From Methylobacter sp. S3L5C (GTDB lineage Bacteria > Pseudomonadota > Gammaproteobacteria > Methylococcales > Methylomonadaceae): DNA of 64,000 nt. The position numbers and the translations under genes were made by a program. The notes under the pieces were generated by a model that was not told where the DNA came from, did not search any database, and was given only the letters and a program-made list of their open reading frames with translations. The DNA lies in contig NZ_CP076024.1 in the NCBI RefSeq assembly GCF_022788635.1, forward strand, positions 2,790,001 through 2,854,000, written 5' to 3'. The stretch's first letter is position 1, and each line of letters begins with the position of its first letter. Below, piece by piece: positions 1 through 64,000 of this stretch.

Positions 1-397
1 GAAATGCGGCCAGTCAGTTCTAGCGAACTATACTCCGCGCGGTCACGTATGTGGAAAACAGAAACATATTAACCCCTTGTAATATATAGTATTCAATGCT
101 TTAAAAAACCTGCAATCTTGACCGCTTGGAGTATAACTAATATTCAGTCGGCATTGGTATGTCGGATAAAATCCGCGTTACCATCTTGAAATTGTTGATA
201 ACTCCCTCTAAAAGCACCTCTTTCCAATCATCTGAAAAATTTTAAAAACTAAGTATTTCGGATTCACTGCACCAAATTATCCATAACAGTTGCCAGGGTT
301 ATTAACCATAACAGATTGATTAAATGATGATCTGTACTTGAAAAATTGTTTTGTTTTGAATCTGTTATCAATTCTGTCTCGCTTGTAGAATTATAGC
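1..397. other. Intergenic region upstream of the nitrilase cluster
   Basis: No convincing gene is seen here. It presumably contains the promoter of the downstream cluster, but I could not identify a -24/-12 (sigma-54) element or a clear -35/-10 pair. It includes one copy of a dispersed motif at 143-168 that recurs near 30 kb. The first 45 bases resemble a short stretch near 53370-53400 (shared core GTCARTTCTAGYGAA), so it may also hold another dispersed repeat. Confidence 0.5.
143..168 (+). repeat. Dispersed motif related to the long palindrome near 30 kb
   Basis: The stretch reads roughly TTCAGTCGGCATTGGTATG followed by TCGG. It matches each arm of the long palindrome at 29992-30045 with few differences. 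Here only one arm is present. This suggests a dispersed family of half-palindromes; function unknown. Confidence 0.5.
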
Positions 398-421
398 CGT
401 CAGTCCCCTCATGGATTGACG
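398..421 (+). promoter_or_regulatory. First leader hairpin upstream of nitrilase cluster
   Basis: CGTCAGTCC (398-406) pairs with GGATTGACG (413-421) around a six-base loop, with one G-U pair. It lies just ahead of a terminator-like hairpin in the same leader. The pair could form an attenuation device, but no known riboswitch class was recognised. Confidence 0.4.
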
Positions 422-433
422 TTTATAGAGCTT

Positions 434-468
434 CCCTGTATCACACCTTTTTGATGCAGGGGTTTTTT
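434..468 (+). terminator. Terminator-like hairpin in the leader (possible attenuator)
   Basis: A 10-bp stem (434-443 with 452-461, one G-U pair) is followed by GTTTTTT, the classic intrinsic terminator form. It sits only 23 bases before the ATG at 491, so it is more likely an attenuator of this cluster than the end of an upstream gene, of which none is visible. The ribosome binding site (GTGAGGAG) lies just after it. Confidence 0.6.
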
Positions 469-490
469 CACTTATAGTGAGGAGTATTCC

Positions 491-973
491 ATGCCAGTAG
501 TTCAAAAAGCGGCCCACGTCAAAGGCGATTTTTTTGTTGATTATGAAGAAAAAGTATTTGAGGATGTAAAAGCCCAACCCGGTGAAAAAGCACTGGTAAA
601 GTTTCATACTGTGGCCTTTGAAGGCTCCATTGGTTTTTTAAATTTGTTACAAGCAACACGGCTGCAACGCAAAGGTTTTGAAACCTCAATCCTGTTATAT
701 GGGCCAGGTGTAACCTTAGGAATTCAACGAGGTTTTCCACGCTTGGGCGATGAAGCTTTTCCCGGACACCAAAATTACACTACCCAGATTAATAAGTTTA
801 TGGAGGAAGGCGGTAAAGTTTATGCCTGTAGATTCGCGCTACAAGCCATCTATGGTCTTGGCGAACCAAACCTTATCCCGGGCGTTCGAGCTATTAGCCC
901 CCTTGATGTATTAGACATTGCGTTGATCCATAATCGTGAAAACGCCTTCATTCTGGATACCTGGACTCTATAA
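491..973 (+). CDS. nitB: Nitrogen starvation response protein, MSMEG_0572/Sll0783 family
   Basis: A 160-residue soluble protein and the first gene of the Nit1C-type cluster. The body (about residues 20-150) looks like a small alpha/beta fold of the DsrE-like kind, with the segment [22 protein letters not shown]. The family is known as the conserved first member of nitrilase clusters in cyanobacteria, mycobacteria and pseudomonads and is induced by nitrogen starvation in Synechocystis. Its biochemical role is unknown. The start is supported by GAGG 9 bases upstream. The nitrilase gene follows after 74 bp. The family call rests on sequence recall together with the unmistakable neighbourhood. 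Confidence 0.85.
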
Positions 974-1047
974 GTCTTTGCTAATTACTGCCAGCGCCCG
1001 GAATCGTTTTCGGGCCTGGTATAAAACCAGTAACAGGAGCACAAAGT

Positions 1048-2052
1048 ATGACATCGCAAAAAATTGTTAGGGCTGCAGCGATACAGATTGCACCGGTGTT
1101 TGATTCCGCCGGCGGCACCCTCGAAAAAGTTTGCCAAGCCATTGCCGATGCAGCCAAAAAAGGCGCTCAATTGGTCGTATTCCCGGAAACGTTTATACCT
1201 TATTACCCTTATTTCTCTTTTATACTGCCACCGGTTGCTTCGGGCAGTGCTCATATGAAACTTTACGAATATGCCGTCGTAGTGCCGGGACCTGTAACCG
1301 ATGCCGTGGCCGCCCAAGCACGCTCATTGGGTATCGTGGTGGTATTGGGTGTTAATGAGCGAGATCATGGGAGCCTTTACAACACCCAGCTAATTTTTGA
1401 TGAAACGGGTTGTTTGGTGTTGAAGCGGCGTAAGATTACCCCAACCTTCCATGAACGCATGATCTGGGGGCAAGGCGATGCTTCAGGCCTCAAGGTAGTT
1501 GAGACGGGTATAGGACGTATTGGTGCACTAGCTTGTTGGGAACATTACAATCCGCTGGCTCGTTACGCATTGATGGCACAGCATGAGGAAATTCATTGCA
1601 GCCAGTTTCCAGGATCCTTGGTGGGACCTGTTTTTGCCGAGCAAATTGAAGTGACCATCCGCCATCACGCGCTTGAATCCGGCTGTTTCGTTATTAACTC
1701 CACCGGCTGGCTAAGTGATGAGCAAATTCAATCGGTGACGCCTGATCCGGCCTTACAGAAGGCTTTACGGGGCGGTTGTTGCACGGCCATTATCTCCCCC
1801 GAAGGTCAACATCTGGCCGAACCTTTGCGCTCTGGAGAAGGCATGGTCATTGCTGATTTGGATATGTCCCTGATCACCAAACGTAAACGCATGATGGACT
1901 CCGTCGGTCATTATGCCCGCCCCGAACTGTTAAGTCTGATGATTAACGACAAACCGGCGGTACCGATGTTTAGTGAGACCCCGCCATCTAACCAGTACCC
2001 AACCGAACCGTTAGTATTTACGCCATTTTCATCTACCCACAGCAGCGAGTAA
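1048..2052 (+). CDS. nitC: Nitrilase, Nit6803/Sll0784 family (Nit1C nitrilase)
   Basis: A 334-residue carbon-nitrogen hydrolase. The catalytic triad is visible as Glu47 ([10 protein letters not shown]), Lys128 ([10 protein letters not shown]) and Cys162 ([10 protein letters not shown]). Nitrilases convert R-CN to the carboxylic acid and ammonia through a cysteine thioimidate. Members of this branch accept aliphatic nitriles, and the Nit1C member in cyanotrophic pseudomonads is required for growth on cyanide. The length is typical of the family. It is followed after 7 bp by the radical SAM gene, so the two are almost certainly co-transcribed. The natural substrate cannot be read from sequence. 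Confidence 0.93.
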
Positions 2053-2059
2053 TCCGCCC

Positions 2060-3172
2060 ATGAATCAATCATCCAGCGTTGAATCCCTATCCTCACAGCT
2101 GATCACCGACCTACAATCATTGGGTTTACGGTTGGTGGAAACCGAGTATGGCGTAGCTGGTCGTCGCGGCGGTGCTGGTCCTTCAGATCATAAAGCAGTG
2201 ACCTTGGGTGGTCGAACCGTTATGATCCCGATTTCCACCGCTTCGGCCAGTCTATCGCCATTCGTTGCCGATAGTCCGGATGCGCAGGGTAACAGCCTGA
2301 TTCGTCGTGACGGTCATACCGTGGCGACCATTACGTTTCCTCGCCAACCGCGTTTTTATGGTTTACAAACCCTGGATGGCATCCCTTATTCCCATATAGC
2401 CACCTTACATGCTGCAGACGTGCTGGCTACTACAGTATTGCAATCCTGTATTCGTTATAGTAATCGTCAAAAATCCTGTCAGTTTTGCGCCATAGGACAA
2501 TCGCTGGAAGCGGGGCGAACCATCCTTCGTAAAACCCCTGAGCAATTGGCCGAAGTTGCCCGTGCCGCAGTGTTATTGGATAACGTCAAGCACATGGTAA
2601 TGACCACCGGCACGCCTAACATTACTGATCGTGGTGCCGCTATTCTATGTGAAAGTGCAATAGCCGTGAAAGCAGCCGTCGATTTACCCATTCAAGGACA
2701 ATGCGAACCACCGGATGACGATAGCTGGTTTGAGCGCATGAAAGCGGCAGGCATCGATAGCCTGGGCATGCATCTTGAAGCGGTTACTCCTGAAGTTCGC
2801 GCCCGTATCATGCCAGGCAAGGCCAGCGTAACGCTGGATCGCTATATGAATGCTTTTGATGCCGCAGTTGCAGTATTTGGCCGAGGTCAAGTTAGTACTT
2901 ACATACTTGCAGGCCTAGGCGATACAGCGGAGGCAATTTTAGCTGTTTCCGAACAATTAGTGAACAAAGGGGTTTATCCTTTTGTAGTACCGTTCATACC
3001 CATTACCGGTACGCCGCTTGAACATCATCCATCCCCTGATCCGCGCTTCATGCGGGAGCTTCTGCAACCATTAGGCGTTATGTTGAAGCAGGCAGGATTG
3101 CGCTCAGTTGATGTGAAAGCGGGTTGTGCCAAGTGCGGTGCCTGCTCTGCTCTTTCCAGTTACGAGGACTGA
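2060..3172 (+). CDS. nitD: Radical SAM protein, MSMEG_0568 family
   Basis: A 370-residue radical SAM enzyme. The cluster-binding cysteines are Cys130, Cys140 and Cys143, a C-x9-C-x2-C spacing rather than the usual C-x3-C-x2-C; this wide spacing is consistent with the known family of nitrilase-cluster radical SAM proteins. A second cysteine group lies at the C terminus (CAKCGACSAL) and may bind an auxiliary cluster or zinc. The reaction is unknown, but its invariable company of nitrilase, acetyltransferase and AIR-synthase homologue implies a small-molecule pathway that makes or consumes a nitrile. It begins 7 bp after the nitrilase and ends 1 bp before the next start. Confidence 0.9.
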   Translation: MNQSSSVESLSSQLITDLQSLGLRLVETEYGVAGRRGGAGPSDHKAVTLGGRTVMIPISTASASLSPFVADSPDAQGNSLIRRDGHTVATITFPRQPRFYGLQTLDGIPYSHIATLHAADVLATTVLQSCIRYSNRQKSCQFCAIGQSLEAGRTILRKTPEQLAEVARAAVLLDNVKHMVMTTGTPNITDRGAAILCESAIAVKAAVDLPIQGQCEPPDDDSWFERMKAAGIDSLGMHLEAVTPEVRARIMPGKASVTLDRYMNAFDAAVAVFGRGQVSTYILAGLGDTAEAILAVSEQLVNKGVYPFVVPFIPITGTPLEHHPSPDPRFMRELLQPLGVMLKQAGLRSVDVKAGCAKCGACSALSSYED

Positions 3173-3173
3173 T

Positions 3174-3716
3174 ATGTTAAATGAACTTATCAAGCCGTTT
3201 GTTGCCAGCGAGTACCTTGTTAAATGGGCAACTCAGAACTGGGAGCATCAGCAAATGTTGCGTTTGCGACAGGCCGTGTTTTGTGAGGAACAAGGGGTTT
3301 TTTCAGGCGATGATCTTGACGAAATCGATCGTATTGCGATACCTATCGTCGCCATCGCCTGTGTCGCAGGGCTGCCTGACGAAGTGGTCGGAACTGTTCG
3401 TATTTACCAGTCAGAGCCGGGGATTTGGTGGGGGTCAAGGCTGGCTGTGGCAGTTGAATACCGTAAACAGGGGCACTTGGGGGCTTCGTTAATTCGTTTG
3501 GCGGTTACCACCGCCCATGCTCAAGGTTGTCGTACCTTTTTAGCTCAAGTGCAACGTCGTAATGTTCCTTTGTTTCGTCGTCTGCATTGGCATTCCCAAA
3601 AAGAGATTGAGCTGCATGGGCGGCCACATAATCTGATGCAGGCTGATCTGGATAAATATCCGCCTTATGACGGTGGTGCCACCGGTTTTGTAGCCACCAG
3701 CCGGATTATGTCATGA
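3174..3716 (+). CDS. nitE: GNAT-type N-acetyltransferase, MSMEG_0567/Sll0786 family
   Basis: A GNAT-fold acetyltransferase of 180 residues from the preferred ATG at 3174, two bases after the radical SAM stop; an in-frame start at 3126 would overlap that gene by 47 bases and is rejected. The segment RLAVAVEYRKQGHLGASLI is the acetyl-CoA pyrophosphate-binding region, and the N-terminal part holds CEEQGVFSGDD, typical of this family. Substrate unknown. Its stop overlaps the start of the next gene by 4 bases (ATGA), a sign of translational coupling. Confidence 0.88.
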   Translation: MLNELIKPFVASEYLVKWATQNWEHQQMLRLRQAVFCEEQGVFSGDDLDEIDRIAIPIVAIACVAGLPDEVVGTVRIYQSEPGIWWGSRLAVAVEYRKQGHLGASLIRLAVTTAHAQGCRTFLAQVQRRNVPLFRRLHWHSQKEIELHGRPHNLMQADLDKYPPYDGGATGFVATSRIMS

Positions 3717-4699
3717 ACGAGTTAGCCCAACTGACACAAACTATAAGCCAAAGCCTTGGTCTGGCTCATAAGCGTGATATCGCTGCTGTGATCACTATAC
3801 TATCCAGGCAAATGCCATACCGGGAAGCTGGAGATATTATTTTTGGTGACGATTGTGCTGCTATACCTGATCAGAACGGATTTTTGTTATTGGCGGCAGA
3901 GGGTTTCATGAACGAATTTGTCGACACTCAACCATGGTTTGCCGGTTATTGCGGTGTGATGGTAAACGTCAGCGATATTTACGCGATGGGTGGACGTCCC
4001 ATTGCTGTAGTTGATGCGTTATGGAGTAATGGCGAAGAAAAAGCCCGACCAGTACTGGAAGGTCTGGTCGCTGCCTCCGATATTTATAAGGTCCCCATTG
4101 TGGGTGGACATAGCAATACCCGCAACGACCATTCTCAGCTTTCGGTAGCGATTCTCGGCCGTGCGAACAGGTTACTTAGTAGTTTCTCCGCGAAGGCAGG
4201 ACAAAAGCTTTTAGCAGCGGTCGATCTGCGAGGACAATTTCGTGAGCCTTATGCGTGGTGGGATGCCAGCACTCAGGCTCCGGCTGAACGATTGCGAGAG
4301 GACCTTGAAATATTGCCTCAAATCGCCGAAGACGGGTTATGCGATGCTGCCAAGGATATCAGCATGGCCGGCATGATTGGTACAGTACTGATGCTATTGG
4401 AGTGTTCTGCTTTGGGTGGTGTAATTGATGTGACCGCCATACCATGTCCACCTGAAATACCTTTGGAACGCTGGCTTTGCTGCTTTCCCAGTTACGGCTT
4501 TGTATTGAGCGTGGAAGCTGAAAATACCTTTGCCGTTATTGAACATTTTTCCCGACGCGATATCGCCTGCGCTGTCATTGGTGAAACCGATGTCTCCGGT
4601 CGTCTACGTCTTGCTGATGGTAACAGTGAGGAACTTTTATGGGATTTACACGCCAGTCCGTTAACCGGATGTGGCAAAAAACTTAACAGCGCGGCTTAA
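3713..4699 (+). CDS. nitF: AIR synthase-related protein, Sll0787 family
   Basis: A 328-residue member of the PurM/SelD/ThiL ATP-binding superfamily. The glycine- and aspartate-rich N-terminal motif (DIIFGDDCAAIPD, about residues 42-54), the later VNVSDIYAMGG, and VGGHSNTRNDHSQLS are the signature nucleotide- and metal-binding segments of AIR-synthase-like enzymes. Those enzymes activate an amide or carboxylate oxygen with ATP; the substrate in nitrilase clusters is not known. It overlaps the acetyltransferase by 4 bases and is followed after 3 bases by the glycosyltransferase. Confidence 0.88.
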   Translation: MNELAQLTQTISQSLGLAHKRDIAAVITILSRQMPYREAGDIIFGDDCAAIPDQNGFLLLAAEGFMNEFVDTQPWFAGYCGVMVNVSDIYAMGGRPIAVVDALWSNGEEKARPVLEGLVAASDIYKVPIVGGHSNTRNDHSQLSVAILGRANRLLSSFSAKAGQKLLAAVDLRGQFREPYAWWDASTQAPAERLREDLEILPQIAEDGLCDAAKDISMAGMIGTVLMLLECSALGGVIDVTAIPCPPEIPLERWLCCFPSYGFVLSVEAENTFAVIEHFSRRDIACAVIGETDVSGRLRLADGNSEELLWDLHASPLTGCGKKLNSAA

Positions 4700-4702
4700 G
4701 TC

Positions 4703-5878
4703 ATGTCCAGTTTACGCATTGCCATGCTGACTCATTCCACCAATCCCAGAGGCGGAGTAGTACATGCCTTGGAATTGGCCGAAGCCCTCTATTTACGTGG
4801 ACAAAAAATCACGCTGATGGCTGCGGACGAGCCCGGTAAACAGTTTTTTCGTGCGATTCAGTGCCCTGCTTCAGTAATATCGGTGCCAGCTTTGTCCGGT
4901 GATTTTATCACACGAGTAGGGCAGCGCATCCAGGCCTATATTGATTATTTTTCCAAACCGAATATACCTGCTTACGATATTTACCATGCCCAGGATGCCA
5001 TCAGCGGTTGTGCCCTGGCAACATTAGTCGAGCGAGGCATCCTGGCCAGCTTTGTCCGTACGGTTCATCATCTTGATAGCTTTGAAAGTCAAACGTTGAT
5101 GGCATGGCAAACCCGTTCATTTAAAGAGGCACAGCAAGTTCTGTGCGTCAGTCGCGGTTGGTATAAAAATCTCGCCAATGATTATGGTATTAACGCCATT
5201 CAAGTGAATAACGGCGTTGATACTCTGCGCTTTAATTCGGTACTTCAACCGGATGATCAGATTCTGCTCAGTCGCCTGGGTCTGGATTGTGGTGGTCCAC
5301 TATTTCTTGCCGTAGGTGGCATTGAGGCGCGCAAGAATACTTTGCGCATTTTTACCGCTTTTTGTGTCGTACTCAAACAGCTTCCCCGCGCGCAACTTAT
5401 TATCGTTGGCGGAGCCAGTCTGCTCGATCATGGTCAGTATCGGGATCAATTCGATAAGGCCGTCGCAGACAGCGGTATTGAAGTGGGTTCCGGTAAATCG
5501 TTGGTCTTGACCGGGCCATTGCCTGATCAGGACATGCCGCCACTATTTCGCTTGGCAGATGCTTTGGTATTTCCATCGCTAGCGGAAGGTTTTGGTTTGG
5601 TGGTTCTGGAAGCCATTGTTTCAGGTACGCCGGTCATCGTTTCTCGCCAAGAGCCTTTTACCGAATATCTGCAGATGCAGGACTGTCTTTGGGTCGACCC
5701 GGAAGACAGTGACGCGATTGCAGTTGCTATGCTGCAAGCGCTTACTGCATTTCCCAACGCTGGCTTGCAGGCTTGTGCTCAGCGTTTGAGTGACGAATTT
5801 TCCTGGGAAAATTCAGCCCACACGCATTTAAATATTTACCATTCATTGACTACTCCAAGAGGTGTTACCCATGCCTGA
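4703..5878 (+). CDS. GT4-type glycosyltransferase, MSMEG_0565 family
   Basis: A 391-residue GT-B fold glycosyltransferase. The N-terminal domain begins with a typical acceptor-side segment (MLTHSTNPRGGVVHALELA), and the C-terminal domain carries the GT4 E-x7-E motif within EGFGLVVLEA at about residues 295-305. The family is known from extended Nit1C clusters, but not every cluster has it. Its presence suggests that the product of this version of the pathway is glycosylated. It overlaps the next small gene by 8 bases. Confidence 0.85.
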   Translation: MSSLRIAMLTHSTNPRGGVVHALELAEALYLRGQKITLMAADEPGKQFFRAIQCPASVISVPALSGDFITRVGQRIQAYIDYFSKPNIPAYDIYHAQDAISGCALATLVERGILASFVRTVHHLDSFESQTLMAWQTRSFKEAQQVLCVSRGWYKNLANDYGINAIQVNNGVDTLRFNSVLQPDDQILLSRLGLDCGGPLFLAVGGIEARKNTLRIFTAFCVVLKQLPRAQLIIVGGASLLDHGQYRDQFDKAVADSGIEVGSGKSLVLTGPLPDQDMPPLFRLADALVFPSLAEGFGLVVLEAIVSGTPVIVSRQEPFTEYLQMQDCLWVDPEDSDAIAVAMLQALTAFPNAGLQACAQRLSDEFSWENSAHTHLNIYHSLTTPRGVTHA

Positions 5879-6158
5879 AATGCATTTTCGCGTCCGTTGG
5901 CCGGACCAATCTACCAGTCTTTGTTATTCACCCTCGCTAGTGATTAAGGATTTTTTAAAGCCTGGAGAAACTTATGAACTGAACGATTTTGTTAGCCGTA
6001 GCCGAACAGCGCTTGATATCGCTAGTGAGCGCGTCCGCCAAAAATACGGTTATACCTGTTCCAGCGCCATGAGCCAGTTGGCTGAAATTGAAACCATAGC
6101 TGCACGATTTTCTAATGCTGAAAATCCCAAGGTATGGGTGGACGAATTTATTGAGTAA
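5871..6158 (+). CDS. nitG: Small protein of the nitrilase cluster, MSMEG_0570 family
   Basis: A 95-residue soluble protein from the ATG at 5871; a GTG at 5862 in the same frame would add three residues. The sequence (MPEMHFRVRWPDQSTSLCYSPSLVIKDFL) matches the short proteins found in this cluster in other bacteria, annotated only as nitrogen starvation response protein. No catalytic motif is evident. It overlaps the glycosyltransferase by 8 bases and is followed after 83 bp by the oxidoreductase. Confidence 0.8.
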   Translation: MPEMHFRVRWPDQSTSLCYSPSLVIKDFLKPGETYELNDFVSRSRTALDIASERVRQKYGYTCSSAMSQLAEIETIAARFSNAENPKVWVDEFIE

Positions 6159-6241
6159 GCGTCTGCAAAATCAGACGACATCAGAAATTATCAACAGCTA
6201 TAGAACTACCAACCGTTACCCAACAAGAAAGAGAAGACTGC

Positions 6242-7519
6242 ATGAATAATCACCAGGAAAACAATCAACGCCCACATTATCAGGTCATCATTGTCGGTGG
6301 CGGTCAAGCCGGTTTGTCAGTAAGCTATTATCTGAAAAAATTACATATTAGTCATATCGTTTTTGAAAAAAATCGAGTTGCCCATTCCTGGAGAAACGAT
6401 CGTTGGGATACCTTTTGCCTAGTGACTCCAAACTGGCAATGTCGTTTGCCGGATTTCCCTTATCAAGGCGATGATCCTCAAGGTTTCATGCTTAAGGACG
6501 AGATTGTTGAGTACGTTGAAGCCTTTGCCAAAAAAATTAACGCACCGTTAACTGAAGGTGTCGCGGTGACTCGTGTTCATAGAGATAGCCAAGGTCGACT
6601 TGAGGTCGCGACTAGCAAAGGCGAGTTCACTGCTGACCATCTGGTTGTGGCTACCGGTGGCTACAACATTCCGATTATTCCTGATTATGCACAAAACCTG
6701 CCGGATCATATTACCCAGATCCATTCCGTGCAATATCGTAACCCGCAATCGATTCCTGCGGGTGAGGTGTTGGTTGTGGGTACCGGACAATCCGGCGTAC
6801 AACTAATGGAAGATCTGCATCTGGCAGGCCGTAAAGTGCATTTGGCCGTTGGCAACGCACCCCGTTCACCACGCCTGTATCGTGGCAAAGAAACCACGGA
6901 ATGGCTATATGATCTGGGTTTTTACCAACTGACCTTGGACAATCATCCAATGGGCGATGCGGTTCGTCACAAAACCAATCATTATCTTACCGGACGTGAC
7001 GGCGGTCATGAAATCAATCTGCGTAAATTTGCACTGGAAGGTGTTCGCTTATATGGCAGCATGAGCAATATATCTGGTACTAACCTGGAGTTTCGGCCTA
7101 ATCTGACCGACAACCTTGATGAAGCTGACGAAGTCTATGTGAATATTCGTAACGATATTGACCGCTATATCGCTAATAACCATATTGATGCACCGGTTGA
7201 ACCGCCATTCCAGAAGGTCTGGGAACCGGAATTTGATCCCTTGACTGTCGATGCCGATGTAGCAGGTATTACCTCAATCATCTGGGCGATTGGTTTTCGA
7301 CCGGACTACAGTTGGATAGAGCTTCCTGGTTTCGATGACTACGGGCATCCACAATTCCAGCGTGGTGTATCCAATGTCGAGGGGCTCTATTTTATCGGCT
7401 TGCCTTGGCTTAACACCTGGGGTTCAGGCCGCTTTCTGGGAGTTGCTGAAGATGCTCGCTATTTAGCGGAAGTCATTCAGGGTAAGTTGGAGGCTGCAAA
7501 GGTTGACAGTGTGTTGTAA
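6242..7519 (+). CDS. nitH: Flavin-dependent oxidoreductase/monooxygenase, MSMEG_0569 family
   Basis: A 425-residue flavoprotein. The FAD-binding GxGxxG motif is at about residues 18-23 (IIVGGGQAGLSVSYYL), and a second Rossmann motif for NAD(P)H (VLVVGTGQSGVQLMEDL) lies at about residues 178-183. The overall layout resembles class B flavin monooxygenases of the FMO/CzcO type. It is the last gene of the cluster and is followed by a strong terminator. The likely role is oxidation of an intermediate, perhaps forming or releasing a nitrile; this is inference. Confidence 0.88.
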   Translation: MNNHQENNQRPHYQVIIVGGGQAGLSVSYYLKKLHISHIVFEKNRVAHSWRNDRWDTFCLVTPNWQCRLPDFPYQGDDPQGFMLKDEIVEYVEAFAKKINAPLTEGVAVTRVHRDSQGRLEVATSKGEFTADHLVVATGGYNIPIIPDYAQNLPDHITQIHSVQYRNPQSIPAGEVLVVGTGQSGVQLMEDLHLAGRKVHLAVGNAPRSPRLYRGKETTEWLYDLGFYQLTLDNHPMGDAVRHKTNHYLTGRDGGHEINLRKFALEGVRLYGSMSNISGTNLEFRPNLTDNLDEADEVYVNIRNDIDRYIANNHIDAPVEPPFQKVWEPEFDPLTVDADVAGITSIIWAIGFRPDYSWIELPGFDDYGHPQFQRGVSNVEGLYFIGLPWLNTWGSGRFLGVAEDARYLAEVIQGKLEAAKVDSVL

Positions 7520-7605
7520 GGACTATTAAAACGGGCTGGATCAAGACGATTATGTAGACAATGCATTAATAATAAAACTATCCAAAAATTCGTCTATAAA
7601 AGACA

Positions 7606-7640
7606 AAAGGCACGAAAAATTTTATATTTTTCGTGCCTTT
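7606..7640. terminator. Rho-independent terminator after the nitrilase cluster
   Basis: A perfect 14-bp stem (7606-7619 with 7627-7640) closes a 7-base loop, with A-rich and T-rich ends so that it can work in both directions. It lies between the end of the flavoprotein gene and the convergent MocR gene, and probably ends both transcripts. Confidence 0.85.
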
Positions 7641-7725
7641 CTGAGCTTGTTTTTGCTATAAATCATATTGTTGATTGGGTATTATTGCTTCGGAAACCGG
7701 TTAAGCTATAAAGTCCCAACCAAAA

Positions 7726-9159
7726 TTAAACTACCCGTTCCATTATCAAATCCCTAACCATATCCCCCAATTTCTTTAGCGCCCGCTCCACTTTATCAGA
7801 CCACGGAACTGCACAACTGAGTCGGATAAAATTACTGTATTTTTTTTGCGTAGTCGAGAATAGTGGTCCGGGGGCGATGATAATGCCTTCCAGGCTTGCA
7901 CGCCGGTGTAATTCCATGGCATCTATACCTTCCGGTAATTCGACCCATAATGCAAAACCGCCTTCCGGTTGCGTCATCCGGGTGCCATCAGGGAAAAAAA
8001 GGCTCACTGCTTTCACCGTACGGGCGACACTACGGGCATATTGTTGCCGTACCTGTCGCAGATAACGATCGTAACCGCCGTGTTCCAGAAAATGGGCAAT
8101 AATAAGCTGGTTGAGTGTCGGCGTGGCTTGGTGCAACATATATTTTAAGTTTTCTACTTTTTCCTTATAACGTCCCGGCATCAACCAGCCGATTCGCAAG
8201 CCAGGTGACAATGTCTTGGCAAAGGATGAGCAGTAAAGTACCTCACCCTGTTGACTCCAAGACTTGATAACAGACGGCCGTTTTGAGTCAAAGCAAAGAT
8301 CGCCATAAACATCATCCTCAATCAAGGGGATTTCGTGTTTTTCCAGCAATGTTACCAGAGCTTTCTTACGTTCATCGGGCATGCAGGAGCCGAGCGGGTT
8401 ATTAAAATTGGAAATGACCAGACAGGCTTTGATCGGCCACTGTTCAAGGGCCAGTTGCAGTGCTTCCAGGGAAATACCCGCTCGCGGATGCGTTGGTATT
8501 TCAAGTGTTTCCATGCCGCAAGATTCGATCACTTGCAACAAACCGTAGAATGTGGGAGATTCAATAGCGATAACATCGCCAGGTTCACAGGTCGCCATTA
8601 ACGCGAGCCTAACGGCATCCCTGGCACCTTGGGTAATGATGATGTCGTCAGGGCCATCAGTGCAGTTCAGTTCGACCATACGTTTTGCTATCTGGCGTCG
8701 GAGTTCTTGATTACCTAGCAATTCATCGGTATCAAAACTGTGTTTACCAAACAGGCGTATCACTTTGTTGGTTGTTTGTTGCAGAGGCCTTATCGGTAAA
8801 AAATCAGCATCAGGCATGGAAGCCCCCAGATTGACTTGACCAGGATTTTTAGCTGCCCAGAGTATTTGTCGAGTTAGTGATTGCCCTGTTACTCTGGAGG
8901 GTGTCGCGGGTGGATCAGAAATATCCGGTTCAGCGATAGCTTGTCGATGATAGGCGCTGACATAATAGCCCGACCGCGCACGAGCCTGAATTCGCCCTTG
9001 ATCCTCCAATAGTCGATAGGCTTCAAGGGCGGTTGAGACACTGATATTCATTTGCTGACTTAAGCTACGTACGCCAGGCAATCGATCACCCTGACGATAA
9101 ACCCCTTGTTCGATATGGGCAACGATGTTGTCTGCTACGGTTTCGTAAAGATATTTCAT
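7726..9159 (-). CDS. MocR-type transcriptional regulator (GntR HTH plus aminotransferase domain)
   Basis: A 477-residue fusion protein. Residues 1-70 form a GntR winged helix (VRSLSQQMNISVSTALEAYRLLEDQGRI). The remainder is a class I aminotransferase-like domain with the PLP lysine in CSSFAKTLSPGLRIGWLMPG. MocR proteins sense PLP or amino-acid adducts and rarely act as enzymes. The gene converges on the nitrilase cluster, so a regulatory link is possible but not shown. The target could equally lie upstream of 9159, where no intact gene remains before 10.6 kb. Confidence 0.9.
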   Translation of the reverse strand: MKYLYETVADNIVAHIEQGVYRQGDRLPGVRSLSQQMNISVSTALEAYRLLEDQGRIQARARSGYYVSAYHRQAIAEPDISDPPATPSRVTGQSLTRQILWAAKNPGQVNLGASMPDADFLPIRPLQQTTNKVIRLFGKHSFDTDELLGNQELRRQIAKRMVELNCTDGPDDIIITQGARDAVRLALMATCEPGDVIAIESPTFYGLLQVIESCGMETLEIPTHPRAGISLEALQLALEQWPIKACLVISNFNNPLGSCMPDERKKALVTLLEKHEIPLIEDDVYGDLCFDSKRPSVIKSWSQQGEVLYCSSFAKTLSPGLRIGWLMPGRYKEKVENLKYMLHQATPTLNQLIIAHFLEHGGYDRYLRQVRQQYARSVARTVKAVSLFFPDGTRMTQPEGGFALWVELPEGIDAMELHRRASLEGIIIAPGPLFSTTQKKYSNFIRLSCAVPWSDKVERALKKLGDMVRDLIMERVV

Positions 9160-9365
9160 AAACTTTTATCTAATTGCTGCTTTAAATATTTAGCAGAACA
9201 AAATTAATTAAGGCATAACTGTACCGGTTAAGATTATATAATTTTTTCATCTGATAGGGTACTCAATCCCTCTTTATTTGAACCATTTCCAACTAAAATT
9301 ACCCTGCTGTAAAACTCTAAATTAACTTTTATCGGAATTACTCTCACTTGGCACGAGACGAAGAC

Positions 9366-9446
9366 GCAGATAGTGGGACAAAATTCATGCGTAGCCAAAG
9401 AGAAAAAAGGCTATCAAGCCATTTTGTGATTTGGGTGGCTAGAGTA
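9366..9446 (+). pseudogene. Fragment of the 3' end of a WGR-domain gene
   Basis: About 80 bases matching 15685-15765 with few differences. In one frame it gives GQNSCVAKEKKGYQAIL then a stop, the tail of a WGR-domain protein. The rest of that gene is absent. Together with the longer copy near 15.5 kb it shows an old duplication followed by decay. The surrounding 9160-9765 holds no other gene that I can support. Confidence 0.6.
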
Positions 9447-9765
9447 AATTATGAGAGCGCGGAGCATATTCTCTGTTTCCCTCAATGACAGCTTAGTATC
9501 TGTGACCTGTCATTGGCCAATAGTTGCCGGTCGTCTATGATTTTACGCTTCCTTATACCTGACATTCGCCATGTAGCACTATCGACCCTGAGCCGACGAT
9601 CAAGGCGATACCTTGATTCCCCCAAAAAGCGGACTCTAAGAAATCGTCGCATCCTTGGATGGGGATTAATCATTCTTGACTATATCACAGAGCATGGCTA
9701 AAATTATGAACGGTTGCCCACCTTACTTGCACACGAGTAAAAAAAGGTATTTATCACTTATAGAG

Positions 9766-10635
9766 TAATACTGCTACCGCAAATGTAATTAATCTATAAA
9801 TTACAGTTAGATACGCAAATAATAAGATAAAGATCAAGCACTATTCTGGTAGAATTTTGAGTATTACAAAGTCTGATCAATATTTTAACCATGCCAGCTA
9901 TTAAAAAAAACCGTATTCAGCAGTAAATTGACCGCTTCAAAAAGTCATTTTTGCAATCCCAAGGACTAGGTGTTGAGGATTTTTTTCAGCCGGCAGCATT
10001 ACCAACATTATCGCCAATACCCCGCATAAACGCTCCTCGGTGTTCTTGCCCTTAGTCACGCTTAAAGCTTTCATTTTCCAAGTATTAAGTGATGACCGTT
10101 CCTGTAAACAGGCAGTGGCAGGCGTATTGATTTACCGTATCGTCGATGGACAATCAGCCAATACGGTTAACACGGGACCTTACTGTAAAGCCCGCAACGC
10201 TTACCACTAAAGGAACTCAGAGCAGCCACCACAGCTGCTGGTTTGCGTCTTCATAACCAGTCTCTGGCCGCGTGGCGATGGAAGGGTTATAACGTTGTCC
10301 TTACACTTATTGGCATACAACATCATTCGTGGCAATTTGGCACAGGCAGCCAGCCTGCATGAGAAGATACCCCGCCAACTGAGTTTCAGGTCAGCAGTGC
10401 AACTGGTCATTCAAGCCGCCAAGCAGATGGTAGGCTTGACAGGGAACCAACTCATAAGCGCCTTGCGTGAATTATTAAAAGCGATGGCATCAACGGCCAT
10501 TGGAAAACAAAAACGTAAGAGCCAGCCAAGGGCAGTCAAACGCCGACCAAAACCCTTTCCTTTGCTGATGGTGCCAAGAAACGAGGCATGTTTAAGCCTC
10601 TGACTTTGTTTTTTATATTTGCGGTAGCAGTATTA
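9766..10635 (+). mobile_element. Internally deleted IS4-family element
   Basis: Both ends carry the same inverted repeat (TAATACTGCTACCGCAAAT) as the full-length element at 38120-39637, but this copy is 870 bp instead of 1518 bp. The transposase interior is missing (junction near 10302-10306) and a base is lost near 10196, so it cannot encode transposase, though both ends are intact and it could be moved in trans. No target duplication is seen. Its right end cuts the integrase gene at 10636. It retains the T7 run seen in the full copy. Confidence 0.85.
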
Positions 10636-11211
10636 GTATCTGACCGTGCTTTCAAGTTTAGTATGACCTAGCAAAAGTTGAACCGCTCGCAAATTTTTCG
10701 TTCTCCGGTAGACGAGTGTGACTTTTGTTCGCCGCATAGTATGCGTCCCATAAGACGCTGGGTCGAGGCCAATAGATTTCACCCAGTGTTCGACAATACG
10801 AGCATATTGCCTGGTTGATAGGTGAGGTGAACTATGAATTCGACTTGGGAACAGATATTGGTCAGATTTAAGCTTTGTTTGGTTAATCCACGCTTCAAGC
10901 GAATCTCTGGTTTGTTCTGTTATCTCGAACTGTACAGGACGATGAGTTTTCTGTTGCATAATAATGGCCCGCGATGACACCCGGTTATTCTGGGCTACGT
11001 CGATTATTCGAAGTTTGACCAGATCGCAGCCACGTAATTTGCTGTCAATGGCCAAGTTGAACAACGCCAACTCCCGAGTGTTTTTAGCCATCTGCAAACG
11101 AATCCGAATTGCCCAAATCTCTTTCAATTTGAGCGGTGATTTCTGACCAATCAATTTGCCCTTGTTCCATGGGACTTGATAGTTCTTTTGATCGTTGGTA
11201 TCTTGCTTCAT
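10633..11211 (-). pseudogene. Tyrosine recombinase/integrase, 3' end cut off by IS4 element
   Basis: A 192-residue tyrosine recombinase catalytic domain with recognisable parts: the first catalytic Arg in DSKLRGCDLVKLR, then HTMRRTK and LLLGHTKLESTVRY. In related short integrases the protein continues after VRYLG for some 15-20 residues. Here the stop codon TAA is supplied by the terminal bases of the IS4 remnant, so the last residues, including downstream of the catalytic Tyr, are replaced. Family members are stand-alone integrases of unknown target. It may be non-functional or only slightly altered. Confidence 0.75.
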
Positions 11212-11288
11212 AACAATCTCCTAAAATTAGGTAAAGGAGTCTTATTGTCATACTGTTTCCAGTAAGCAGACATGAGAGAAAGTGTGGT

Positions 11289-11726
11289 ATGAGTATCGGT
11301 CACCGCATATTTGTTGTAGAGGAAGATGCCGTCTTTTCAATTTCACAAAAGACTTTCACTGCATTGTATTCTGGTAAAGTCGGAGCCTTTTCGAAGTTCG
11401 CGGGTCAGACCGTTCAAATTGCTGTAGTCGTTTACACAGTACATCAGCGAAAACCAAAAACAATTATTCAAATCGATTGTGAATGAATCAGAATTCTGGG
11501 TGACGGTTCAATCGATGATAATTATGAACACGAAGGCCTGCATCTGGCCGCAAACCGTATGTGGCCATCAGAGATTAACCCGAAATTGTCGATGCAAAAG
11601 CTCGATTTGAAGAAAGGCAATGGAATCAACGTCATCCGAAATTATCAGGGCCGTCTCATGAGCGAATATTCAAGGCACTGTTCAAATAAAAACTTACAGC
11701 TCAAAATTGACTATTTACCACTTTAA
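11289..11726 (+). pseudogene. Hypothetical protein gene with in-frame TGA
   Basis: The reading frame runs from ATG 11289 to TAA 11726 and is interrupted only by TGA at 11484-11486. The sequence before (GHRIFVVEEDAVFSISQKTF, later VVVYTVHQRKPKTIIQIDCE) and after the stop (IRILGDGSIDDNYEHEGLHL) reads as one continuous protein of about 145 residues of unknown function. A CGA to TGA change would explain the stop. Such proteins occur near integrases and mobile islands. Confidence 0.6.
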
Positions 11727-11800
11727 GGTCTGTTTTACGGATTAGTATATTGTAGTTCATTTGGGCTACAATATACCCTTAACTACAAAGGAGCAAGAAT

Positions 11801-12061
11801 ATGGCCGCCACCGCTTATGTACGAGCAAGAATCGACGAAAAACTTAAAGAAGAAGCCACCGCTGTGCTGGCAGATATGGGGCTTACCGTATCCGATGTGG
11901 TACGTATTGTTTTGACCAAGGTTGCAAAGGAAAAAGCACTGCCTTTCGAGATGCGCGTTCCCAATAAACTGACTGCTGAAACGCTCGCCAAGAGTGAACG
12001 CGGTGAAGATATTCATCATGCTAAAGATGCTAATGAGCTCTTTGAACAGCTTGGCATCTGA
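11801..12061 (+). CDS. RelB/DinJ-family antitoxin
   Basis: An 86-residue ribbon-helix-helix antitoxin. The N-terminal segment (TAYVRARIDEKLKEEATAVLADMGLTVSDVVRIVLTKVA) is the DNA-binding and dimerisation domain of the RelB/DinJ type, and the acidic C-terminal tail would wrap the toxin. A ribosome binding site (AAAGGAG) precedes the ATG. Its stop overlaps the ATG of the toxin reading frame by one base, the usual coupled arrangement. The antitoxin is intact although its toxin is broken. Confidence 0.9.
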   Translation: MAATAYVRARIDEKLKEEATAVLADMGLTVSDVVRIVLTKVAKEKALPFEMRVPNKLTAETLAKSERGEDIHHAKDANELFEQLGI

Positions 12062-12337
12062 TGCGGCAGCCCGACTACTCCGGCCAGTTCAAGCGTGATG
12101 TGAAGCAATCTCAAAAGCGAGGTAAAGACATGAGTAAGCTCAAAACATTATTAGGCTTACTGATTGAAGGCCAGTCGTTGCCAGCAAGCTATCTTGACCC
12201 ATCCACTGAAAGGTAGCTGGAAAGGGTTTAGAGATGCCCACATTGAGCCGGATTGGTTGTTGATATGCAAAATCATGGGCGATGTAGTGCGCTTTGAGCG
12301 TACAGGTAGACATGTGGATTTGTTCGATGAATACTAA
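12061..12337 (+). pseudogene. YafQ/RelE-family toxin, frameshifted
   Basis: The first part reads MRQPDYSGQFKRDVKQSQKRGKDMSK and the second part, in another frame, reads HPLKGSWKGFRDAHIEPDWL followed by VRFERTGRHVDLFDEY. Joined, they form a normal YafQ-type mRNA interferase of about 92 residues. One extra base in the CCC run near 12198-12202 shifts the frame and ends translation early. The conserved histidine and aspartate region is therefore lost from the product, so the toxin is expected to be inactive. Confidence 0.85.
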
Positions 12338-12373
12338 CGCAGCTTACTGTGTAAATAACCACCCTGGGCATTC

Positions 12374-13075
12374 ATGACCCGTCAATTCAAAAAAAAGCGC
12401 CCATCTTTCACTGCTCTGCCTCGGCATAAACGCAGCAATGAGGTCATCCGTCTCAAAGGACGAATTAAGCGCGACTCTGACGAATATGGTGGGATGTTCA
12501 CAAGTCACTTGGTTCTCGATGAACCTGGTAGACCGGATTTATACAATCAGTGGTTTGACTTCTATTTCCCCGGTCAAGATCGGTTCACCATCTGGAATGC
12601 GGAAATTGTGATAGCACGCAAGGCATTTTGGGATGCGGCCCATAAGCTTGCTTACCAACGCACGACGGCAATGTTGACGCCAGAAGAACGCGCTGCCGAG
12701 TCCAATATAGAGTTTGAGCCAGCGGATTTTTCCAGCACCGGCAAAGTCTTGAGTTACAAACTTGTTGTGCGTAAGAAGATGCAGTACGAGAAATTCAGTG
12801 GACTGACTTTTTACGAGCAGTTGGAAAAGCTGGAGTCCGAGATAATCCGTGAAACGCCACCCACTATTCATGAGTCTTTCCGGCTTGATCCTAGCTATGC
12901 CTACGGTATTGGGCTATTCATCATTCTTGATGTAAATGTGATCGACCGTGCAGCGATTGAACAAGCCATCACCAAATTTCGATTAATTAGTGAAACCGAT
13001 TGGCATGCTGCTATTCCAGTACTGCGTGAGCGACTGCCCGTTGTGAGCGAAAAAGAAGTTTTGGCAGCTATTTAG
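12374..13075 (+). CDS. Hypothetical protein, 233 residues
   Basis: An intact soluble protein that I do not recognise. It starts with a basic segment (MTRQFKKKRPSFTALPRHKR) and has an aromatic-rich middle (LYNQWFDFYFPGQDRFTIWN). No signal peptide, membrane segment or catalytic motif is evident. It follows the broken toxin-antitoxin module by 36 bp in the same direction and lies upstream of transposase debris, so it may be an island gene. Confidence 0.6.
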   Translation: MTRQFKKKRPSFTALPRHKRSNEVIRLKGRIKRDSDEYGGMFTSHLVLDEPGRPDLYNQWFDFYFPGQDRFTIWNAEIVIARKAFWDAAHKLAYQRTTAMLTPEERAAESNIEFEPADFSSTGKVLSYKLVVRKKMQYEKFSGLTFYEQLEKLESEIIRETPPTIHESFRLDPSYAYGIGLFIILDVNVIDRAAIEQAITKFRLISETDWHAAIPVLRERLPVVSEKEVLAAI

Positions 13076-13218
13076 GATTAGTTAAAAAGAAAAATCGTTT
13101 GCCGAACCTGTCCATAAAACAACCGCTTGACGGAGCCGGTGACAGACAGCTCACGGCCCAGACTGTGTGAAAACTACAATCCAGCTATAATTATATTTTC
13201 AATTGAAAGTATATCAAT

Positions 13219-13853
13219 ATGAGCGGATTTATAACGGGCGAAGCTCGCACTCATGCGACTTTGTTTCCAGAAAAACTCGATGATTACATCTCGGCAGACA
13301 ATGTCACCAGAGTAATCGATCTATTCATTGATGGTATTGATCTGTCGGCTACGGGGTTTAAAACCCTAGCGGCTGCCACTGGTCGACCTGGATATCATCC
13401 TGAAACCCTGCTAAAGCTTTATGTGTATGGCTACCTAAATCGCGTTCAATCATCGTGCCGATTAGAACGGGAAGCCGGACGTAATGTTGAGCTGATGTGG
13501 TTACTGAAGCGCTTGGCTCCGGATTTTAAAACCATTGCTGATTTTCGCAAAAAGAATACTAAAGCCATCAGATTGGTTTGTCGTGAGTTTGTTATTATTT
13601 GCCGTAAACTCAAGCTTTTTAGTGAGGCGTTTGTTGCCATTGATGGTAGTAAATTTAAGGCCGTCAACAACCGTGACCGGAATTACACGCAAGCTAAATT
13701 AAAGCGCAGACTCGAATTGATTGATTAAAGTATTGCCCGCTATCTGGGGCAAATTACCAGCGCAGATCGACTGGACGATTCAGTTGCTAAAGGTAAAACA
13801 GAGCGACTGGAAAGTAAGATTGAAAAACTAAAAAAGGAAATTGAGCGACTATA
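13219..13853 (+). pseudogene. IS1182-family transposase, N-terminal fragment
   Basis: The frame from 13219 encodes the typical N-terminal half of an IS1182/ISL-type DDE transposase (TLFPEKLDDYISADNVTRVI, VYGYLNRVQSSCRLEREAGR, FVAIDGSKFKAVN). A TAA at 13726-13728 interrupts it, the same frame then continues (SIARYLGQITSADRLDDSV) and is cut by the IS3 element that starts at 13855. The catalytic C-terminal half is missing. Confidence 0.85.
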
Positions 13854-13854
13854 G

Positions 13855-15174
13855 TGGCCCCCAAAATCCGGACAGTCGATTAAGATGGTGTCTTCCATAA
13901 AAAAGGTAGACAGGAATGAGTGAAAAAAAACGTAAGATTTTGACGGGGGCACAAAAAGCTAAAATAGCGTTAGAAGCTTTGAAGGAGCAAAAAACGGTAA
14001 ATGAGATTGCTCAAGAGTATGGCGTTCATCCTACCCAAATTGGTTTATGGAAGAAGGCCTTATTAGAAAATGCCAGCCAACTGTTTGAGGTGAAGCGTGG
14101 CTCCAAGCCCCTTGATCCTCAGAGCGATCCGGTACGATTGTATGCCAAGATTGGTCACCTTAATAGGGAACTGGACTGGCTTAATATCCGCACGGGGCAC
14201 TAGAAAAAAGTCAGGAATCAGTTTTTAAGCGAAAGACAGAGCTGGATCGATCCCCATGATGAACTGGCGTTGGTTCGGCAGTGTAAATTAGCGAGTATTG
14301 CCCGATCCACCGTCTACGCTAACAAGACAGTAGTTGTGAATGAATACGAGCTGTTATTGCTGCGCTTGCTGGATGAAGAATATACCCGCCATCCTTTTTA
14401 TGGCAGCAGGAAAATGACAGTCTGGCTACGCGGACAAGGGCATGGCGTGAACCGAAAACGAGTGCAGCGTTTGATGCAAATACTGGGGTTGGTTGCCATG
14501 GTGCCTGGTCCTAATACCAGTAAAAAACATCCGCAACATAAGGTTTATCCGTATTTACTCAGAGGATTAGCTATTGTCCGACCGAATCAGGTCTGGAGTA
14601 CGGATATAACTTATATACGACTCGCGCATGGCTTTATGTATCTGGTCGCAATCATTGATTGGTACAGTCGTAAAGTGTTGGCGTGGAAGGTTTCAAACAC
14701 CATGGATGTTGGTTTTTGCCTGGACTGTTTGACTGAGGCGCTTAATCAATATGACGCACCAGAAATTTTTAACACCGATCAGGGATCGCAGTTTACCAGC
14801 ACCTTATGGGTCAATAAATTACTGGAACACAGCTGTAAGATTAGTATGGACGGTCGGGGTCGTGCCTTGGACAATATTTTTGTTGAACGGCTATGCCGTA
14901 GTGTCAAATACGAGGACATTTACCCGAAAAACTATGTCATTGTGCCTGAACTGTTGTTGGGTCTGACCGCGTACTTTATATTCTATAACAGTGAGCGGTT
15001 TCACCAGGCATTGAGCTATAAAACGCCCAATGAAGTTTATCAGACAGGCATCGGCGGCGGCGTAAAAGTAGTTGATCATTTTAGTGACAAACGGGTTTCT
15101 TCAAAAGAAGAAGTGGGACACGGAATCGATGCCCTCTTAATTAGGCTTAAATATTGTCTGGACAATGGGGTCCA
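13855..15174 (+). mobile_element. IS3-family insertion sequence, damaged
   Basis: The ends are imperfect inverted repeats: the left begins TGGCCCCCAAAATCCGGAC and the right ends in GTCTGGACAATGGGGTCCA. It carries orfA and orfB of an IS3-type transposase. No 3-bp target duplication is visible, so one flank has been rearranged. A related left-end fragment lies at 15801-15970 in the opposite orientation. Confidence 0.8.
13916..14203 (+). CDS. IS3-family transposase OrfA
   Basis: A 95-residue HTH protein (KAKIALEALKEQKTVNEIAQEYGVHPTQIGLWKKALL), the DNA-binding subunit of IS3-type transposases. The end (DWLNIRTGH then TAG) differs from the lysine-rich end usual in this group. About 20 extra bases before 14204 seem to interrupt the A-rich stretch where frameshifting to OrfB would occur. 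OrfB continues in the same frame after the TAG, so the normal fusion product is probably not made. Confidence 0.8.
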   Translation: MSEKKRKILTGAQKAKIALEALKEQKTVNEIAQEYGVHPTQIGLWKKALLENASQLFEVKRGSKPLDPQSDPVRLYAKIGHLNRELDWLNIRTGH

Positions 15175-15292
15175 CTTTAAGTTATCAGAAATGAAACAGA
15201 AACGTGCTGATGGTGTTTTAATAAAAAATCTAATGTCTGAATACGCACTCAGTAAAGCGTCAGATTATCGACTTTTATCTAATGATGCTTGA
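14270..15292 (+). CDS. IS3-family transposase OrfB with read-through tail
   Basis: An rve-type DDE integrase core: VWSTDITYIRL (first D), FNTDQGSQFTS (second D) and DNIFVERLCRSVKYED (E). Open sequence continues upstream of the TTG at 14270 back to the TAG after OrfA. At the 3' end the frame does not stop inside the element but runs past the IS end at 15174 for about 40 codons, adding KQKRADGVLIKNLMSEYALS, which looks like the helix-turn-helix tail of a serine recombinase. This is a chance fusion of mobile DNA remnants. Confidence 0.75.
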   Translation: MVRQCKLASIARSTVYANKTVVVNEYELLLLRLLDEEYTRHPFYGSRKMTVWLRGQGHGVNRKRVQRLMQILGLVAMVPGPNTSKKHPQHKVYPYLLRGLAIVRPNQVWSTDITYIRLAHGFMYLVAIIDWYSRKVLAWKVSNTMDVGFCLDCLTEALNQYDAPEIFNTDQGSQFTSTLWVNKLLEHSCKISMDGRGRALDNIFVERLCRSVKYEDIYPKNYVIVPELLLGLTAYFIFYNSERFHQALSYKTPNEVYQTGIGGGVKVVDHFSDKRVSSKEEVGHGIDALLIRLKYCLDNGVHFKLSEMKQKRADGVLIKNLMSEYALSKASDYRLLSNDA

Positions 15293-15514
15293 TTTGTTAG
15301 TTCGTAAAAAAAACCAACAACAGGCAAATATTCCGGCTGCGCAAAGCCAAGATGTTTGGCTAAATGAGATACAGCCATAGACCGAATATTTGTGAATGAA
15401 TCGGCGCGGGTTGATTACCGGGATGAATCATTACAATAGTCGTGACATGTAAGAGGTAATTAACGCCTACGATAGTTGATCTGCGTTGCAACGTTCTATA
15501 AACAAAGGTGAGTT

Positions 15515-15748
15515 ATGAAGCATATTTATCTGGAAAGGCATGACCCGGACAAAAATCTACACCGGTTTTATTAGTTGTTTATAATGCCAGGCCTTTTTGG
15601 TGACTGGTCGTTGGTTAAAGAATGGGGCAGGGCAGGCTCACCCGGAACGATTCGGAAGGATTGGTTCGATACTGAAATGGAAGCGCAGCTAGCGGGACAA
15701 AAATTATGCGCAGCCAAACAGAAAAAAGGCTATCAAGTCATTTTGTGA
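15515..15748 (+). pseudogene. WGR-domain protein gene with in-frame TAG
   Basis: The frame starts at ATG 15515 (MKHIYLERHDPDKNLHRFY), is interrupted by TAG at 15572-15574, and continues in the same frame with GDWSLVKEWGRAGSPGTIRK and ends in KQKKGYQVIL. The WGR motif is explicit. WGR domains are nucleic-acid-binding modules of about 80 residues; in bacteria short stand-alone forms often sit near plasmid or island genes. A related tail lies at 9366-9446. Confidence 0.8.
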
Positions 15749-15800
15749 TATGGGTGGCTAAAGTAGATCACCTATATATAAGGTGTACGCGTAAACTCTA

Positions 15801-15970
15801 TCGAACACGACACTCTTGAGCAATCTGATTTATCATTTTCTGCTCTTTCAATATTTCTAACGTGTGTTAGCTTTTTGTGCCCCGTCAAAATATTACGCTT
15901 TTTTACTCATTTCTGCCTGCCTTTTTATGGAATACATCCTTTTAATCGACTGTCCGGGATTTTGGATCCA
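15801..15970 (-). mobile_element. Left-end fragment of a second IS3-family copy
   Basis: Read on the - strand it repeats the left terminus and first codons of orfA of the IS at 13855-15174, with several changes and small deletions. Homology fades near 15801. It shows that a second, divergent copy inserted here and was later truncated. Confidence 0.75.
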
Positions 15971-15980
15971 CTATAATAAC

Positions 15981-16008
15981 AGTTGAGGCGACAACTATTC
16001 TGACGCAG
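15981..16008. mobile_element. Terminal 28 bp of the leuA-type IS3 element
   Basis: This stretch is identical to the right end of the element that splits leuA (27175-27202), including the GAGGCGACAACTA inverted repeat. Nothing else of that element is left here. It marks a former insertion lost by deletion. Confidence 0.75.
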
Positions 16009-16050
16009 CGGGGTCTAGACACAAAGCGGACATACTCGACAACGGCAAAT

Positions 16051-16725
16051 TTAATCCATGCTTTCCTCATTTTTACTGATGCGATAAACGCAGCGACGCG
16101 CGCCTGTGAAGAGGTGTTCTTGCCTTGTGATCAAGACCTGGCCTCCCAGTGTTTCCTGAAACAGCTGGAGTTCAGAGCGGCAAAATTTCTGACAACTTTG
16201 TGCCGCTGCGCAAATTGGGCAATGATCTTCAATCAGTAGCCAATCTTTGCCCTGTTTTTCTACCCTCGCCATATAACCTTCCTTCAAGCGTATGGCAGCG
16301 ATTCTTTTCAGCTTGCCGGCGATGCTGCTGACTCCCTGGCAGGCTTGCCGGTACTCATGCAACATCTCTGTTTCACGTTTGGTGATGAGCCGATTAAGAC
16401 CTTCTTCGCCAAACAACTGCTGGATCGAACCGATCAGCTGTACCGTCAGATAGGCATGCGAGTCGGGAAAGCGTGCATTGCCTGCGGCGCTTAATTTCCA
16501 GCTCTGCTTCGGACGCCCAACCCCCATCGAGGATTCCTGCAATCCCTCAATCAGATCATCAGTCAGCAGTTTTTGTATTTGCAGTCGCACAGCTTCCACT
16601 GTGATGTTGAGCTCTTGTGCCAGGATGGCGGTTGACGCCGCGCCGTGGGTCTTGAAGCGCAACAAAATACGTTCGGCAGTTGACCTGCTTTCTTTATTAA
16701 GCAAGTTTTCTCTTGTATATTTCAT
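16051..16725 (-). CDS. SufR-like transcriptional regulator with cysteine-rich C terminus
   Basis: A 224-residue regulator. The N-terminal winged helix (about residues 12-75) contains STAILAQELNITVEAVRLQIQKLLTDDLIEG. The C-terminal part has four cysteines in CPICAAAQSCQKFCRSEL and ARRCVYRI, close to the Fe-S ligands of SufR-type sensors. SufR-like proteins repress genes in response to iron-sulfur or redox status. It is divergently transcribed from an MFS exporter across an 85-bp gap, so control of that exporter is the simplest prediction. No suf genes are nearby. Confidence 0.8.
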   Translation of the reverse strand: MKYTRENLLNKESRSTAERILLRFKTHGAASTAILAQELNITVEAVRLQIQKLLTDDLIEGLQESSMGVGRPKQSWKLSAAGNARFPDSHAYLTVQLIGSIQQLFGEEGLNRLITKRETEMLHEYRQACQGVSSIAGKLKRIAAIRLKEGYMARVEKQGKDWLLIEDHCPICAAAQSCQKFCRSELQLFQETLGGQVLITRQEHLFTGARRCVYRISKNEESMD

Positions 16726-16810
16726 GATGGAGACTTAGTATTGGAGCTGGAAAATATCCAACTTAGTTCTTGCATAATATGCTTTCTTCTTCTGAATGTC
16801 GAGGTCCACG

Positions 16811-18316
16811 ATGAATGTCAAACGCCCTACAAATACCCACGCCGAGCCGATCAAAGCGCCCCCTGCCGCTGTTGCTGCATCCTGGGGGGAGCTGCTGTCT
16901 GGCCGTAATTTGTTGCCTGCCATAGCACTCACTGGTGGTGTGGCGCTACACGCCATCAATGTACATATAGTCACAACCATCTTGCCGTCAGTAGTGCGAG
17001 ATATTGGCGGCCTTGAGTATTACGCCTGGAATATCACCTTGTTTGTGGTGGCCTCTATCTTAGGCGCTACCCTGACTAACAAGCTGCTTGATGTAATGGG
17101 TCCGCGCCGTACCTATTTACTTGCGCTGGCGGTATTCGTGCTCGGCTCCATCTTGTGCGCTACTGCAACAGGTATGTTCTGGCTGCTGTGCGGACGGAGT
17201 GTGCAAGGGATTGGCGGCGGCTTGCTGGCCGCACTCAGTTACGCCTTGATTCGTATCGTTTTTGTTGAACGTCTATGGTCACGTGTAGTGGCCTTAGTGT
17301 CTGGCATGTGGGGTCTTGCTACGCTGTTGGGGCCGGCTGTTGGTGGATTATTTGCTGCCAGCGGCGAGTGGCGTTTGGCTTTCTGGAGTTTGCTGCCGGT
17401 AGCACTGGTACAAGCCTTGATCGTTTCCATGCAGCTTACTGGGAAATCGCCGGTACCCGACAAGGCATCGCTTGAGCCGGTACGCATCCCCTTCCTTAAA
17501 ATCAGCTTACTGATGACCTCGGTGCTGCTGGTTGCGCTGGCCGGGCAGGTGAAGGATGATGCGGGCAAAGTGCTGTGTATTACGGTCGGGGTGAGTGTAG
17601 GTTTGCTGCTGGCATGGCTGGATCGTCGTCCGGGCGTGGCCTTGTTACCAAGCGGCGCTTATACACTGCGCAGTCCGATGGGAAAAATATTTGCGTGTAT
17701 CGGCTTGCTGATGATCGCCAGCATGAGTGAAATTTTTATCCCTTATTTTTTGCAGCTATTGCACGGCTATTCGCCTTTGCAGGCTGGCTATATGACAGCG
17801 GTGATGGCGGGCGGCTGGAGTATGGCATCGCTAGTGAGTTCGGGGCGTAGTAGCCGAAGTACCGCACGCCTGATATTCGCCGGTCCTGTCCTGATGACCT
17901 TGGCCTTACTGGCCTTGCTGGTTTTACTACCTGGCGATATTGTCCCGGCGTATCAGGGCGCATGGTTGTGTATCGCACTGGCCGGTGTGGGTCTGGGTAT
18001 CGGGCTTGGCTGGCCGCATCTGCTCACCGGGATATTCAAAGCGGCCTTACCAGGCGAAGAAAACATTGCTTCGGCGGGTATCACCACGGTGCAATTATAT
18101 GCCATGGCAATCGGTGCCGCGCTGGCTGGCTTGACAGTGAATGCTGCGGGTCTGTCTGACCCGGGTGGTGAAGAGGGCGCGCGTACTGCTGCATACAGTC
18201 TATTTGGATTTTTTGCGCTGGCACCGGCTGCGGCGATGGTACTGAGTTACCGACTGTCACACTGTACCGATCGCTCCGGGCTTGGCGATCCAGATCAAAA
18301 CGATCCAGATTCATGA
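16811..18316 (+). CDS. MFS multidrug exporter, 14-TM EmrB/QacA type
   Basis: A membrane protein of about 500 residues with many hydrophobic helices. Motif A-like and motif C-like regions are present (LDVMGPRRTYLLAL and GPAVGGLFAASGEWRLAFW). The size and the GGVALHAINVHIVTTILPSV start suit the DHA2 drug:proton antiporters. The ATG at 16811 has GAGGT 8 bases upstream and is preferred to the in-frame ATG at 16796. It is divergent from the SufR-like gene, its probable regulator. The substrate is unknown. Confidence 0.85.
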   Translation: MNVKRPTNTHAEPIKAPPAAVAASWGELLSGRNLLPAIALTGGVALHAINVHIVTTILPSVVRDIGGLEYYAWNITLFVVASILGATLTNKLLDVMGPRRTYLLALAVFVLGSILCATATGMFWLLCGRSVQGIGGGLLAALSYALIRIVFVERLWSRVVALVSGMWGLATLLGPAVGGLFAASGEWRLAFWSLLPVALVQALIVSMQLTGKSPVPDKASLEPVRIPFLKISLLMTSVLLVALAGQVKDDAGKVLCITVGVSVGLLLAWLDRRPGVALLPSGAYTLRSPMGKIFACIGLLMIASMSEIFIPYFLQLLHGYSPLQAGYMTAVMAGGWSMASLVSSGRSSRSTARLIFAGPVLMTLALLALLVLLPGDIVPAYQGAWLCIALAGVGLGIGLGWPHLLTGIFKAALPGEENIASAGITTVQLYAMAIGAALAGLTVNAAGLSDPGGEEGARTAAYSLFGFFALAPAAAMVLSYRLSHCTDRSGLGDPDQNDPDS

Positions 18317-18399
18317 CCTTGGTCCATGCTGCGGAGAAGTCCTGGACCCCTTGCCGTCACCAAAAATTTGAAAATCGAGGCCGCCTCGGGCTCCGAGGG

Positions 18400-18539
18400 T
18401 AATACTGCTACCGCAAATATAAAAAACAAAGCCAGAGGCTTAAACATGCCTCGTTTCTTGACACCATCAGTAAAGGAAAGGGTTTTGGTCGGCATTTGAG
18501 TGCCCTTGGTTGGCTCTTACGTTTTTGTTTTCCAATAGC
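18400..18539 (-). mobile_element. IS4-family end fragment
   Basis: It begins with the IS4 terminal repeat TAATACTGCTACCGCAAAT and matches the first 140 bp of the full copy at 38120 with a few differences, including the last transposase codons. The homology stops where the MITE-like element at 18540 begins. Confidence 0.85.
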
Positions 18540-18906
18540 GGGTGCGTTTAAACAAACGACACCAAAGTCCCATAGAATTTATTGAAAAGCCACAGATGGC
18601 GTGGCTTTATGCCATTTTCAAGCTTCCTAACTTTAACCATGTTTAACCGGCCATTTTTTGGGAAGCCTTAACTATCATTACTCAGTAGCTCGGAAGGCAT
18701 ACAAAAAACGAACATTTAAACAATAAGGAAGATTAGATAAAAACGTCTGATATTCCTATATGTTTTCTTATCGAATAAGCTGAAATTTCCGGTATTCATC
18801 GAATAATTCAGCAACGGCAGTAGTGCGCGGCAATACACTGGAAGTTTACGACTTGTCACCGCTCAAAATCCTATGGGACTTTGGTGTCGTTTGTTTAAAC
18901 TTACCC
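18540..18906. mobile_element. MITE-like element with 36-bp terminal inverted repeats
   Basis: The ends 18540-18575 and 18871-18906 are inverted repeats with only two mismatches, 30 bases of them perfect (18546-18575 and 18871-18900). The 295-bp interior has no open frame. Sequences with the same left end occur at 43130 and 51988. A non-autonomous element is the best reading. No clear target duplication was seen. Confidence 0.75.
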
Positions 18907-18922
18907 TACTAAAATAAGACTA

Positions 18923-18954
18923 TGTACGAAAGTCATTTATCCTACTTTCGTACA
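18923..18954. repeat. Perfect 11-bp inverted repeat
   Basis: TGTACGAAAGT and its complement are separated by 10 bases. It lies between the MITE-like element and the group II intron. Function unknown; there is no T-run of terminator type. Confidence 0.5.
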
Positions 18955-19101
18955 CCATAAAAACCACCTGTACGGAACCGTTCGGTTTTGGACATATATG
19001 TCACAGTAGGAACGATGTTAATTCAGTATTTATGGGCACTGTAGGTCACTACTATCAAATGTCGGGTAGGAACAGTGTATTACTACGCCATTCCCCCCTA
19101 A

Positions 19102-19135
19102 GAACCGTGCATGCAACTTTCGCTGCACACGGCTC
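19102..19135 (-). ncRNA. Group II intron domain V
   Basis: Read on the - strand this 34-base stretch begins GAGCCGTGTGCAGCGAAAG and ends GCACGGTTC. The complementary outer arms and the GAAA tetraloop are the hallmark of the catalytic domain V, so the ribozyme core may still be active even though the encoded protein is damaged. Confidence 0.85.
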
Positions 19136-19171
19136 AAGCCTCTAAAAACCCTGTTTTACCAGAGCCGGTAG

Positions 19172-20842
19172 TTACCTTCTTATCGTGGTTATGAATTTGT
19201 CTATGACAGTTTGGATGTAATAACATGAGATTGAATAGGTTATCCTTACCGCCGTCTGTTTTACGTTGGATGTGATGAATATTCCATCCTGTTTCCTTCG
19301 TAATTTTTCATTGCAGTTCGGACAGACTCCTTCTTGCATATACCAAAGACTGAGCAATTTGTTCTTCCCTCTGAGATTTTCCTTCATTTGTAGGCCGAGC
19401 CTCTTTTCAAAGTATTCTTCCCAAATTGGATTAAACGGATGTGCTTCTGCTCTTATTTTGATATGTCGGCGAATTGGCGTATCACTGGCATTAACCAGCT
19501 TAACCATTTTTACGTCCCCTTTCTCTGTTCTTAGCATCGTACCAAATACCCAATTACGCAATCCTTCGCGTTTAAAATATCTGTCCTTTATCCATCGAAG
19601 TGGTTTATTTGGATGTCTTCGACAAGCCCATTGCCAAAGCTTTTTCCAGATGAAATGATCTACCTTTGAAAAGGTTTCCTTTGCCACCTGATTTTGATGA
19701 TAATTAGCCCATCCGCGTATGACTGGGTTTAGAAGCCTAATTACATTTTCCTGCTTTGCCGTATGGTTTCCTTCGATTATCTGTCGAGTTTTTCGTAAGA
19801 ATGCTTGCACATTCTTTTTCGCCGGTTTGATAAGAAGTTTCCCACCATATTTACGAATGTTCCACCCTAAGAAATCAAAGCCTTCATCAATATGCACAAT
19901 CTTGGTTTTTTCTTCGGAAAGCAATAATCCTCTATCCTTCAAAAAGTCCGCAATAATTAATTTTGCCTTTTCCAGCGTTTCTTTCGTAGCGCCGGTGATA
20001 ACAAAATCATCCGCATATCGAATGAAGTTAACTTTTTCTTTCCATCTCTTCGTACTGTTTTTTGTGCCAAAGTGCTTAGCCAGTTCGAGTTCCATGCCGT
20101 CTAAAACCATATTAGCCAACGTTGGTGAGGCAATACCCCCTTGAGGAGTGCCTGCTTGCGTTGGATACCAATTTCCTTTTTCAACAAAGCCACTTTTCAG
20201 CCATTTTTTGAGTACTGTTTTATCCATAGGTATATTAGCCAGTAACCAGTCATGACTGATATTGTCAAAGCATCCAGATATATCTGCATCTAAGACCCAC
20301 TGAGCTGAATTTTTACTGACTAATGCCGCGAAGCCTTGTGCCGCCGCATCTCTACACGCTCTCTCTGGACGAAATCCATAAGAGTTGTAATCAGCTGTTG
20401 TTTCAGCAATGGGTTGTAAGGCAAACAGATGTAAAGCCTGCATTGCCCTATCCAACATAGTTGGAATCCCTAATGGACGCAATTTACCATTTGCTTTGGG
20501 AATATGGACTCTTCTCAATGGTTGCGGCTGATAGCCTCTTCGTTTGAGTGAGTTAATTGCCTTAGCTTTTTGTTCAGGAGTATTCCAAGTCTCCCCGTCT
20601 ACTCCTGGGGTTTTCTTACCGCGATTTTCAGTTACTCGTTTTATTGCGACTGCTTTGCCGTAAGACGAATGCGTTAGCAGCCATTGTAAAGCTTTCGCTT
20701 TATTCCAGCGGCCTTCGCTTACTGCCTTTGCAATACGTACTTGCAGCCTTCTCACCATTCGAAGAGCTGGGCCCCAGTCAATACTGTGCCAACTAATTTC
20801 ATAGTGGGAGGATGCACCGACTGCACAGGGTGTAGTCGTCAT
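19172..20842 (-). CDS. ltrA: Group II intron reverse transcriptase/maturase, frameshifted in the HNH domain
   Basis: A 556-residue frame. Residues 60-320 are the reverse transcriptase with YADD at 276-279 and QAGTPQGGIASPTLANMVLD before it. The maturase domain follows (about 350-450), then the start of an HNH zinc motif (CPNCNEK). After this the frame is wrong: one missing A in the run at 19304-19308 moves out the rest of the HNH domain (NIHHIQRKTDGGKDNLFNLM, LLHPNCHRQIH), which would otherwise end at 19134. RT and maturase functions may persist, but DNA endonuclease activity is probably lost. Confidence 0.9.
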   Translation of the reverse strand: MTTTPCAVGASSHYEISWHSIDWGPALRMVRRLQVRIAKAVSEGRWNKAKALQWLLTHSSYGKAVAIKRVTENRGKKTPGVDGETWNTPEQKAKAINSLKRRGYQPQPLRRVHIPKANGKLRPLGIPTMLDRAMQALHLFALQPIAETTADYNSYGFRPERACRDAAAQGFAALVSKNSAQWVLDADISGCFDNISHDWLLANIPMDKTVLKKWLKSGFVEKGNWYPTQAGTPQGGIASPTLANMVLDGMELELAKHFGTKNSTKRWKEKVNFIRYADDFVITGATKETLEKAKLIIADFLKDRGLLLSEEKTKIVHIDEGFDFLGWNIRKYGGKLLIKPAKKNVQAFLRKTRQIIEGNHTAKQENVIRLLNPVIRGWANYHQNQVAKETFSKVDHFIWKKLWQWACRRHPNKPLRWIKDRYFKREGLRNWVFGTMLRTEKGDVKMVKLVNASDTPIRRHIKIRAEAHPFNPIWEEYFEKRLGLQMKENLRGKNKLLSLWYMQEGVCPNCNEKLRRKQDGIFITSNVKQTAVRITYSISCYYIQTVIDKFITTIRR

Positions 20843-21453
20843 TTGCTTTTCCTCCTTGTGAGGGTTCTATAAGTTATCTTGCAATTTGAGACCAGTTGGA
20901 AGTCTGCACTCTTTCGAGCAAAATGTTGGCATTAAGCCTTAATCTCTATCTATTCCGTTACAGAATAGCCTTCGCTTTTTCCAACCTCCTATGCCCGCAC
21001 TCCCAACGGTTTCCCTTACGGTCAACTTGCCTAAATAGGCAGGAATACGGGTTTACCGTGTTCCGTATAAATAACTAATGAAAGGGTTAGGTGCCAACTA
21101 TCTCCCGATGGTTTTATTATCCCCGTTTGGTTATTCGCAAAAACCAAAACCAACCATTTTGCCTTTTGGCTAGAGTCTATCAGCATTTTTGACTCCTCGG
21201 ATTTAACGAGATTTATCGTTGATTCACAAATGTTCACCTTACCTCTAAGCCTAGTTCCCTACCGCGTAATGCTCGCAGTTCTGCTTTGCCCTCACGGGTT
21301 CAACTTCATCTTTCGATTGGGTTACATTGTTAGAGTGGCTTCAAACATCACATTACTGTTAATGCCTGCACTCCTAGGCTACTGCCGGAAGAACGGCAGG
21401 TTTAGTCATTATTACTCAAGCTAAACAATTACTTATACGACTTCACGTCGCAC

Positions 21454-21883
21454 TACGAAGTAATCCTTACGGTCGGCCATGTAGTCGAGCAATTGCGTAC
21501 CACATTCGAAACTTTTTCCGATCGGCGAACCGGCAAGAATGCGAACTATAAGATGATTGATGCTGGACTATAGACTTTCAGATAAATAACTTCCAATTAG
21601 CATCCAAAATCACATTGATTTTAAAAGCTTTTTTCTGTTAGATTTGGAAATTTAATTTCTGAAAAACTATAAGTGCATTTTCGGCATTTTTATGTGAAGC
21701 CCGTCATTTTTATATTTTCATCGGATCATGCAGGATACACAAGGGAGAAACAATGCACAAACACTGTTCGGTGTTTTTAAGATTCCAACAGACAATAGCA
21801 TCCTGAGCCTGCTTGATGCGGTAGAGCCTGCGACGTTGCGGTTTTGCTTCACTGGACATTTGCTGCATAATGGGTTCTATTAA
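21454..21883 (+). pseudogene. Decayed DDE transposase fragments
   Basis: Two short in-frame remnants: 21454-21573 (VEQLRTTFETFSDRRTGKNA, ending MIDAGL) and 21731-21883 (GRNNAQTLFGVFKIPTDNSI). They correspond to consecutive N-terminal parts of a transposase family with the motif NAQTLFG..IP.D. The segment between them is decayed. The group II intron abuts the first fragment. Confidence 0.6.
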
Positions 21884-22118
21884 GTGCATGGAAGCCTTTA
21901 GCGTGTTGGGCTGTTATCGTCGTTGACTACATCCCACGCTGGAGGCTTCCAGACTATTTTTAATCAAATCAAAACTGTCCGAAGTATTGCAATAATGAAG
22001 TGATATCATTTAACTCAAAATTTAAAACGGCAATGCGCCGAGTCGCATTAACTGGAGGACTAAAAGCTAGATAAATAGCCACTCTTGAGTCCTTAAATTT
22101 CATTAAATTCACCCCTAA
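21884..22118. other. Intergenic region without recognisable gene
   Basis: I see no gene here. It probably still contains transposase debris on the left and the 3' untranslated region of the DUF3047 gene on the right. Confidence 0.4.
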
Positions 22119-23198
22119 TTATACAGGTATTACACGACCATCACTCAGGAGGCTGATGTCTGCAAATTGACACACACCTTCTTCATGTTGAAAAAGACTG
22201 AGGGCAATCAACCAAACCTTTACGATATTATCTGGAATAACTCCGCTTATTGCGTCGCTGTAATCTTGATATATGTCCCGCTCCTCATTCAACCATTCGC
22301 CCAAGCCTTGGGAACCAGAACGGATGACAACATGGGTTTCGCGGGCAGTCCAGGTTGGAATTGGGCATCGATATACTGTTTCTGGCGGCAGTTCGGCGCT
22401 CCAGTAATAGGTAATATCTTGACCATTATCGAATTCGACCGCAATGCTTAAATAATCGTGGGTTGGCAGCGTATCCTCACGCACAGTGGAAGGTAGGGTG
22501 TCTATTTTCCATGACCAACGCAATCGGGTATTCGGTTTAAAGGGCAGAGAAACCGATCTTTGCAACAACCCGCCGTCATTGTGCGTATGACAGCAGATTG
22601 CCGGCTCTTTCATCGGTACTGCACGAGATTGGTAAACTTCCGCAGGCCCTGTAAACCACAGATAATCCCAGCCATCCGGCGTAATAATCGGCGAAACCAA
22701 CCGATCTATTTCTCTTGCGATCAGGTTATTTGCGTCGCCGTATTCGACAAGACTTTTTAATCCATCCAACGTATCGCCTTGCCAGTGTATAAGTAACACG
22801 GCTAGATTGCCTGTTACCATATCGTACACTTCATCCGGGGTTGCCAATTCACCGGTTTTGCTAGACCATTCTCCTGGAAAATAACTGGCCAGATAAAGTC
22901 GCCCCGATTGCTCTACCGTAAAACTATGGCTATCGCGGGTGCCACGGAATATTTCGCCGTCTTGGCCGATACGAAACCAAAGCTGAAAGTTGGGTTCCAG
23001 GGTTATGGGCAGGTCTTTAAACTGGGTTTTACCAGCCGCGAAAGAGGTTAAATTATCATCGGCTTCAACATCAAGGCCAGTATCAAACCAAGGCTTTTGG
23101 TCGGATGGAATATCAAAAAAACGATGGTCATCAATAACGTTTTTTGCAACATTACCCAGTAATTCTGTAAAACGCGATTTAAATTCAATAACATTCAT
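22119..23198 (-). CDS. DUF3047-containing protein
   Basis: A 359-residue protein without a signal peptide. The C-terminal half has features of DUF3047: LRWSWKIDTLPSTVRED, DYLSIAVEFDNGQDITYYWS, and W-rich segments up to the end (DISLLSDGRVIPV). The N-terminal half (QLWFRIGQDGEIFRGTRDSH, GRLYLASYFPGEW) resembles a beta-sandwich carbohydrate-binding type domain. Function is unknown. It is divergently transcribed from an AraC regulator across a 94-bp gap, which suggests co-regulation. Confidence 0.7.
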   Translation of the reverse strand: MNVIEFKSRFTELLGNVAKNVIDDHRFFDIPSDQKPWFDTGLDVEADDNLTSFAAGKTQFKDLPITLEPNFQLWFRIGQDGEIFRGTRDSHSFTVEQSGRLYLASYFPGEWSSKTGELATPDEVYDMVTGNLAVLLIHWQGDTLDGLKSLVEYGDANNLIAREIDRLVSPIITPDGWDYLWFTGPAEVYQSRAVPMKEPAICCHTHNDGGLLQRSVSLPFKPNTRLRWSWKIDTLPSTVREDTLPTHDYLSIAVEFDNGQDITYYWSAELPPETVYRCPIPTWTARETHVVIRSGSQGLGEWLNEERDIYQDYSDAISGVIPDNIVKVWLIALSLFQHEEGVCQFADISLLSDGRVIPV

Positions 23199-23292
23199 AG
23201 TAGGTTCCTTGATTATGGTGGGTGAAGCTCATGAAAATCAGCTGGAAGGATTATAATCTGATCATCACACTAATATCTTGTATGAACTAGCT

Positions 23293-24057
23293 ATGTTAAA
23301 ACTTTATCCTGCTTATATGCGCTTGTTTATCTGGCGAGGCCGATCGCTTTATTTCGGTCCGTCAGTACATTTGAATGCGCACGCCTATGCCACGGTGGTA
23401 TTACATGTGGGCATCTACCGGCCTTTCAGGATAAAAATTGCAAACGGTGCATGGCAAAGTTGCCGCTGTGCGATTGTCCCCGCAGGTACCCAGCATGAGC
23501 TTGATTTTGAAGGCGGTATACATGGAAAAATATTTATTGAAAGAGACAGTTCCGATTTTTTGTATTTTAAGCGCCGCTTTACTTGCCCGGAACAATCGCT
23601 GTCATTTTTTCAGGACTTTGAACTGATCGATAAATTGCGCTGGATTTATGAACTCGATCCCGATAAATCCGTTATTGAAAACTGCCTGGATAGCTTGTTG
23701 CAATGTGATGGAGATCTGAATTTAGTGGTCGATCCACGCGTACAAGCGGCTATCAATCTGATTTGCAATGAGCCGGATTGCAATTTCTCGCAAGAATATC
23801 TAGCCGAAAGAGCTGATTTATCGTCGTCCCGATTTTTGCATTTGTTTAAAGAGCATACCGATGTCCCTTATCGACGTTTCAGGACATGGAAGCGCTTGTT
23901 TTTAGCATTGGAAAATTTAAACGCTATTGATAATATGACTATTGCTGCGTTAAATGCCGGATTTTCAGATGCAACCCATTTCAGTCACTGTTTTCGCGAT
24001 AACTTTGGCATAAACCCGGCTTATGTATTCCGAGGCATTAATCGTTTTGAGGCTTGA
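23293..24057 (+). CDS. AraC-family transcriptional regulator
   Basis: A regulator of about 254 residues. The C-terminal 100 residues hold the double HTH of AraC/XylS proteins (SQEYLAERADLSSSRFLHLF and MTIAALNAGFSDATHFSHCF, followed by NFGINPAYVF). The N-terminal part looks like a cupin-type sensing domain with several histidines. ATG at 23293 is preferred to a TTG at 23278. It is divergent from the DUF3047 gene and probably controls it. Confidence 0.85.
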   Translation: MLKLYPAYMRLFIWRGRSLYFGPSVHLNAHAYATVVLHVGIYRPFRIKIANGAWQSCRCAIVPAGTQHELDFEGGIHGKIFIERDSSDFLYFKRRFTCPEQSLSFFQDFELIDKLRWIYELDPDKSVIENCLDSLLQCDGDLNLVVDPRVQAAINLICNEPDCNFSQEYLAERADLSSSRFLHLFKEHTDVPYRRFRTWKRLFLALENLNAIDNMTIAALNAGFSDATHFSHCFRDNFGINPAYVFRGINRFEA

Positions 24058-24154
24058 GCGCTGAATACGCGTGAGTTCCTGCATTAAAAACAGTATAGGG
24101 GCTATTTGATAAATGATGAGAAGAGTATATTTTGATTGATTTGCTAAAACTTAT

Positions 24155-24269
24155 GACCGTCGGCTGTTGTTAAGGCTTGTCCGACGCCTGCCCCCAGAGT
24201 TCTGGTGCATTCGGATAGTCCTGTGTTTTAAGGCAGGCATCTGACAAGCCTTAACATCAAGAGACGGTC
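24155..24269. repeat. Stepped inverted repeat, 115 bp
   Basis: Three nested arms pair: GACCGTC (24155-24161) with 24263-24269, GTTAAGGCTTGTC (24169-24181) with 24243-24255, and GCCTGCC (24186-24192) with 24232-24238. It would fold into a long hairpin with small internal loops. It lies between the AraC gene and the 3' end of leuA; it could be a small MITE or a bidirectional transcription barrier. Confidence 0.6.
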
Positions 24270-24335
24270 GCGAGTGGCAGCTTTATGGCGATGAATATCG
24301 CAGAATAGAGTTCGGAAATATGGGCCAAGAATCGG

Positions 24336-25526
24336 TTACCTTTCCTTGGGTTGGAACTCATCGTTTCTGATACCCGCCAATCGATTGATGCCACTGATTA
24401 AGGCTTTAATCGATGCCGTGACTATATTGGTATCGATGCCTACACCGTAGCACTCGTAGTTGCCTTTAGAGTAAGTGAGCTCCATAAAAGCACAGGCTTG
24501 AGCATTGCCGGCCTCGCCGCTGGCACGGGTGGAGCGTTCTTCATAACTGCGTACCTGAACAAAGATGCCGATGCACTGCAGGGCATGAATAGTCGCATCG
24601 ATAGGGCCATTTCCTACGCCTTCGAGTTGATATTTTTCGCCATCCACTTCGACGTTAAGTTTTATACCTTGGGCACTGCTGTGTTCAAATAGATGATGTT
24701 CCTCGTAACGCACGGGGTGCTCGCTTTCAAGATAGGTGCGAGAAAAGAGTTGCCAGATAGCGCTAGCGGTCATCTCACTGCCCTGCTTGTCAGTATCCCG
24801 TTGCACCTCGCCAGAAAACTCCACCTGCAAGCGGCGCGGCATGACTATTCCGTATTCGGTTTCAAGCAGGTAGGCCACTCCACCTTTGCCCGATTGGCTG
24901 TTGATACGGATCAGCGAATCGTAACCGCGTGCAACATCGGCCGGGTCGATAGGCAGATAAGGCACATTCCAGAAAGTATCGGGCTGCTGAGCGGTTAAGC
25001 CTTTCCTAATTGCATCCTGGTGAGAACCGGAGAATGCGGTGAAGACAAGGTCACCCACATAAGGGTGGCGAGGATGGATAGGCAACTGGGTGCAATGCTC
25101 TACAGTACGTGCGATGGCATTGATATCTGAGAAGTCCAGACCCGGCGCGACACCCTGCGTATAAAGGTTAAGTGCCAGCGTAACAATATCCACGTTGCCG
25201 GTACGTTCGCCATTACCGAAGAGACAGCCCTCGACCCGATCCGCACCGGCCATGAGGCCAAGTTCTGCTGCGGCCACGGCCGTGCCTCGGTCATTGTGTG
25301 GGTGCAGACTCAGAACCACACTATCTCGACGATCAAGATTGCGGTGCATCCATTCGATCTGATCGGCATAGATATTAGGTGTCGCAACTTCAACGGTAGC
25401 AGGAAGGTTAATGATGACCTTGTTCTGCGGGGTTGCGCCCCAGGCTGCTGTTACCGCGTTACAGATCTCAAGGGCGAAGTCTAGTTCGGTAGCAGTGAAA
25501 TTCTCCGGGCTGTATTCGAGCACCCA
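24336..25526 (-). pseudogene. leuA: 2-isopropylmalate synthase, C-terminal part (gene split by IS)
   Basis: About 396 codons from the TGG at 25524 onward. It carries the rest of the catalytic barrel ([20 protein letters not shown] with the metal-binding HPHND, then [16 protein letters not shown]) and the regulatory LeuA dimer domain at the end. It lacks the first 170 residues, which lie beyond the IS3 element at 27208-27717. The split occurs between ETEW and VLEYSPE, and removal of the element plus one TGG copy restores a continuous frame of about 565 residues, the usual length of this LeuA type. As it stands the enzyme cannot be made. Confidence 0.93.
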
Positions 25527-25618
25527 TCGGTAATTGTCAATGTAGTTGTCGCCTCGACGGTTAAATCTTACTCTGGTTTGTTTTCTAAATAATCACTTCC
25601 TTGGTAGCATTTTTTTGT

Positions 25619-26647
25619 TTAGACCTTGTCTGGGTTAAGGTGGGCTGTCTGGATTTTTTCCCAATTACGGGAACTTCCAGTCCAGCGTTGCGGATGTTTA
25701 GCACGTGCTGCTTCGTAGACGACTTTACGGTTATCCAGAAGCTTGTCGTCCAAGCCTTCATGGCGTTGCGCTGGAGTAATAAACCGAATAGCGCTGTGAC
25801 GATGCTCATGGTTGTACCATTCCACTAAGCTTGTGACCCACTGACGCGCTTCCGTAACATCGGCGAACGGCTTTAGCGGATAGTTAGGACGATATTTCAA
25901 GGTCTTAAACAACGATTCTGAGTACGGATTATCGTTGCTAACCGATGGCCGACTAAACGAAGGCATGACACCCAGTTGTTGCAAGGTCGCCAGCATAGTC
26001 GATCCCTTCATCGGACTGCCGTTGTCAGAATGCAGGATAAGCTGTTCTGCCTGTATCCCTTCACGATGACAGAGATCACGTAACAATTCGCCAGCCAAGG
26101 CGCTGTTTTCTTCTTCATACACCTGCCAACCGACGATCTTTCGGCTGAAAATATCAACAAATAGATACAGATAGAAAAACTGTCCACGGATCAGTGATGG
26201 CAGATAAGTAATGTCCCAACTGTACAGTTGATTAGGTGCTGTAGCACATGCCGCGCGTGGCTTTGTTCGTGTTTGAGCCGGACGTTCGCTACGCCGATGG
26301 GTAAGCTGTTTTTCCTCGCGCAGGATGCGATAGAAGGTCGACTCAGACGCCAGATAGCTACCTTGGTCGGCCAGTCGTGGCACGATCTGACTCGGTGGCA
26401 GATGACCAAATTCATCTGAATTAGCGACGATCAGCACCTCGGCACGCTCGATTGCTGTTAGTTTGTGTGGCGGTTGATAGTCACGCAAGGGGCGTTGATC
26501 GCAGTGAATCGTCTCACCTGTCTGCCAGCGTTGTAAGGTACGCTCACTAAGTCCTAATACTTCACAGGCTTTAGCTTGACGTGCTCCCGCAGTTACTGAT
26601 TCATTAAGTAAAGCAATCACTTGTTCGCGCTCTTCGTGGCCAGTCAT
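25619..26647 (-). CDS. IS3-family transposase OrfB
   Basis: A 342-residue integrase-core protein. An HTH-like segment (ARQAKACEVLGLSERTLQRW) precedes the rve domain, with DDE residues in YSWDITYLPS, LHSDNGSPMKG and NDNPYSESLFKTLKY. Its ATG overlaps the OrfA stop by 4 bases (ATGA), so translational coupling rather than frameshifting probably yields it. Confidence 0.9.
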   Translation of the reverse strand: MTGHEEREQVIALLNESVTAGARQAKACEVLGLSERTLQRWQTGETIHCDQRPLRDYQPPHKLTAIERAEVLIVANSDEFGHLPPSQIVPRLADQGSYLASESTFYRILREEKQLTHRRSERPAQTRTKPRAACATAPNQLYSWDITYLPSLIRGQFFYLYLFVDIFSRKIVGWQVYEEENSALAGELLRDLCHREGIQAEQLILHSDNGSPMKGSTMLATLQQLGVMPSFSRPSVSNDNPYSESLFKTLKYRPNYPLKPFADVTEARQWVTSLVEWYNHEHRHSAIRFITPAQRHEGLDDKLLDNRKVVYEAARAKHPQRWTGSSRNWEKIQTAHLNPDKV

Positions 26648-27156
26648 TCGACCTCTCCCCCCAAGAGCGCCCGGAACTTTTTTTGCAGTACCAACAGCGC
26701 TGCGGCTTCTGCTAAGGCTTTGTCTTTACGCAATAAATTGCGCTCAAGGCTTTGGACTTCTTCTTTCAATATACGCAGGACCCGCGCTTCTTCACGCTTG
26801 TCTACTAAGTCATCCTGGCGGCAGAAATCAGCTTTCCATTGTTCCAACTGATGAATAAAAACGCCGCGTTCACGACACCAGGCATTTAAGTCTTCACCGA
26901 TCAAATTATAGGTTTTTTGTAAAGCAGTAAAGCGTTCTTCAGAGCTCCAATCTTCGGGACGCTTTGATTTTAGCGGTGCAAGTTTGACGTCCTGTTCCTT
27001 CTGTTTCATCCAAGCCTTCAAGGTTGTTAAATGGATATTCAATTCGTTTGCGACGGACTGAACTGATTGGTCATTACTACGATTGTATACTTTTACCAGG
27101 GCCTGCTCTCTGAAGCCTACTGAATACCTTTTATATTTTTTCATTTCTACTCTCAA
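26644..27156 (-). CDS. IS3-family transposase OrfA
   Basis: A 170-residue protein with an N-terminal HTH (SVGFREQALVKVYNRSNDQS, VANELNIHLTTLKAWMKQ) and a C-terminal coiled-coil-like region rich in Leu, Glu and Arg (LKEEVQSLERNLLRKDKALA). It is the DNA-binding partner of OrfB, overlaps it by 4 bases, and is intact. Confidence 0.88.
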   Translation of the reverse strand: MRVEMKKYKRYSVGFREQALVKVYNRSNDQSVQSVANELNIHLTTLKAWMKQKEQDVKLAPLKSKRPEDWSSEERFTALQKTYNLIGEDLNAWCRERGVFIHQLEQWKADFCRQDDLVDKREEARVLRILKEEVQSLERNLLRKDKALAEAAALLVLQKKFRALLGGEVE

Positions 27157-27207
27157 ATTTTATTTTTTCTTAAAAGTTGAGGCGACAACTATTCTGACGC
27201 AGGGGGC

Positions 27208-27717
27208 CCATTCTGTTTCTAGTTGCTCACTGGCGAGCTGTTTCACCAACAGGACAGACGCAACCGCCATGTCGATAACTTCAGCTTTGCTAATGCCAAA
27301 GACTATTTCCCTAAATGGTCGTGATGTGGCGTTATAGACATGGACAATGGCTCTACGGGCACCGCGCAACGAGTCCATGGTACGCCGAATAAGGTGCTCG
27401 CGTGCCTGAGTGAGTACCTCGATAGTTACATCTGAAGGAATGTGGTTGCCGTTGATCAAGATCTGAACAAAATCGAAATCGGTCTGTGAGGCGGAAGGAA
27501 ACGCTACCTCGATTTCCTTGAAACCGATGTCATAAAGGCTGCGGAACATGCGCATCTTGCGTTCGGAATCCATCGGTTCAAAGAGGGCTTGATTGCCATC
27601 GCGCAGATCGGTGCTCATCCAGATCGGTGGAGCAGTGATAGTTCGGTTCGGCCACTGACGGTTTGCAAGATCGACGGGGAGGAACGGGCGGTACTTGGTA
27701 TTGGGATGTTTTAACAT
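27208..27717 (-). pseudogene. leuA: 2-isopropylmalate synthase, N-terminal part
   Basis: The first 170 codons of leuA, from ATG 27717 to TGG 27208. The metal- and substrate-binding motif is in [16 protein letters not shown]. In its present form the reading frame runs on into the IS and ends at 27160 after 15 foreign residues. The gene faces away from a divergent Lrp-type regulator, with 171 bp between the starts. LeuA catalyses the first committed step of leucine synthesis, from 2-oxoisovalerate and acetyl-CoA. Confidence 0.93.
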
Positions 27718-27888
27718 ATTGGCGGCTCCAGTTTTGCATTGCTGTTTTGATGAGGATTATTTTAGCAAAGACTAAGCGGCATCTTATTGCGTTATGTGGC
27801 TTAACAGCGTATTGTTTTAGCAGAATATTTCAATATTATGTCTATATGGGCAATTTTGTATCACTTATAACTAATCCAAAACAATATA

Positions 27889-28359
27889 ATGGAGCTTGAT
27901 CGTTACGACAGTCAGATTCTTCGCGTGTTGCAGGAGGACGGACGAATCAGCAATCAGGATCTGGCCGACCGCATTGGTCTATCGACGTCACCCTGCCTAC
28001 GGCGCGTTCGGGCTCTGGAGGAATCCGGCCTGATTATGGGTTATCGCGCCTTGGTCGATGCAAAGGCTTTGGGCTTGTCGTTACTGGCCTTGATTCATAT
28101 TTCGATGGATCAGCATACGCCGGAGCGGTTCAGTCACTTTGAAGCGCAGATTTGCGAGATTCCAGAAGTGATGGAGTGCCTGCTGATAACCGGCCAGTCG
28201 GCCGACTATCAACTCAAGGTCGTTGTCCGGGACATGGATGCTTATCAGGAGCTGTTGCTAAACCGCATTACCCGGATCACGGGCGTTACCGGGGTGCATT
28301 CGAGCTTTATTCTGCGCCGGGTGGTGAACAAGACCGCGCTGCCAATTGAAGAAGCATAG
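27889..28359 (+). CDS. Lrp/AsnC-family transcriptional regulator
   Basis: A 156-residue regulator. The N-terminal HTH reads SNQDLADRIGLSTSPCLRRVRALEE, followed by the RAM/AsnC ligand domain (ALIHISMDQHTPERFSHFEA, ECLLITGQSADYQLKVVV). It is divergent from leuA, which suggests control of leucine synthesis or of itself. An in-frame start is preceded by an AT-rich region without an obvious strong Shine-Dalgarno site. Confidence 0.9.
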   Translation: MELDRYDSQILRVLQEDGRISNQDLADRIGLSTSPCLRRVRALEESGLIMGYRALVDAKALGLSLLALIHISMDQHTPERFSHFEAQICEIPEVMECLLITGQSADYQLKVVVRDMDAYQELLLNRITRITGVTGVHSSFILRRVVNKTALPIEEA

Positions 28360-28605
28360 GCCTTCATCGTCTTTAATCGCTTGCTTTCGAACATCCCTGA
28401 TGAAGTTATCGCCACTGTCTTCACAAAATTTATTAATTCCACCACGAATAAAGATCATTTAACAGCCCTGCTTGGATGAAGTAAGGTTTCAACTGATTTT
28501 TTCAATTTGGAGTTATTTATGAATACCCTTGTTAAACTCGCAACCATTTTATTCATGTTCGCATTCGAAGCGGCATCGGCTAACGAATAAAAGTTCGCCA
28601 TCCTA

Positions 28606-29426
28606 GGTTCTGTTGACGTTTCACCAATCCGGTAGAATAAGTCGTTTTGAATGAAATGAAGCGGATAACATTAAGTGATGAAGAGTGGACTCGTATTTTG
28701 GCAAGCTTAAAAAAATTGCCTGGAGTTCATATCGGTTTACCCGATATTTGCAGGCAGTTTGTTAATGCCATTTTGTGGATATTACGTACGGGAGCACAGT
28801 GGCGTGTATTACCGTCAACGTATGGTAAATGGAATAGCATCTTCAAGCGTTTTTCACGTTGGTGTATCAATGGCATATGGGGTGAAATTCTCTGTCATCT
28901 TGCTGAAGACGCTGATTTACAAGATGTTTCCATGGATGGTTCAGTTATTAGAGCACATGCCTGCGCAGCTGGAGCGGCATATAGTTCTGCTGAGAATGAA
29001 GCACTTGGGCGCTCCAAAGGTGGATTTGGTTGTAAGATTCACGCGCTTTGTGATGGCTTGGGCATGCCCATCAAATTTATCCTGACAGGCGGGCAGGAGG
29101 CTGAATGCAAGCAAGCCATATCTTTATTGGAAAATGTTAATGCTTCAGCCGTTTTAGCAGACAAAGCCTACGACACGAACGAGTTGCGGGAGTGGTTAGC
29201 CAGTCGTGAAATAAAAGCGGTTATCCCACCTAAATCGAACCGAAAAGAAGATATTGAGTGCGATTATTGGCATTATAAGGAGCGGCATGCCATTGAATGT
29301 ATGTTCGGTAAGCTCAAGCACTATCGCAGAATTGCTACACGATATGAGAAAAAAGCTATTAATTACATGGGGATGCTATCATTTTCCTCGGTGCTTTTAT
29401 GGCTGAGGTGAAACGTCAACAGAACC
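28606..29426 (+). mobile_element. IS5-family insertion sequence, copy 1
   Basis: An 821-bp element starting GGTTCTGTTGACGTTTCACC and ending in the inverted counterpart. It is flanked by a TA duplication within a CTAG context, as for the IS427 group of IS5. It carries one intact transposase. The encoded proteins are identical to those of copy 2 at 32523-33343. Confidence 0.92.
28656..29411 (+). CDS. IS5-family transposase (copy 1)
   Basis: A DDE transposase of about 251 residues from ATG 28656 (a TTG at 28647 is an alternative). Features are RQFVNAILWILRTGAQWRVL at the N terminus, DGSVIRAHACAAGA and LADKAYDTNELREWL in the core, and an ending HAIECMFGKLKHYRRIATRY with the catalytic Glu. It is a single uninterrupted frame, whereas many IS427 members need frameshifting. 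Confidence 0.92.
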   Translation: MKRITLSDEEWTRILASLKKLPGVHIGLPDICRQFVNAILWILRTGAQWRVLPSTYGKWNSIFKRFSRWCINGIWGEILCHLAEDADLQDVSMDGSVIRAHACAAGAAYSSAENEALGRSKGGFGCKIHALCDGLGMPIKFILTGGQEAECKQAISLLENVNASAVLADKAYDTNELREWLASREIKAVIPPKSNRKEDIECDYWHYKERHAIECMFGKLKHYRRIATRYEKKAINYMGMLSFSSVLLWLR

Positions 29427-29704
29427 TAGTCAATCTCGATACCGGATCGGGCAATGTCACTATTACCAACCAGGGTCGCATCATCATGAGCGTGCATAAG
29501 TTTTATCTGCCGAAATACACGGTGGTCGAGTATAAAAATAAAGTGCTGGTGCCGTTTCCTAATAAAAAATTGGCAGATGCTGATTCCATGTCAAAGCTGA
29601 AACTTGATTCCGTACTGGGCATCCGCAGTGATGCCAATGGCATCGTCTGGATGCTGGATAATGGCATGCGTAGGGGTGTAACCCCTAAGCTAGTAGGGGT
29701 TTGA

Positions 29705-29991
29705 AGTCCAATGGTACGAAAACGTACGTTAGCGTCTATGTTAAGTTGCATTTCAATAAATCATAAAGCCGGCGATTCTATTTCAACTTATTCGAGTAGA
29801 TGTCTTGTTTAGAAACTTAGCATGATCATTCTTTGTATTTAGATAAGCCAACCGATGTAAGTATGCCCACGGGAAAAAAGTAATAGAAAATAAACTCATT
29901 AGTTTACCTATAGATAGAGCACTAGTAATCAGTCAATCTGATAATGTCGGATACCATGTCAGTAATTTCGTTATTACAGGGCTACTTTTAT
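29705..29991. other. Intergenic region without recognisable gene
   Basis: No gene was found. An inverted pair ATGTCGGATA (29944-29953) and TATCCGACAT (29989-29998) encloses about 35 bases and leads into the long palindrome that follows. The region is probably built from dispersed non-coding repeats. Confidence 0.4.
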
Positions 29992-30045
29992 CCGACATAT
30001 CAACGCTGACTGAGTACTAGTACTCAGTCAGCATTGTTATGTCGG
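29992..30045. repeat. 54-bp near-perfect palindrome
   Basis: The central 28 bp (30005-30032) form a perfect palindrome with CTAG at the centre. The symmetry extends with few mismatches to CCGACATA on the left and TATGTCGG on the right. Each arm matches the motif at 143-168. Such long cruciform-capable sequences suggest two half-elements joined head to head. Confidence 0.75.
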
Positions 30046-30093
30046 CTCATAGTCCCCATATAATGAGTTTATTCATTAATAGCGCTGGCACAA

Positions 30094-30390
30094 TTGGCAA
30101 AGAAATATATTGTAAGACTAACGAAAGATGAGCGTCTTTATCTGGAAAGTTTGATTCATACCGGAAAAGTCGCTGCCCACAAAAGGCTTCACGCTGAAAT
30201 TCTATTCAAAGCAGACATTAGTGAGTTGGGCGTAAAATGGGCTGATAACCAAATCAGTGTAGCCTTTGGCATTTCAACGCGCACAGTTGAACGGGTACGG
30301 GAACGTTTAGTTCAAGAAGGTTTGGAGTCCGCCTTAAATCGAGCGAAGCCAATCCGTGTTAAAAGTCGGGTTATCGATGGTGAAAAGGAA
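30094..30390 (+). pseudogene. IS630-family transposase, N-terminal fragment
   Basis: The frame (from a TTG at 30094) encodes the HTH part of an IS630-type transposase: RLTKDERLYLESLIHTGKVA and GISTRTVERVRERLVQEGLE. After about residue 100 the homology ends where the truncated integrase on the other strand begins, and the frame closes at 30474. The catalytic domain is missing. Confidence 0.75.
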
Positions 30391-31122
30391 TCTAAAAGCA
30401 CACTGCACCACAAAGGTTCCTTGATAACAACCTATGTCTCTCAACAATTGCGCCACGTCTTTAGGCTCGGTTAAAGCGGCTCTGTGTTTTGCTTTCTGTG
30501 CGGGTATCTGTGTCGCTACTGCTTGGGCTGGGTCGTAATCAGTAAAGCCGTGTGCTATTGCGTAGCCAAAGGCGGCGGCTATATCACTACAGACTCTATG
30601 AGCGGTTTCCAGCCGGTTAAACAGTGGCTTAATCAAACTGAATATGTCTGGTGATTTAACTGCATTAATAGGCATGCCACCAATGACAGGGAATACATGA
30701 ACTTCAAAGCGTCTGATTTTTTTACTGTGGGTTATCTCTCTGACAAGATGGGTAGTAGATGCTAACCATTCGCGGGTGATGTGCTCAAAGCTGTTAAGGA
30801 TGGGTAACCCTGCATCAGCACGGATTATGTTTTCAGTCGCCAATTGTTTAATGGCCTTTTCTTCTTTTCTAGTGTCGCTGGGGTCTATGCCTTTTGCAAT
30901 AGCTTCACGCGCTTTTACTCTGGCATCGCTTAATCCAGTGGCAGGATAAACACCAAGGGATAGTGTTTTACGCTTATTTGCGGATGTGTAATCAAAGCGC
31001 CACCATTTAGCGCCATTGGATTTAACGAGGATATAAAGCCCCTCACCATCATTAAGCCGTTTGTCTTTATCTTCCAGCTTTGCGTTACGGATAGTCACGT
31101 CTTTCAGTAAGTCTTTAGCCAT
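30391..31122 (-). pseudogene. P4-type tyrosine integrase, C-terminally truncated
   Basis: It encodes the N-terminal arm-binding domain (DUF4102, with LYILVKSNGAKWWRFDYTSA and RKTLSLGVYPATGLSDARVK) and the SAM-like core-binding domain, ending at QGTFVVQCA before the catalytic domain. The remainder has been replaced by the IS630 fragment. It lies 181 bp from the 3' end of tRNA-Leu, the typical place for an island integrase, so this is the remnant of a genomic island. Confidence 0.85.
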
Positions 31123-31239
31123 TTGCAGTAACTCAGGTAATTTGCAGTAACTTTTGTTACTGCTTCAAAGCTACTGTAAAACTTACTGCATAAAGTGTCG
31201 AGTGTTACTGTACTTCCTAGTACATCGCCGGACAATAAA

Positions 31240-31270
31240 AAACCCGCGAAGCCTTACGACTTGCGGGTTT
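31240..31270. terminator. Terminator between tRNA-Leu and integrase remnant
   Basis: AAACCCGC (31240-31247) pairs with GCGGGTTT (31263-31270), with an A-run on one side and T-run on the other. It would terminate transcription of tRNA-Leu, which is read on the - strand from 31390. Confidence 0.7.
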
Positions 31271-31303
31271 ATGTATTTCTTTGCACGGTAATAAATCCTC
31301 GAA

Positions 31304-31390
31304 TGGTACCGAGGGCCGGAATCGAACCGGCACGAAGTTACCCTCACCGGATTTTGAATCCGGCGCGTCTACCAGTTCCGCCACCCCGGC
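31304..31390 (-). tRNA. tRNA-Leu (anticodon CAA)
   Basis: An 87-base gene with CCA encoded at the 3' end (31304-31306). Read on the - strand it starts GCCGGGGTGGCGGAACTGG. The anticodon stem CCGGA/TCCGG encloses the loop TTCAAAA, hence CAA, decoding UUG. The long variable arm expected of tRNA-Leu and the T arm GCCGG-TTCGATT-CCGGC are present. The acceptor closes with a G-U pair at position 1-72. Confidence 0.95.
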
Positions 31391-31481
31391 AAAGAAGGGT
31401 TATTATAAGAACAATTTTTCAAAAAAGCCAGTTTATTTTTTAAGGTGTATTCATTGGCTTAACCTGTTACTATCGCAGGCT

Positions 31482-32513
31482 ATGAAAAAAAGTGATTTTA
31501 ACTACCTGTTACCCGATGCGTTAATTGCGCAAAAACCCTTGGCAGAACGTGATGCCAGTCGCTTGTTGTGTATGGATAGAAACACGGGTGAAATAACTGA
31601 TCGGTTATTTACCGATTTTATTGATTTAATACAGCCTGATGATTTGCTGGTTTTTAATGATACCAAGGTGATCCCGGCCCGACTGTTTGGTAGTAAACAG
31701 TCGGGCGGTAAAGTCGAGATTCTGATTGAACGCATTGTTGACGATCACCATGCTATTGCTCATGTTAGAGCCAGTAAATCGTCAAAGCCGGGCACATTGA
31801 TCAAGCTCGATGAGGGTTATTGTTGTGTCGTGCAGGGCAGGGTAGATGATTTATTTGAGCTGGAGTTTGCTGATGTAAACTTACTCTGGCTTTTGGAAAA
31901 AATCGGTCATATTCCGCTGCCACCTTATATTACCCGCGCCGATGATGAATCCGATTTAACGCGTTATCAAACAGTATTTGCCAAAGAATCAGGTGCGGTA
32001 GCGGCACCGACAGCCGGTTTGCATTTTGATCTGGCGATGATGGATAAAATTAAAGCCAAAGGTACACAAACGGCTTTTGTGACCTTGCATGTTGGTAGCG
32101 GTACCTTTCAACCTGTGCGAGTGGAAGAATTATCCGAACACCTGATGCACAAAGAATATTTTGCTGTGTCTCAAGCAACGGTTGATGCGGTACAGCAAAC
32201 CCGCGCAAGAAGCGGGCGGGTCATTGCCATTGGTACGACGGCAGTCAGGGCATTGGAGTCAGCTTCTAACAGCGGTCAACTGGAACCCGGTTTTGGTGAT
32301 ACCGATTTGTTTATTACCCCCGGTTATCAATTTAAGTCAGTCGATGCCATGCTGACCAATTTTCATCTCCCTGAATCCACCTTGTTGATGCTGGTTTCAG
32401 CGTTTGCGGGTTACGATTCCATTATGAACGCTTATAGCCATGCGATTGATCAGTCTTATCGGTTCTTTAGTTACGGTGATGCGATGTTTTTGAGTTGGCG
32501 CATAGGTAGATAA
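31482..32513 (+). CDS. queA: S-adenosylmethionine:tRNA ribosyltransferase-isomerase
   Basis: A 343-residue protein that transfers and isomerises the ribosyl part of SAM onto preQ1 in tRNA to give epoxyqueuosine. The start at 31482 ([20 protein letters not shown]) is the family start; upstream open sequence overlaps the tRNA gene and is rejected. Conserved segments include [41 protein letters not shown] and FITPGYQFK. It is intact, followed after 9 bp by IS5 copy 2, which may separate it from a downstream partner. Confidence 0.97.
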
Positions 32514-32522
32514 AGTTTGTTA

Positions 32523-33343
32523 GGTTCTGTTGACGTTTCACCAATCCGGTAGAATAAGTCGTTTTGAATGAAATGAAGCGGATAACATTAAGTGATGAAG
32601 AGTGGACTCGTATTTTGGCAAGCTTAAAAAAATTGCCTGGAGTTCATATCGGTTTACCCGATATTTGCAGGCAGTTTGTTAATGCCATTTTGTGGATATT
32701 ACGTACGGGAGCACAGTGGCGTGTATTACCGTCAACGTATGGTAAATGGAATAGCATCTTCAAGCGTTTTTCACGTTGGTGTATCAATGGCATATGGGGT
32801 GAAATTCTCTGTCATCTTGCTGAAGACGCTGATTTACAAGATGTTTCCATGGATGGTTCAGTTATTAGAGCACATGCCTGCGCAGCTGGAGCGGCATATA
32901 GTTCTGCTGAGAATGAAGCACTTGGGCGCTCCAAAGGTGGATTTGGTTGTAAGATTCACGCGCTTTGTGATGGCTTGGGCATGCCCATCAAATTTATCCT
33001 GACAGGCGGGCAGGAGGCTGAATGCAAGCAAGCCATATCTTTATTGGAAAATGTTAATGCTTCAGCCGTTTTAGCAGACAAAGCCTACGACACGAACGAG
33101 TTGCGGGAGTGGTTAGCCAGTCGTGAAATAAAAGCGGTTATCCCACCTAAATCGAACCGAAAAGAAGATATTGAGTGCGATTATTGGCATTATAAGGAGC
33201 GGCATGCCATTGAATGTATGTTCGGTAAGCTCAAGCACTATCGCAGAATTGCTACACGATATGAGAAAAAAGCTATTAATTACATGGGGATGCTATCATT
33301 TTCCTCGGTGCTTTTATGGCTGAGGTGAAACGTCAACAGAACC
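32523..33343 (+). mobile_element. IS5-family insertion sequence, copy 2
   Basis: An 821-bp element with the same ends, orientation and encoded protein as copy 1, flanked by a TA duplication (32521-32522 and 33344-33345). It sits between queA and mfd. Because the two copies are direct repeats, recombination between them would delete the 3.1 kb that carry tRNA-Leu and queA. Confidence 0.92.
32573..33328 (+). CDS. IS5-family transposase (copy 2)
   Basis: Identical in protein sequence to the transposase of copy 1 and also in the overlapping alternative frame, so the DNA is nearly or fully identical. This points to very recent transposition. The start at ATG 32573 is preferred; TTG 32564 is possible. 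Confidence 0.92.
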   Translation: MKRITLSDEEWTRILASLKKLPGVHIGLPDICRQFVNAILWILRTGAQWRVLPSTYGKWNSIFKRFSRWCINGIWGEILCHLAEDADLQDVSMDGSVIRAHACAAGAAYSSAENEALGRSKGGFGCKIHALCDGLGMPIKFILTGGQEAECKQAISLLENVNASAVLADKAYDTNELREWLASREIKAVIPPKSNRKEDIECDYWHYKERHAIECMFGKLKHYRRIATRYEKKAINYMGMLSFSSVLLWLR

Positions 33344-33432
33344 TAGTACATGAAACTTTAAGAAACGAGTGATAAACTTGATTCAACTTAAAATAATGCT
33401 TAACTTAACAACTCACTTATAGCTGCTACCGA

Positions 33433-36400
33433 ATGGCTGATACACTCATTTTTTCTCTTACTGTTCCTCAAGCAAAAGATCAGCCGGTCATTTGGACCGG
33501 TTTAACCGGATGCGGTGATTCTCTGGCGCTGGCTTCGGCCATTAAAAATGAAAATCGTCTGTTTGTCATTGTTACCCCTGATAATCAAACGGCCTTACGT
33601 CTTGAGCATGAGTTGGCGTTTTTTTTACAGGGCGAGCATCCTATTTTGCAGTTTCCCGATTGGGAAACGCTACCTTATGATGTTTTTTCACCGTTACCGC
33701 AAATTATTTCGGAGCGCTTAAAAACGCTGGCTTTACTGCCTCAGGTGAAACGCGGTGCGCTAGTGGTATCAGTGACTACGTTAATGCATCGACTGGCACC
33801 AAGAGAGCATGTTTTAGCCAATAGTTTTTCTATTAAAATCGGTGATGATTTTAATCTGGATCTTAACAGGCTCAAGCTTGAAAGTGTCGGCTATCAGTGC
33901 GTGTCGCAAGTCTATCAGCATGCTGAATTTGCAGTTAGAGGCGCGATTGTCGATTTATTTCCGATGGGCAGTAAAGTGCCTTTTCGTATTGAATTGTTTG
34001 ATGAGGAAATTGAATCTATTCGTACTTTTGATCCTGAAACCCAGCGGTCATTAGAAAAAATTGAGCAGATTCAGTTATTTCCGGCACGGGAATTTCCGTT
34101 TACGGATGAGTCCATCAAGCATTTTCGTCAGGCCTTTAGAGCTGCTTTTCCTGAAGTATCGCCAAAAAATACGTTGTATGTGGATGTCAGCAAAGGCATT
34201 ACGCCCAACGGTATTGAATACTATTTGCCGCTGTTTGTAGAGCAAACGGCGGCTTTGTTTGACTATTTACCGTCATCGGCAGTTTTAGTGGTATCTGATA
34301 CTTTTGATGCGACCGCACAGGCTTTTTATGCAGAAGCCGATGAGCGTTTTCAGCAACGAAAATATGATATTGAAAGGCCGGTATTAAAGCCTGAACAGTT
34401 GTTTTTATCGGCTGAGGAATTGGCGACAAGAACCGCCGCATTCGCGCGTATTACCCTGGATAATAACGAGACGGTTAATGGCATTGCTTTTGCCTGTCAT
34501 CCGTTGCCTAATGTAACGCTGGATGCCAAGCTCAATGAGCCAGCCAAGGCTTTGCAGCAATTTATCCAGGCATTTGACGGTAAAATACTTTTTGTGGCGG
34601 AATCGGCAGGACGCCGGGAAGCTCTGATTGATAAGTTAAGGTCTTATAAAATCACCGTTAAACAGGTAGATAGCTGGCAGGCATTTTTAACGTCCGAGGT
34701 ATCGCCGTGCATGTTGGTCGCACCGATGGAATATGGTTTATGGCTAGGGCCTGATCAAAATAAATCACCCGCCATTGCCATTATCACGGAAAGCCTGTTA
34801 TCCGGCGAAAAAGTTCTGCAACGGCGCAGAAGGCGCAAGTCTGCGGCTCGTGAGTTGGAAAATATTGTCAATAATCTTAATGAATTGACCATAGGTTCAC
34901 CGGTTGTGCATCAGGAACATGGAGTCGGTCGCTACCTGGGGTTACAAACCCTTGAAGTGGGCGGTATTAAAGCCGAATTTCTGACGTTGGAATATGCCCA
35001 TAACGACAAGCTTTATGTACCCGTTTCATCATTACATGTGATTGGTCGTTATACAGGCATGAGCCCTGAAAATGCACCTTTACATAAGCTGGGTGGGGAT
35101 CAGTGGGGAAAACTTAAGAGCAAAGCTATCGCGCGTATCAGGGATGTTGCTGCGGAATTATTGGAAATTCATGCTAAAAGAGCATTGAAGAAAGGTCATG
35201 CTTTTGTTATTGAAGATGCCGATTATCAGGCGTTTGCCGATGCCTTCCCCTTTGAAGAAACTCCCGATCAACAATCTGCCATTGAAACCATATTGGAAGA
35301 TATGGCCAGCCCTCATCCAATGGACAGGGTGATTTGCGGCGATGTGGGTTTTGGTAAAACCGAAGTTTCGATGCGGGCGGCATTTATTGCCGTGCAAAGT
35401 GGCAAGCAGGTAGCGGTATTGGTGCCGACTACTTTATTGGCTCAGCAGCATTATCAAAATTTTCGGGATCGTTTTGCCGATTGGCCGGTTCGTGTTGAAG
35501 TGATGTCGCGTTTTGTTAGTCCCAAGCAGCAAAAACAAATTGCCGAAGAATTGGCCGACGGCAAAGTCGATATTGTTATTGGTACGCATACCTTATTGTC
35601 CAATGAACTTAAGTATAAAGCGCTGGGACTGGTGGTTATTGATGAAGAACACCGCTTTGGTGTGCGTCAAAAAGAACACTTTAAAAAAATGCGTAGTGAG
35701 CTGGATCTTCTGACCCTAACCGCCACGCCTATTCCACGAACCTTAAATATGGCGATGGCAGGATTGCGGGATATTTCCATTATTGCCAGCCCACCGCCTA
35801 ATCGTCATGCGATTAAAACCTTTATTAGTGAATGGGTCGATGCCCAAATCAGGGAAGCTTGCCTGCGCGAGATTAAACGCGGCGGCCAAGTGTTTTTTCT
35901 GCACAATGAAGTCAAAAGTATGGACAAAATGGCCAGGCAACTGGCCGAATTAATACCGGAAGCGCGGATTGAAATAGCTCATGGCCAATTGCCGGAACGT
36001 GAACTTGAGCGCATCATGCTGGATTTTTATCATCAGCGCTTTAATTTATTGTTGTGCTCCACGATCATCGAAAGTGGTATCGATATTCCCAGCGCCAATA
36101 CCATTATTATTGATCGGGCCGATAAATTAGGGCTGGCACAATTACATCAATTGCGCGGTCGAGTGGGTCGATCACATCACCGGGCTTACGCGTATTTTAT
36201 CGTGCCGCCAAAATCCTTAATGAGCAAAGATGCGATGAAGCGACTGGAAGCGGTTGAAGCCTCCGGCGATTTAGGCGCAGGGTTTATGCTGTCATCACAT
36301 GATATGGAAATTCGTGGTGCCGGTGAGTTGCTGGGTGATGATCAAAGCGGTCAAATTCAGGAAATCGGTTTTAGCTTGTACACAGAACTGCTGGAGCGCG

Positions 36401-36903
36401 CGGTTAATTCCTTAAAATCAGGTAAACAGCCGGAACTGGATACGCCGATGAACAGAGGCGCTGAAGTTGATCTACAAACAGCGGCACTTATTCCTGAAGA
36501 TTACCTGCCCGATATTCATGCGCGATTGGTGTTGTATAAACGCATATCCAGTGCCGATACGTTAGCCGATTTACATGAACTTCAAGTAGAAATGATAGAC
36601 CGTTTTGGCTTGTTGCCAGAGCCGGTTAAAACCTTGTTTAGTGTTACTGAATTAAAACAAAAAGCGGAAAAATTGGGCATCAAAAAAATAGAAGCCAATG
36701 TTGCAGGTGGGCGGATTATTTTTACCTCGGAACCCAATATTAATACAGAACAGTTGATTACCCTGATACAAACTCAGGCAAAATGTTATAAATTTGACGG
36801 TGTGGATAAGTTAAGATTTATCAAGCCGTTTGAAACGACAGAACAAAAACTTGAGTTTATCAACAGGCTAATGGCAACATTAAGGCTGGAAGCCGTTAAG
36901 TAG
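33433..36903 (+). CDS. mfd: Transcription-repair coupling factor
   Basis: A 1156-residue protein, normal for Mfd. It removes RNA polymerase stalled at DNA lesions and recruits UvrA. The N-terminal UvrB-like region (FLQGEHPILQFPDWETLPYD), the RNA polymerase-interacting domain (IGSPVVHQEHGVGRYLGLQT) and the RecG-like translocase with Walker A GDVGFGKTE, DEEH box (VIDEEHRFGVRQKEH) and HQLRGRVGRS motif VI are all present. The C-terminal TRCF domain is complete. It has its own promoter region after IS5 copy 2. Confidence 0.98.
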   Translation: MADTLIFSLTVPQAKDQPVIWTGLTGCGDSLALASAIKNENRLFVIVTPDNQTALRLEHELAFFLQGEHPILQFPDWETLPYDVFSPLPQIISERLKTLALLPQVKRGALVVSVTTLMHRLAPREHVLANSFSIKIGDDFNLDLNRLKLESVGYQCVSQVYQHAEFAVRGAIVDLFPMGSKVPFRIELFDEEIESIRTFDPETQRSLEKIEQIQLFPAREFPFTDESIKHFRQAFRAAFPEVSPKNTLYVDVSKGITPNGIEYYLPLFVEQTAALFDYLPSSAVLVVSDTFDATAQAFYAEADERFQQRKYDIERPVLKPEQLFLSAEELATRTAAFARITLDNNETVNGIAFACHPLPNVTLDAKLNEPAKALQQFIQAFDGKILFVAESAGRREALIDKLRSYKITVKQVDSWQAFLTSEVSPCMLVAPMEYGLWLGPDQNKSPAIAIITESLLSGEKVLQRRRRRKSAARELENIVNNLNELTIGSPVVHQEHGVGRYLGLQTLEVGGIKAEFLTLEYAHNDKLYVPVSSLHVIGRYTGMSPENAPLHKLGGDQWGKLKSKAIARIRDVAAELLEIHAKRALKKGHAFVIEDADYQAFADAFPFEETPDQQSAIETILEDMASPHPMDRVICGDVGFGKTEVSMRAAFIAVQSGKQVAVLVPTTLLAQQHYQNFRDRFADWPVRVEVMSRFVSPKQQKQIAEELADGKVDIVIGTHTLLSNELKYKALGLVVIDEEHRFGVRQKEHFKKMRSELDLLTLTATPIPRTLNMAMAGLRDISIIASPPPNRHAIKTFISEWVDAQIREACLREIKRGGQVFFLHNEVKSMDKMARQLAELIPEARIEIAHGQLPERELERIMLDFYHQRFNLLLCSTIIESGIDIPSANTIIIDRADKLGLAQLHQLRGRVGRSHHRAYAYFIVPPKSLMSKDAMKRLEAVEASGDLGAGFMLSSHDMEIRGAGELLGDDQSGQIQEIGFSLYTELLERAVNSLKSGKQPELDTPMNRGAEVDLQTAALIPEDYLPDIHARLVLYKRISSADTLADLHELQVEMIDRFGLLPEPVKTLFSVTELKQKAEKLGIKKIEANVAGGRIIFTSEPNINTEQLITLIQTQAKCYKFDGVDKLRFIKPFETTEQKLEFINRLMATLRLEAVK

Positions 36904-36917
36904 CCCCAGTATTGCGT

Positions 36918-37247
36918 TCAGTGTATTGTCGTCTTGGAAAAAAGAACCAGTACAATCACGCCGGCGATTATCAGGGTAATGCCAATAATAGCCGCCATGT
37001 TGAGTGCCTGATGATAGATTATCCAGCCAATCAGTGCGAGCAGGGCTATGCCAACACCGGACCAGATGGCATAGGCGACACCGAGCGGTATGGTACGCAA
37101 TGTCAGTGAAAGAAAGTAGAATGACGATGTGTAGCCAATAACGACAAGCAACGAGGGAACCCAGCGCGTAAAACCTTCTGTGGTTTTAAGTGCGGAAGTT
37201 GCAATAACTTCAGACATGATTGCTATTGACAGATAGATCCACTGCAT
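36918..37247 (-). CDS. Small multidrug resistance (EmrE/QacE-type) exporter
   Basis: A 109-residue membrane protein with four helices. The essential Glu13 lies in SIAIMSEVIATSALKTTEGF, and YAIWSGVGIALLALIGW and AAIIGITLIIAGVIVLVLFS are family signatures. It is a drug/proton antiporter that works as a dimer; quaternary amines are the usual substrates, and the sequence resembles the EmrE rather than the SugE/Gdx branch. It converges on mfd with only 14 bp between them. Confidence 0.9.
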   Translation of the reverse strand: MQWIYLSIAIMSEVIATSALKTTEGFTRWVPSLLVVIGYTSSFYFLSLTLRTIPLGVAYAIWSGVGIALLALIGWIIYHQALNMAAIIGITLIIAGVIVLVLFSKTTIH

Positions 37248-37346
37248 GGTTTTACTAAAGCCTGAGGTAAAGTTGGCCGGACGTTGGCCAAAGAAAGTAT
37301 AAAAGAAGATAACGACGTTTCGATTATGTTTGTTGTCAGGCGTATC

Positions 37347-37362
37347 TTACAGTAATTTGTAA
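37347..37362. promoter_or_regulatory. Operator-like inverted repeat
   Basis: TTACA-n6-TGTAA between the divergent exporter and cupin genes, 99 bp upstream of the exporter start and 79 bp upstream of the cupin ATG. It has the shape of a regulator binding site. No matching regulator is encoded nearby. Confidence 0.35.
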
Positions 37363-37441
37363 ACATCTATTTAATTGCCTTTTGTCTAACGCGTTATCGA
37401 CCAACGATAATGATCAACTATTTCAGGAGAGTAACCCCATC

Positions 37442-37807
37442 ATGCAAATACAAATTTTAAAACCCGATGAAGCTGATCAATTCTACTTCGATGAAGGTTG
37501 TTTTATTTTGGAATTATCAAATTCACCAGAAGATCCGGGTATGTCTATTGCCAGAGCCACGGTTAAGGCCGGGGTGACCACCAAATTGCACCGTTTAAAC
37601 GGCATTGTCGAAAGATACGTTATTTTGTCAGGGAGTGCAAAAGTTGAGGTAGGTGAGTCGGGGGAGCAACAGTTATCAGCAGGCGATGTGGTTATTATTC
37701 CATCCTTGTGTTCGCAAAGAATTACCAATACGGGTACAGAAGATCTGGTTTTTTTAGCCATCTGCACACCACGTTTTACTGAAAAAGCCTATGAAAATAT
37801 AGAGTAG
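37442..37807 (+). CDS. Cupin-domain protein
   Basis: A 121-residue single-domain cupin from ATG 37442, which has an AGGAG site 15 bases upstream; a TTG at 37382 is less likely. Motif 1 is TTKLHRLNGIVERYVILSG and motif 2 is AGDVVIIPSLCSQRITNTG. In motif 2 the usual metal-binding His is replaced (SQRITN), so metal binding may be weak or absent. The function cannot be read; small cupins of this type include isomerases and dioxygenases. Confidence 0.8.
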   Translation: MQIQILKPDEADQFYFDEGCFILELSNSPEDPGMSIARATVKAGVTTKLHRLNGIVERYVILSGSAKVEVGESGEQQLSAGDVVIIPSLCSQRITNTGTEDLVFLAICTPRFTEKAYENIE

Positions 37808-38109
37808 GTTTGGGGATAATTATTCAGCCCCCGGCTTTGAAAAAGAGGAGTTAGGGGCAAGCCATTCCGAGAGTGTGTTGATTTTTGGTTGTAACTGACT
37901 GGCAAATCACGGCCAATACCGGACACCGAACAACACTGAAGTTATTGGTGCTTGCTTGAATTTATTTTTGAGAGAAAATATTTTTTTAGTTTGTTGTTGT
38001 GTTCTATCAGTTTAGTCGGTGGATTAAGCGGTGTGGAACTTAATGGCATAACAAAGTGACTATCAAAAATAAATATGATAGAATCGACAAAAATAAATAA
38101 AAGCTATAA
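37808..38109. other. Intergenic region
   Basis: About 300 bp of AT-rich sequence without a gene. It leads up to the IS4 insertion site. No integron integrase gene is found here although the cassette array begins just beyond. Confidence 0.5.
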
Positions 38110-38119
38110 GGATATACAC

Positions 38120-39637
38120 TAATACTGCTACCGCAAATATAAAAAACAAAGTCAGAGGCTTAAACATGCCTCGTTTCTTGGCACCATCAGCAAAGGAAAG
38201 GGTTTTGGTCGGCGTTTGACTGCTCTTGGCTGGCTCTTACGTTTTTGTTTTCCAATGGCCGTTGATGCCATCGCTTTTAATAATTCACGCAAGGCGCTTA
38301 TGAGTTGGTTCCCTGTCAAGCCTACCATCTGCTTGGCGGCTTGAATGACCAGTTGCACTGCTGACCTGAAACTCAGTTGGCGGGGTATCTTCTCATGCAG
38401 GCTGGCTGCCTGTGCCAAATTGCCACGAATGATGTTGTATGCCAATAAGTGGATAGCTATCTCCTTGCTTACCATGTCAGGTTTTTTGCACCGTAATATT
38501 TCCATGCCCATATTGGTTTTGATGGAACGAAAATCCAGCTCAATTTTCCAGCGCTGCTTATAAAGCATAGCCAGCTCTTGCTTATGAAAGCCCTTTGCAT
38601 TTAGTAAGGTGGTCAAATAGATTCTGCCGTTTACCGCAAACTCTCGGACGGTAATCGATTCCGGCAAGTCGCTATAGTCCTGCTTGGACATCCACACCGG
38701 TTTCCGTTTGGGTTTCGTCCAGTCAATCAAATGATCTCTTGCACCCAGGTAGACACCCAAGCTGAAATCTACTTTTTTCCGGGCATGTAGTGGAAATAGC
38801 ACAGGAATTTCACGAGCCTGCAAGAGCGCAATAATGGCGAAGGTACAGTAATAGCGGTCCGCCATCAGCAAGTCGCCAACTGACAGGCTGCCAAACAGTT
38901 GACTGAGTAACGATGTTTCGCCAGTTCCTTTGCCTTGATAGGCTCCCAGGCTATAGTCGAGCACGGTTCCTGCAGCCAAAGAAATCAACACAACCATGCG
39001 AGCAATCGGAAAGCCCAAACCAGGCTTTTGACTATCCAGCTGAGGAAAGTCTGCCTGATTCTCTGGTGTATCTGGCATTTGCACCGTTGCTCCATCAGTA
39101 AGGACAACGTTATAACCCTTCCATCGCCACGCGGCCAGAGACTGGTTATGAAGACGCAAACCAGCAGCTGTGGTGGCTGCTCTGAGTTCCTTTAGTGGTA
39201 AGCGTTGTCGGGCTTTACAGTAAGGTCCCGTGTTAACCGTATTGGCTGATTGTCCATCGACGATACGATCAATCAATACGCCTGCCACTGCCTGTTTACA
39301 GGAACCGTCATCACTTAATACTTGGAAAATGAAAGCTTTAAGCGTGACTAAGGGCAAGAACACCGAGGAGCGTTTATGCGGGGTATTGGCGATAATGTTG
39401 GTAATGCTGTCGGCTGAAAAAAATCCTCAACACCTAGTCCTTGGGATTGCAAAAATGACTTTTTGAAGCGGTCAATTTGCTGCTGAATACGGTTTTTTTT
39501 AATAGCTGGCATGGTTAAGTTATTGATCAGACTTTGTAATACTCAAAATTCTACCAGAATAGTGCTTGATCTTTATCTTATTATTTGCGTATCTAACTGT
39601 AACTTATAGATTAATTACATTTGCGGTAGCAGTATTA
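38120..39637 (-). mobile_element. IS4-family insertion sequence, full length
   Basis: A 1518-bp element with TAATACTGCTACCGCAAAT inverted repeats at both ends, flanked by the perfect 10-bp direct repeat GGATATACAC (38110-38119 and 39638-39647). The size of the duplication and the transposase type agree with the IS4 family. It is the intact relative of the deleted copy at 9766-10635 and the end fragment at 18400-18539. Confidence 0.95.
38152..39363 (-). CDS. IS4-family transposase
   Basis: A 403-residue frame starting at a GTG. The DDE core includes NVVLTDGATVQMPDTPENQA and DLLMADRYYCTFAIIALLQA, and the IS4-type Y-R-E-K signature is LYKQRWKIELDFRSIKTNMG. An upstream frame beginning at ATG 39512 (MPAIKKNRIQQQIDRFKKSF) encodes what looks like the N-terminal domain and meets this frame at a run of seven T (- strand) near 39413-39425, where a -1 shift would fuse them into about 450 residues. 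Either the two parts are joined by frameshifting or the N-terminal part is lost. Confidence 0.88.
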   Translation of the reverse strand: MFLPLVTLKAFIFQVLSDDGSCKQAVAGVLIDRIVDGQSANTVNTGPYCKARQRLPLKELRAATTAAGLRLHNQSLAAWRWKGYNVVLTDGATVQMPDTPENQADFPQLDSQKPGLGFPIARMVVLISLAAGTVLDYSLGAYQGKGTGETSLLSQLFGSLSVGDLLMADRYYCTFAIIALLQAREIPVLFPLHARKKVDFSLGVYLGARDHLIDWTKPKRKPVWMSKQDYSDLPESITVREFAVNGRIYLTTLLNAKGFHKQELAMLYKQRWKIELDFRSIKTNMGMEILRCKKPDMVSKEIAIHLLAYNIIRGNLAQAASLHEKIPRQLSFRSAVQLVIQAAKQMVGLTGNQLISALRELLKAMASTAIGKQKRKSQPRAVKRRPKPFPLLMVPRNEACLSL

Positions 39638-39666
39638 GGATATACACCTTATTTTGGGATTTTAAA

Positions 39667-39700
39667 AGACACCTTTTTAGGTGTCTACTTTACGTTAGGC
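39667..39700 (+). other. Recombination core at the left edge of the cassette array
   Basis: A small hairpin (39667-39673 with 39680-39686) is followed by GTTAGGC at 39694-39700, matching the integron core GTTRRRY. The first cassette would begin at the TT of this core. The upstream half of a normal attC is not seen, so this may be an attI-like site or a truncated attC. Confidence 0.5.
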
Positions 39701-39730
39701 TTTCCAAAAGAAAAAATAAAAAGAGATAAT

Positions 39731-40072
39731 ATGACTATGGTTTTTTGCAGAGGTTATGGGAAAGAACTTCATGAAACAGCTTCAATGTGTCCGCATTGTG
39801 GCTTTGTTCAACCAATTCAATCTGTACTTATAAAAGATTCACAATGGATGTCAGTGACCGCACTTGTATTATCGGTCATGTATTTTCTTAGTTGGTTTAA
39901 TCTGCCTGATTGGGATAAGGATGTGAAGGTTGGGCTGTGGATGTTTTCAATTTCTAGTCTCGTACTTGCTGTTACAAGCATACAACAAAAAAGGAACGGT
40001 AAAATATTTTCGTTTATCAGCATTGCTGTATTTGTCATTACTATGCTCATACTAATTGGGAAATCAACGTAG
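39731..40072 (+). CDS. Membrane protein with N-terminal zinc ribbon, cassette gene 1
   Basis: A 113-residue protein from ATG 39731. The N terminus has a zinc-ribbon-like pattern, CRGYGKELHETASMCPHCGF, although the first pair (C-x3 without second Cys) is incomplete. It is followed by three hydrophobic segments (MSVTALVLSVMYFLSWF, VGLWMFSISSLVLAVTSI, FISIAVFVITMLILIG). The layout resembles small zinc-ribbon membrane proteins of unknown function. It fills an integron cassette that ends at the attC site 40131-40182. Confidence 0.65.
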   Translation: MTMVFCRGYGKELHETASMCPHCGFVQPIQSVLIKDSQWMSVTALVLSVMYFLSWFNLPDWDKDVKVGLWMFSISSLVLAVTSIQQKRNGKIFSFISIAVFVITMLILIGKST

Positions 40073-40130
40073 ATATTAAAAGTGCAATAAAATGGGCTGA
40101 GGTACGAAGCCCATCAATCGAGAAACAATC

Positions 40131-40182
40131 GCCTAACTCAACGTTCCAGCGGAGCTTCGCTACGCTGAACTTTGTGTTATGT
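40131..40182 (+). other. Integron attC site 1
   Basis: R'' is GCCTAAC (40131-40137), L'' is CAACGTTC and L' is GAACTTTG, R' is GTTATGT (40176-40182), with CAGCG/CGCTG pairing inside. GCCTAAC is the exact complement of the TTAGGC that opens the cassette at 39695, as expected for a circularised cassette. This makes the 482-bp unit 39695-40176 a convincing gene cassette. Confidence 0.8.
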
Positions 40183-40217
40183 TAAAAAATAAACCTTAAT
40201 TTCTCGAGAGAAAATAT

Positions 40218-40670
40218 ATGAGTGAACTATCGATACTTATGGCGTTTGTTTGGATTATTGCAGAGGTTATTGGTTACTTTAGAAAAACAGAATTTTCACA
40301 GCGCATGAAAACGGGAGCAAAATGGTCAGTAGCGTTTGTTTCTTTAAGCACTTATAAAATCTATAAAATCGATGGAGCTGATAAAACTTCTTTGGTATAT
40401 TTCGCCAGCGCAGTTTTCTTATATACAGCAGTTGCTATAGCAATTTATTTTTATAGGTTAAAAGCGTTTAATTTCATCAAAAAACAATTCGAAACCTCTA
40501 CAGGCAATATTTCTGAATCAGAAAAGAGCATAGGAAAACTAATTGTTTTTCAATTTTCTAATGGATTAACTCAGTTAATTGCGATCATTGCGGGTTTTTA
40601 TACTGGAGTTTTAATAAATGGTCTTGTGTTAGCGGCTATTATGCTTGTAAATCTTTCCGTAGCTGGATAA
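40218..40670 (+). CDS. Small membrane protein, cassette gene 2a
   Basis: A 150-residue protein with about four hydrophobic segments (MAFVWIIAEVIGYF; WSVAFVSLSTYKIYKI; LVYFASAVFLYTAVAIAIYF; LIAIIAGFYTGVLINGLVLA). It is AT-rich and not recognised. It ends 4 bp before the ADP-ribosyltransferase-like gene, so the two are probably co-expressed; it might be its anchor, channel or immunity partner. Confidence 0.65.
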   Translation: MSELSILMAFVWIIAEVIGYFRKTEFSQRMKTGAKWSVAFVSLSTYKIYKIDGADKTSLVYFASAVFLYTAVAIAIYFYRLKAFNFIKKQFETSTGNISESEKSIGKLIVFQFSNGLTQLIAIIAGFYTGVLINGLVLAAIMLVNLSVAG

Positions 40671-40674
40671 TACA

Positions 40675-41301
40675 TTGAAAAAATCAGATAGCGATTTTTT
40701 AAGCAACAATTTATCAATTGATATAGATTGGCTGGTACAAGAATTAAACTCTCCAAAAATAATCCAATTCAAACAAATACTGGGCTTATTTATTTCTAGT
40801 GCGATAGATTTGCTTGGGAAAAATAATTCAGAAAAAGAAATACTTGAACTTTTTAAATTATCCATTGCATCAAACAATAATGAGAAATTATACGAAATCA
40901 TTGATTCACTAAGGCAGGCGTTCACATCTTATGCGTCAGGCGGGTTATTTGACCTGTATATTTATCAATCAAATGAATCATGGTATCCAAAAATAGTGCT
41001 TAAATCTGTACTTAAGCCTAATGACATTTCAGTTTTATCAAGTTCTATTGATGTATATCGAGGTTGTGATATTTCAGAATTTAATAGTAAGAGATACGGT
41101 CAGTCTTGGAGTACATCAATTGAAGTAGCCAAAAAATTTGCATACCAACACTATAATTCACAACCTTGGTATAAAAAAGAAAAAAGGTGTGTTTTGAAAG
41201 CAACAATAAAAAAAGAATCTGTATTTTTCTCACGACAAAATCACTACGAGAAAGAAATAGCTGTGAATATTGAAAAATTATCCAATGTACAAAAAACATA
41301 A
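40675..41301 (+). CDS. Putative ADP-ribosyltransferase-like protein, cassette gene 2b
   Basis: A 208-residue soluble protein from a TTG start. Residues 125-200 show the R-STS-ExE pattern of Arg-type mono-ADP-ribosyltransferases: Arg129 in VYRGCD, Ser-Thr-Ser at 146-148 in SWSTSIEVAKKFA, and Glu192-Lys-Glu194 in YEKEIAV. The first 100 residues are helical and unrecognised. If the pattern is real, it would transfer ADP-ribose from NAD to a target and could act as a toxin or defence effector. This rests on motif spacing only. Its stop codon lies within an ACATAAC core-like sequence (41296-41302). Confidence 0.55.
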   Translation: MKKSDSDFLSNNLSIDIDWLVQELNSPKIIQFKQILGLFISSAIDLLGKNNSEKEILELFKLSIASNNNEKLYEIIDSLRQAFTSYASGGLFDLYIYQSNESWYPKIVLKSVLKPNDISVLSSSIDVYRGCDISEFNSKRYGQSWSTSIEVAKKFAYQHYNSQPWYKKEKRCVLKATIKKESVFFSRQNHYEKEIAVNIEKLSNVQKT

Positions 41302-41309
41302 CAAAAACA

Positions 41310-41476
41310 TGTACTCGGACAAAATAAAGTATCAGGCGATTACCGATAGCGTCGGTGTGCCAATTAACACGCAAAGTCCACTCGATATGGGCGGCGCGTT
41401 CATCTGGTTGTTCTTTTCGTTTATCAATCGCCAAGAGAAGGCTAAAAAACCGACCTCCGCAGGAAGTCAGCAATGA
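41310..41476 (+). CDS. Small protein upstream of exported cassette protein
   Basis: A 55-residue frame from ATG 41310 (MYSDKIKYQAITDSVGVPIN) with one possible membrane segment (GGAFIWLFFSFI). Its TGA overlaps the ATG of the next gene by 4 bases, which supports real translation. No similarity recognised. It could also be the tail of a gene fused to the cassette by deletion. Confidence 0.45.
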
Positions 41477-42114
41477 ACTCAATAATTCCAAAATATCTAT
41501 TCTGCGCGTTAGTTGTTTTTGCCCTGCTTGGTAATTCTGCGTTCGCAGAAGACACTTCATTTCGTTGGGTTCAGTTAGCCTACGGTATCTCGCTAGACGT
41601 TCCGTCACATTGGACGGTATTCTCGCAAGACAACCGCAGAAATCTCGGCGCTGCTGGCCAAGCAATAACTGACAACGCTGGCATTAAAGAGCTGAGTGGT
41701 CGTAAAGAATCCTTGCTGGCGATGAACGCCGCACCCAATCCAACCGGAGCAATGATTGGTGTAAGCATTACATCGCCACCTGATTACACGCAGAACGATC
41801 TTGCGGCTGTAACGCCAGGAGACCTTAAAGAGGTTAGCGCAGAAGCGCTAGGCATGTTTAGAAAGCTTGAAGCATCTGGCGGACCAAAGATCATTGAGAT
41901 GCAGCCTGTACGCATTGAAAAATTCAATAATTATCGCGTTTTGGTTATGCCGTACGTTCGTACAGGCATTAATGGGCCTTCACCTTGGCAAGTGACGCAA
42001 TACAAAATTCCTGTTTCCAATCGGCTTATCGAGATAACTCTATCACACAGGCAATCGGATGCCATTGTTTGGCGGCCAATACTGGAAAGAGTAAAGCGCT
42101 CGGTGCAGTTCTGA
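41473..42114 (+). CDS. Exported protein of unknown function, cassette gene 3
   Basis: A 213-residue protein with a signal peptide (YLFCALVVFALLGNSAFAED, cleavage after AFA). The mature part (WVQLAYGISLDVPSHWTVFS; VRIEKFNNYRVLVMPYVRTG; ISLSHRQSD-type end) looks like a compact periplasmic domain of the PsbP/photosystem-like or lipid-binding kind, but I cannot assign it. It is followed 20 bp later by attC site 2, as is normal for a cassette gene. Confidence 0.65.
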   Translation: MNSIIPKYLFCALVVFALLGNSAFAEDTSFRWVQLAYGISLDVPSHWTVFSQDNRRNLGAAGQAITDNAGIKELSGRKESLLAMNAAPNPTGAMIGVSITSPPDYTQNDLAAVTPGDLKEVSAEALGMFRKLEASGGPKIIEMQPVRIEKFNNYRVLVMPYVRTGINGPSPWQVTQYKIPVSNRLIEITLSHRQSDAIVWRPILERVKRSVQF

Positions 42115-42133
42115 TGTATCCCGACAACAAATC

Positions 42134-42202
42134 GCTCAACACGGACGTTCAAAAGCGGCGCTTCGCTCTGCTTTAGAACGTCGGTTAGCTCAAACGTTAT
42201 GT
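42134..42202 (+). other. Integron attC site 2
   Basis: R'' is GCTCAAC (42134-42140), L'' GGACGTTC pairs with L' GAACGTC (42176-42182), an inner AAAGC/GCTTT stem is present, and R' is GTTATGT (42196-42202). The tail TTAGCTCAAACGTTATGT closely resembles the 3' half of known aadA-type attC sites. Confidence 0.8.
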
Positions 42203-42291
42203 GCCTCTTGCCGAACGAAGTTTAGTGATGATCTGAAGGTCGGTGAGAGATGTAATTCGGTGAAGGGAATATGATATGAAAAGAGTAAGAA

Positions 42292-43089
42292 ATGAAATGG
42301 TATGAGTTACTAGCTTCGATTATAAGCGCTGGCTTCTGGGCATGGATTGGTTTAATTTTTTTTGGAGGTGCGATCGGTACTACAATTATTTTCTTTCCCT
42401 TCGGCACTTTGCCTATCCTATTCTTTGTAGGGGTAATTTTATACTTTTATGCTGATGATCTGTATCAGAAAAATGTTGGAAGTAAAGTAAGTAGTGGAAT
42501 TACTGAGTTTCCCCTTGAAGCCTCTATGTGCTTATACGGTACCAATGAAAATAAGATCAACTTCAGTGAAGATGGCAGTAGTGTAGTTCTAACCATTGAA
42601 ACTCCCAGCTATATCAATCTAGATACTCCTGCTAATGTAAGAGAATATCTGAAAGAAAAAATGCGGGGCATTGACAGCGTTGATCTCAATTGGGTGGATC
42701 AATACACCATAACTGCTATTAGCGAAAACGAAGAAGTTGGGTCGCACCAGATAGTTGTTTCCATTCCGGATGAGGTGGTGTTAACTGATAAATACATTAA
42801 CCATGAGATCAAAAATGTTGGAAGAGTTTTCAAACGAAACAACGCGGGAAACTCTATTCGGTGGTTGCTATATCCTCAAGGAGAACGTCGAACCGAGAGA
42901 AAAGACGGAAGGCTATTTGTATACATAGACCGTTTGCAAATAGTCCCTGGGATTCTTGATGAAAAGCAGAAAATAATGTCAGAAAAGCAGATTACTAGAA
43001 ATATAAAGAACCGCCTATGGAATAGAGTTGATGTTAAATGCATCAGTCTAGATGAAAAAACTTATTGCGGAGAAATACTGGGCGTTTAA
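42292..43089 (+). CDS. Membrane-anchored protein of unknown function, cassette gene 4
   Basis: A 265-residue protein. Two hydrophobic segments at the N terminus (ASIISAGFWAWIGLIFFGGA; LPILFFVGVILYFYADDLY) anchor a hydrophilic domain of about 200 residues (INFSEDGSSVVLTIETPSYI; TDKYINHEIKNVGRVFKRN). No family recognised. It follows attC site 2 directly, so it should be a cassette gene, but no attC is found after it. Confidence 0.6.
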   Translation: MKWYELLASIISAGFWAWIGLIFFGGAIGTTIIFFPFGTLPILFFVGVILYFYADDLYQKNVGSKVSSGITEFPLEASMCLYGTNENKINFSEDGSSVVLTIETPSYINLDTPANVREYLKEKMRGIDSVDLNWVDQYTITAISENEEVGSHQIVVSIPDEVVLTDKYINHEIKNVGRVFKRNNAGNSIRWLLYPQGERRTERKDGRLFVYIDRLQIVPGILDEKQKIMSEKQITRNIKNRLWNRVDVKCISLDEKTYCGEILGV

Positions 43090-43129
43090 TCGATTAATTC
43101 AGGAATCATATTTGTTTAGCTTATTTATG

Positions 43130-43240
43130 GGTGCATTTAAACAAACGACAGGATTGTTTCATAGGATTTCTTACAAAGTCATATCTGGCGTGGCTTTGAT
43201 CTACTTTCTGGCTTCCCAAAAAAGCACCCGTTTTTGATAG
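43130..43240. mobile_element. Fragment related to the MITE-like element at 18540
   Basis: It starts GGGTGCATTTAAACAAACGA, nearly identical to the left end of the 18540-18906 element, and shares the later TGGCGTGGCTTT. A GGTGC/GCACC pair near 43130 and 43225 could mark its ends, giving a shorter member of about 100 bp. It lies where the last cassette should have its attC. Confidence 0.5.
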
Positions 43241-43458
43241 CTAAAATTGGGAAGTGGGTAATTGACGCTAAGCCTTATCAGCAATTCTCATTATGACGAA
43301 AACCTATCCAATTTCAGGCTTTGGGGGTCGGTTGATTGGGCTTCCCGGCTTATAAGACCAGCCTTCCAGCATGAAATCGAGCAGGTGCTCCCAGTTATCG
43401 AAACAAAGGTAGGTAGTCAGTGCCTTCATATCATCGAACAAACGTCTGCGTGAAGGTA

Positions 43459-43563
43459 GCCATGTCGGGTTAGCGATAGCGTAACCCGACATTTTAATTA
43501 TTCATAGCCAATATTATCAGCCCCGTAACAAATGTGTCGGGTTACGGCTTTCGCCTAATCCGA
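43459..43563. repeat. REP-like palindromic repeats
   Basis: Two stem-loops of the CGGGTTA..TAACCCG kind (43465-43491 and 43531-43563) in tandem. Such palindromes are common as dispersed intergenic repeats in many bacterial genomes. Confidence 0.6.
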
Positions 43564-43888
43564 CGGGACTAACAGTAATTTTATTTTCAGCCAGTTATGG
43601 CGTGGCGTTAACAGAACCAGCGCAACATAAGGATCAACACAGTAAAATCAATACGCCACGAAAGATAAAGCCCTGCATGGGCTTAATACATCAGCATAGG
43701 GTGTCAGCCCTATGAAATTAGAATATCTATAAACCCCAAGCCCTGCAAGGGCGAAATCAAGCGGCTTAGGGTGCATGATTATCGTCGCTAAGGTATTATG
43801 CCCTTGCAGGGCTTTAGCATTGTTTTTTTGATTTCTGGCAATAAATGCCCCTTCGACTTAACTACATCGTGGGAACTTTAAATAAAAT
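43564..43888. repeat. Non-coding stretch with GCCCTGCAAGGGC-type repeats
   Basis: Several copies of a short motif (AAGCCCTGCATGGGC, AAGCCCTGCAAGGGC and the reverse GCCCTTGCAGGGCTT) are spaced over about 140 bp between 43665 and 43820. They can pair with each other. No gene is seen. This appears to be a dispersed repeat cluster between the cassette array and the HigBA-like module. Confidence 0.5.
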
Positions 43889-44191
43889 TCAGACTGATTC
43901 CAGTTCTATTCTTACTTTTTTTCCAAGAGCGGCAGCGGCACTCATTAAGGTTGTAAGGGTTAAACTGGTGTCTTTTTCATCCAACAACCTATTAAGCGAT
44001 GCTCTGCTGGTATGCATTTTTTTTGCCATTGCCGTTTTACTCAGCTTAAGCGAAGACATACCTTCTGAAATTTGCCAAGCAATAACACGTTTTGTTGCTA
44101 CGGCAGTTACTTCTTCGAGAATCGCTTCTTCGCTAAGAAAGTCGTCAAAACTGCTGCCAATATGAAGGTTTTCTTTGTGTTGATTATTCAT
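43889..44191 (-). CDS. HigA/XRE-family antitoxin
   Basis: A 100-residue HTH protein (SLKLSKTAMAKKMHTSRASLNRLLDEKDTSLTLTTLMSAA) that follows its toxin reading frame with a 4-base overlap, the HigBA order. It would bind the operator and neutralise the toxin. It is intact. Confidence 0.88.
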   Translation of the reverse strand: MNNQHKENLHIGSSFDDFLSEEAILEEVTAVATKRVIAWQISEGMSSLKLSKTAMAKKMHTSRASLNRLLDEKDTSLTLTTLMSAAAALGKKVRIELESV

Positions 44192-44531
44192 CTTTTCCCC
44201 CGTAATGTCTTTAATCTTTGTTTTGCCAAATCAAGCTCTGGTTTTGGTGTTTTTTGATCTTTCTTGATAAAGCCATGCAGCAGAATCATTGTTTTGTTGA
44301 CGATTACAAACAGAACTCGCGCTATCCGATTATCAAGCTGTGTCTGACTTCCCAAATGTCGCCTTCAATGTGATCGACTAACGGCATACCAAGAGGCCAA
44401 CCGAATTGCACCGTTTTAATATCTTCGCCAATAGTTTTTCTATCTTGAGCAGATAAATCTTTTAACCATTCTCTAACGGGTTCGCTACCTGCTTCAGTTG
44501 CAAAAAAATTAACAGAAAGTATTGGTGTCAC
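44188..44531 (-). pseudogene. HigB-like (Gp49/DUF891) toxin, frameshifted
   Basis: It starts MTPILSVNFFATEAGSEPVREWLKDL and proceeds normally to DIWEVR, then goes out of frame and stops after 69 residues. In a second frame the missing part is clear: QLDNRIARVLFVIVNKTMIL and GFIKKDQKTPKPELDLAKQR. The shift lies near 44338-44345. The full toxin would have about 113 residues. The product cannot be an active RelE-fold ribonuclease. Confidence 0.85.
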
Positions 44532-45020
44532 ATTTGTAGTGTATCAAAAAAGATACGCAAAGAATAGCATGTAAAACAAGAATAGCCATGTAAGTAATCG
44601 TTCAAAAGTCTTTTAACATCCGGTTTTTGAGCTTGACTGAGGTAATCCCGGATAAATCAAGCTGTTTTTGTTAGTCATTCGGTTGGCTATCTGATCTCGG
44701 CTATGATTTGATGGACTCAATGGGCATCATTTTTTAAAATCAATGAATAAAAACTTTAATATCAAGTATAAGAAAAATGCTGTTCTGAACCCTTTATTTA
44801 CCACCGACATGCATTGGCAGTAATACACAGGGTTATCAACGCTCTATAAAACCAAGGTGCAAAAACTTAAAGATTGAGTTAAAGATATCCTTAAGCACAG
44901 CTAAACCCTTAGGCCTGAAAAAAATATCCACAGTAAGGCACTAATCTTTTCATCAAAATGCCCATGCCAGTTATAATGAAATTAGTTCAATTCAATTTAA
45001 TTATAATTAGAGAGACCGAG
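44532..45020. other. Intergenic region upstream of the oxidase operon
   Basis: No gene seen in about 490 bp. A TATAAT-like -10 at 45002-45007 lies 14 bp before the start of the first oxidase gene, which may be too close to be used; the true promoter is unclear. Confidence 0.4.
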
Positions 45021-45164
45021 ATGGATAAGATGACTGAAGAAGATCGTAAGCGTATTCTCGAAAGCCCCCCGGTAGGAACTTTTGCACTGATGTCGGCAGT
45101 TATTGGTGGTATGGTCGTTGCATGGCTATTTCTTTATTACGGCGTATTTTTGCCGCGAGGCTAG
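45021..45164 (+). CDS. Small single-helix subunit of the ba3-like cytochrome oxidase
   Basis: A 47-residue protein (start ATG 45021, shortly after AGAGACCGAG). After a charged N terminus (MDKMTEEDRKRILESPPVG) it has one membrane helix (LMSAVIGGMVVAWLFLYYGV). It precedes subunit II by 9 bp, the position of the small subunit IIa/CbaD in ba3-type oxidases. Confidence 0.75.
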   Translation: MDKMTEEDRKRILESPPVGTFALMSAVIGGMVVAWLFLYYGVFLPRG

Positions 45165-45173
45165 GGTTTCATT

Positions 45174-45776
45174 ATGCAAACAGAACCATTAAAAGCGAAA
45201 TGTGGACAGGTTTTTCGAAATTTTTGTGCGCAAGTTCAAGCCATTCATATTGATCAATTAGAACTAAAATGGATCACTATCTCAATGCTGGTGATCGCGC
45301 TTTTTGTTGGAATTATCACCATTGATGCATTTTTTCACGGTGTCAATCCACCCAGTAAAGTCGAAACTATTGATTCCGCCAGTCTGCATTTAAATAAAGA
45401 ATTTGCTGAGGAAAATCTGGGCGTACAAATCGATGACAAAGGCGATATCACCATCAGAATGGTTGCCGGGCGTTATTCCTTCTTCCCCAAACACATTAAT
45501 GTTCCTGCGGAGACTTCATTAACTTTTCGTTGGGTTAGTATGGATGTTTTACACGGTGTTCATATTCCCATGACGAACATGAGCACCATGATTGTGCCGG
45601 GTTATGTTGCGGAAATAACAACTACTTTCCCAAAGCCGGGTGAATATCCGGTTTTGTGTAATGAATATTGTGGCTTGGGCCATAACCACATGTGGAGCAA
45701 TATTTCGGTCATCGCTAAAGAAGACTGGAAAGCTCCGGTAAAGTCGCCTGCTAAAGGAGGATCAAATAATGAATGA
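45174..45776 (+). CDS. coxB: Cytochrome c oxidase subunit II (ba3-like)
   Basis: A 200-residue subunit II. One membrane helix (LKWITISMLVIALFVGIITI, residues 27-55) anchors a periplasmic cupredoxin domain that carries the CuA site: His in VLHGVHIPMTNMS and the C-x3-C-x3-H-x2-M pattern in CNEYCGLGHNHMWS. It receives electrons from cytochrome c. It overlaps the subunit I gene by 8 bases. Confidence 0.93.
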   Translation: MQTEPLKAKCGQVFRNFCAQVQAIHIDQLELKWITISMLVIALFVGIITIDAFFHGVNPPSKVETIDSASLHLNKEFAEENLGVQIDDKGDITIRMVAGRYSFFPKHINVPAETSLTFRWVSMDVLHGVHIPMTNMSTMIVPGYVAEITTTFPKPGEYPVLCNEYCGLGHNHMWSNISVIAKEDWKAPVKSPAKGGSNNE

Positions 45777-47394
45777 TGCCGAAGAACGAAAGCTCGCGTT
45801 AAGCCACCTTTGGGTCGCTTTTATTGCCTTTATCGTCGCTTGTTTCATGGGTGAGTATCAAGTGCTGGAACGTAGCGGTTTTATTCCTGCACTAAACTCC
45901 CCAAGTGCCTATTTTGCCTCGGTGAGTACTCATGGGGTATTGATGGCATATGTCCTGACGACTTTTTTTATTATGGGCTTTGGTTATTACATCGCGACCA
46001 CCAGCTTAAAGCAACCGGTATGGAACAAGCCGTTGGCATGGGGTGGTTTCTGGTTGGCATTAATTGGTGTTGTTATGGCGGCCATCCCTTTGTTGACCGG
46101 TAAAGCCTCTGTACTGTATACGTTTTACCCGCCCGTTGTTGCGCATGCCGCATTTTATATCGGCGCTACCTTGCTCGTCGTTGGTTCTTGGGTTTGGTGT
46201 GTCATTATGCTGGTGATGTTTGTGCAATGGAAAAAAGCCAACACGGGGCAACCTGTACCTTTAGCCATGTTTGCAACCACCATGAATGCGTTGTTATGGT
46301 TATGGACCAGTGCCGGTGTTGCCTTGGAAGTGCTTTTTCAATTGATTCCCCTGTCTCTGGGCTGGATTGATACCCTTGATCCGGGGCTGTCCAGAACCTT
46401 GTTCGCCTGGACGCTGCATCCCATTGTTTATTTTTGGCTGATTCCTGCTTATATCGCTTTTTATGTGTTTGTCCCTAAACAGGCAGGCGGTTTTCTGTTT
46501 AGTGATGAAATGGCCCGATTGGCTTTTATCGTTTTGGCCGTATTTGCTTTGCCAATAGGCTTTCATCATCTTTATATGGATCCGGAGCAAGCTAAGGGTT
46601 GGAAATTGTTACACGGCATCGGCACTTTCGTGGTGACTTTACCGACTTTGGTAACAGGATTTACTGTCATTGCCTCCCTTGAAATTGCCGGGCGTTTGCG
46701 TGGTGGTAAAGGCTTGTTTGGCTGGATAGGTAGCTTGCCCTGGACCAATACCATGGTATTGTCGGTTATTTTATCGTTATTGATGCTGATTTTTGGCGGC
46801 TTTGGTGGCGTAGTTAATGCCAGTTATGCGATGAATGGCATGATTCATAATACCGCTTGGGTACCGGGCCATTTTCACCTGATTTTTGCTGGCACTACCG
46901 TTATCATGTATTTCGCCATTGCCTATTACTTATGGCCTATGCTGGTTAAAAAACCATTATTTTCCAGTTCAATGGCTTTACTTCAGTTATGGACCTGGTT
47001 TATAGGCATGAGTATTCTGACGACCCCTTGGCATGTCCTGGGCTTATTGGGCCAGCCACGCCGTATTTCTACAGTTGTTTATAATAGTTTATTGACGTTG
47101 GCCTGGAAACCTTATGAATTTATGATGATATTTGGCGGTTTAATACTGTTGGGTTCGGCGTGTTTGTTTATCTATAATCTGGCGAAAACGCAATTTAACG
47201 CCTCGACTGAAGTCTTTGACGGGGAAATTGAATTTGCCGAGCCGATACATGCGGTAACGTCTCTTCCTGAATGGCTGAATGATTTTAAAATCTGGAACAA
47301 AGTGATTGCTGTTTTAATGGCTATCAGTTTTGGCTACCCCATCTTACAGTTCTTTATAATGGACACTTACGAATCATCGTCATGGGGATTTTAA
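45769..47394 (+). CDS. coxA: Cytochrome c oxidase subunit I (ba3-like, B-family)
   Basis: A 541-residue haem-copper oxidase subunit with about 13 helices. The haem and CuB ligands are seen: STHGVLMAYV (low-spin haem), TLHPIVYFWLIPAY with the His-Tyr pair, the GFHHLYMDP pair, and WVPGHFHLIFAG. The sequence and the short subunit II point to the B-type (ba3) oxidases, which have high oxygen affinity and a single proton channel. It reduces O2 to water at the inner membrane. Confidence 0.95.
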   Translation: MNDAEERKLALSHLWVAFIAFIVACFMGEYQVLERSGFIPALNSPSAYFASVSTHGVLMAYVLTTFFIMGFGYYIATTSLKQPVWNKPLAWGGFWLALIGVVMAAIPLLTGKASVLYTFYPPVVAHAAFYIGATLLVVGSWVWCVIMLVMFVQWKKANTGQPVPLAMFATTMNALLWLWTSAGVALEVLFQLIPLSLGWIDTLDPGLSRTLFAWTLHPIVYFWLIPAYIAFYVFVPKQAGGFLFSDEMARLAFIVLAVFALPIGFHHLYMDPEQAKGWKLLHGIGTFVVTLPTLVTGFTVIASLEIAGRLRGGKGLFGWIGSLPWTNTMVLSVILSLLMLIFGGFGGVVNASYAMNGMIHNTAWVPGHFHLIFAGTTVIMYFAIAYYLWPMLVKKPLFSSSMALLQLWTWFIGMSILTTPWHVLGLLGQPRRISTVVYNSLLTLAWKPYEFMMIFGGLILLGSACLFIYNLAKTQFNASTEVFDGEIEFAEPIHAVTSLPEWLNDFKIWNKVIAVLMAISFGYPILQFFIMDTYESSSWGF

Positions 47395-47396
47395 GC

Positions 47397-48068
47397 ATGA
47401 AACGACTATTACTATTACTGCTTTTTATTGTCCCTGTTGCTGTTAATGCTGAACCACCCTCTAAAGTGGCGTGGACACCTGAAGCGCTTAAATTTGTCAA
47501 GAACGGTAATCTTGACAAGGGTAAAGAACTGGCAGAATCTTGTAAAAGCTGTCATGGCGACAAAGGCCAGGGCATGAAAGCAGAAATCATTGATGATGAA
47601 ACGCTGCCATCAATTCCCGCACTGGCAGGTCAGGTTGCCAATTATACCTACAAACAGTTGCGTGACTATGCTGATGGCAGTCGTAGTCATATTCAGATGA
47701 CTGGTGTGGCTAAAGGGCTTACAGAACAGGATGCCGCAGATCTGGCGGTTTGGTTTGGCTCCTTACCGGCTGTCGAAAATAAATCAGGAAAACAAAATCT
47801 CGACAGAGCTGAAAAAATGGTTGAACAGGGTGACGGTAAACGCATTTTGCCGCCTTGTTTTGTTTGTCATGGGTCAAAAGGTCAAGGCGAAAAGCAGGAT
47901 ATTCCGGCACTGGCAGGACAGCATGCTGATTATTTTACAAGAACCTTGCTGGAATATAAAAACGGCCAACGTCACAACGATGTTTACAGCCGTATGCGTC
48001 TGATTGTTCAACAGCTAAGTAATGATGAAATCAAAGAGCTTGCTTTGTATTATCAGCAACTTAAATAG
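47397..48068 (+). CDS. Dihaem cytochrome c (c4-type)
   Basis: A 223-residue exported cytochrome. The signal peptide is MKRLLLLLLFIVPVAVNA; this ATG at 47397 is preferred to one at 47382 that overlaps coxA. Two haem motifs, CKSCHG (about residue 40) and CFVCHG (about residue 153), each followed by a domain with PALAGQ and a distal Met (IQMTGVA; SRMRLI). It directly follows coxA and is the probable electron donor of this oxidase. Confidence 0.93.
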   Translation: MKRLLLLLLFIVPVAVNAEPPSKVAWTPEALKFVKNGNLDKGKELAESCKSCHGDKGQGMKAEIIDDETLPSIPALAGQVANYTYKQLRDYADGSRSHIQMTGVAKGLTEQDAADLAVWFGSLPAVENKSGKQNLDRAEKMVEQGDGKRILPPCFVCHGSKGQGEKQDIPALAGQHADYFTRTLLEYKNGQRHNDVYSRMRLIVQQLSNDEIKELALYYQQLK

Positions 48069-48132
48069 TATTTGTTAACCATCATCAGCGTCGGACATCG
48101 CTTTATAGGTGTCCGACCATTCATCTCAAGGT

Positions 48133-48160
48133 CAGGCAACAATAAAACGTTGCCTGTCTT
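48133..48160 (+). terminator. Probable terminator of the oxidase operon
   Basis: CAGGCAAC (48133-48140) pairs with GTTGCCTG (48149-48156) and is followed by TCTTATT. A second stem-loop without T-run (48090-48097 with 48110-48117) lies just before it. Together they probably end the oxidase transcript. Confidence 0.6.
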
Positions 48161-48300
48161 ATTCAAGCTGACTTCCCAAACTACTGCATAATTGGTCTGT
48201 TAAAATCATGTGGTTTTCACTCATTACATTTTATGTGACAGGTTTGGGCCTTGTTGGTAGCGTATTTATCTAAAAAGCATTGTTACCCTAACGAGTCGCC

Positions 48301-49197
48301 ATGAATCAAAAAGAAACAAATAACCGTGACGCAGCTGATGCTTTTGATGGTAGCGAAATGATGCCCGTATTGTTTATCGGCCATGGCAGTCCCATGAATG
48401 CCATTGAAGATAATGACTTTACCAAGGGGTGGCGACAGGTAGCTAAAACCTTGCCTAAGCCTAAAGCTGTTTTGTGTATTTCAGCGCATTGGGAAACTCC
48501 CGGTACCCTGGTTACTGCTATGGAGAGACCGCAGACTATTCATGATTTTGGCGGCTTTCCTCAAGCGTTATTTGACGTACAGTATCCGGCTCCGGGCAGT
48601 CCATGGCTGACAGGATTGGTAAAGGCAACGATGCAGAAAACCATTGTAGGTTTGAATAATGACTGGGGTTTGGATCACGGTACTTGGAGTGTACTGGTAC
48701 AAATGTTTCCTGCCGCTGATATTCCGGTGGTCCAACTAAGTCTGGACTATACCAAGTCGGCAGTTGAGCATTATGCCTTGGCAAAAGAATTGTTCGCCCT
48801 TCGGCAGCAGGGTGTTCTTATTATCGGCAGCGGCAATATGGTACATAATCTTGGCCGGCTGGTGATCAAGGATAACGGCCCTGGCGGTTTTAACAAACCT
48901 TTCGGATTAGATTGGGCTATCGCGGCTAACGAGCTTTTTAAGAGTCTGATTAACGATAACCGTCATTCTGAACTGGCTGATTATTTGTTATTGGATAATA
49001 CGGTGAGATTGGCGGTGCCTACTCCGGAACATTATTTGCCACTACTTTATATACTCGCTCTAAAACAAGAAATTGAAACGGTCTCCTATTTTAATGACCA
49101 AATTGTCGGCGGTTCGCTTGCGATGACTTCGCTGATTATTGATACTAACTTGAAAAATGCTCAATACGCCCGGCAAATTTCGTTGGGGGGTCATTGA
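48301..49197 (+). CDS. ygiD: DODA-type extradiol aromatic ring-opening dioxygenase (YgiD-like)
   Basis: A 298-residue protein of the LigB/DODA family. The metal-binding histidines fit FIGHGSPMNAI, ISAHWETPG, NNDWGLDHGTWSVL and IGSGNMVHNLG. Members cleave catechol-type rings, and the E. coli homologue acts on DOPA; the natural substrate in most bacteria is unknown. It stands alone between the oxidase operon and a small gene. Confidence 0.9.
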   Translation: MNQKETNNRDAADAFDGSEMMPVLFIGHGSPMNAIEDNDFTKGWRQVAKTLPKPKAVLCISAHWETPGTLVTAMERPQTIHDFGGFPQALFDVQYPAPGSPWLTGLVKATMQKTIVGLNNDWGLDHGTWSVLVQMFPAADIPVVQLSLDYTKSAVEHYALAKELFALRQQGVLIIGSGNMVHNLGRLVIKDNGPGGFNKPFGLDWAIAANELFKSLINDNRHSELADYLLLDNTVRLAVPTPEHYLPLLYILALKQEIETVSYFNDQIVGGSLAMTSLIIDTNLKNAQYARQISLGGH

Positions 49198-49400
49198 TTA
49201 GGTGAGGGTAGGGCTATTTTGGTTTATGGTGAAAGTGAAAGGGATCAATACTGAATCAAATGTTTTTAAAAGTTTGCTTAAATAAAAAGTGAGGATAGGT
49301 TACTCTAAAGAAGGTAAGCCAAAGGTACGTTGCAAATAGCTCTTGCCGTTTGCTTGGCTTTAATTGATTTCATAAAACGATTTAGCCTGACGGAGATTGT

Positions 49401-49655
49401 ATGAATCCACTGATTGCAAAAATGCTTGGCTTGGTAAAAAGTGATCAAAAAATAGAAAGTACCATTGATCTTTCCGATGATGATGATAATACTACTATTA
49501 GTACAGCTGCTGTGCCTCAAGCCGAGGAACCTGAGCCACTTCATCAAGGTAAAAGACGCTTAAAGGAAAGTTACACCAGTCACTGGGATTTGGATTATTT
49601 ACCAAGAAAAGAAGTCGATGAAATAATGGCCAATCTTCATAATCATAAGGATTAA
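49401..49655 (+). CDS. Small acidic hypothetical protein
   Basis: An 84-residue soluble protein with a very acidic stretch (STIDLSDDDDNTTIST) and a conserved-looking C terminus (LKESYTSHWDLDYLPRKEVDEIMA). No family recognised. It lies 130 bp upstream of the FNR-type regulator in the same direction. Confidence 0.6.
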   Translation: MNPLIAKMLGLVKSDQKIESTIDLSDDDDNTTISTAAVPQAEEPEPLHQGKRRLKESYTSHWDLDYLPRKEVDEIMANLHNHKD

Positions 49656-49786
49656 ACAGTTAGTCAGCTTGAGAACAGGCTTTCCATACACACTATTTTA
49701 TTAATAGTGAGGTAAAAACCACTCATATTAATATTGATTTTACTTCCGATTTTTTGCTGTAAAGCAACCTAAAACAGGCTAATGAG

Positions 49787-50521
49787 ATGGATCCCGCTTT
49801 GCCAAAAAACTCATGTTCAGATTGCAGGTTAGCTGATTTATGTCTTCCTTATGGACTACAAATAAATGAGATAGAGCAACTTGCAAGTATTATAAAAAAT
49901 AAACGGCCTTTACAAACTGATGAACTATTGTATGCACAGAATGATCAGTGCCAAAGCTTGTATGCAGTTAAGTCCGGTTCTTTTCGAAGTTTCATTATCA
50001 ATGCCGAGGGTATTGAGCAAACGCTGGGATTTTATTTGCCAGGCGAGCTAATGGGTTTGGATGCTTTATTGCATGGACGCTTTAGTTGTTCTTCGGTTGC
50101 CCTTGAAACGGCGTCAGTCTGCGAATTGCCTTTATCTCGCTTAAATGATTTATATGCTCAAATACCGGGCCTTCAACACCAGATGATGCGGATTTTAAGT
50201 AAGGAAATTGCCTCGGATCGTGAACAAATATTGTTGCTTGGACATCGTACGGCAAAAGAAAGAATGGCAACATTTTTATTGATGCTATCCATACGCTATG
50301 GTGCTTTGGGGTATTCAAACACTGACTTTAACTTGAGTATGCGTCGCCAGGATATTGCAAATTTTTTGGGTCTTAGTAATGAAACGATCAGTCGCCAATT
50401 AACTGAGCTCAGTAAAGCGGGTGTTATTATCGTTAAGCAACGGGTTATTCAAATTATTGATCTTAATTTACTCAAGTCGATTGTCGAACCCTGTTACAGG
50501 GAAGCACTTGCTGTAAACTGA
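49787..50521 (+). CDS. fnr: FNR/Anr-type oxygen-sensing regulator
   Basis: A 244-residue Crp/Fnr protein. Cys10, Cys13 and Cys19 (NSCSDCRLADLCLP) with Cys112 have the spacing of the four ligands of the oxygen-labile 4Fe-4S cluster. The HTH (RRQDIANFLGLSNETISRQLTELSKAGVI) has the E-x2-S-R recognition residues for TTGAT-n4-ATCAA boxes. Such a box is found 400 bp downstream, ahead of a small lipoprotein gene. Genes for a high-affinity type oxidase lie 2 kb upstream. Confidence 0.95.
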   Translation: MDPALPKNSCSDCRLADLCLPYGLQINEIEQLASIIKNKRPLQTDELLYAQNDQCQSLYAVKSGSFRSFIINAEGIEQTLGFYLPGELMGLDALLHGRFSCSSVALETASVCELPLSRLNDLYAQIPGLQHQMMRILSKEIASDREQILLLGHRTAKERMATFLLMLSIRYGALGYSNTDFNLSMRRQDIANFLGLSNETISRQLTELSKAGVIIVKQRVIQIIDLNLLKSIVEPCYREALAVN

Positions 50522-50607
50522 CAGAGTAAAATCCATTAATATTGAAGGTGGTGATATTGCCGGTGAAATAGTTTATGTTTGCTGCGATTGATGATGTTTT
50601 GCACCCA

Positions 50608-50637
50608 AGAATGGACAACTGATCAGTTGTCCATTCT
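50608..50637. terminator. 30-bp perfect palindrome between convergent genes
   Basis: AGAATGGACAACTGA (50608-50622) and its exact complement meet without a loop, centred on TGATCA. It lies between the end of the FNR gene and the end of the convergent lipoprotein gene and may stop transcription from both sides, though a T-run is missing. Confidence 0.5.
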
Positions 50638-50681
50638 GGTAGCATCCACTCTACATCAACTTAATCCGCTTGAAAAAGCGC

Positions 50682-50804
50682 CTATTTTGCTAATGATGAT
50701 GAAGTCTTTTCAGCCGCTGGTTTACTGGGGCCGGTACCTGAATCGCAGGCTGTAAGTGTCATGGTAGCAATAACAAGCAATAATAAATGGCTGATAATTT
50801 TCAT
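50682..50804 (-). CDS. Tiny lipoprotein, predicted FNR target
   Basis: A 40-residue lipoprotein precursor: MKIISHLLLLVIATMTLTAC followed by DSGTGPSKPAAEKTSSSLAK. The lipobox LTAC gives a mature peptide of only about 21 residues. The RBS region reads GAGAAG. A perfect FNR box lies about 120 bp upstream. Very small lipoproteins of this sort (entericidin-like) are usually of unknown function. Confidence 0.75.
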   Translation of the reverse strand: MKIISHLLLLVIATMTLTACDSGTGPSKPAAEKTSSSLAK

Positions 50805-50924
50805 GTGTTCTTCTCGTTTGTTAATATAAATAGACAGTTGCTGCTACCTGAAAATACCGGGGTAAGCAGAGTTTTTATCCTTATTCGGGAGCGGCTATTC
50901 TTGCATTAAAAGTTTAATTTGATA

Positions 50925-50938
50925 TTGATCCAGATCAA
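50925..50938. promoter_or_regulatory. Perfect FNR/Anr box
   Basis: TTGATCCAGATCAA matches the consensus TTGAT-n4-ATCAA exactly. It is centred 127 bp upstream of the lipoprotein ATG (- strand). On the + side no gene follows for 700 bp, so the lipoprotein is the likely target. The regulator itself is encoded next door. Confidence 0.75.
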
Positions 50939-51682
50939 GAACTCGTTAAATAAAGTAACTTCGTTTTTCTTATTGCGGGGCGTTTCATGGCCATGATCCA
51001 GAAACCATGGATAGCAATATTGGATTACGCAAACCAAATTTTAGCGATATAAAGCTAAGTTTGATCTGATTTTTCGCATCCCAGAGCCCAGGATTTTGGA
51101 CAAATCTCGCTTTACTCTCACTACAAAGACGACGTTGCTTTTATTTTTGGAGATACTTATGGGCTACAAGCCAAGATTTAGTATTTCAATGGGATTGTTA
51201 TACATAACTTTTTAACCTGAAAGACAGTGCTCTTCAACTATAACAAAATCACAGACATGGCTTAATATACAAAGCTCATTATTTCCTTGGTTATCCTTAA
51301 CAGCCAATCAGATGATGATTTTAGTGACCTAAAAATCATTTCGAACGGCTATAACAAGGTGATTTTATGCAGAGCAGAGATACCATGCTGATTTTATAAA
51401 ATGATAAGATAACAGTGTAAGTGGCCTAATAGTGAGCTATTTGTTCAAAAAATGACTTATTTGAAGTCATGTGCAACTTACCGCGTTTTTCGGTCGATAA
51501 TTTTACAAGTGGCTCAATATATAAATAATAAAGTTTTTTCAATGACTGCCATTGGCATACAGATGAATTTCCTGTCGCAAAGTTGCTTGCTATAAAGTGG
51601 CCGGTAGAAATTGGCAGTAATCAGCAATCGACTAATATCCGTCTTATCTTTTACAATTTTATTGTCATATTACTTTTTACAT
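50939..51682. other. Long non-coding stretch
   Basis: About 740 bp without a gene that I can support on either strand. A short unlikely frame is possible near 50988. It is AT-rich and could hold a small RNA or regulatory region, or the decayed remains of a gene. Confidence 0.4.
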
Positions 51683-51904
51683 TTAACGTTCAGCTAATGT
51701 TTGAACAATCGCACAACGGGCTTGGTTAACAATAGGTACATCTTTAAGCCAACCGCCTTGCGATTCCACTTTGGACTGTAAAAAGACTTCAATGTCTGCG
51801 TGACCTACCTTAATCATGGCTTCAATATAAAAACCCTCCAAGCTAATCTCATAATCTTCACCGCCTATGTGCAATTCGATGTTTACAACTTCATAATTTT
51901 TCAT
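51683..51904 (-). CDS. Small hypothetical protein, 73 residues
   Basis: A soluble acidic protein (NIELHIGGEDYEISLEGFYI; CAIVQTLAER at the end). It has an AGAGG-like site upstream of the ATG. No family recognised; the pattern of alternating beta strands suggests a small sandwich. Confidence 0.55.
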   Translation of the reverse strand: MKNYEVVNIELHIGGEDYEISLEGFYIEAMIKVGHADIEVFLQSKVESQGGWLKDVPIVNQARCAIVQTLAER

Positions 51905-51987
51905 TTTAACTAACCTCTTTATTTAAAAGTTGATTGTTTTATATCAAATCTTGTGTGCATAAACATACTTCATCTTTCCTTACTTTG

Positions 51988-52009
51988 GATGCGTTTAAAT
52001 AAACGACAG
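51988..52009 (+). repeat. MITE end-like fragment
   Basis: GGATGCGTTTAAATAAACGA resembles the left terminus of the MITE-like element at 18540. No partner repeat is found nearby, so it is a fragment or a chance match. Confidence 0.35.
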
Positions 52010-52197
52010 TGTAGTTATTATAGATATCAGGTATTGATAAACATTTTTTAGGTAAACCGGCGATTCAATGTTTAATAGCGGAATAAATACCCTTTAAGCC
52101 GGCAGTTGACTTATTTAGCTAGTTAATAGCAGTATAAAAGATAAGTCGTATCCTGTTGTTAAGTTTTATATCTGGAAAAGGCTTTACTTGACATGAA

Positions 52198-53154
52198 TTA
52201 TGGTTTTATCTTAGCCGCAAAACGAATAATATCGGGAAATAGTTGGAGATAGATAGCAAGCTTTCCTAAAATATCCACTGCATCGCTTGGCGGTTTGATG
52301 ACACGCGTCTTAACATGCTCAATGATTTCAAGTAACATTTTTTTGCCCCGAAATCGATTGATTCCAACTTCCAGCAACGGTGCGAAAAAAGGCGCGATTA
52401 CGAGTGTTGTCATTAATCCGCTGGTCGCACCAACCAAACCTACCCAAGCAGGAGCTCCGGTTAGGCTAACCCATAGACTGCCCCACCAGGACAGATTGCT
52501 TGTATAAATAGCTGTTGCAGCGGCTTGGCCTGTGGCAAGGCTACTTCCAAAGCCACTGGCTCCCAAACCTTTACCCATTAAGCCGGTCAATAAAAACATC
52601 AATGCTTCTCGTGAACCTTCAACAGGAAGAGACATTCGTTCAATATGATGGGAGAGTTGTTTTTCAACTTCCTCACGCTGATTGATTGGAAGTCCGTTAA
52701 GTAAACCACTTAATTCGGCATCGAAATTAGCTTGATAATGAGCGACATAATCTTGAAGCTTTTTGTCCAAACCTTGTAAATCAAGCAACTCGACTTCAAT
52801 CGCGGTATATAATTCAAGTTGCTTACCCGATAAAGAAATAGAATTAAGTTTTTGTTCCGGTTGATTTTTCTTAACGCTAGTGACAGACTTGATAAAGCCC
52901 CAAGCAGATCGAGGTAAAGTCACTAATTCCTTAGGGATATCGCCTCGATGTCGCCAATGGCGACTTAAGACAACACTCGGAGAAGCAAAATGCTTCCAAT
53001 AGATTGGCGTTACACGATTTTTTGCCTCGTTAAGGTGTAAATCAACGATGTCGTTTAAATTTTGTCGGTGTTGTTCGATAGTTTGTGCATAACAACAAGG
53101 AAAGCTCTTGTCCAGAAGCTTTGCTTGATCGTTTTTATTACCTGACTGAGACAT
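52198..53154 (-). CDS. Hypothetical protein with membrane-interacting middle region
   Basis: A 318-residue protein. Residues 120-180 are helical and charged (LDKKLQDYVAHYQANFDAEL; QREEVEKQLSHHIERMSLPV). Residues 190-270 are glycine-rich and hydrophobic (LLTGLMGKGLGASGFGSSLA; WVGLVGATSGLMTTLVIAPF), enough for two or three membrane segments. The end is amphipathic. This resembles membrane proteins with a pore-like segment; no family can be named. It stands alone. Confidence 0.65.
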   Translation of the reverse strand: MSQSGNKNDQAKLLDKSFPCCYAQTIEQHRQNLNDIVDLHLNEAKNRVTPIYWKHFASPSVVLSRHWRHRGDIPKELVTLPRSAWGFIKSVTSVKKNQPEQKLNSISLSGKQLELYTAIEVELLDLQGLDKKLQDYVAHYQANFDAELSGLLNGLPINQREEVEKQLSHHIERMSLPVEGSREALMFLLTGLMGKGLGASGFGSSLATGQAAATAIYTSNLSWWGSLWVSLTGAPAWVGLVGATSGLMTTLVIAPFFAPLLEVGINRFRGKKMLLEIIEHVKTRVIKPPSDAVDILGKLAIYLQLFPDIIRFAAKIKP

Positions 53155-53614
53155 TTAATTCACCAGTTTTGAGCTTGTCGAACAGTTGGGGAAATTAGCC
53201 CGTGTAAAAATAGCAATACAATTTATCCATGTTCTTAGCATCGGCTTCGTGCTTTACCCCCTCGTCCTTTATATATTTTTATCAGGATCAACTATAACAT
53301 AAACAGGGTGTGTCGCAATTTGTATTGGCTGACATTATGCATATAGACAGCGGTACTCCGGTCAAGGAAATCCCGGTCAGTCAATTCTAGTGAATCAGCT
53401 GAGATTAATAAACAAGAATGGCAATGGAGGGATTGGTAATCTTCTTGTGTATTTTTCAATATATTTAAAATCGGAAGTACACTTTTAAATGCTAAAGCAG
53501 CTTATTTTTAAAGTTAGTCATTATAGGTATTTATACGGATTGATTTTTCTATTTTAGAAAATATAATTTCAAAAGTTTTGTTCGTGTTTGGTACAACTCT
53601 TAGCTTTAGAACAT
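53155..53614. other. Intergenic region
   Basis: No gene seen. A stretch at 53366-53395 resembles the beginning of the window (shared GTCARTTCTAGYGAA), so it probably contains a dispersed repeat. Confidence 0.4.
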
Positions 53615-53710
53615 ATGACTTGTTCCAATAAGCTCGTGGCGTTGACTGTTATTTTCAGTATCGCCTTTACAATTAGAGGTTGTGCTAATAATACACCTGC
53701 TCAAAATTAG
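53615..53710 (+). CDS. Possible tiny lipoprotein
   Basis: A 31-residue frame, MTCSNKLVALTVIFSIAFTI followed by RGCANNTPAQN. The hydrophobic segment and the Cys resemble a lipoprotein signal, though position -3 of the lipobox (Ile-Arg-Gly-Cys) is unusual. It may be a gene remnant. Confidence 0.35.
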   Translation: MTCSNKLVALTVIFSIAFTIRGCANNTPAQN

Positions 53711-53899
53711 GCTGTTACTAAAACTTGTTTATTTAAGGCAAGCTAAAAAAAAGCAACGACAATTCCAATAAAACCAAGCGGAGAGGTATCACCGTCTCTA
53801 TTAGTATAAATCCTGATGGCTCACTTAATTTATTCTATAAGAGTAAGCCCCGTGACAAAGGCATCTGCCAACTTTCAAAATAACAACAGGAAATTATTC

Positions 53900-54547
53900 A
53901 TGAAAAAATTATTAGTTTGTTTACTGATGGGTACTTTATTAATTGGCACAGCATTTACGGTAGAAGCGGCTAAAAAAATCGCATTTGGTAAAGGCAAAAG
54001 TTCTGCCTCTGTCAGTGGCAAAGTACAAGGCAGCAATGATGTGGACTATGTAATACGCGCCAGTGCGGGTCAAACCATGATGATTGATTTTAAAGCCAGC
54101 AAAGGTGCAGCTTATTTCAATGTATTACCACCAGGAAGTACAGGTGAAGCCATTTTTGTTGGTTCAAGTGAAGGCAATCATTTTAAAACCGTATTATCTG
54201 GCGATGGTGATTATACCATTCGTGTTTATTTGATGGGCGGCGCGAAAGATAGCGACAAACCTGTAACCTATACCTTGAAAGTTAGCGTTCCAGTCACAGC
54301 TAAATCTGCCAGTTCAGGTATAGCCAAAAGCGGGACAGCCGTCGCCGAAAAATCCTGTCTTGCAGCCGTTGCCAAAAAAGTGGGCGTCAGCGCAAGCAAA
54401 CTGAAAGTGATTGATATTAAGAGTGCAGAGGCTGGTATTGGTGTAAATATTCAAGTGCCTGATGCTACTGCACCTTGGTCATGCTTGTCTGACAAGAAAG
54501 GTCATGTGCAAGGTGCCAGCTTTACTGGTTCAGAAGGGGATAAGTAA
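53900..54547 (+). CDS. Exported protein with PPC/lysozyme-inhibitor-like domain
   Basis: A 215-residue protein from ATG 53900 with a signal peptide (MKKLLVCLLMGTLLIGTAFT to VEA). The first domain (VSGKVQGSNDVDYVIRASAG; AAYFNVLPPGSTGEAIFVGS; GDYTIRVYLMGGAKDSD) is a beta-sandwich of the pre-peptidase/PliG-like type found in periplasmic proteins. The C-terminal domain (CLAAVAKKVGVSASKLKVID, later APWSCLSDKKGHVQGASF) is a second small domain with two cysteines that occurs in other exported proteins. Role unknown; protection of the cell wall is one option. Confidence 0.7.
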   Translation: MKKLLVCLLMGTLLIGTAFTVEAAKKIAFGKGKSSASVSGKVQGSNDVDYVIRASAGQTMMIDFKASKGAAYFNVLPPGSTGEAIFVGSSEGNHFKTVLSGDGDYTIRVYLMGGAKDSDKPVTYTLKVSVPVTAKSASSGIAKSGTAVAEKSCLAAVAKKVGVSASKLKVIDIKSAEAGIGVNIQVPDATAPWSCLSDKKGHVQGASFTGSEGDK

Positions 54548-54793
54548 TAATCAGCGGATAGCCGATTAAATCTGTTGTTAGGAGTCCAAAACAAGTTTTG
54601 GATATTTTAAATCCGTCCAGGTTATTTCTTGGGCTCCGAACTATAGAGAGCTAAATTAAAACATATAAAACATAGAGTTAATCCACTACCTGTCAGCTCA
54701 GCACAAGAAGTTCTTAGGAGTGTTTTGTCAGCAAAGCATCACCTAGACAGTGGCTGATGGTTACACATAAACAGTAATATAGAGGTAAATACA

Positions 54794-55048
54794 ATGGATA
54801 CTAATAGCTTGTTGGTTATATTGGTAATTGGTGCCATCTCAGGCTTTCTGGCTGGCACCGTTATGAAAGGCGGCGGGTTTGGTCTTATCGGCGATATTAT
54901 TGTCGGCATAATCGGCGCTGTGGTGGGTGGTTATGTATTTGGGTTTTTTGGCATCAGTGTAGGTATCGGACTCATTGGCTCAATTATAACTGCCACGGTA
55001 GGCGCGATAATCTTGCTTTTCGTCATTAGAATAATCAAACGCGGCTGA
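54794..55048 (+). CDS. GlsB/YeaQ/YmgE-family stress response membrane protein
   Basis: An 84-residue, very hydrophobic and glycine-rich protein with three helices (LLVILVIGAISGFLAGTVMK; DIIVGIIGAVVGGYVFGFFG; IGLIGSIITATVGAIILLFV). This is the signature of the transglycosylase-associated protein family induced by stress. It has its own RBS (AGAGGT) and a terminator. Confidence 0.9.
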   Translation: MDTNSLLVILVIGAISGFLAGTVMKGGGFGLIGDIIVGIIGAVVGGYVFGFFGISVGIGLIGSIITATVGAIILLFVIRIIKRG

Positions 55049-55073
55049 AAAAAATCTGTTAATCCTTATATAA

Positions 55074-55102
55074 AATGCCCAACAGTAATTGGGCATTCTC
55101 AT
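55074..55102 (+). terminator. Rho-independent terminator
   Basis: AATGCCCAA (55074-55082) pairs with TTGGGCATT (55089-55097), followed by CTCATTTTTT from 55098. It ends the GlsB-like gene. Confidence 0.8.
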
Positions 55103-55107
55103 TTTTT

Positions 55108-55530
55108 AACAAAAAAATACCAGTGATAAAAATATTATTAGCAACCTTGTTAGCCAGTTCGTGACTCTATGGTACAAGCACTGTGTTGGCTGAAAAAACC
55201 AACACCCGTTGAAAAAAATCAGGCCAGTGAATCGTTACCATCCGTAACCTGACTTCCTGAGGAAGCTTCACCTTGATCCTAGAACTCATGTTGCTTGTTG
55301 TTTAGGAACGTGCATGATATAAAATCACCAAACATTAGACAGGAATGAACAACGTAAATCCCTGCATTTTTTCGCTCCAATTATCGGGTTACTTTATCGC
55401 TCCATGCCAGCTTACAAAATGTATTGGTGTTTCAAATGGCAAGCTTATTTCATGTACTTGCTTTTGTTTGATGCCGGTAATAGGTTTTTGCTGTGTCTGT
55501 CCGTAACTGTTTAACGCCAGGAGTTGCCTG
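55108..55530. other. Intergenic region
   Basis: About 420 bp without a supported gene. A small inverted pair (GTGTTGGCTG with CAACAC, 55189-55210) is present. The promoter of the exported-protein gene at 55531 presumably lies in the right part. Confidence 0.4.
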
Positions 55531-56565
55531 ATGCTACGAAAACTAAAACATGCCATCGCCTCCGCGTGGATATTGGGCAACATTTTTATCTTGCCGGGAA
55601 TTCCCGCTTTTGCCGAATCGCTTGGGGTAGATGAGGTGTTGCGTGTATTGGGAATGGATAAGGGACAGATTGCCGAACTAGCGCAGGGCGAGCCTGTCGC
55701 TTATGCCTTAAGCGAAGGCAGCGCCGACGAGCTTGCCGTAGGCTTAACCTGGTATCTTCCGGTTTCTTTGGACAAGGTCGCAGGACAATTGCGGCTGGAG
55801 GATCCTGATCCGCTGGACGTTGATGTTAAAGCTCACGGATTATTAACGGAGCATAGCGGGGCGGGTTCGCTTGCACCTGTCGTTCTGTCCAAGGAAGAAG
55901 CCCAAGCATTGTTGAATGCCGAGCCTGGGGATGAATTCAACTTGTCCGCCCATGAGATTGATAAACTTAAAGTTTTCAAGCAGACGCTTAAACGGACGCC
56001 CCAAAGGGCCATCGAAGACGCAGCCGGAGAGCATTTTCGGGAGATTCTGTTACAGCGTTATGAAGCCTATCGGCGCGGTGGAACGAATGCGATAGCGCCT
56101 TATGCGCGGAAGGAGAGTACAGCCAAGCCTTCCCTGGAATTGCGCCAGGCGGCAAACGCAAACGCTATTCTGTCGCATTACTTTCCAGCCTTGCACAAGG
56201 TTTGGCTGGACTATCCGAAAGCTTTGCCGCCGGGAGCCAGCGAGGTGTTCCCCTGGGTAGAAAAAAACGTGGAAGGTCGGTCTGCGACCATCCTCAGACA
56301 CCGCATCAATATGGATTGGAATGGCGGCATCTTGGTATTGACAAGGGAGATCTATGCACCGCATTCCTACAATTCCAGCCAATGGATAACAGGGAGCCTG
56401 CCCTATCGTGGCGGTACCGTGGTCTTTCAGCAGGTGCGGAGCTTCACCGATCAGGTGACAGGAGTCGCCAGCAATGTCAAGCATATCGTGGGTAGGGAGT
56501 TGCTGAAAGACAAAATGATCAAGTCATTTGATCGCCTTTGCAGTGTCTTGGGTCAATGTAATTGA
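55531..56565 (+). CDS. Exported protein of unknown function next to the sterol genes
   Basis: A 344-residue protein with a signal peptide (ASAWILGNIFILPGIPAFA, cleavage before ESLG). The mature part has no motif I can name; it contains REILLQRYEAYRRGGTNAIA and a C-terminal region with RHRINMDWNGGILVLTREIY and GGTVVFQQVRSFTDQVTG. It ends in CSVLGQCN with two cysteines. Its TGA is directly followed by the reversed stop codon of bstC, so the two genes meet with no gap. A role in sterol handling is suggested only by position. Confidence 0.75.
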   Translation: MLRKLKHAIASAWILGNIFILPGIPAFAESLGVDEVLRVLGMDKGQIAELAQGEPVAYALSEGSADELAVGLTWYLPVSLDKVAGQLRLEDPDPLDVDVKAHGLLTEHSGAGSLAPVVLSKEEAQALLNAEPGDEFNLSAHEIDKLKVFKQTLKRTPQRAIEDAAGEHFREILLQRYEAYRRGGTNAIAPYARKESTAKPSLELRQAANANAILSHYFPALHKVWLDYPKALPPGASEVFPWVEKNVEGRSATILRHRINMDWNGGILVLTREIYAPHSYNSSQWITGSLPYRGGTVVFQQVRSFTDQVTGVASNVKHIVGRELLKDKMIKSFDRLCSVLGQCN

Positions 56566-57384
56566 TTAGCTGATAGGCCTGGTTTCTTGATACTCCTGTT
56601 GAAACTCGTTAAATTCTTTTTGCCAGGGCTCTTTACTGTAGCCCCAATTGCCCTCGATCAGAAGTTTTTGCCCTAGCGCGACTTCGGCTTTTACCTGAGG
56701 TAGGACAGTCTCGTCATCTTCATCCCAAAGTGCCTGGGCATAAAACAGATGGTTAAGCGGATGCTCTGGATGTTCTTTGACAGCCTTTCCTAACAGTTCC
56801 AACGCCTTGTCGCGGTCACCGATGCCATTGGGCCAGGTTGGGGCTTTGAGATAAAGCATTCCCAAAAGTCGTAGTGGTCCACCGTGATCAAGATCCGGGC
56901 TCAAGGCTAGCGCCTGTTTCATTTCATCTTCCAACCGGCCAAGATTCCCTATGGCCAGCGTGGGGTGTTCGCGTACAGCCATACCAAGGTTGGCGGCCAG
57001 GTAATAATGTACGGCACCTTCACCGGTACCTCCGTGCGCCAGGGCGGTTTCGGCAAAACTTACACCCTCGGCGGCAAGTTTTTCACGGTTTTCCTGGTTG
57101 GTTTCGCGTTCGGCAAGGTGCATACATATATGGCTGCCCAGCGCGGTACGATGTGCCGCTGAATCGTGGGTGTTGCGCAAAACGGTCAGTGCGCATTTCA
57201 AGGTATGGGTATCGGCCAAGGGGCCGAGTTGATCTTGTCCTGCGATCAGCGAAGCTACGGTTTGCTTGGGGCAGCCGGAAAGCTGGTCAGACTGGACATG
57301 GTCGCGCTCAACTCCGGCGCAGCCGGTCAGGAATGCCAGAAATACCAGTATTGAAACGTTAGGAAGAAGTTGTGCTTTGCTCAA
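56566..57384 (-). CDS. bstC: Sterol transporter BstC, TPR lipoprotein
   Basis: A lipoprotein of about 272 residues. The start is probably the TTG at 57384, 4 bp after bstB with AAGGA before it; a longer frame to 57513 would lie inside bstB. The lipobox is FLAFLTGCAG. The mature protein is helical with tetratricopeptide-like repeats (ALGSHICMHLAERETNQENR; GNLGRLEDEMKQALALSPDL; RDKALELLGKAVKEHPEHPL). In Methylococcus the equivalent protein binds sterols and is placed at the outer membrane side of the transport route. It is the last gene of the operon. Confidence 0.85.
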   Translation of the reverse strand: MSKAQLLPNVSILVFLAFLTGCAGVERDHVQSDQLSGCPKQTVASLIAGQDQLGPLADTHTLKCALTVLRNTHDSAAHRTALGSHICMHLAERETNQENREKLAAEGVSFAETALAHGGTGEGAVHYYLAANLGMAVREHPTLAIGNLGRLEDEMKQALALSPDLDHGGPLRLLGMLYLKAPTWPNGIGDRDKALELLGKAVKEHPEHPLNHLFYAQALWDEDDETVLPQVKAEVALGQKLLIEGNWGYSKEPWQKEFNEFQQEYQETRPIS

Positions 57385-57388
57385 GTCC

Positions 57389-58228
57389 TTATTTTCCTTC
57401 TGTCCAGAGTTTGACCATAGGCTCGAACACAGTCGCGTTGACGCTGGTGAAAGATTCCACGCCGAACAGGTCGCAAAGTTTTTTACCTTCGGTGTCGGTA
57501 CACATCCCTTCAAGCGCCTTACCGAAGCGGGCGCGTTCTTCCGCAGTTGTGGTGGCGTTGTTGGCCACCACCCCCATCAGCGGGATATCTTCAGACGTAA
57601 AGACAGCTTCAAGAGGTGTATTCATCTTAAGTGAAGCGAGTCCGTTGAATTGTTGCTCGTTCAAAATGACGGCATCCAGTTCTCCTGTGTCCAAAGAACG
57701 CAAGGCGCGGATGGCCTGATTGGACGGTTTCAGGACAAAAAAACTGGTGGGATCGTATTTCCCGGCAAAAACGATCTTGCCGATGAAGGATGGTTCTTCC
57801 AACACCGTGCCACCCAGGGTTTTACCTTTCAGCTCATCCAGGCTCTTGTACTTATTTTTCTGTACCATTACCCGGTAACGATCACTAGTGCTGGTTTTGA
57901 TCTTGGGTTGAACCACTGGTATCAACTTGTGACTAGTGCGAAGTTCCAAATAGAGACCCAAGGAGATAATAGCGAACTTGGGATTTTTTTCAGACATCTG
58001 TTTGCTGCATTCGTCTAATTTGGTGGTGAACAAGCTGTTGAAGCTGTTTGCCTGCCACTGGCCGACGCGTTCTACCACCCGCAGCATGGAGCTCATTGCT
58101 CCATTGGCGTCCTTGGCATTGACGGAGCCGCCAGGGTAGCACACCACAATCATTTCTGGATTGGGTGTGGCATTTATGGATAAGGGGGCCAACAGGCCGG
58201 CAAGTAAAATGAGGTAAATTTTGCGCAT
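57389..58228 (-). CDS. bstB: Sterol transporter BstB, periplasmic binding protein
   Basis: A 279-residue protein with a signal peptide (KIYLILLAGLLAPLSINATP). It resembles PhnD-type substrate-binding proteins: FAIISLGLYLELRTSHKLIP, YKSLDELKGKTLGGTVLEEP and LDTGELDAVILNEQQFNGL are typical of that fold. In sterol-producing methanotrophs this protein binds C-4 demethylated sterols in the periplasm. Its ATG overlaps the bstA stop by one base (TAATG). Confidence 0.87.
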   Translation of the reverse strand: MRKIYLILLAGLLAPLSINATPNPEMIVVCYPGGSVNAKDANGAMSSMLRVVERVGQWQANSFNSLFTTKLDECSKQMSEKNPKFAIISLGLYLELRTSHKLIPVVQPKIKTSTSDRYRVMVQKNKYKSLDELKGKTLGGTVLEEPSFIGKIVFAGKYDPTSFFVLKPSNQAIRALRSLDTGELDAVILNEQQFNGLASLKMNTPLEAVFTSEDIPLMGVVANNATTTAEERARFGKALEGMCTDTEGKKLCDLFGVESFTSVNATVFEPMVKLWTEGK

Positions 58229-60918
58229 TACGGTTTTCTCTTTGAATCAAGTAATTGTCCGATGGCTGGGGCCACCACCAGGGTTGCAGTCAGGCAACAC
58301 AGCAGCCCAAGAGTGATGCTCATGCCCAGCGAAGAAACGCCTCGGTAGCTGGCCAGAGTGATGGCACCAAGACCAGCCAATTCAGTGCCTGCAGCCAGCC
58401 CGATTACCTTGCCGGCGGAAAGGGTGACTTGCAAGGGAGTATAGCCCTTCAATTCGTTCCAGCGATAGCTGAACCACACGCCATAATCCACCGCCAACGC
58501 AATCACCAGAGGCAGAGCGACGATATTGGCGAAATTGTAGCGAATGCCGCCCAATGCCATCAGCCCCAGCATCCAGCCGCCACCAATCAGCAAAGGCAGT
58601 GCCGCCAGCGCGAAGCCGCGGACGCTGCGTGTGACCACCATGATCCAGAGCAGGCAAAGCCCCAGAGCCAAGTTTGTGCCACTAGTGAAACCTTCTACCA
58701 CGAGCTTGGAAAATACTTGGTGCGTGGTCGGGAATCCGGTCGCTTCCGGCGAGACGTTATACACGTCTTTTATCAAGGCGTCGAGGTTATCGGGTTCGTA
58801 TACGGATTTCGCAGGGAAGGCATAGACTGCGATGCTACCGTCAGTACCAAAGAAGCGGTCACGTAAAGCGGACGGCAGCTGTTCAGGACTTAGGGGTCGA
58901 GCTTGCTGCCATGCGTTGATGACTTTGAGTCCGTCATTGGTTTCTGATAGCAAAGCGCGCAAAAAGCTTTCGCTACGTATCCGTCCCTGTTCGCCGTCTG
59001 TGGCGAGTTTGGCCGAAATAGCTGAAAGCTGTCCGCGCACATTCTCCAAACTTTCGACCAGTTTGGAATGCCCTGCCGAGAATGCCTGCTCCTGGGCATC
59101 ATCAATGATGGTGGAGCTGTTTTCCAGCAGTGTTTGCAATAACTCGAATGATTTTTTTGTCAAGCCAGCACTAGTGAGCTCGCCGATCTGCCTGGTGTAG
59201 TCTGTTTGGGCGAACGATTTTCCGATACTCATGGCTTTACGGAGGCGTTCGTCAGCGTCCGCAGGAAACAGGTTGGTCAGTGACTGCGCTTGGGCAATCG
59301 TCTTGAGCTTGCCCGCCTCGCTGGTGATTCGCCGGGCCTCGGCCATGTCCTTGGCTGTGAAAATGATGACTTCGGCCTGGTAGTCACTCTCCGCTACCAT
59401 GCGGCGTTGGTAATAAGCCGCTTGGGAATTTTTAGGCAACATGCCCAGCAGGTCGTAGTCGAATGGGATGCCCAGGCCCTTCATTCCGCCGAAGACAGCG
59501 CAACCTATGGCCATTACAACAAGAGCCACCGCGACGGGTTTGGGGAACGCGCCGCTGTATTTTCCTGGTCCGGTGGGAGCGGGTGGTGTAATGATTTTCA
59601 GCTTGGGTGGCAGCAAGGCGTAAAGCGCAGGTTGGACCATCCAGGTGCTCATCAGAATCATCACTACGCCTTTGGCCGCCACGATGCCCAGTTCGGCAAA
59701 GCCGGGGAAATCGACTGTGGCCAAGGCGCTGAAAATCAGTAGTGATGCCCCGCCTGCTGTCAGGACGGCTATAAAAGATGAGCCAATACCCGCACCGATG
59801 GCTTCAACCAAGGGTTTGCCTGATCTACGCTCCTCAGCAATGCGCGAGGAGGTGAAAATACCGTAGTCCGCTCCAAGACCGAACAGGATAGCGATAAAGG
59901 CGGCAGTAATGATGGTCAGATGGCCGACGGTGACAAGGGCCAGGCCCAAGCTCCATAGTACACCAAGCCCCATTGGTATGAAAATTAGTACGGCCCAGCG
60001 CATGCTGCGCACCACCAGCAGGATCAGTGCGGCGATCAGACCGGCGGAGGTGAATATTACCATTGTAATATCCTTGCGGATATTGACGTATTCTTCATAC
60101 TCAATGGCCGGTAATCCGGTCAGGCCAACGATGGGCGGAGTGTGTCCGGCAGCTTTAGCTTGTCCTGCCAAGGTTGCCGATACCTGTTTGACTTTATCGA
60201 CGAAAGGGCCAAGGTTAACAAAATCACCGGAAGGGTTTTTCGGGTGAACGAACAAAAACAGCATCTTACCGTCGTGTGAAGCAAAATAACCATCGGCCTC
60301 GTTTTTAGCCAGCAGTCGGTTCCAGTCCAAGCGGGTCGGCACTGTTTCCGCAGATAGCCAGCGCTGCCACTCTTCCAGGAAAAACGCCGTCAAGTTCAGG
60401 CCGGCTTCTGCGGTTTGCAGGTCAGTGTCTGTGCCTCCCAGCGGTGGGTGGTCATTGCTCCAATTCAGCGCTTTGCGCAGGTTTTCTTCCAACCCTCCAC
60501 CATCCGGTTTGGGCTGTTTTGCCATCGTAGCCAGCTTGTCCAGTGCCTCGGTCGGCATTAGCAAGTAGGAGTGTTCCAGGAAGAACGTCATGTCGAGACG
60601 GGAGGTGGCTTGACCGATCTCGGGCTCTGACTGGAGTTTGACAGCCAGATCGTTGGCAAAAGACTCCAGTTCACTACGGGGGGCACCCTCCAGAACAATC
60701 ATCAGATCCGAGGCGGCACCAAAGTTTTTCAGGAAACTGTTGAAGCGTTTCGCCACTTCCGTGTTCTGGGGAAGCAGCGCCTGCCGAGAGGTGTAGACCG
60801 GAAGCTGTGCGGTCGCCCAGCCGGCCAGAATCGACAGTACCAGGGCCACTCCCAAAACCCGCCAAGGATTTCGGGCAAAGCATTCGGCGAGTTTGGCTGC
60901 GCGCTGAGTTATTTTCAT
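58228..60918 (-). CDS. bstA: Sterol transporter BstA, RND-type inner-membrane protein
   Basis: An 896-residue RND/MMPL protein with two halves, each with a large periplasmic loop and a bundle of helices. The first bundle includes LIILVVRSMRWAVLIFIPMG-like and ITAAFIAILFGLGADYGIFT segments with the conserved GLGADYG, and the second has NIVALPLVIALAVDYGVWFS. It belongs to the branch that includes the hopanoid transporter HpnN. It would extract sterols from the inner membrane using the proton gradient and hand them to BstB. It follows sdmA after 19 bp. Confidence 0.9.
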   Translation of the reverse strand: MKITQRAAKLAECFARNPWRVLGVALVLSILAGWATAQLPVYTSRQALLPQNTEVAKRFNSFLKNFGAASDLMIVLEGAPRSELESFANDLAVKLQSEPEIGQATSRLDMTFFLEHSYLLMPTEALDKLATMAKQPKPDGGGLEENLRKALNWSNDHPPLGGTDTDLQTAEAGLNLTAFFLEEWQRWLSAETVPTRLDWNRLLAKNEADGYFASHDGKMLFLFVHPKNPSGDFVNLGPFVDKVKQVSATLAGQAKAAGHTPPIVGLTGLPAIEYEEYVNIRKDITMVIFTSAGLIAALILLVVRSMRWAVLIFIPMGLGVLWSLGLALVTVGHLTIITAAFIAILFGLGADYGIFTSSRIAEERRSGKPLVEAIGAGIGSSFIAVLTAGGASLLIFSALATVDFPGFAELGIVAAKGVVMILMSTWMVQPALYALLPPKLKIITPPAPTGPGKYSGAFPKPVAVALVVMAIGCAVFGGMKGLGIPFDYDLLGMLPKNSQAAYYQRRMVAESDYQAEVIIFTAKDMAEARRITSEAGKLKTIAQAQSLTNLFPADADERLRKAMSIGKSFAQTDYTRQIGELTSAGLTKKSFELLQTLLENSSTIIDDAQEQAFSAGHSKLVESLENVRGQLSAISAKLATDGEQGRIRSESFLRALLSETNDGLKVINAWQQARPLSPEQLPSALRDRFFGTDGSIAVYAFPAKSVYEPDNLDALIKDVYNVSPEATGFPTTHQVFSKLVVEGFTSGTNLALGLCLLWIMVVTRSVRGFALAALPLLIGGGWMLGLMALGGIRYNFANIVALPLVIALAVDYGVWFSYRWNELKGYTPLQVTLSAGKVIGLAAGTELAGLGAITLASYRGVSSLGMSITLGLLCCLTATLVVAPAIGQLLDSKRKP

Positions 60919-60937
60919 TGATTTAGGGTTGCGTTAA

Positions 60938-62041
60938 TCATTCCGATTGAGTAGCCTGCGGTGTTTCTTTTCGGGCCAGATGTTCTTCCCATTTGCGCGC
61001 GGTAAGTCGCTGGAACATTGGCACCACGGGATTAAGTTCGATAGGCGGTTCATCCCAGTAGGTTTCGTAGGCCAACATCTCTGCTTCCAACGCGACACCG
61101 TCTTCTTCGAGTATGGGTTTAAATACCAAAGGCTTGGCGATATTCAGTACTATTTGAGTCAGCCACTTGGGAGTTTTCATGGAAATCAGCGGAATCGTCA
61201 GGGCATCGAAATAAAACAGGAAAAACACCCGCGTGGTCCGTTCGTCGATGGGCAGCATAAACGACCAATTCTTGATGCTGTCACCGGTGTTGGTCCATTG
61301 ATAGGGGTATTGGTAACACAGCTCGATAGAGCGGGTATTGACTCGATTGCGATCAACGAAAATCCCGGAAATTCTACCGCCGGCCATGTATGCATCATAA
61401 GTCAGATAAACTCTGTCGTCATCGGCTTCGTGGTGGGTCAATTTAGCATCGATGAAGGGTTTGTATTTGCGGTGTAGGAAAGCATGAGAAAAATCGCAGA
61501 TATTGTCCATGACCATGGAATGATGGGTGTGCCAGGTTAAGTCCGAGACAAAGTTGGCCCACGGGCTGTCGCCGGTAAGCTCAGGAATTTCCGGGATTTT
61601 GTGTTCACCTGCCAGTTCCGGATCGCCGGGAAACAGCCAGATAAGACCATAACGGACTTGTACCGGGTAGGTTCGCAGTTGCTTTTTGATAAGCGGCTTG
61701 CCAAAGCTGTCATGCGAGTAGTCTTCCAGTCGTCCGTCCCTGTTGAAGGACCAACCATGGTAGCTGCAACGCAGATTGCACTGATCCACTGCGCCAAGGG
61801 TGAGCTTGAGTTGGCGGTGCAGGCAACGGTTCTGCAAGGCAACGAGTTTACCGTCATCGCCACGGTACAGGGCAATTGATGTGTTCCAGAAAGTGACCTC
61901 TTTTACTTGTTCTTTTTTAACTGCGCTGTCGTATTCCACTACATACCAGTGATTTGGATCCATTCCGGAAGCGCGTGCCTTTTGCCGGGGATTCTTGGCT
62001 TCAGCAAAGGCCGGGGGGGATTTTGTCTGTGTGTTGTTCAT
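60938..62041 (-). CDS. sdmA: Sterol C-4 demethylase oxygenase SdmA, Rieske type
   Basis: A 367-residue Rieske non-haem iron oxygenase. The 2Fe-2S cluster ligands are in C-x-H (NRCLHRQLKL) and C-x2-H (LRCSYHGWSF), with 16 residues between. The mononuclear iron site is NICDFSHAFLHR, with an Asp and two His. SdmA oxidises a C-4 methyl group of a 4,4-dimethylsterol stepwise to the carboxylate. It follows sdmB by 38 bp. A partner reductase is not encoded in the window. Confidence 0.9.
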   Translation of the reverse strand: MNNTQTKSPPAFAEAKNPRQKARASGMDPNHWYVVEYDSAVKKEQVKEVTFWNTSIALYRGDDGKLVALQNRCLHRQLKLTLGAVDQCNLRCSYHGWSFNRDGRLEDYSHDSFGKPLIKKQLRTYPVQVRYGLIWLFPGDPELAGEHKIPEIPELTGDSPWANFVSDLTWHTHHSMVMDNICDFSHAFLHRKYKPFIDAKLTHHEADDDRVYLTYDAYMAGGRISGIFVDRNRVNTRSIELCYQYPYQWTNTGDSIKNWSFMLPIDERTTRVFFLFYFDALTIPLISMKTPKWLTQIVLNIAKPLVFKPILEEDGVALEAEMLAYETYWDEPPIELNPVVPMFQRLTARKWEEHLARKETPQATQSE

Positions 62042-62079
62042 GATTAAAGCCCTTGTTTGTAGCTAAGGTGATAAATCGT

Positions 62080-63096
62080 TTATTTGGGCTTGACGATCAA
62101 GCCCCTGCGCACGAAATCTTCGTAGGCTTCCCGAACTGCTTGGATTAATTGGGTGGGCTGGTAGCCCAATTCTTGTTTCGCTTTGAGGTGGTCTGCCCGG
62201 CGGTGCATCTGAAGCAAGCGCACAGCACCCGGCGTAAAGCGCCGGGGCAGATTCGGGAATGCCCGGAACCAGGTTTTGTCTGCGACTTCGGCCAGTGTGG
62301 CCATCAGCATCGGTGACAGCCGTAGCCGTGGCAATGGCCGGCCGGTGACTTCCCGGAACATCGCCATCAGATCGTCCACGCTGGCATAGGCGGTACTGAT
62401 AATATATTTCTGTCCGGAACGTCCATGGCGCATGGCTAAAACATGTCCTTCGGCTATATCATGGCTGGACACGAACTCGAAGCCTCCGGGAATATAAGCG
62501 CTGAGAGAGCCGTGTGCATAATCGATGAGTACGCGACCCATACGAGAGGGCACATAATCGTAAGGGCCGATGATGGCGCAGGAGGTGGCGACGACCACAT
62601 TCAAACCGTTGGCGTGAGCCTTGAGGCATTCATGCTCGGTAAGATGCTTGGTAAAACCGTAGGGTAGATGGTGATCAAAGGGATAGAAGGGCATCTCCTC
62701 GTGGCTGGAAATATCCCGCTCATAACCTGTGGCGCTGAGAGAACCCGAAACGACTACCTTGTCAATGCCGTGGAGCTTGGCTGCTTGGAGGATATGGATG
62801 GTACCGCGAACGTTGGTATCGAATATTTCTCGTTTATGGGCCGCATTACCTTCGATCGTTGAAACCAGAGCCGCGCAATGGTAGATGCGAGCGCATCCGT
62901 ACACTGCAGTTGACACCTCTTCGCTGTTGCGCAGGTCGGCTAGGACGCGCTCGACGTCAAGGCCGTCCAGTGCGCCATTGTCGCGCTCGGCGCGGATCAT
63001 TACCCGCACTTGTTCACCCTCTGCCAGCAGGCGGCGAACCAGATTGGCACCCAAGTGTCCGGTGGCCCCTGTAATCAGTGTGATGCCGGCGCTCAT
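62080..63096 (-). CDS. sdmB: 3-beta-hydroxysteroid dehydrogenase/decarboxylase-type reductase SdmB
   Basis: A short-chain dehydrogenase of about 338 residues from ATG 63096 (MSAGITLITGATGHLGANLV); a TTG nine codons upstream is possible. The NAD(P) motif is TGATGHLG, and the catalytic residues fit VVSGSLSATGYERD and PYGFTKHLTEHECLKA (Y-x3-K). It resembles eukaryotic NSDHL and hopanoid HpnA-like proteins. With SdmA it removes one C-4 methyl group, by oxidative decarboxylation to a 3-keto sterol that is then reduced. It is the first gene of the operon. Confidence 0.9.
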   Translation of the reverse strand: MSAGITLITGATGHLGANLVRRLLAEGEQVRVMIRAERDNGALDGLDVERVLADLRNSEEVSTAVYGCARIYHCAALVSTIEGNAAHKREIFDTNVRGTIHILQAAKLHGIDKVVVSGSLSATGYERDISSHEEMPFYPFDHHLPYGFTKHLTEHECLKAHANGLNVVVATSCAIIGPYDYVPSRMGRVLIDYAHGSLSAYIPGGFEFVSSHDIAEGHVLAMRHGRSGQKYIISTAYASVDDLMAMFREVTGRPLPRLRLSPMLMATLAEVADKTWFRAFPNLPRRFTPGAVRLLQMHRRADHLKAKQELGYQPTQLIQAVREAYEDFVRRGLIVKPK

Positions 63097-63448
63097 GTCA
63101 TTAATCCGTGGGAGTAACAACAAGAATGGAATCGAAAGATCAGGTAGATGAATTTAGGTATCATGGAGCCCTCTTTAAAAGCTGTCTAAAAAACATCAAG
63201 CGTATTTTGCACAGCGTTATTCTGATCATTTCAATCATATTTTCAAAAGTCCACTTTAATATTGCTAAACACTTTGCCAAGCGGCGATTGTGATTTAACC
63301 ACGAGAAGGTGTGTTAAAACAACCCTACTTTTCGGTAAAACGGTGTAATTGCCTTTAATCAATCTTCCTTACAGGTTTAAACCTAGGCCTTAAGGCTGAA
63401 TGGAGCGCCCTGCAACAAGCGAAGGGAGGTTGCTTTATCGGGCGCGGA

Positions 63449-63477
63449 TTGGGGAAGGGGTGCAGACCCCTTCCCAA
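63449..63477. repeat. Strong G/C hairpin
   Basis: TTGGGGAAGGGGT (63449-63461) pairs with ACCCCTTCCCAA (63466-63477) around GCAG, with one bulged G. There is no T-run directly after. It may be a dispersed repeat or a structured RNA element. Confidence 0.5.
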
Positions 63478-63594
63478 CCTTTGGCTTCATTCCAAAAGGA
63501 TGTTTCCTCATTATTGCTTTTTTTAGAAATAATGAAGTTCAAGTTTCTCACCGATAAATTTAACGGAGATTCCTCGATAATGTGCATTATCTGA

Positions 63595-63628
63595 ACAGGA
63601 AGATGCTTATTACAGGAAGATGCTTATT
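63595..63628 (+). repeat. Tandem 17-bp repeat
   Basis: Two exact copies of ACAGGAAGATGCTTATT follow each other. This may be a recent slippage duplication. Confidence 0.6.
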
Positions 63629-64000
63629 ATAAGTTTGGCTTAATTTGGCGATTCATGCGGCGCAATACGCTATGATATTGGTGCCCTACGGATTGCACCT
63701 TTCCGTGTTTTATTTACGCAGAAAACAGGCTGTAACCCTTATAATTTAACCCTTATCAGTAAGCTGATTGCACTTTACGAACAAGATTTTAATGCTTTTA
63801 ATTGTATCCACAATACGTATAACTACCTATCAATCTACTAGCTAAAAAAATAGGCGGCTTTATCATGCCAATGCACATTTTTAAAACATTAAAGACTGTT
63901 TTAAGGTATTATGATATGGATTTAAGCTTCACGATACTGGCCATTGACAAGGTATTTAGCGCGATCGCTCCTTGTAAAAGAACTGGCTTACCAGCATACC

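What the first reader, a model, noticed from the sequence alone, without database searches (positions are those of the whole stretch)
39667..43089. Integron gene-cassette array without an integrase
Two attC sites with R'', L'', L' and R' boxes and inner pairing were found. The first cassette is framed by TTAGGC at its start and GCCTAAC in its attC, the exact relationship expected of a real cassette. The second starts with TTATGT, and the complementary ACATAAC occurs at 41296, right at the end of its last gene. No intI is in the window, and an IS4 copy sits 47 bp upstream of the first core, possibly having removed or separated it.
Basis: partly seen in the sequence, partly recalled or inferred. 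Interest (0 to 1): 0.7.

Follow-up and report, generated by a model that had tools for sequence, protein, structure and literature searches.

The report
Integron remnant that lost its integrase
A small relic of a gene-collecting element (an integron) in a probable methane-oxidising bacterium still has its docking site and two of its exchange sites but has lost the enzyme that moves the genes; this is a known kind of remnant, well preserved at its edge.

Summary
A covariance model built from 22 attC sites of relatives (none from this window) finds exactly the two sites named, 40131-40182 (29.0 bits) and 42124-42202 (27.7 bits), both in array polarity. In the 4.8 Mb genome (150 of 733 candidates scored) they are the two best hits; the third has 18.9 bits, E 2. 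No integron integrase reaches the family cut-off.

New here: the sequence before the first core (39638-39700) looks like an attI site. It ranks 1 of 127,954 positions in the window for a matrix of eight relatives' attI sites. So this is probably the left end of a former integron, not cassettes dropped at a chance site. Beyond the IS4 copy, at the right distance and strand, lies a possible 35-codon stub of intI (suggestive only). The IS has a perfect 10-bp target duplication, so it probably did not delete intI.

In relatives, 34 of 35 attC sites complement the start of their own cassette. By that rule the second interval is two fused cassettes: one ends at ACATAAC (41296-41302) without the rest of its attC. 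No attC follows the last cassette. A decayed CALIN with its attI: known kind, modest interest.

The parts
37942..38049 (-). possible 5' stub of intI (35 codons, ATG at 38049-38047), suggestive only
   Evidence: Only minus-strand ATG of the 199-bp flank, 119 bp from the core with the IS left out; start plus [KR][LIFM][LIMV][DE] motif at the right place in 0.0004-0.0005 of shuffled flanks (rule set after seeing the stub). Against: profile score -2.3 bits; summed alignment score to 20 IntI not above shuffles, p 0.26; single best G020 p 0.004, G031 p 0.032.
38110..38119 (.). left target-site duplication GGATATACAC
38120..39637 (-). IS4-family insertion sequence (transposase ORF 38152-39363); at least 15 further places in the genome carry its right end
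   Evidence: NCBIfam NF033592 204.9 bits; terminal inverted repeats and duplications; (40 of 71 candidates scored)
39638..39647 (.). right target-site duplication GGATATACAC
39638..39700 (+). attI-like site: hairpin 39667-39686, then crossover core GTTAGGC 39694-39700
   Evidence: Rank 1 of 127,954 positions (25.7 bits, next 18.0) for a matrix of 8 relatives' attI; upstream part alone rank 3; 15-bp exact match beside intI of G057; one exact copy of a 19-mer in the genome
39695..40176 (+). cassette 1, complete; ORF 39731-40072, zinc-ribbon-like N-terminus
   Evidence: zinc-ribbon/TM2 relatives, mostly over the first 29 residues
40131..40182 (+). attC1 (R'' GCCTAAC 40131-40137, R' GTTATGT 40176-40182)
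   Evidence: 29.0 bits, E 1.1e-4
40177..41302 (+). cassette 2, lacking the rest of its attC; ORFs 40218-40670 and 40675-41301 (the latter ADP-ribosyltransferase-like by recalled motif)
   Evidence: 7/7 complement of start and R'' ACATAAC 41296-41302; relatives
41296..41302 (+). orphan R'' box ACATAAC with the stop codon TAA inside
   Evidence: same arrangement in L101
41303..42196 (+). body of a further cassette whose start is missing; ORFs 41309-41476 and 41473-42114
   Evidence: attC2 R'' does not fit the interval's start (4/7)
42122..42202 (+). attC2 (R'' CGACAAC 42122-42128 imperfect, R' GTTATGT 42196-42202)
   Evidence: 27.7 bits, E 2.2e-4 over 42124-42202
42197..43089 (+). last cassette, no attC hit after it in the window; ORF 42292-43089 without match in 250 other order genomes or in plasmids

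Best explanation
This is the decayed left end of a chromosomal integron. Shown: two attC sites, one complete cassette, an interval that breaks the cassette rule, a last cassette without attC, an attI-like sequence at the left end, and no integrase over the cut-off in the genome. Inferred: intI once stood to the left, facing away, and was deleted (perhaps all but its first 35 codons) before or independently of the insertion of an IS4 copy into the intI-attI spacer; the array then froze, having lost one attC behind its R'' box and the attC of the last cassette. Without IntI nothing should move now. Cassette 1, bounded by attI and attC1, should still be excisable if an integrase came in from outside.
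For: attC model: two hits, both in array polarity, best two in 4.8 Mb. attI matrix: best of 127,954 positions; 15-bp exact match beside a relative's intI. Cassette-start rule: 34 of 35 intervals in relatives at 6/7 or better, 30 exact; shuffled partners mean 16.2, maximum 24; cassette 1 obeys it 7/7. attC1 98% identical over 49 bp to sites in G012 and G032. No IntI over cut-off; the best recombinase (292 aa) scores 184.6 against 265 and matches the IntI profile in two pieces, 4-179 and 238-315. Loss of intI is common in the genus: of 34 other genomes 6 have a match over the cut-off (3 full length without stops, 1 full length with a stop, 2 truncated with stops) and at least 4 more have fragments of 128-210 bits.
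Against: The intI stub is not significant by profile or by summed alignments. The upstream part of the attI matrix alone ranks third in the window, and the type is not universal: only 6 of 17 stretches upstream of relatives' intI resemble the window's at p 0.02 or less, one of them (G042c) not at an attI position, and the attI candidates of G040, G048, G053 and G059 fit the 14-site matrix poorly. None of the four genomes in which one contig spans cupin to cox (G003, G004, G005, G031) has an integron there. Model E-values are rough, and the genome search scored 150 of 733 candidates.
Confidence: 0.85

Rival explanations
1. Cassettes were dropped here at a non-classical site (attG) by an integrase acting from elsewhere; there never was an integron at this place.
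For: No integron at this place in the four genus genomes whose contig spans it; about half of Xanthomonas genomes have CALINs away from the integron locus (PMC12444791, passages).
Against: The first core has an attI-like sequence upstream, best of the window, with a 15-bp exact match beside intI of G057; attG sites are said to show significant divergence from classical att sites (PMC12901181, passages).
Confidence: 0.09
2. The IS4 copy removed intI by an adjacent deletion when or after it inserted.
For: The IS lies in the spacer where intI and attI part.
Against: Both 10-bp duplications are present and identical; an adjacent deletion would be expected to remove one.
Confidence: 0.04
3. Chance palindromes; not an integron.
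For: Single boxes such as ACATAAC are common (9 in the window against 8.06 expected).
Against: Model hits at E 1e-4 in array polarity, best two of the genome, near-identical sites in relatives, plus the attI-like edge.
Confidence: 0.02

Closest known systems
CALIN (cluster of attC sites lacking an integron-integrase)
   Same: Two attC sites within 2 kb, same orientation, no intI over the cut-off in the genome; the two-site threshold is that used in PMC12444791 (passages).
   Different: Keeps an attI-like edge, and perhaps the first codons of intI; one attC is reduced to its R'' box.
CALIN with its own attI in Shewanella prophage M16-3 (PMC9892861, section 12 read)
   Same: A lineage-type attI at the start of an integrase-less array.
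   Different: That one lies in a prophage that also has a complete integron; here the genome has no IntI over the cut-off.
Chromosomal integrons and separate attC arrays of Methylococcus strains (PMC8527097, passages)
   Same: Methane oxidisers (here inferred from a pmoA/amoA-family gene); complete integrons, separate attC sites and a lone integrase are reported.
   Different: Kinship to this genome not established by name; attI or intI remnants are not described in the passages seen.

Membership tests
CALIN | at least two attC sites close together in one orientation | tested here: met
   40131-40182 and 42124-42202, both bottom-strand hits
CALIN | no integron integrase nearby | tested here: met
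   none over cut-off in the genome
Complete integron | intact intI | tested here: not met
   at most a 35-codon stub
Complete integron | attI next to the first cassette | tested here: met
   by sequence likeness only:
Complete integron | attC R'' complementary to the start of its cassette | tested here: inconclusive
   cassette 1 7/7; the second interval 4/7 and read as a fusion
Functional cassette array | sites recombined by an integrase | not testable with these tools
   needs an assay
ADP-ribosyltransferase of the R-S-E group (ORF 40675-41301) | R, STS and ExE motifs | tested here: inconclusive
   In 3 sequences YRGC, WST and two E two residues apart are invariant; in 5 sequences YRGC, W145 and E192 are. 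No useful Pfam, NCBIfam, PADLOC or solved-structure match; motif names are recalled; the fold could not be run

The most novel reading that the evidence does not exclude
Cassettes in these integrons become locked by a recurring event that cuts an attC right at or behind its R'' box and fuses two cassettes: seen here (after 41302) and, in a tail 93% identical to that of cassette 1, in a same-genus genome (L090, about 870, after GCCTA). It could be an integrase error at the R'' box that turns movable cassettes into fixed genes before the integrase is lost.
Probability: 0.1. Interest if true: 0.5.

Novelty: new member of a known kind. Interest (0 to 1): 0.3.

Why it matters
It shows how a chromosomal integron may die: an attI-like edge, cassette ends and perhaps the first codons of intI outlive the integrase, so origin by loss can be told from insertion at a chance site. 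The relatives hold full, broken and fragmentary intI genes, so the order of loss could be followed within one genus. The array also carries a gene family whose relatives lie next to attC hits in Methylotenera and Vibrio (3 of 7 relatives looked at).

Tried and rejected
Rfam scan of 36-48 kb: no attC family matched; the six hits (Acido-Lenti-1, miRNA models) lie at 43.4-43.8 kb and are below gathering scores. First home-made attC scan missed site 2, whose R'' is imperfect; the covariance model replaced it. The 25 attC sites were picked by hand from the longer candidate lists and; 22 went into the model (left out: L049_509, L091_2047, L089_9522). Three of the 22 (L025_4020, L027_1632, L090_328) are of the attC1 type, so attC1 is less independent of the model than attC2. 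On the model alignment two of five measures do not clearly exceed shuffles (pairs with a change on both sides 7 against 6.5, reached by 269 of 500; further pair types reached by 31 of 500). Profile and alignment tests of the intI stub were not significant; a rule with a motif chosen after seeing the stub gave 0.0004-0.0005. attI matrix: the first version (14 sites) included G060, picked because it looks like the window, and five of unsure or divergent alignment (G038, G040, G048, G053, G059); repeated with 8. The joined flanks carried one extra base at the junction; corrected. Cassette-start rule: one search used 44 of the 60 hits (32 intervals, 31 at 6/7 or better); one search repeats it with all 60 (35 intervals, 34; the miss is in L025). 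Cassette proteins 42292-43089 and 40675-41301: 1 of 251 order genomes each, the own one (genomes drawn evenly from a larger group). ORF 41473-42114: no plasmid match. PADLOC: nothing; PHROGs: only families of unknown function, best 2.4e-6 for ORF 40675-41301. attC hits near relatives of ORF 40675-41301: in 3 of 7 loci (L099, L101, L102), none in 4 (L098, L100, L103, L104). Promoter scan: 10 promoter-like sites against 14.4 expected; terminator-like 8 against 4.5, one being the attI hairpin. Structure prediction could not be run.

Full report
Where it is. The window is bases 2,790,001-2,854,000 of a single-contig genome of 4,815,745 bases, 100% complete. The genome holds a pmoA/amoA-family gene (429 bits; 0 of 14 control genomes), so it is probably a methane oxidiser. 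No name was available.

The attC sites. I scanned loci around intI genes of relatives, picked by hand 25 attC sites that lie on the array side of an intI or resemble attC1, and built a covariance model of the folded bottom strand from 22 of them, leaving out the window's own two. The named structure is kept in 82.9% of cells, against 72.0% in shuffles and 32-43% when slid by 1 to 3 columns; two of the five measures do not clearly exceed shuffles. With filters off over both strands of the window the model gives 29.0 bits at 40131-40182 and 27.7 bits at 42124-42202, both on the bottom strand, as an array read left to right requires. The genome search, which scored 150 of 733 candidates, gives these two and one more at 18.9 bits, E 2.0. 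I see no sign of a second array. attC1 is of a type found in several genomes of the genus: 98% over 49 bp in G012 and G032, 96% in G033.

The attI-like site. Before the first core lies GACACC-TTTTTA-GGTGTC-TACTTTAC-GTTAGGC. Next to intI in relatives I found GTCTACTTTAC-GTTA (G057, exact over 15 bp), GTCTAATTATA-GTTAGGC (G003), GTCTAATTTTA-GTTAGGC (G035), GTCCATTTGTA-GTTAGAC (G039) and others. A matrix of 8 such sites puts 39700 first of 127,954 positions (25.7 bits, next 18.0). With the GTTRRRY core left out it ranks third. The exact 19-mer occurs once in the genome. Not all relatives share the type: 6 of 17 upstream stretches resemble the window's at p 0.02 or less, one of these not at an attI position, and four attI candidates fit the 14-site matrix poorly. 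I take the site as attI, which makes this an integron end rather than a chance drop.

The missing integrase. TIGR02249 finds nothing over its cut-off in the genome. The best protein, a 292-aa tyrosine recombinase, scores 184.6 bits against a cut-off of 265 and is as close to the XerA model (184.4 of 220). Of 34 other genomes of the genus 6 have a match over the cut-off: 3 full length without stops, 1 full length with a stop, 2 truncated with stops; at least 4 more have fragments of 128-210 bits. Left of the IS, the only minus-strand ATG lies 119 bp from the core with the IS left out, and starts MPLSSTPLNPPTKLIEHNNKLKKYFLSKINSSKHQ, where G020 has MPANTTPEQPKKLLDQVRDKIRFKHYSLS. Tests disagree: the profile gives -2.3 bits, the summed alignment p is 0.26 with G020 at 0.004 and G031 at 0.032, and a rule on place and motif, set after seeing it, is met by 0.0004-0.0005 of shuffles. 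I hold it as suggestive.

The IS. It is IS4 family, 38120-39637, with identical 10-bp duplications and at least 15 further places in the genome. An insertion with both duplications intact probably did not itself take intI away.

The cassettes. In relatives the R'' of an attC complements the core at the start of its own cassette in 34 of 35 intervals at 6/7 or better, 30 exactly; shuffled partners give 16.2 on average and at most 24. Cassette 1 obeys it (7/7). The interval between attC1 and attC2 does not (4/7), but ACATAAC at 41296-41302 does (7/7) and contains the stop codon of the 40675-41301 ORF. A relative of that protein in Methylotenera versatilis (37% in the best segment) ends in the same way, its TAA inside the R'' of an attC hit of 25.9 bits. 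In Vibrio proteolyticus and on a Vibrio harveyi plasmid, relatives lie among attC-like hits, several of them weak, and there the gene faces against the array. The loci of four other relatives, the Shewanella plasmid included, show no attC hit. I conclude that the interval is two cassettes fused behind the R'' of the first. No attC hit follows the last cassette; repeats shared with other places of the genome begin at about 43128.

What the genes are. ORF 39731-40072 has a zinc-ribbon start like proteins annotated 'zinc-ribbon domain and TM2'. ORF 40675-41301 has conserved residues (YRGC, W, E; WST and a second E in three sequences) that I recall as marks of ADP-ribosyltransferases; no library confirms it. 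The others have no useful match.

The place. In four genomes one contig spans the cupin and cox genes: they are next to each other or about 0.1-0.2 kb apart in G003, G005 and G031, and G004 carries an 896-aa ORF between them. In the others looked at the contigs end before the far side. So no integron was seen at this place outside this genome.

Verdict. A decayed integron with an attI-like edge kept, to be filed as a CALIN. Known kind; the preserved edge and the fused cassette are its points of interest.

Noticed in passing
L090:821-940 (G033 contig 86): A cassette tail 93% identical over 55 bp to that of window cassette 1 stops matching after GCCTA, inside R'', as if the attC body had been lost there too.
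   Followed up: partly
L101:4989-5753 (Methylotenera versatilis): Relative of the 40675-41301 protein ending directly in an attC hit; also among attC-like hits in Vibrio proteolyticus (L102) and on a Vibrio harveyi plasmid (L099), but not in four other relatives' loci.
   Followed up: partly
window 37857-37925: Part of it matches a same-genus contig in reverse (L089, 86% over 43 bp), and homology with relatives' cupin flanks ends here: perhaps a dispersed repeat next to the lost intI.
   Followed up: no
window 43128-43565: Stretches with copies elsewhere: 43128-43197 at five other places of the genome, 43279-43460 and 43464-43565 in many genus genomes.
   Followed up: no
window 43669-43816: Three weak matches to Acido-Lenti-1 RNA below its gathering score.
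   Followed up: no
window 43889-44531: Helix-turn-helix (HTH_37) and Gp49-like ORFs on the minus strand, a likely toxin-antitoxin pair; a 93% identical copy in G003.
   Followed up: no
L009:1483-2361 (G000:C1 about 2577.6-2578.5 kb): 292-aa tyrosine recombinase about equally close to the integron integrase and XerA models, below the cut-offs of both.
   Followed up: partly
L025, L028, L032, L034 upstream of intI: Same-genus attI sites share TATACGACA-like copies and TGTCGTATA before the core, a different type from the window's.
   Followed up: partly
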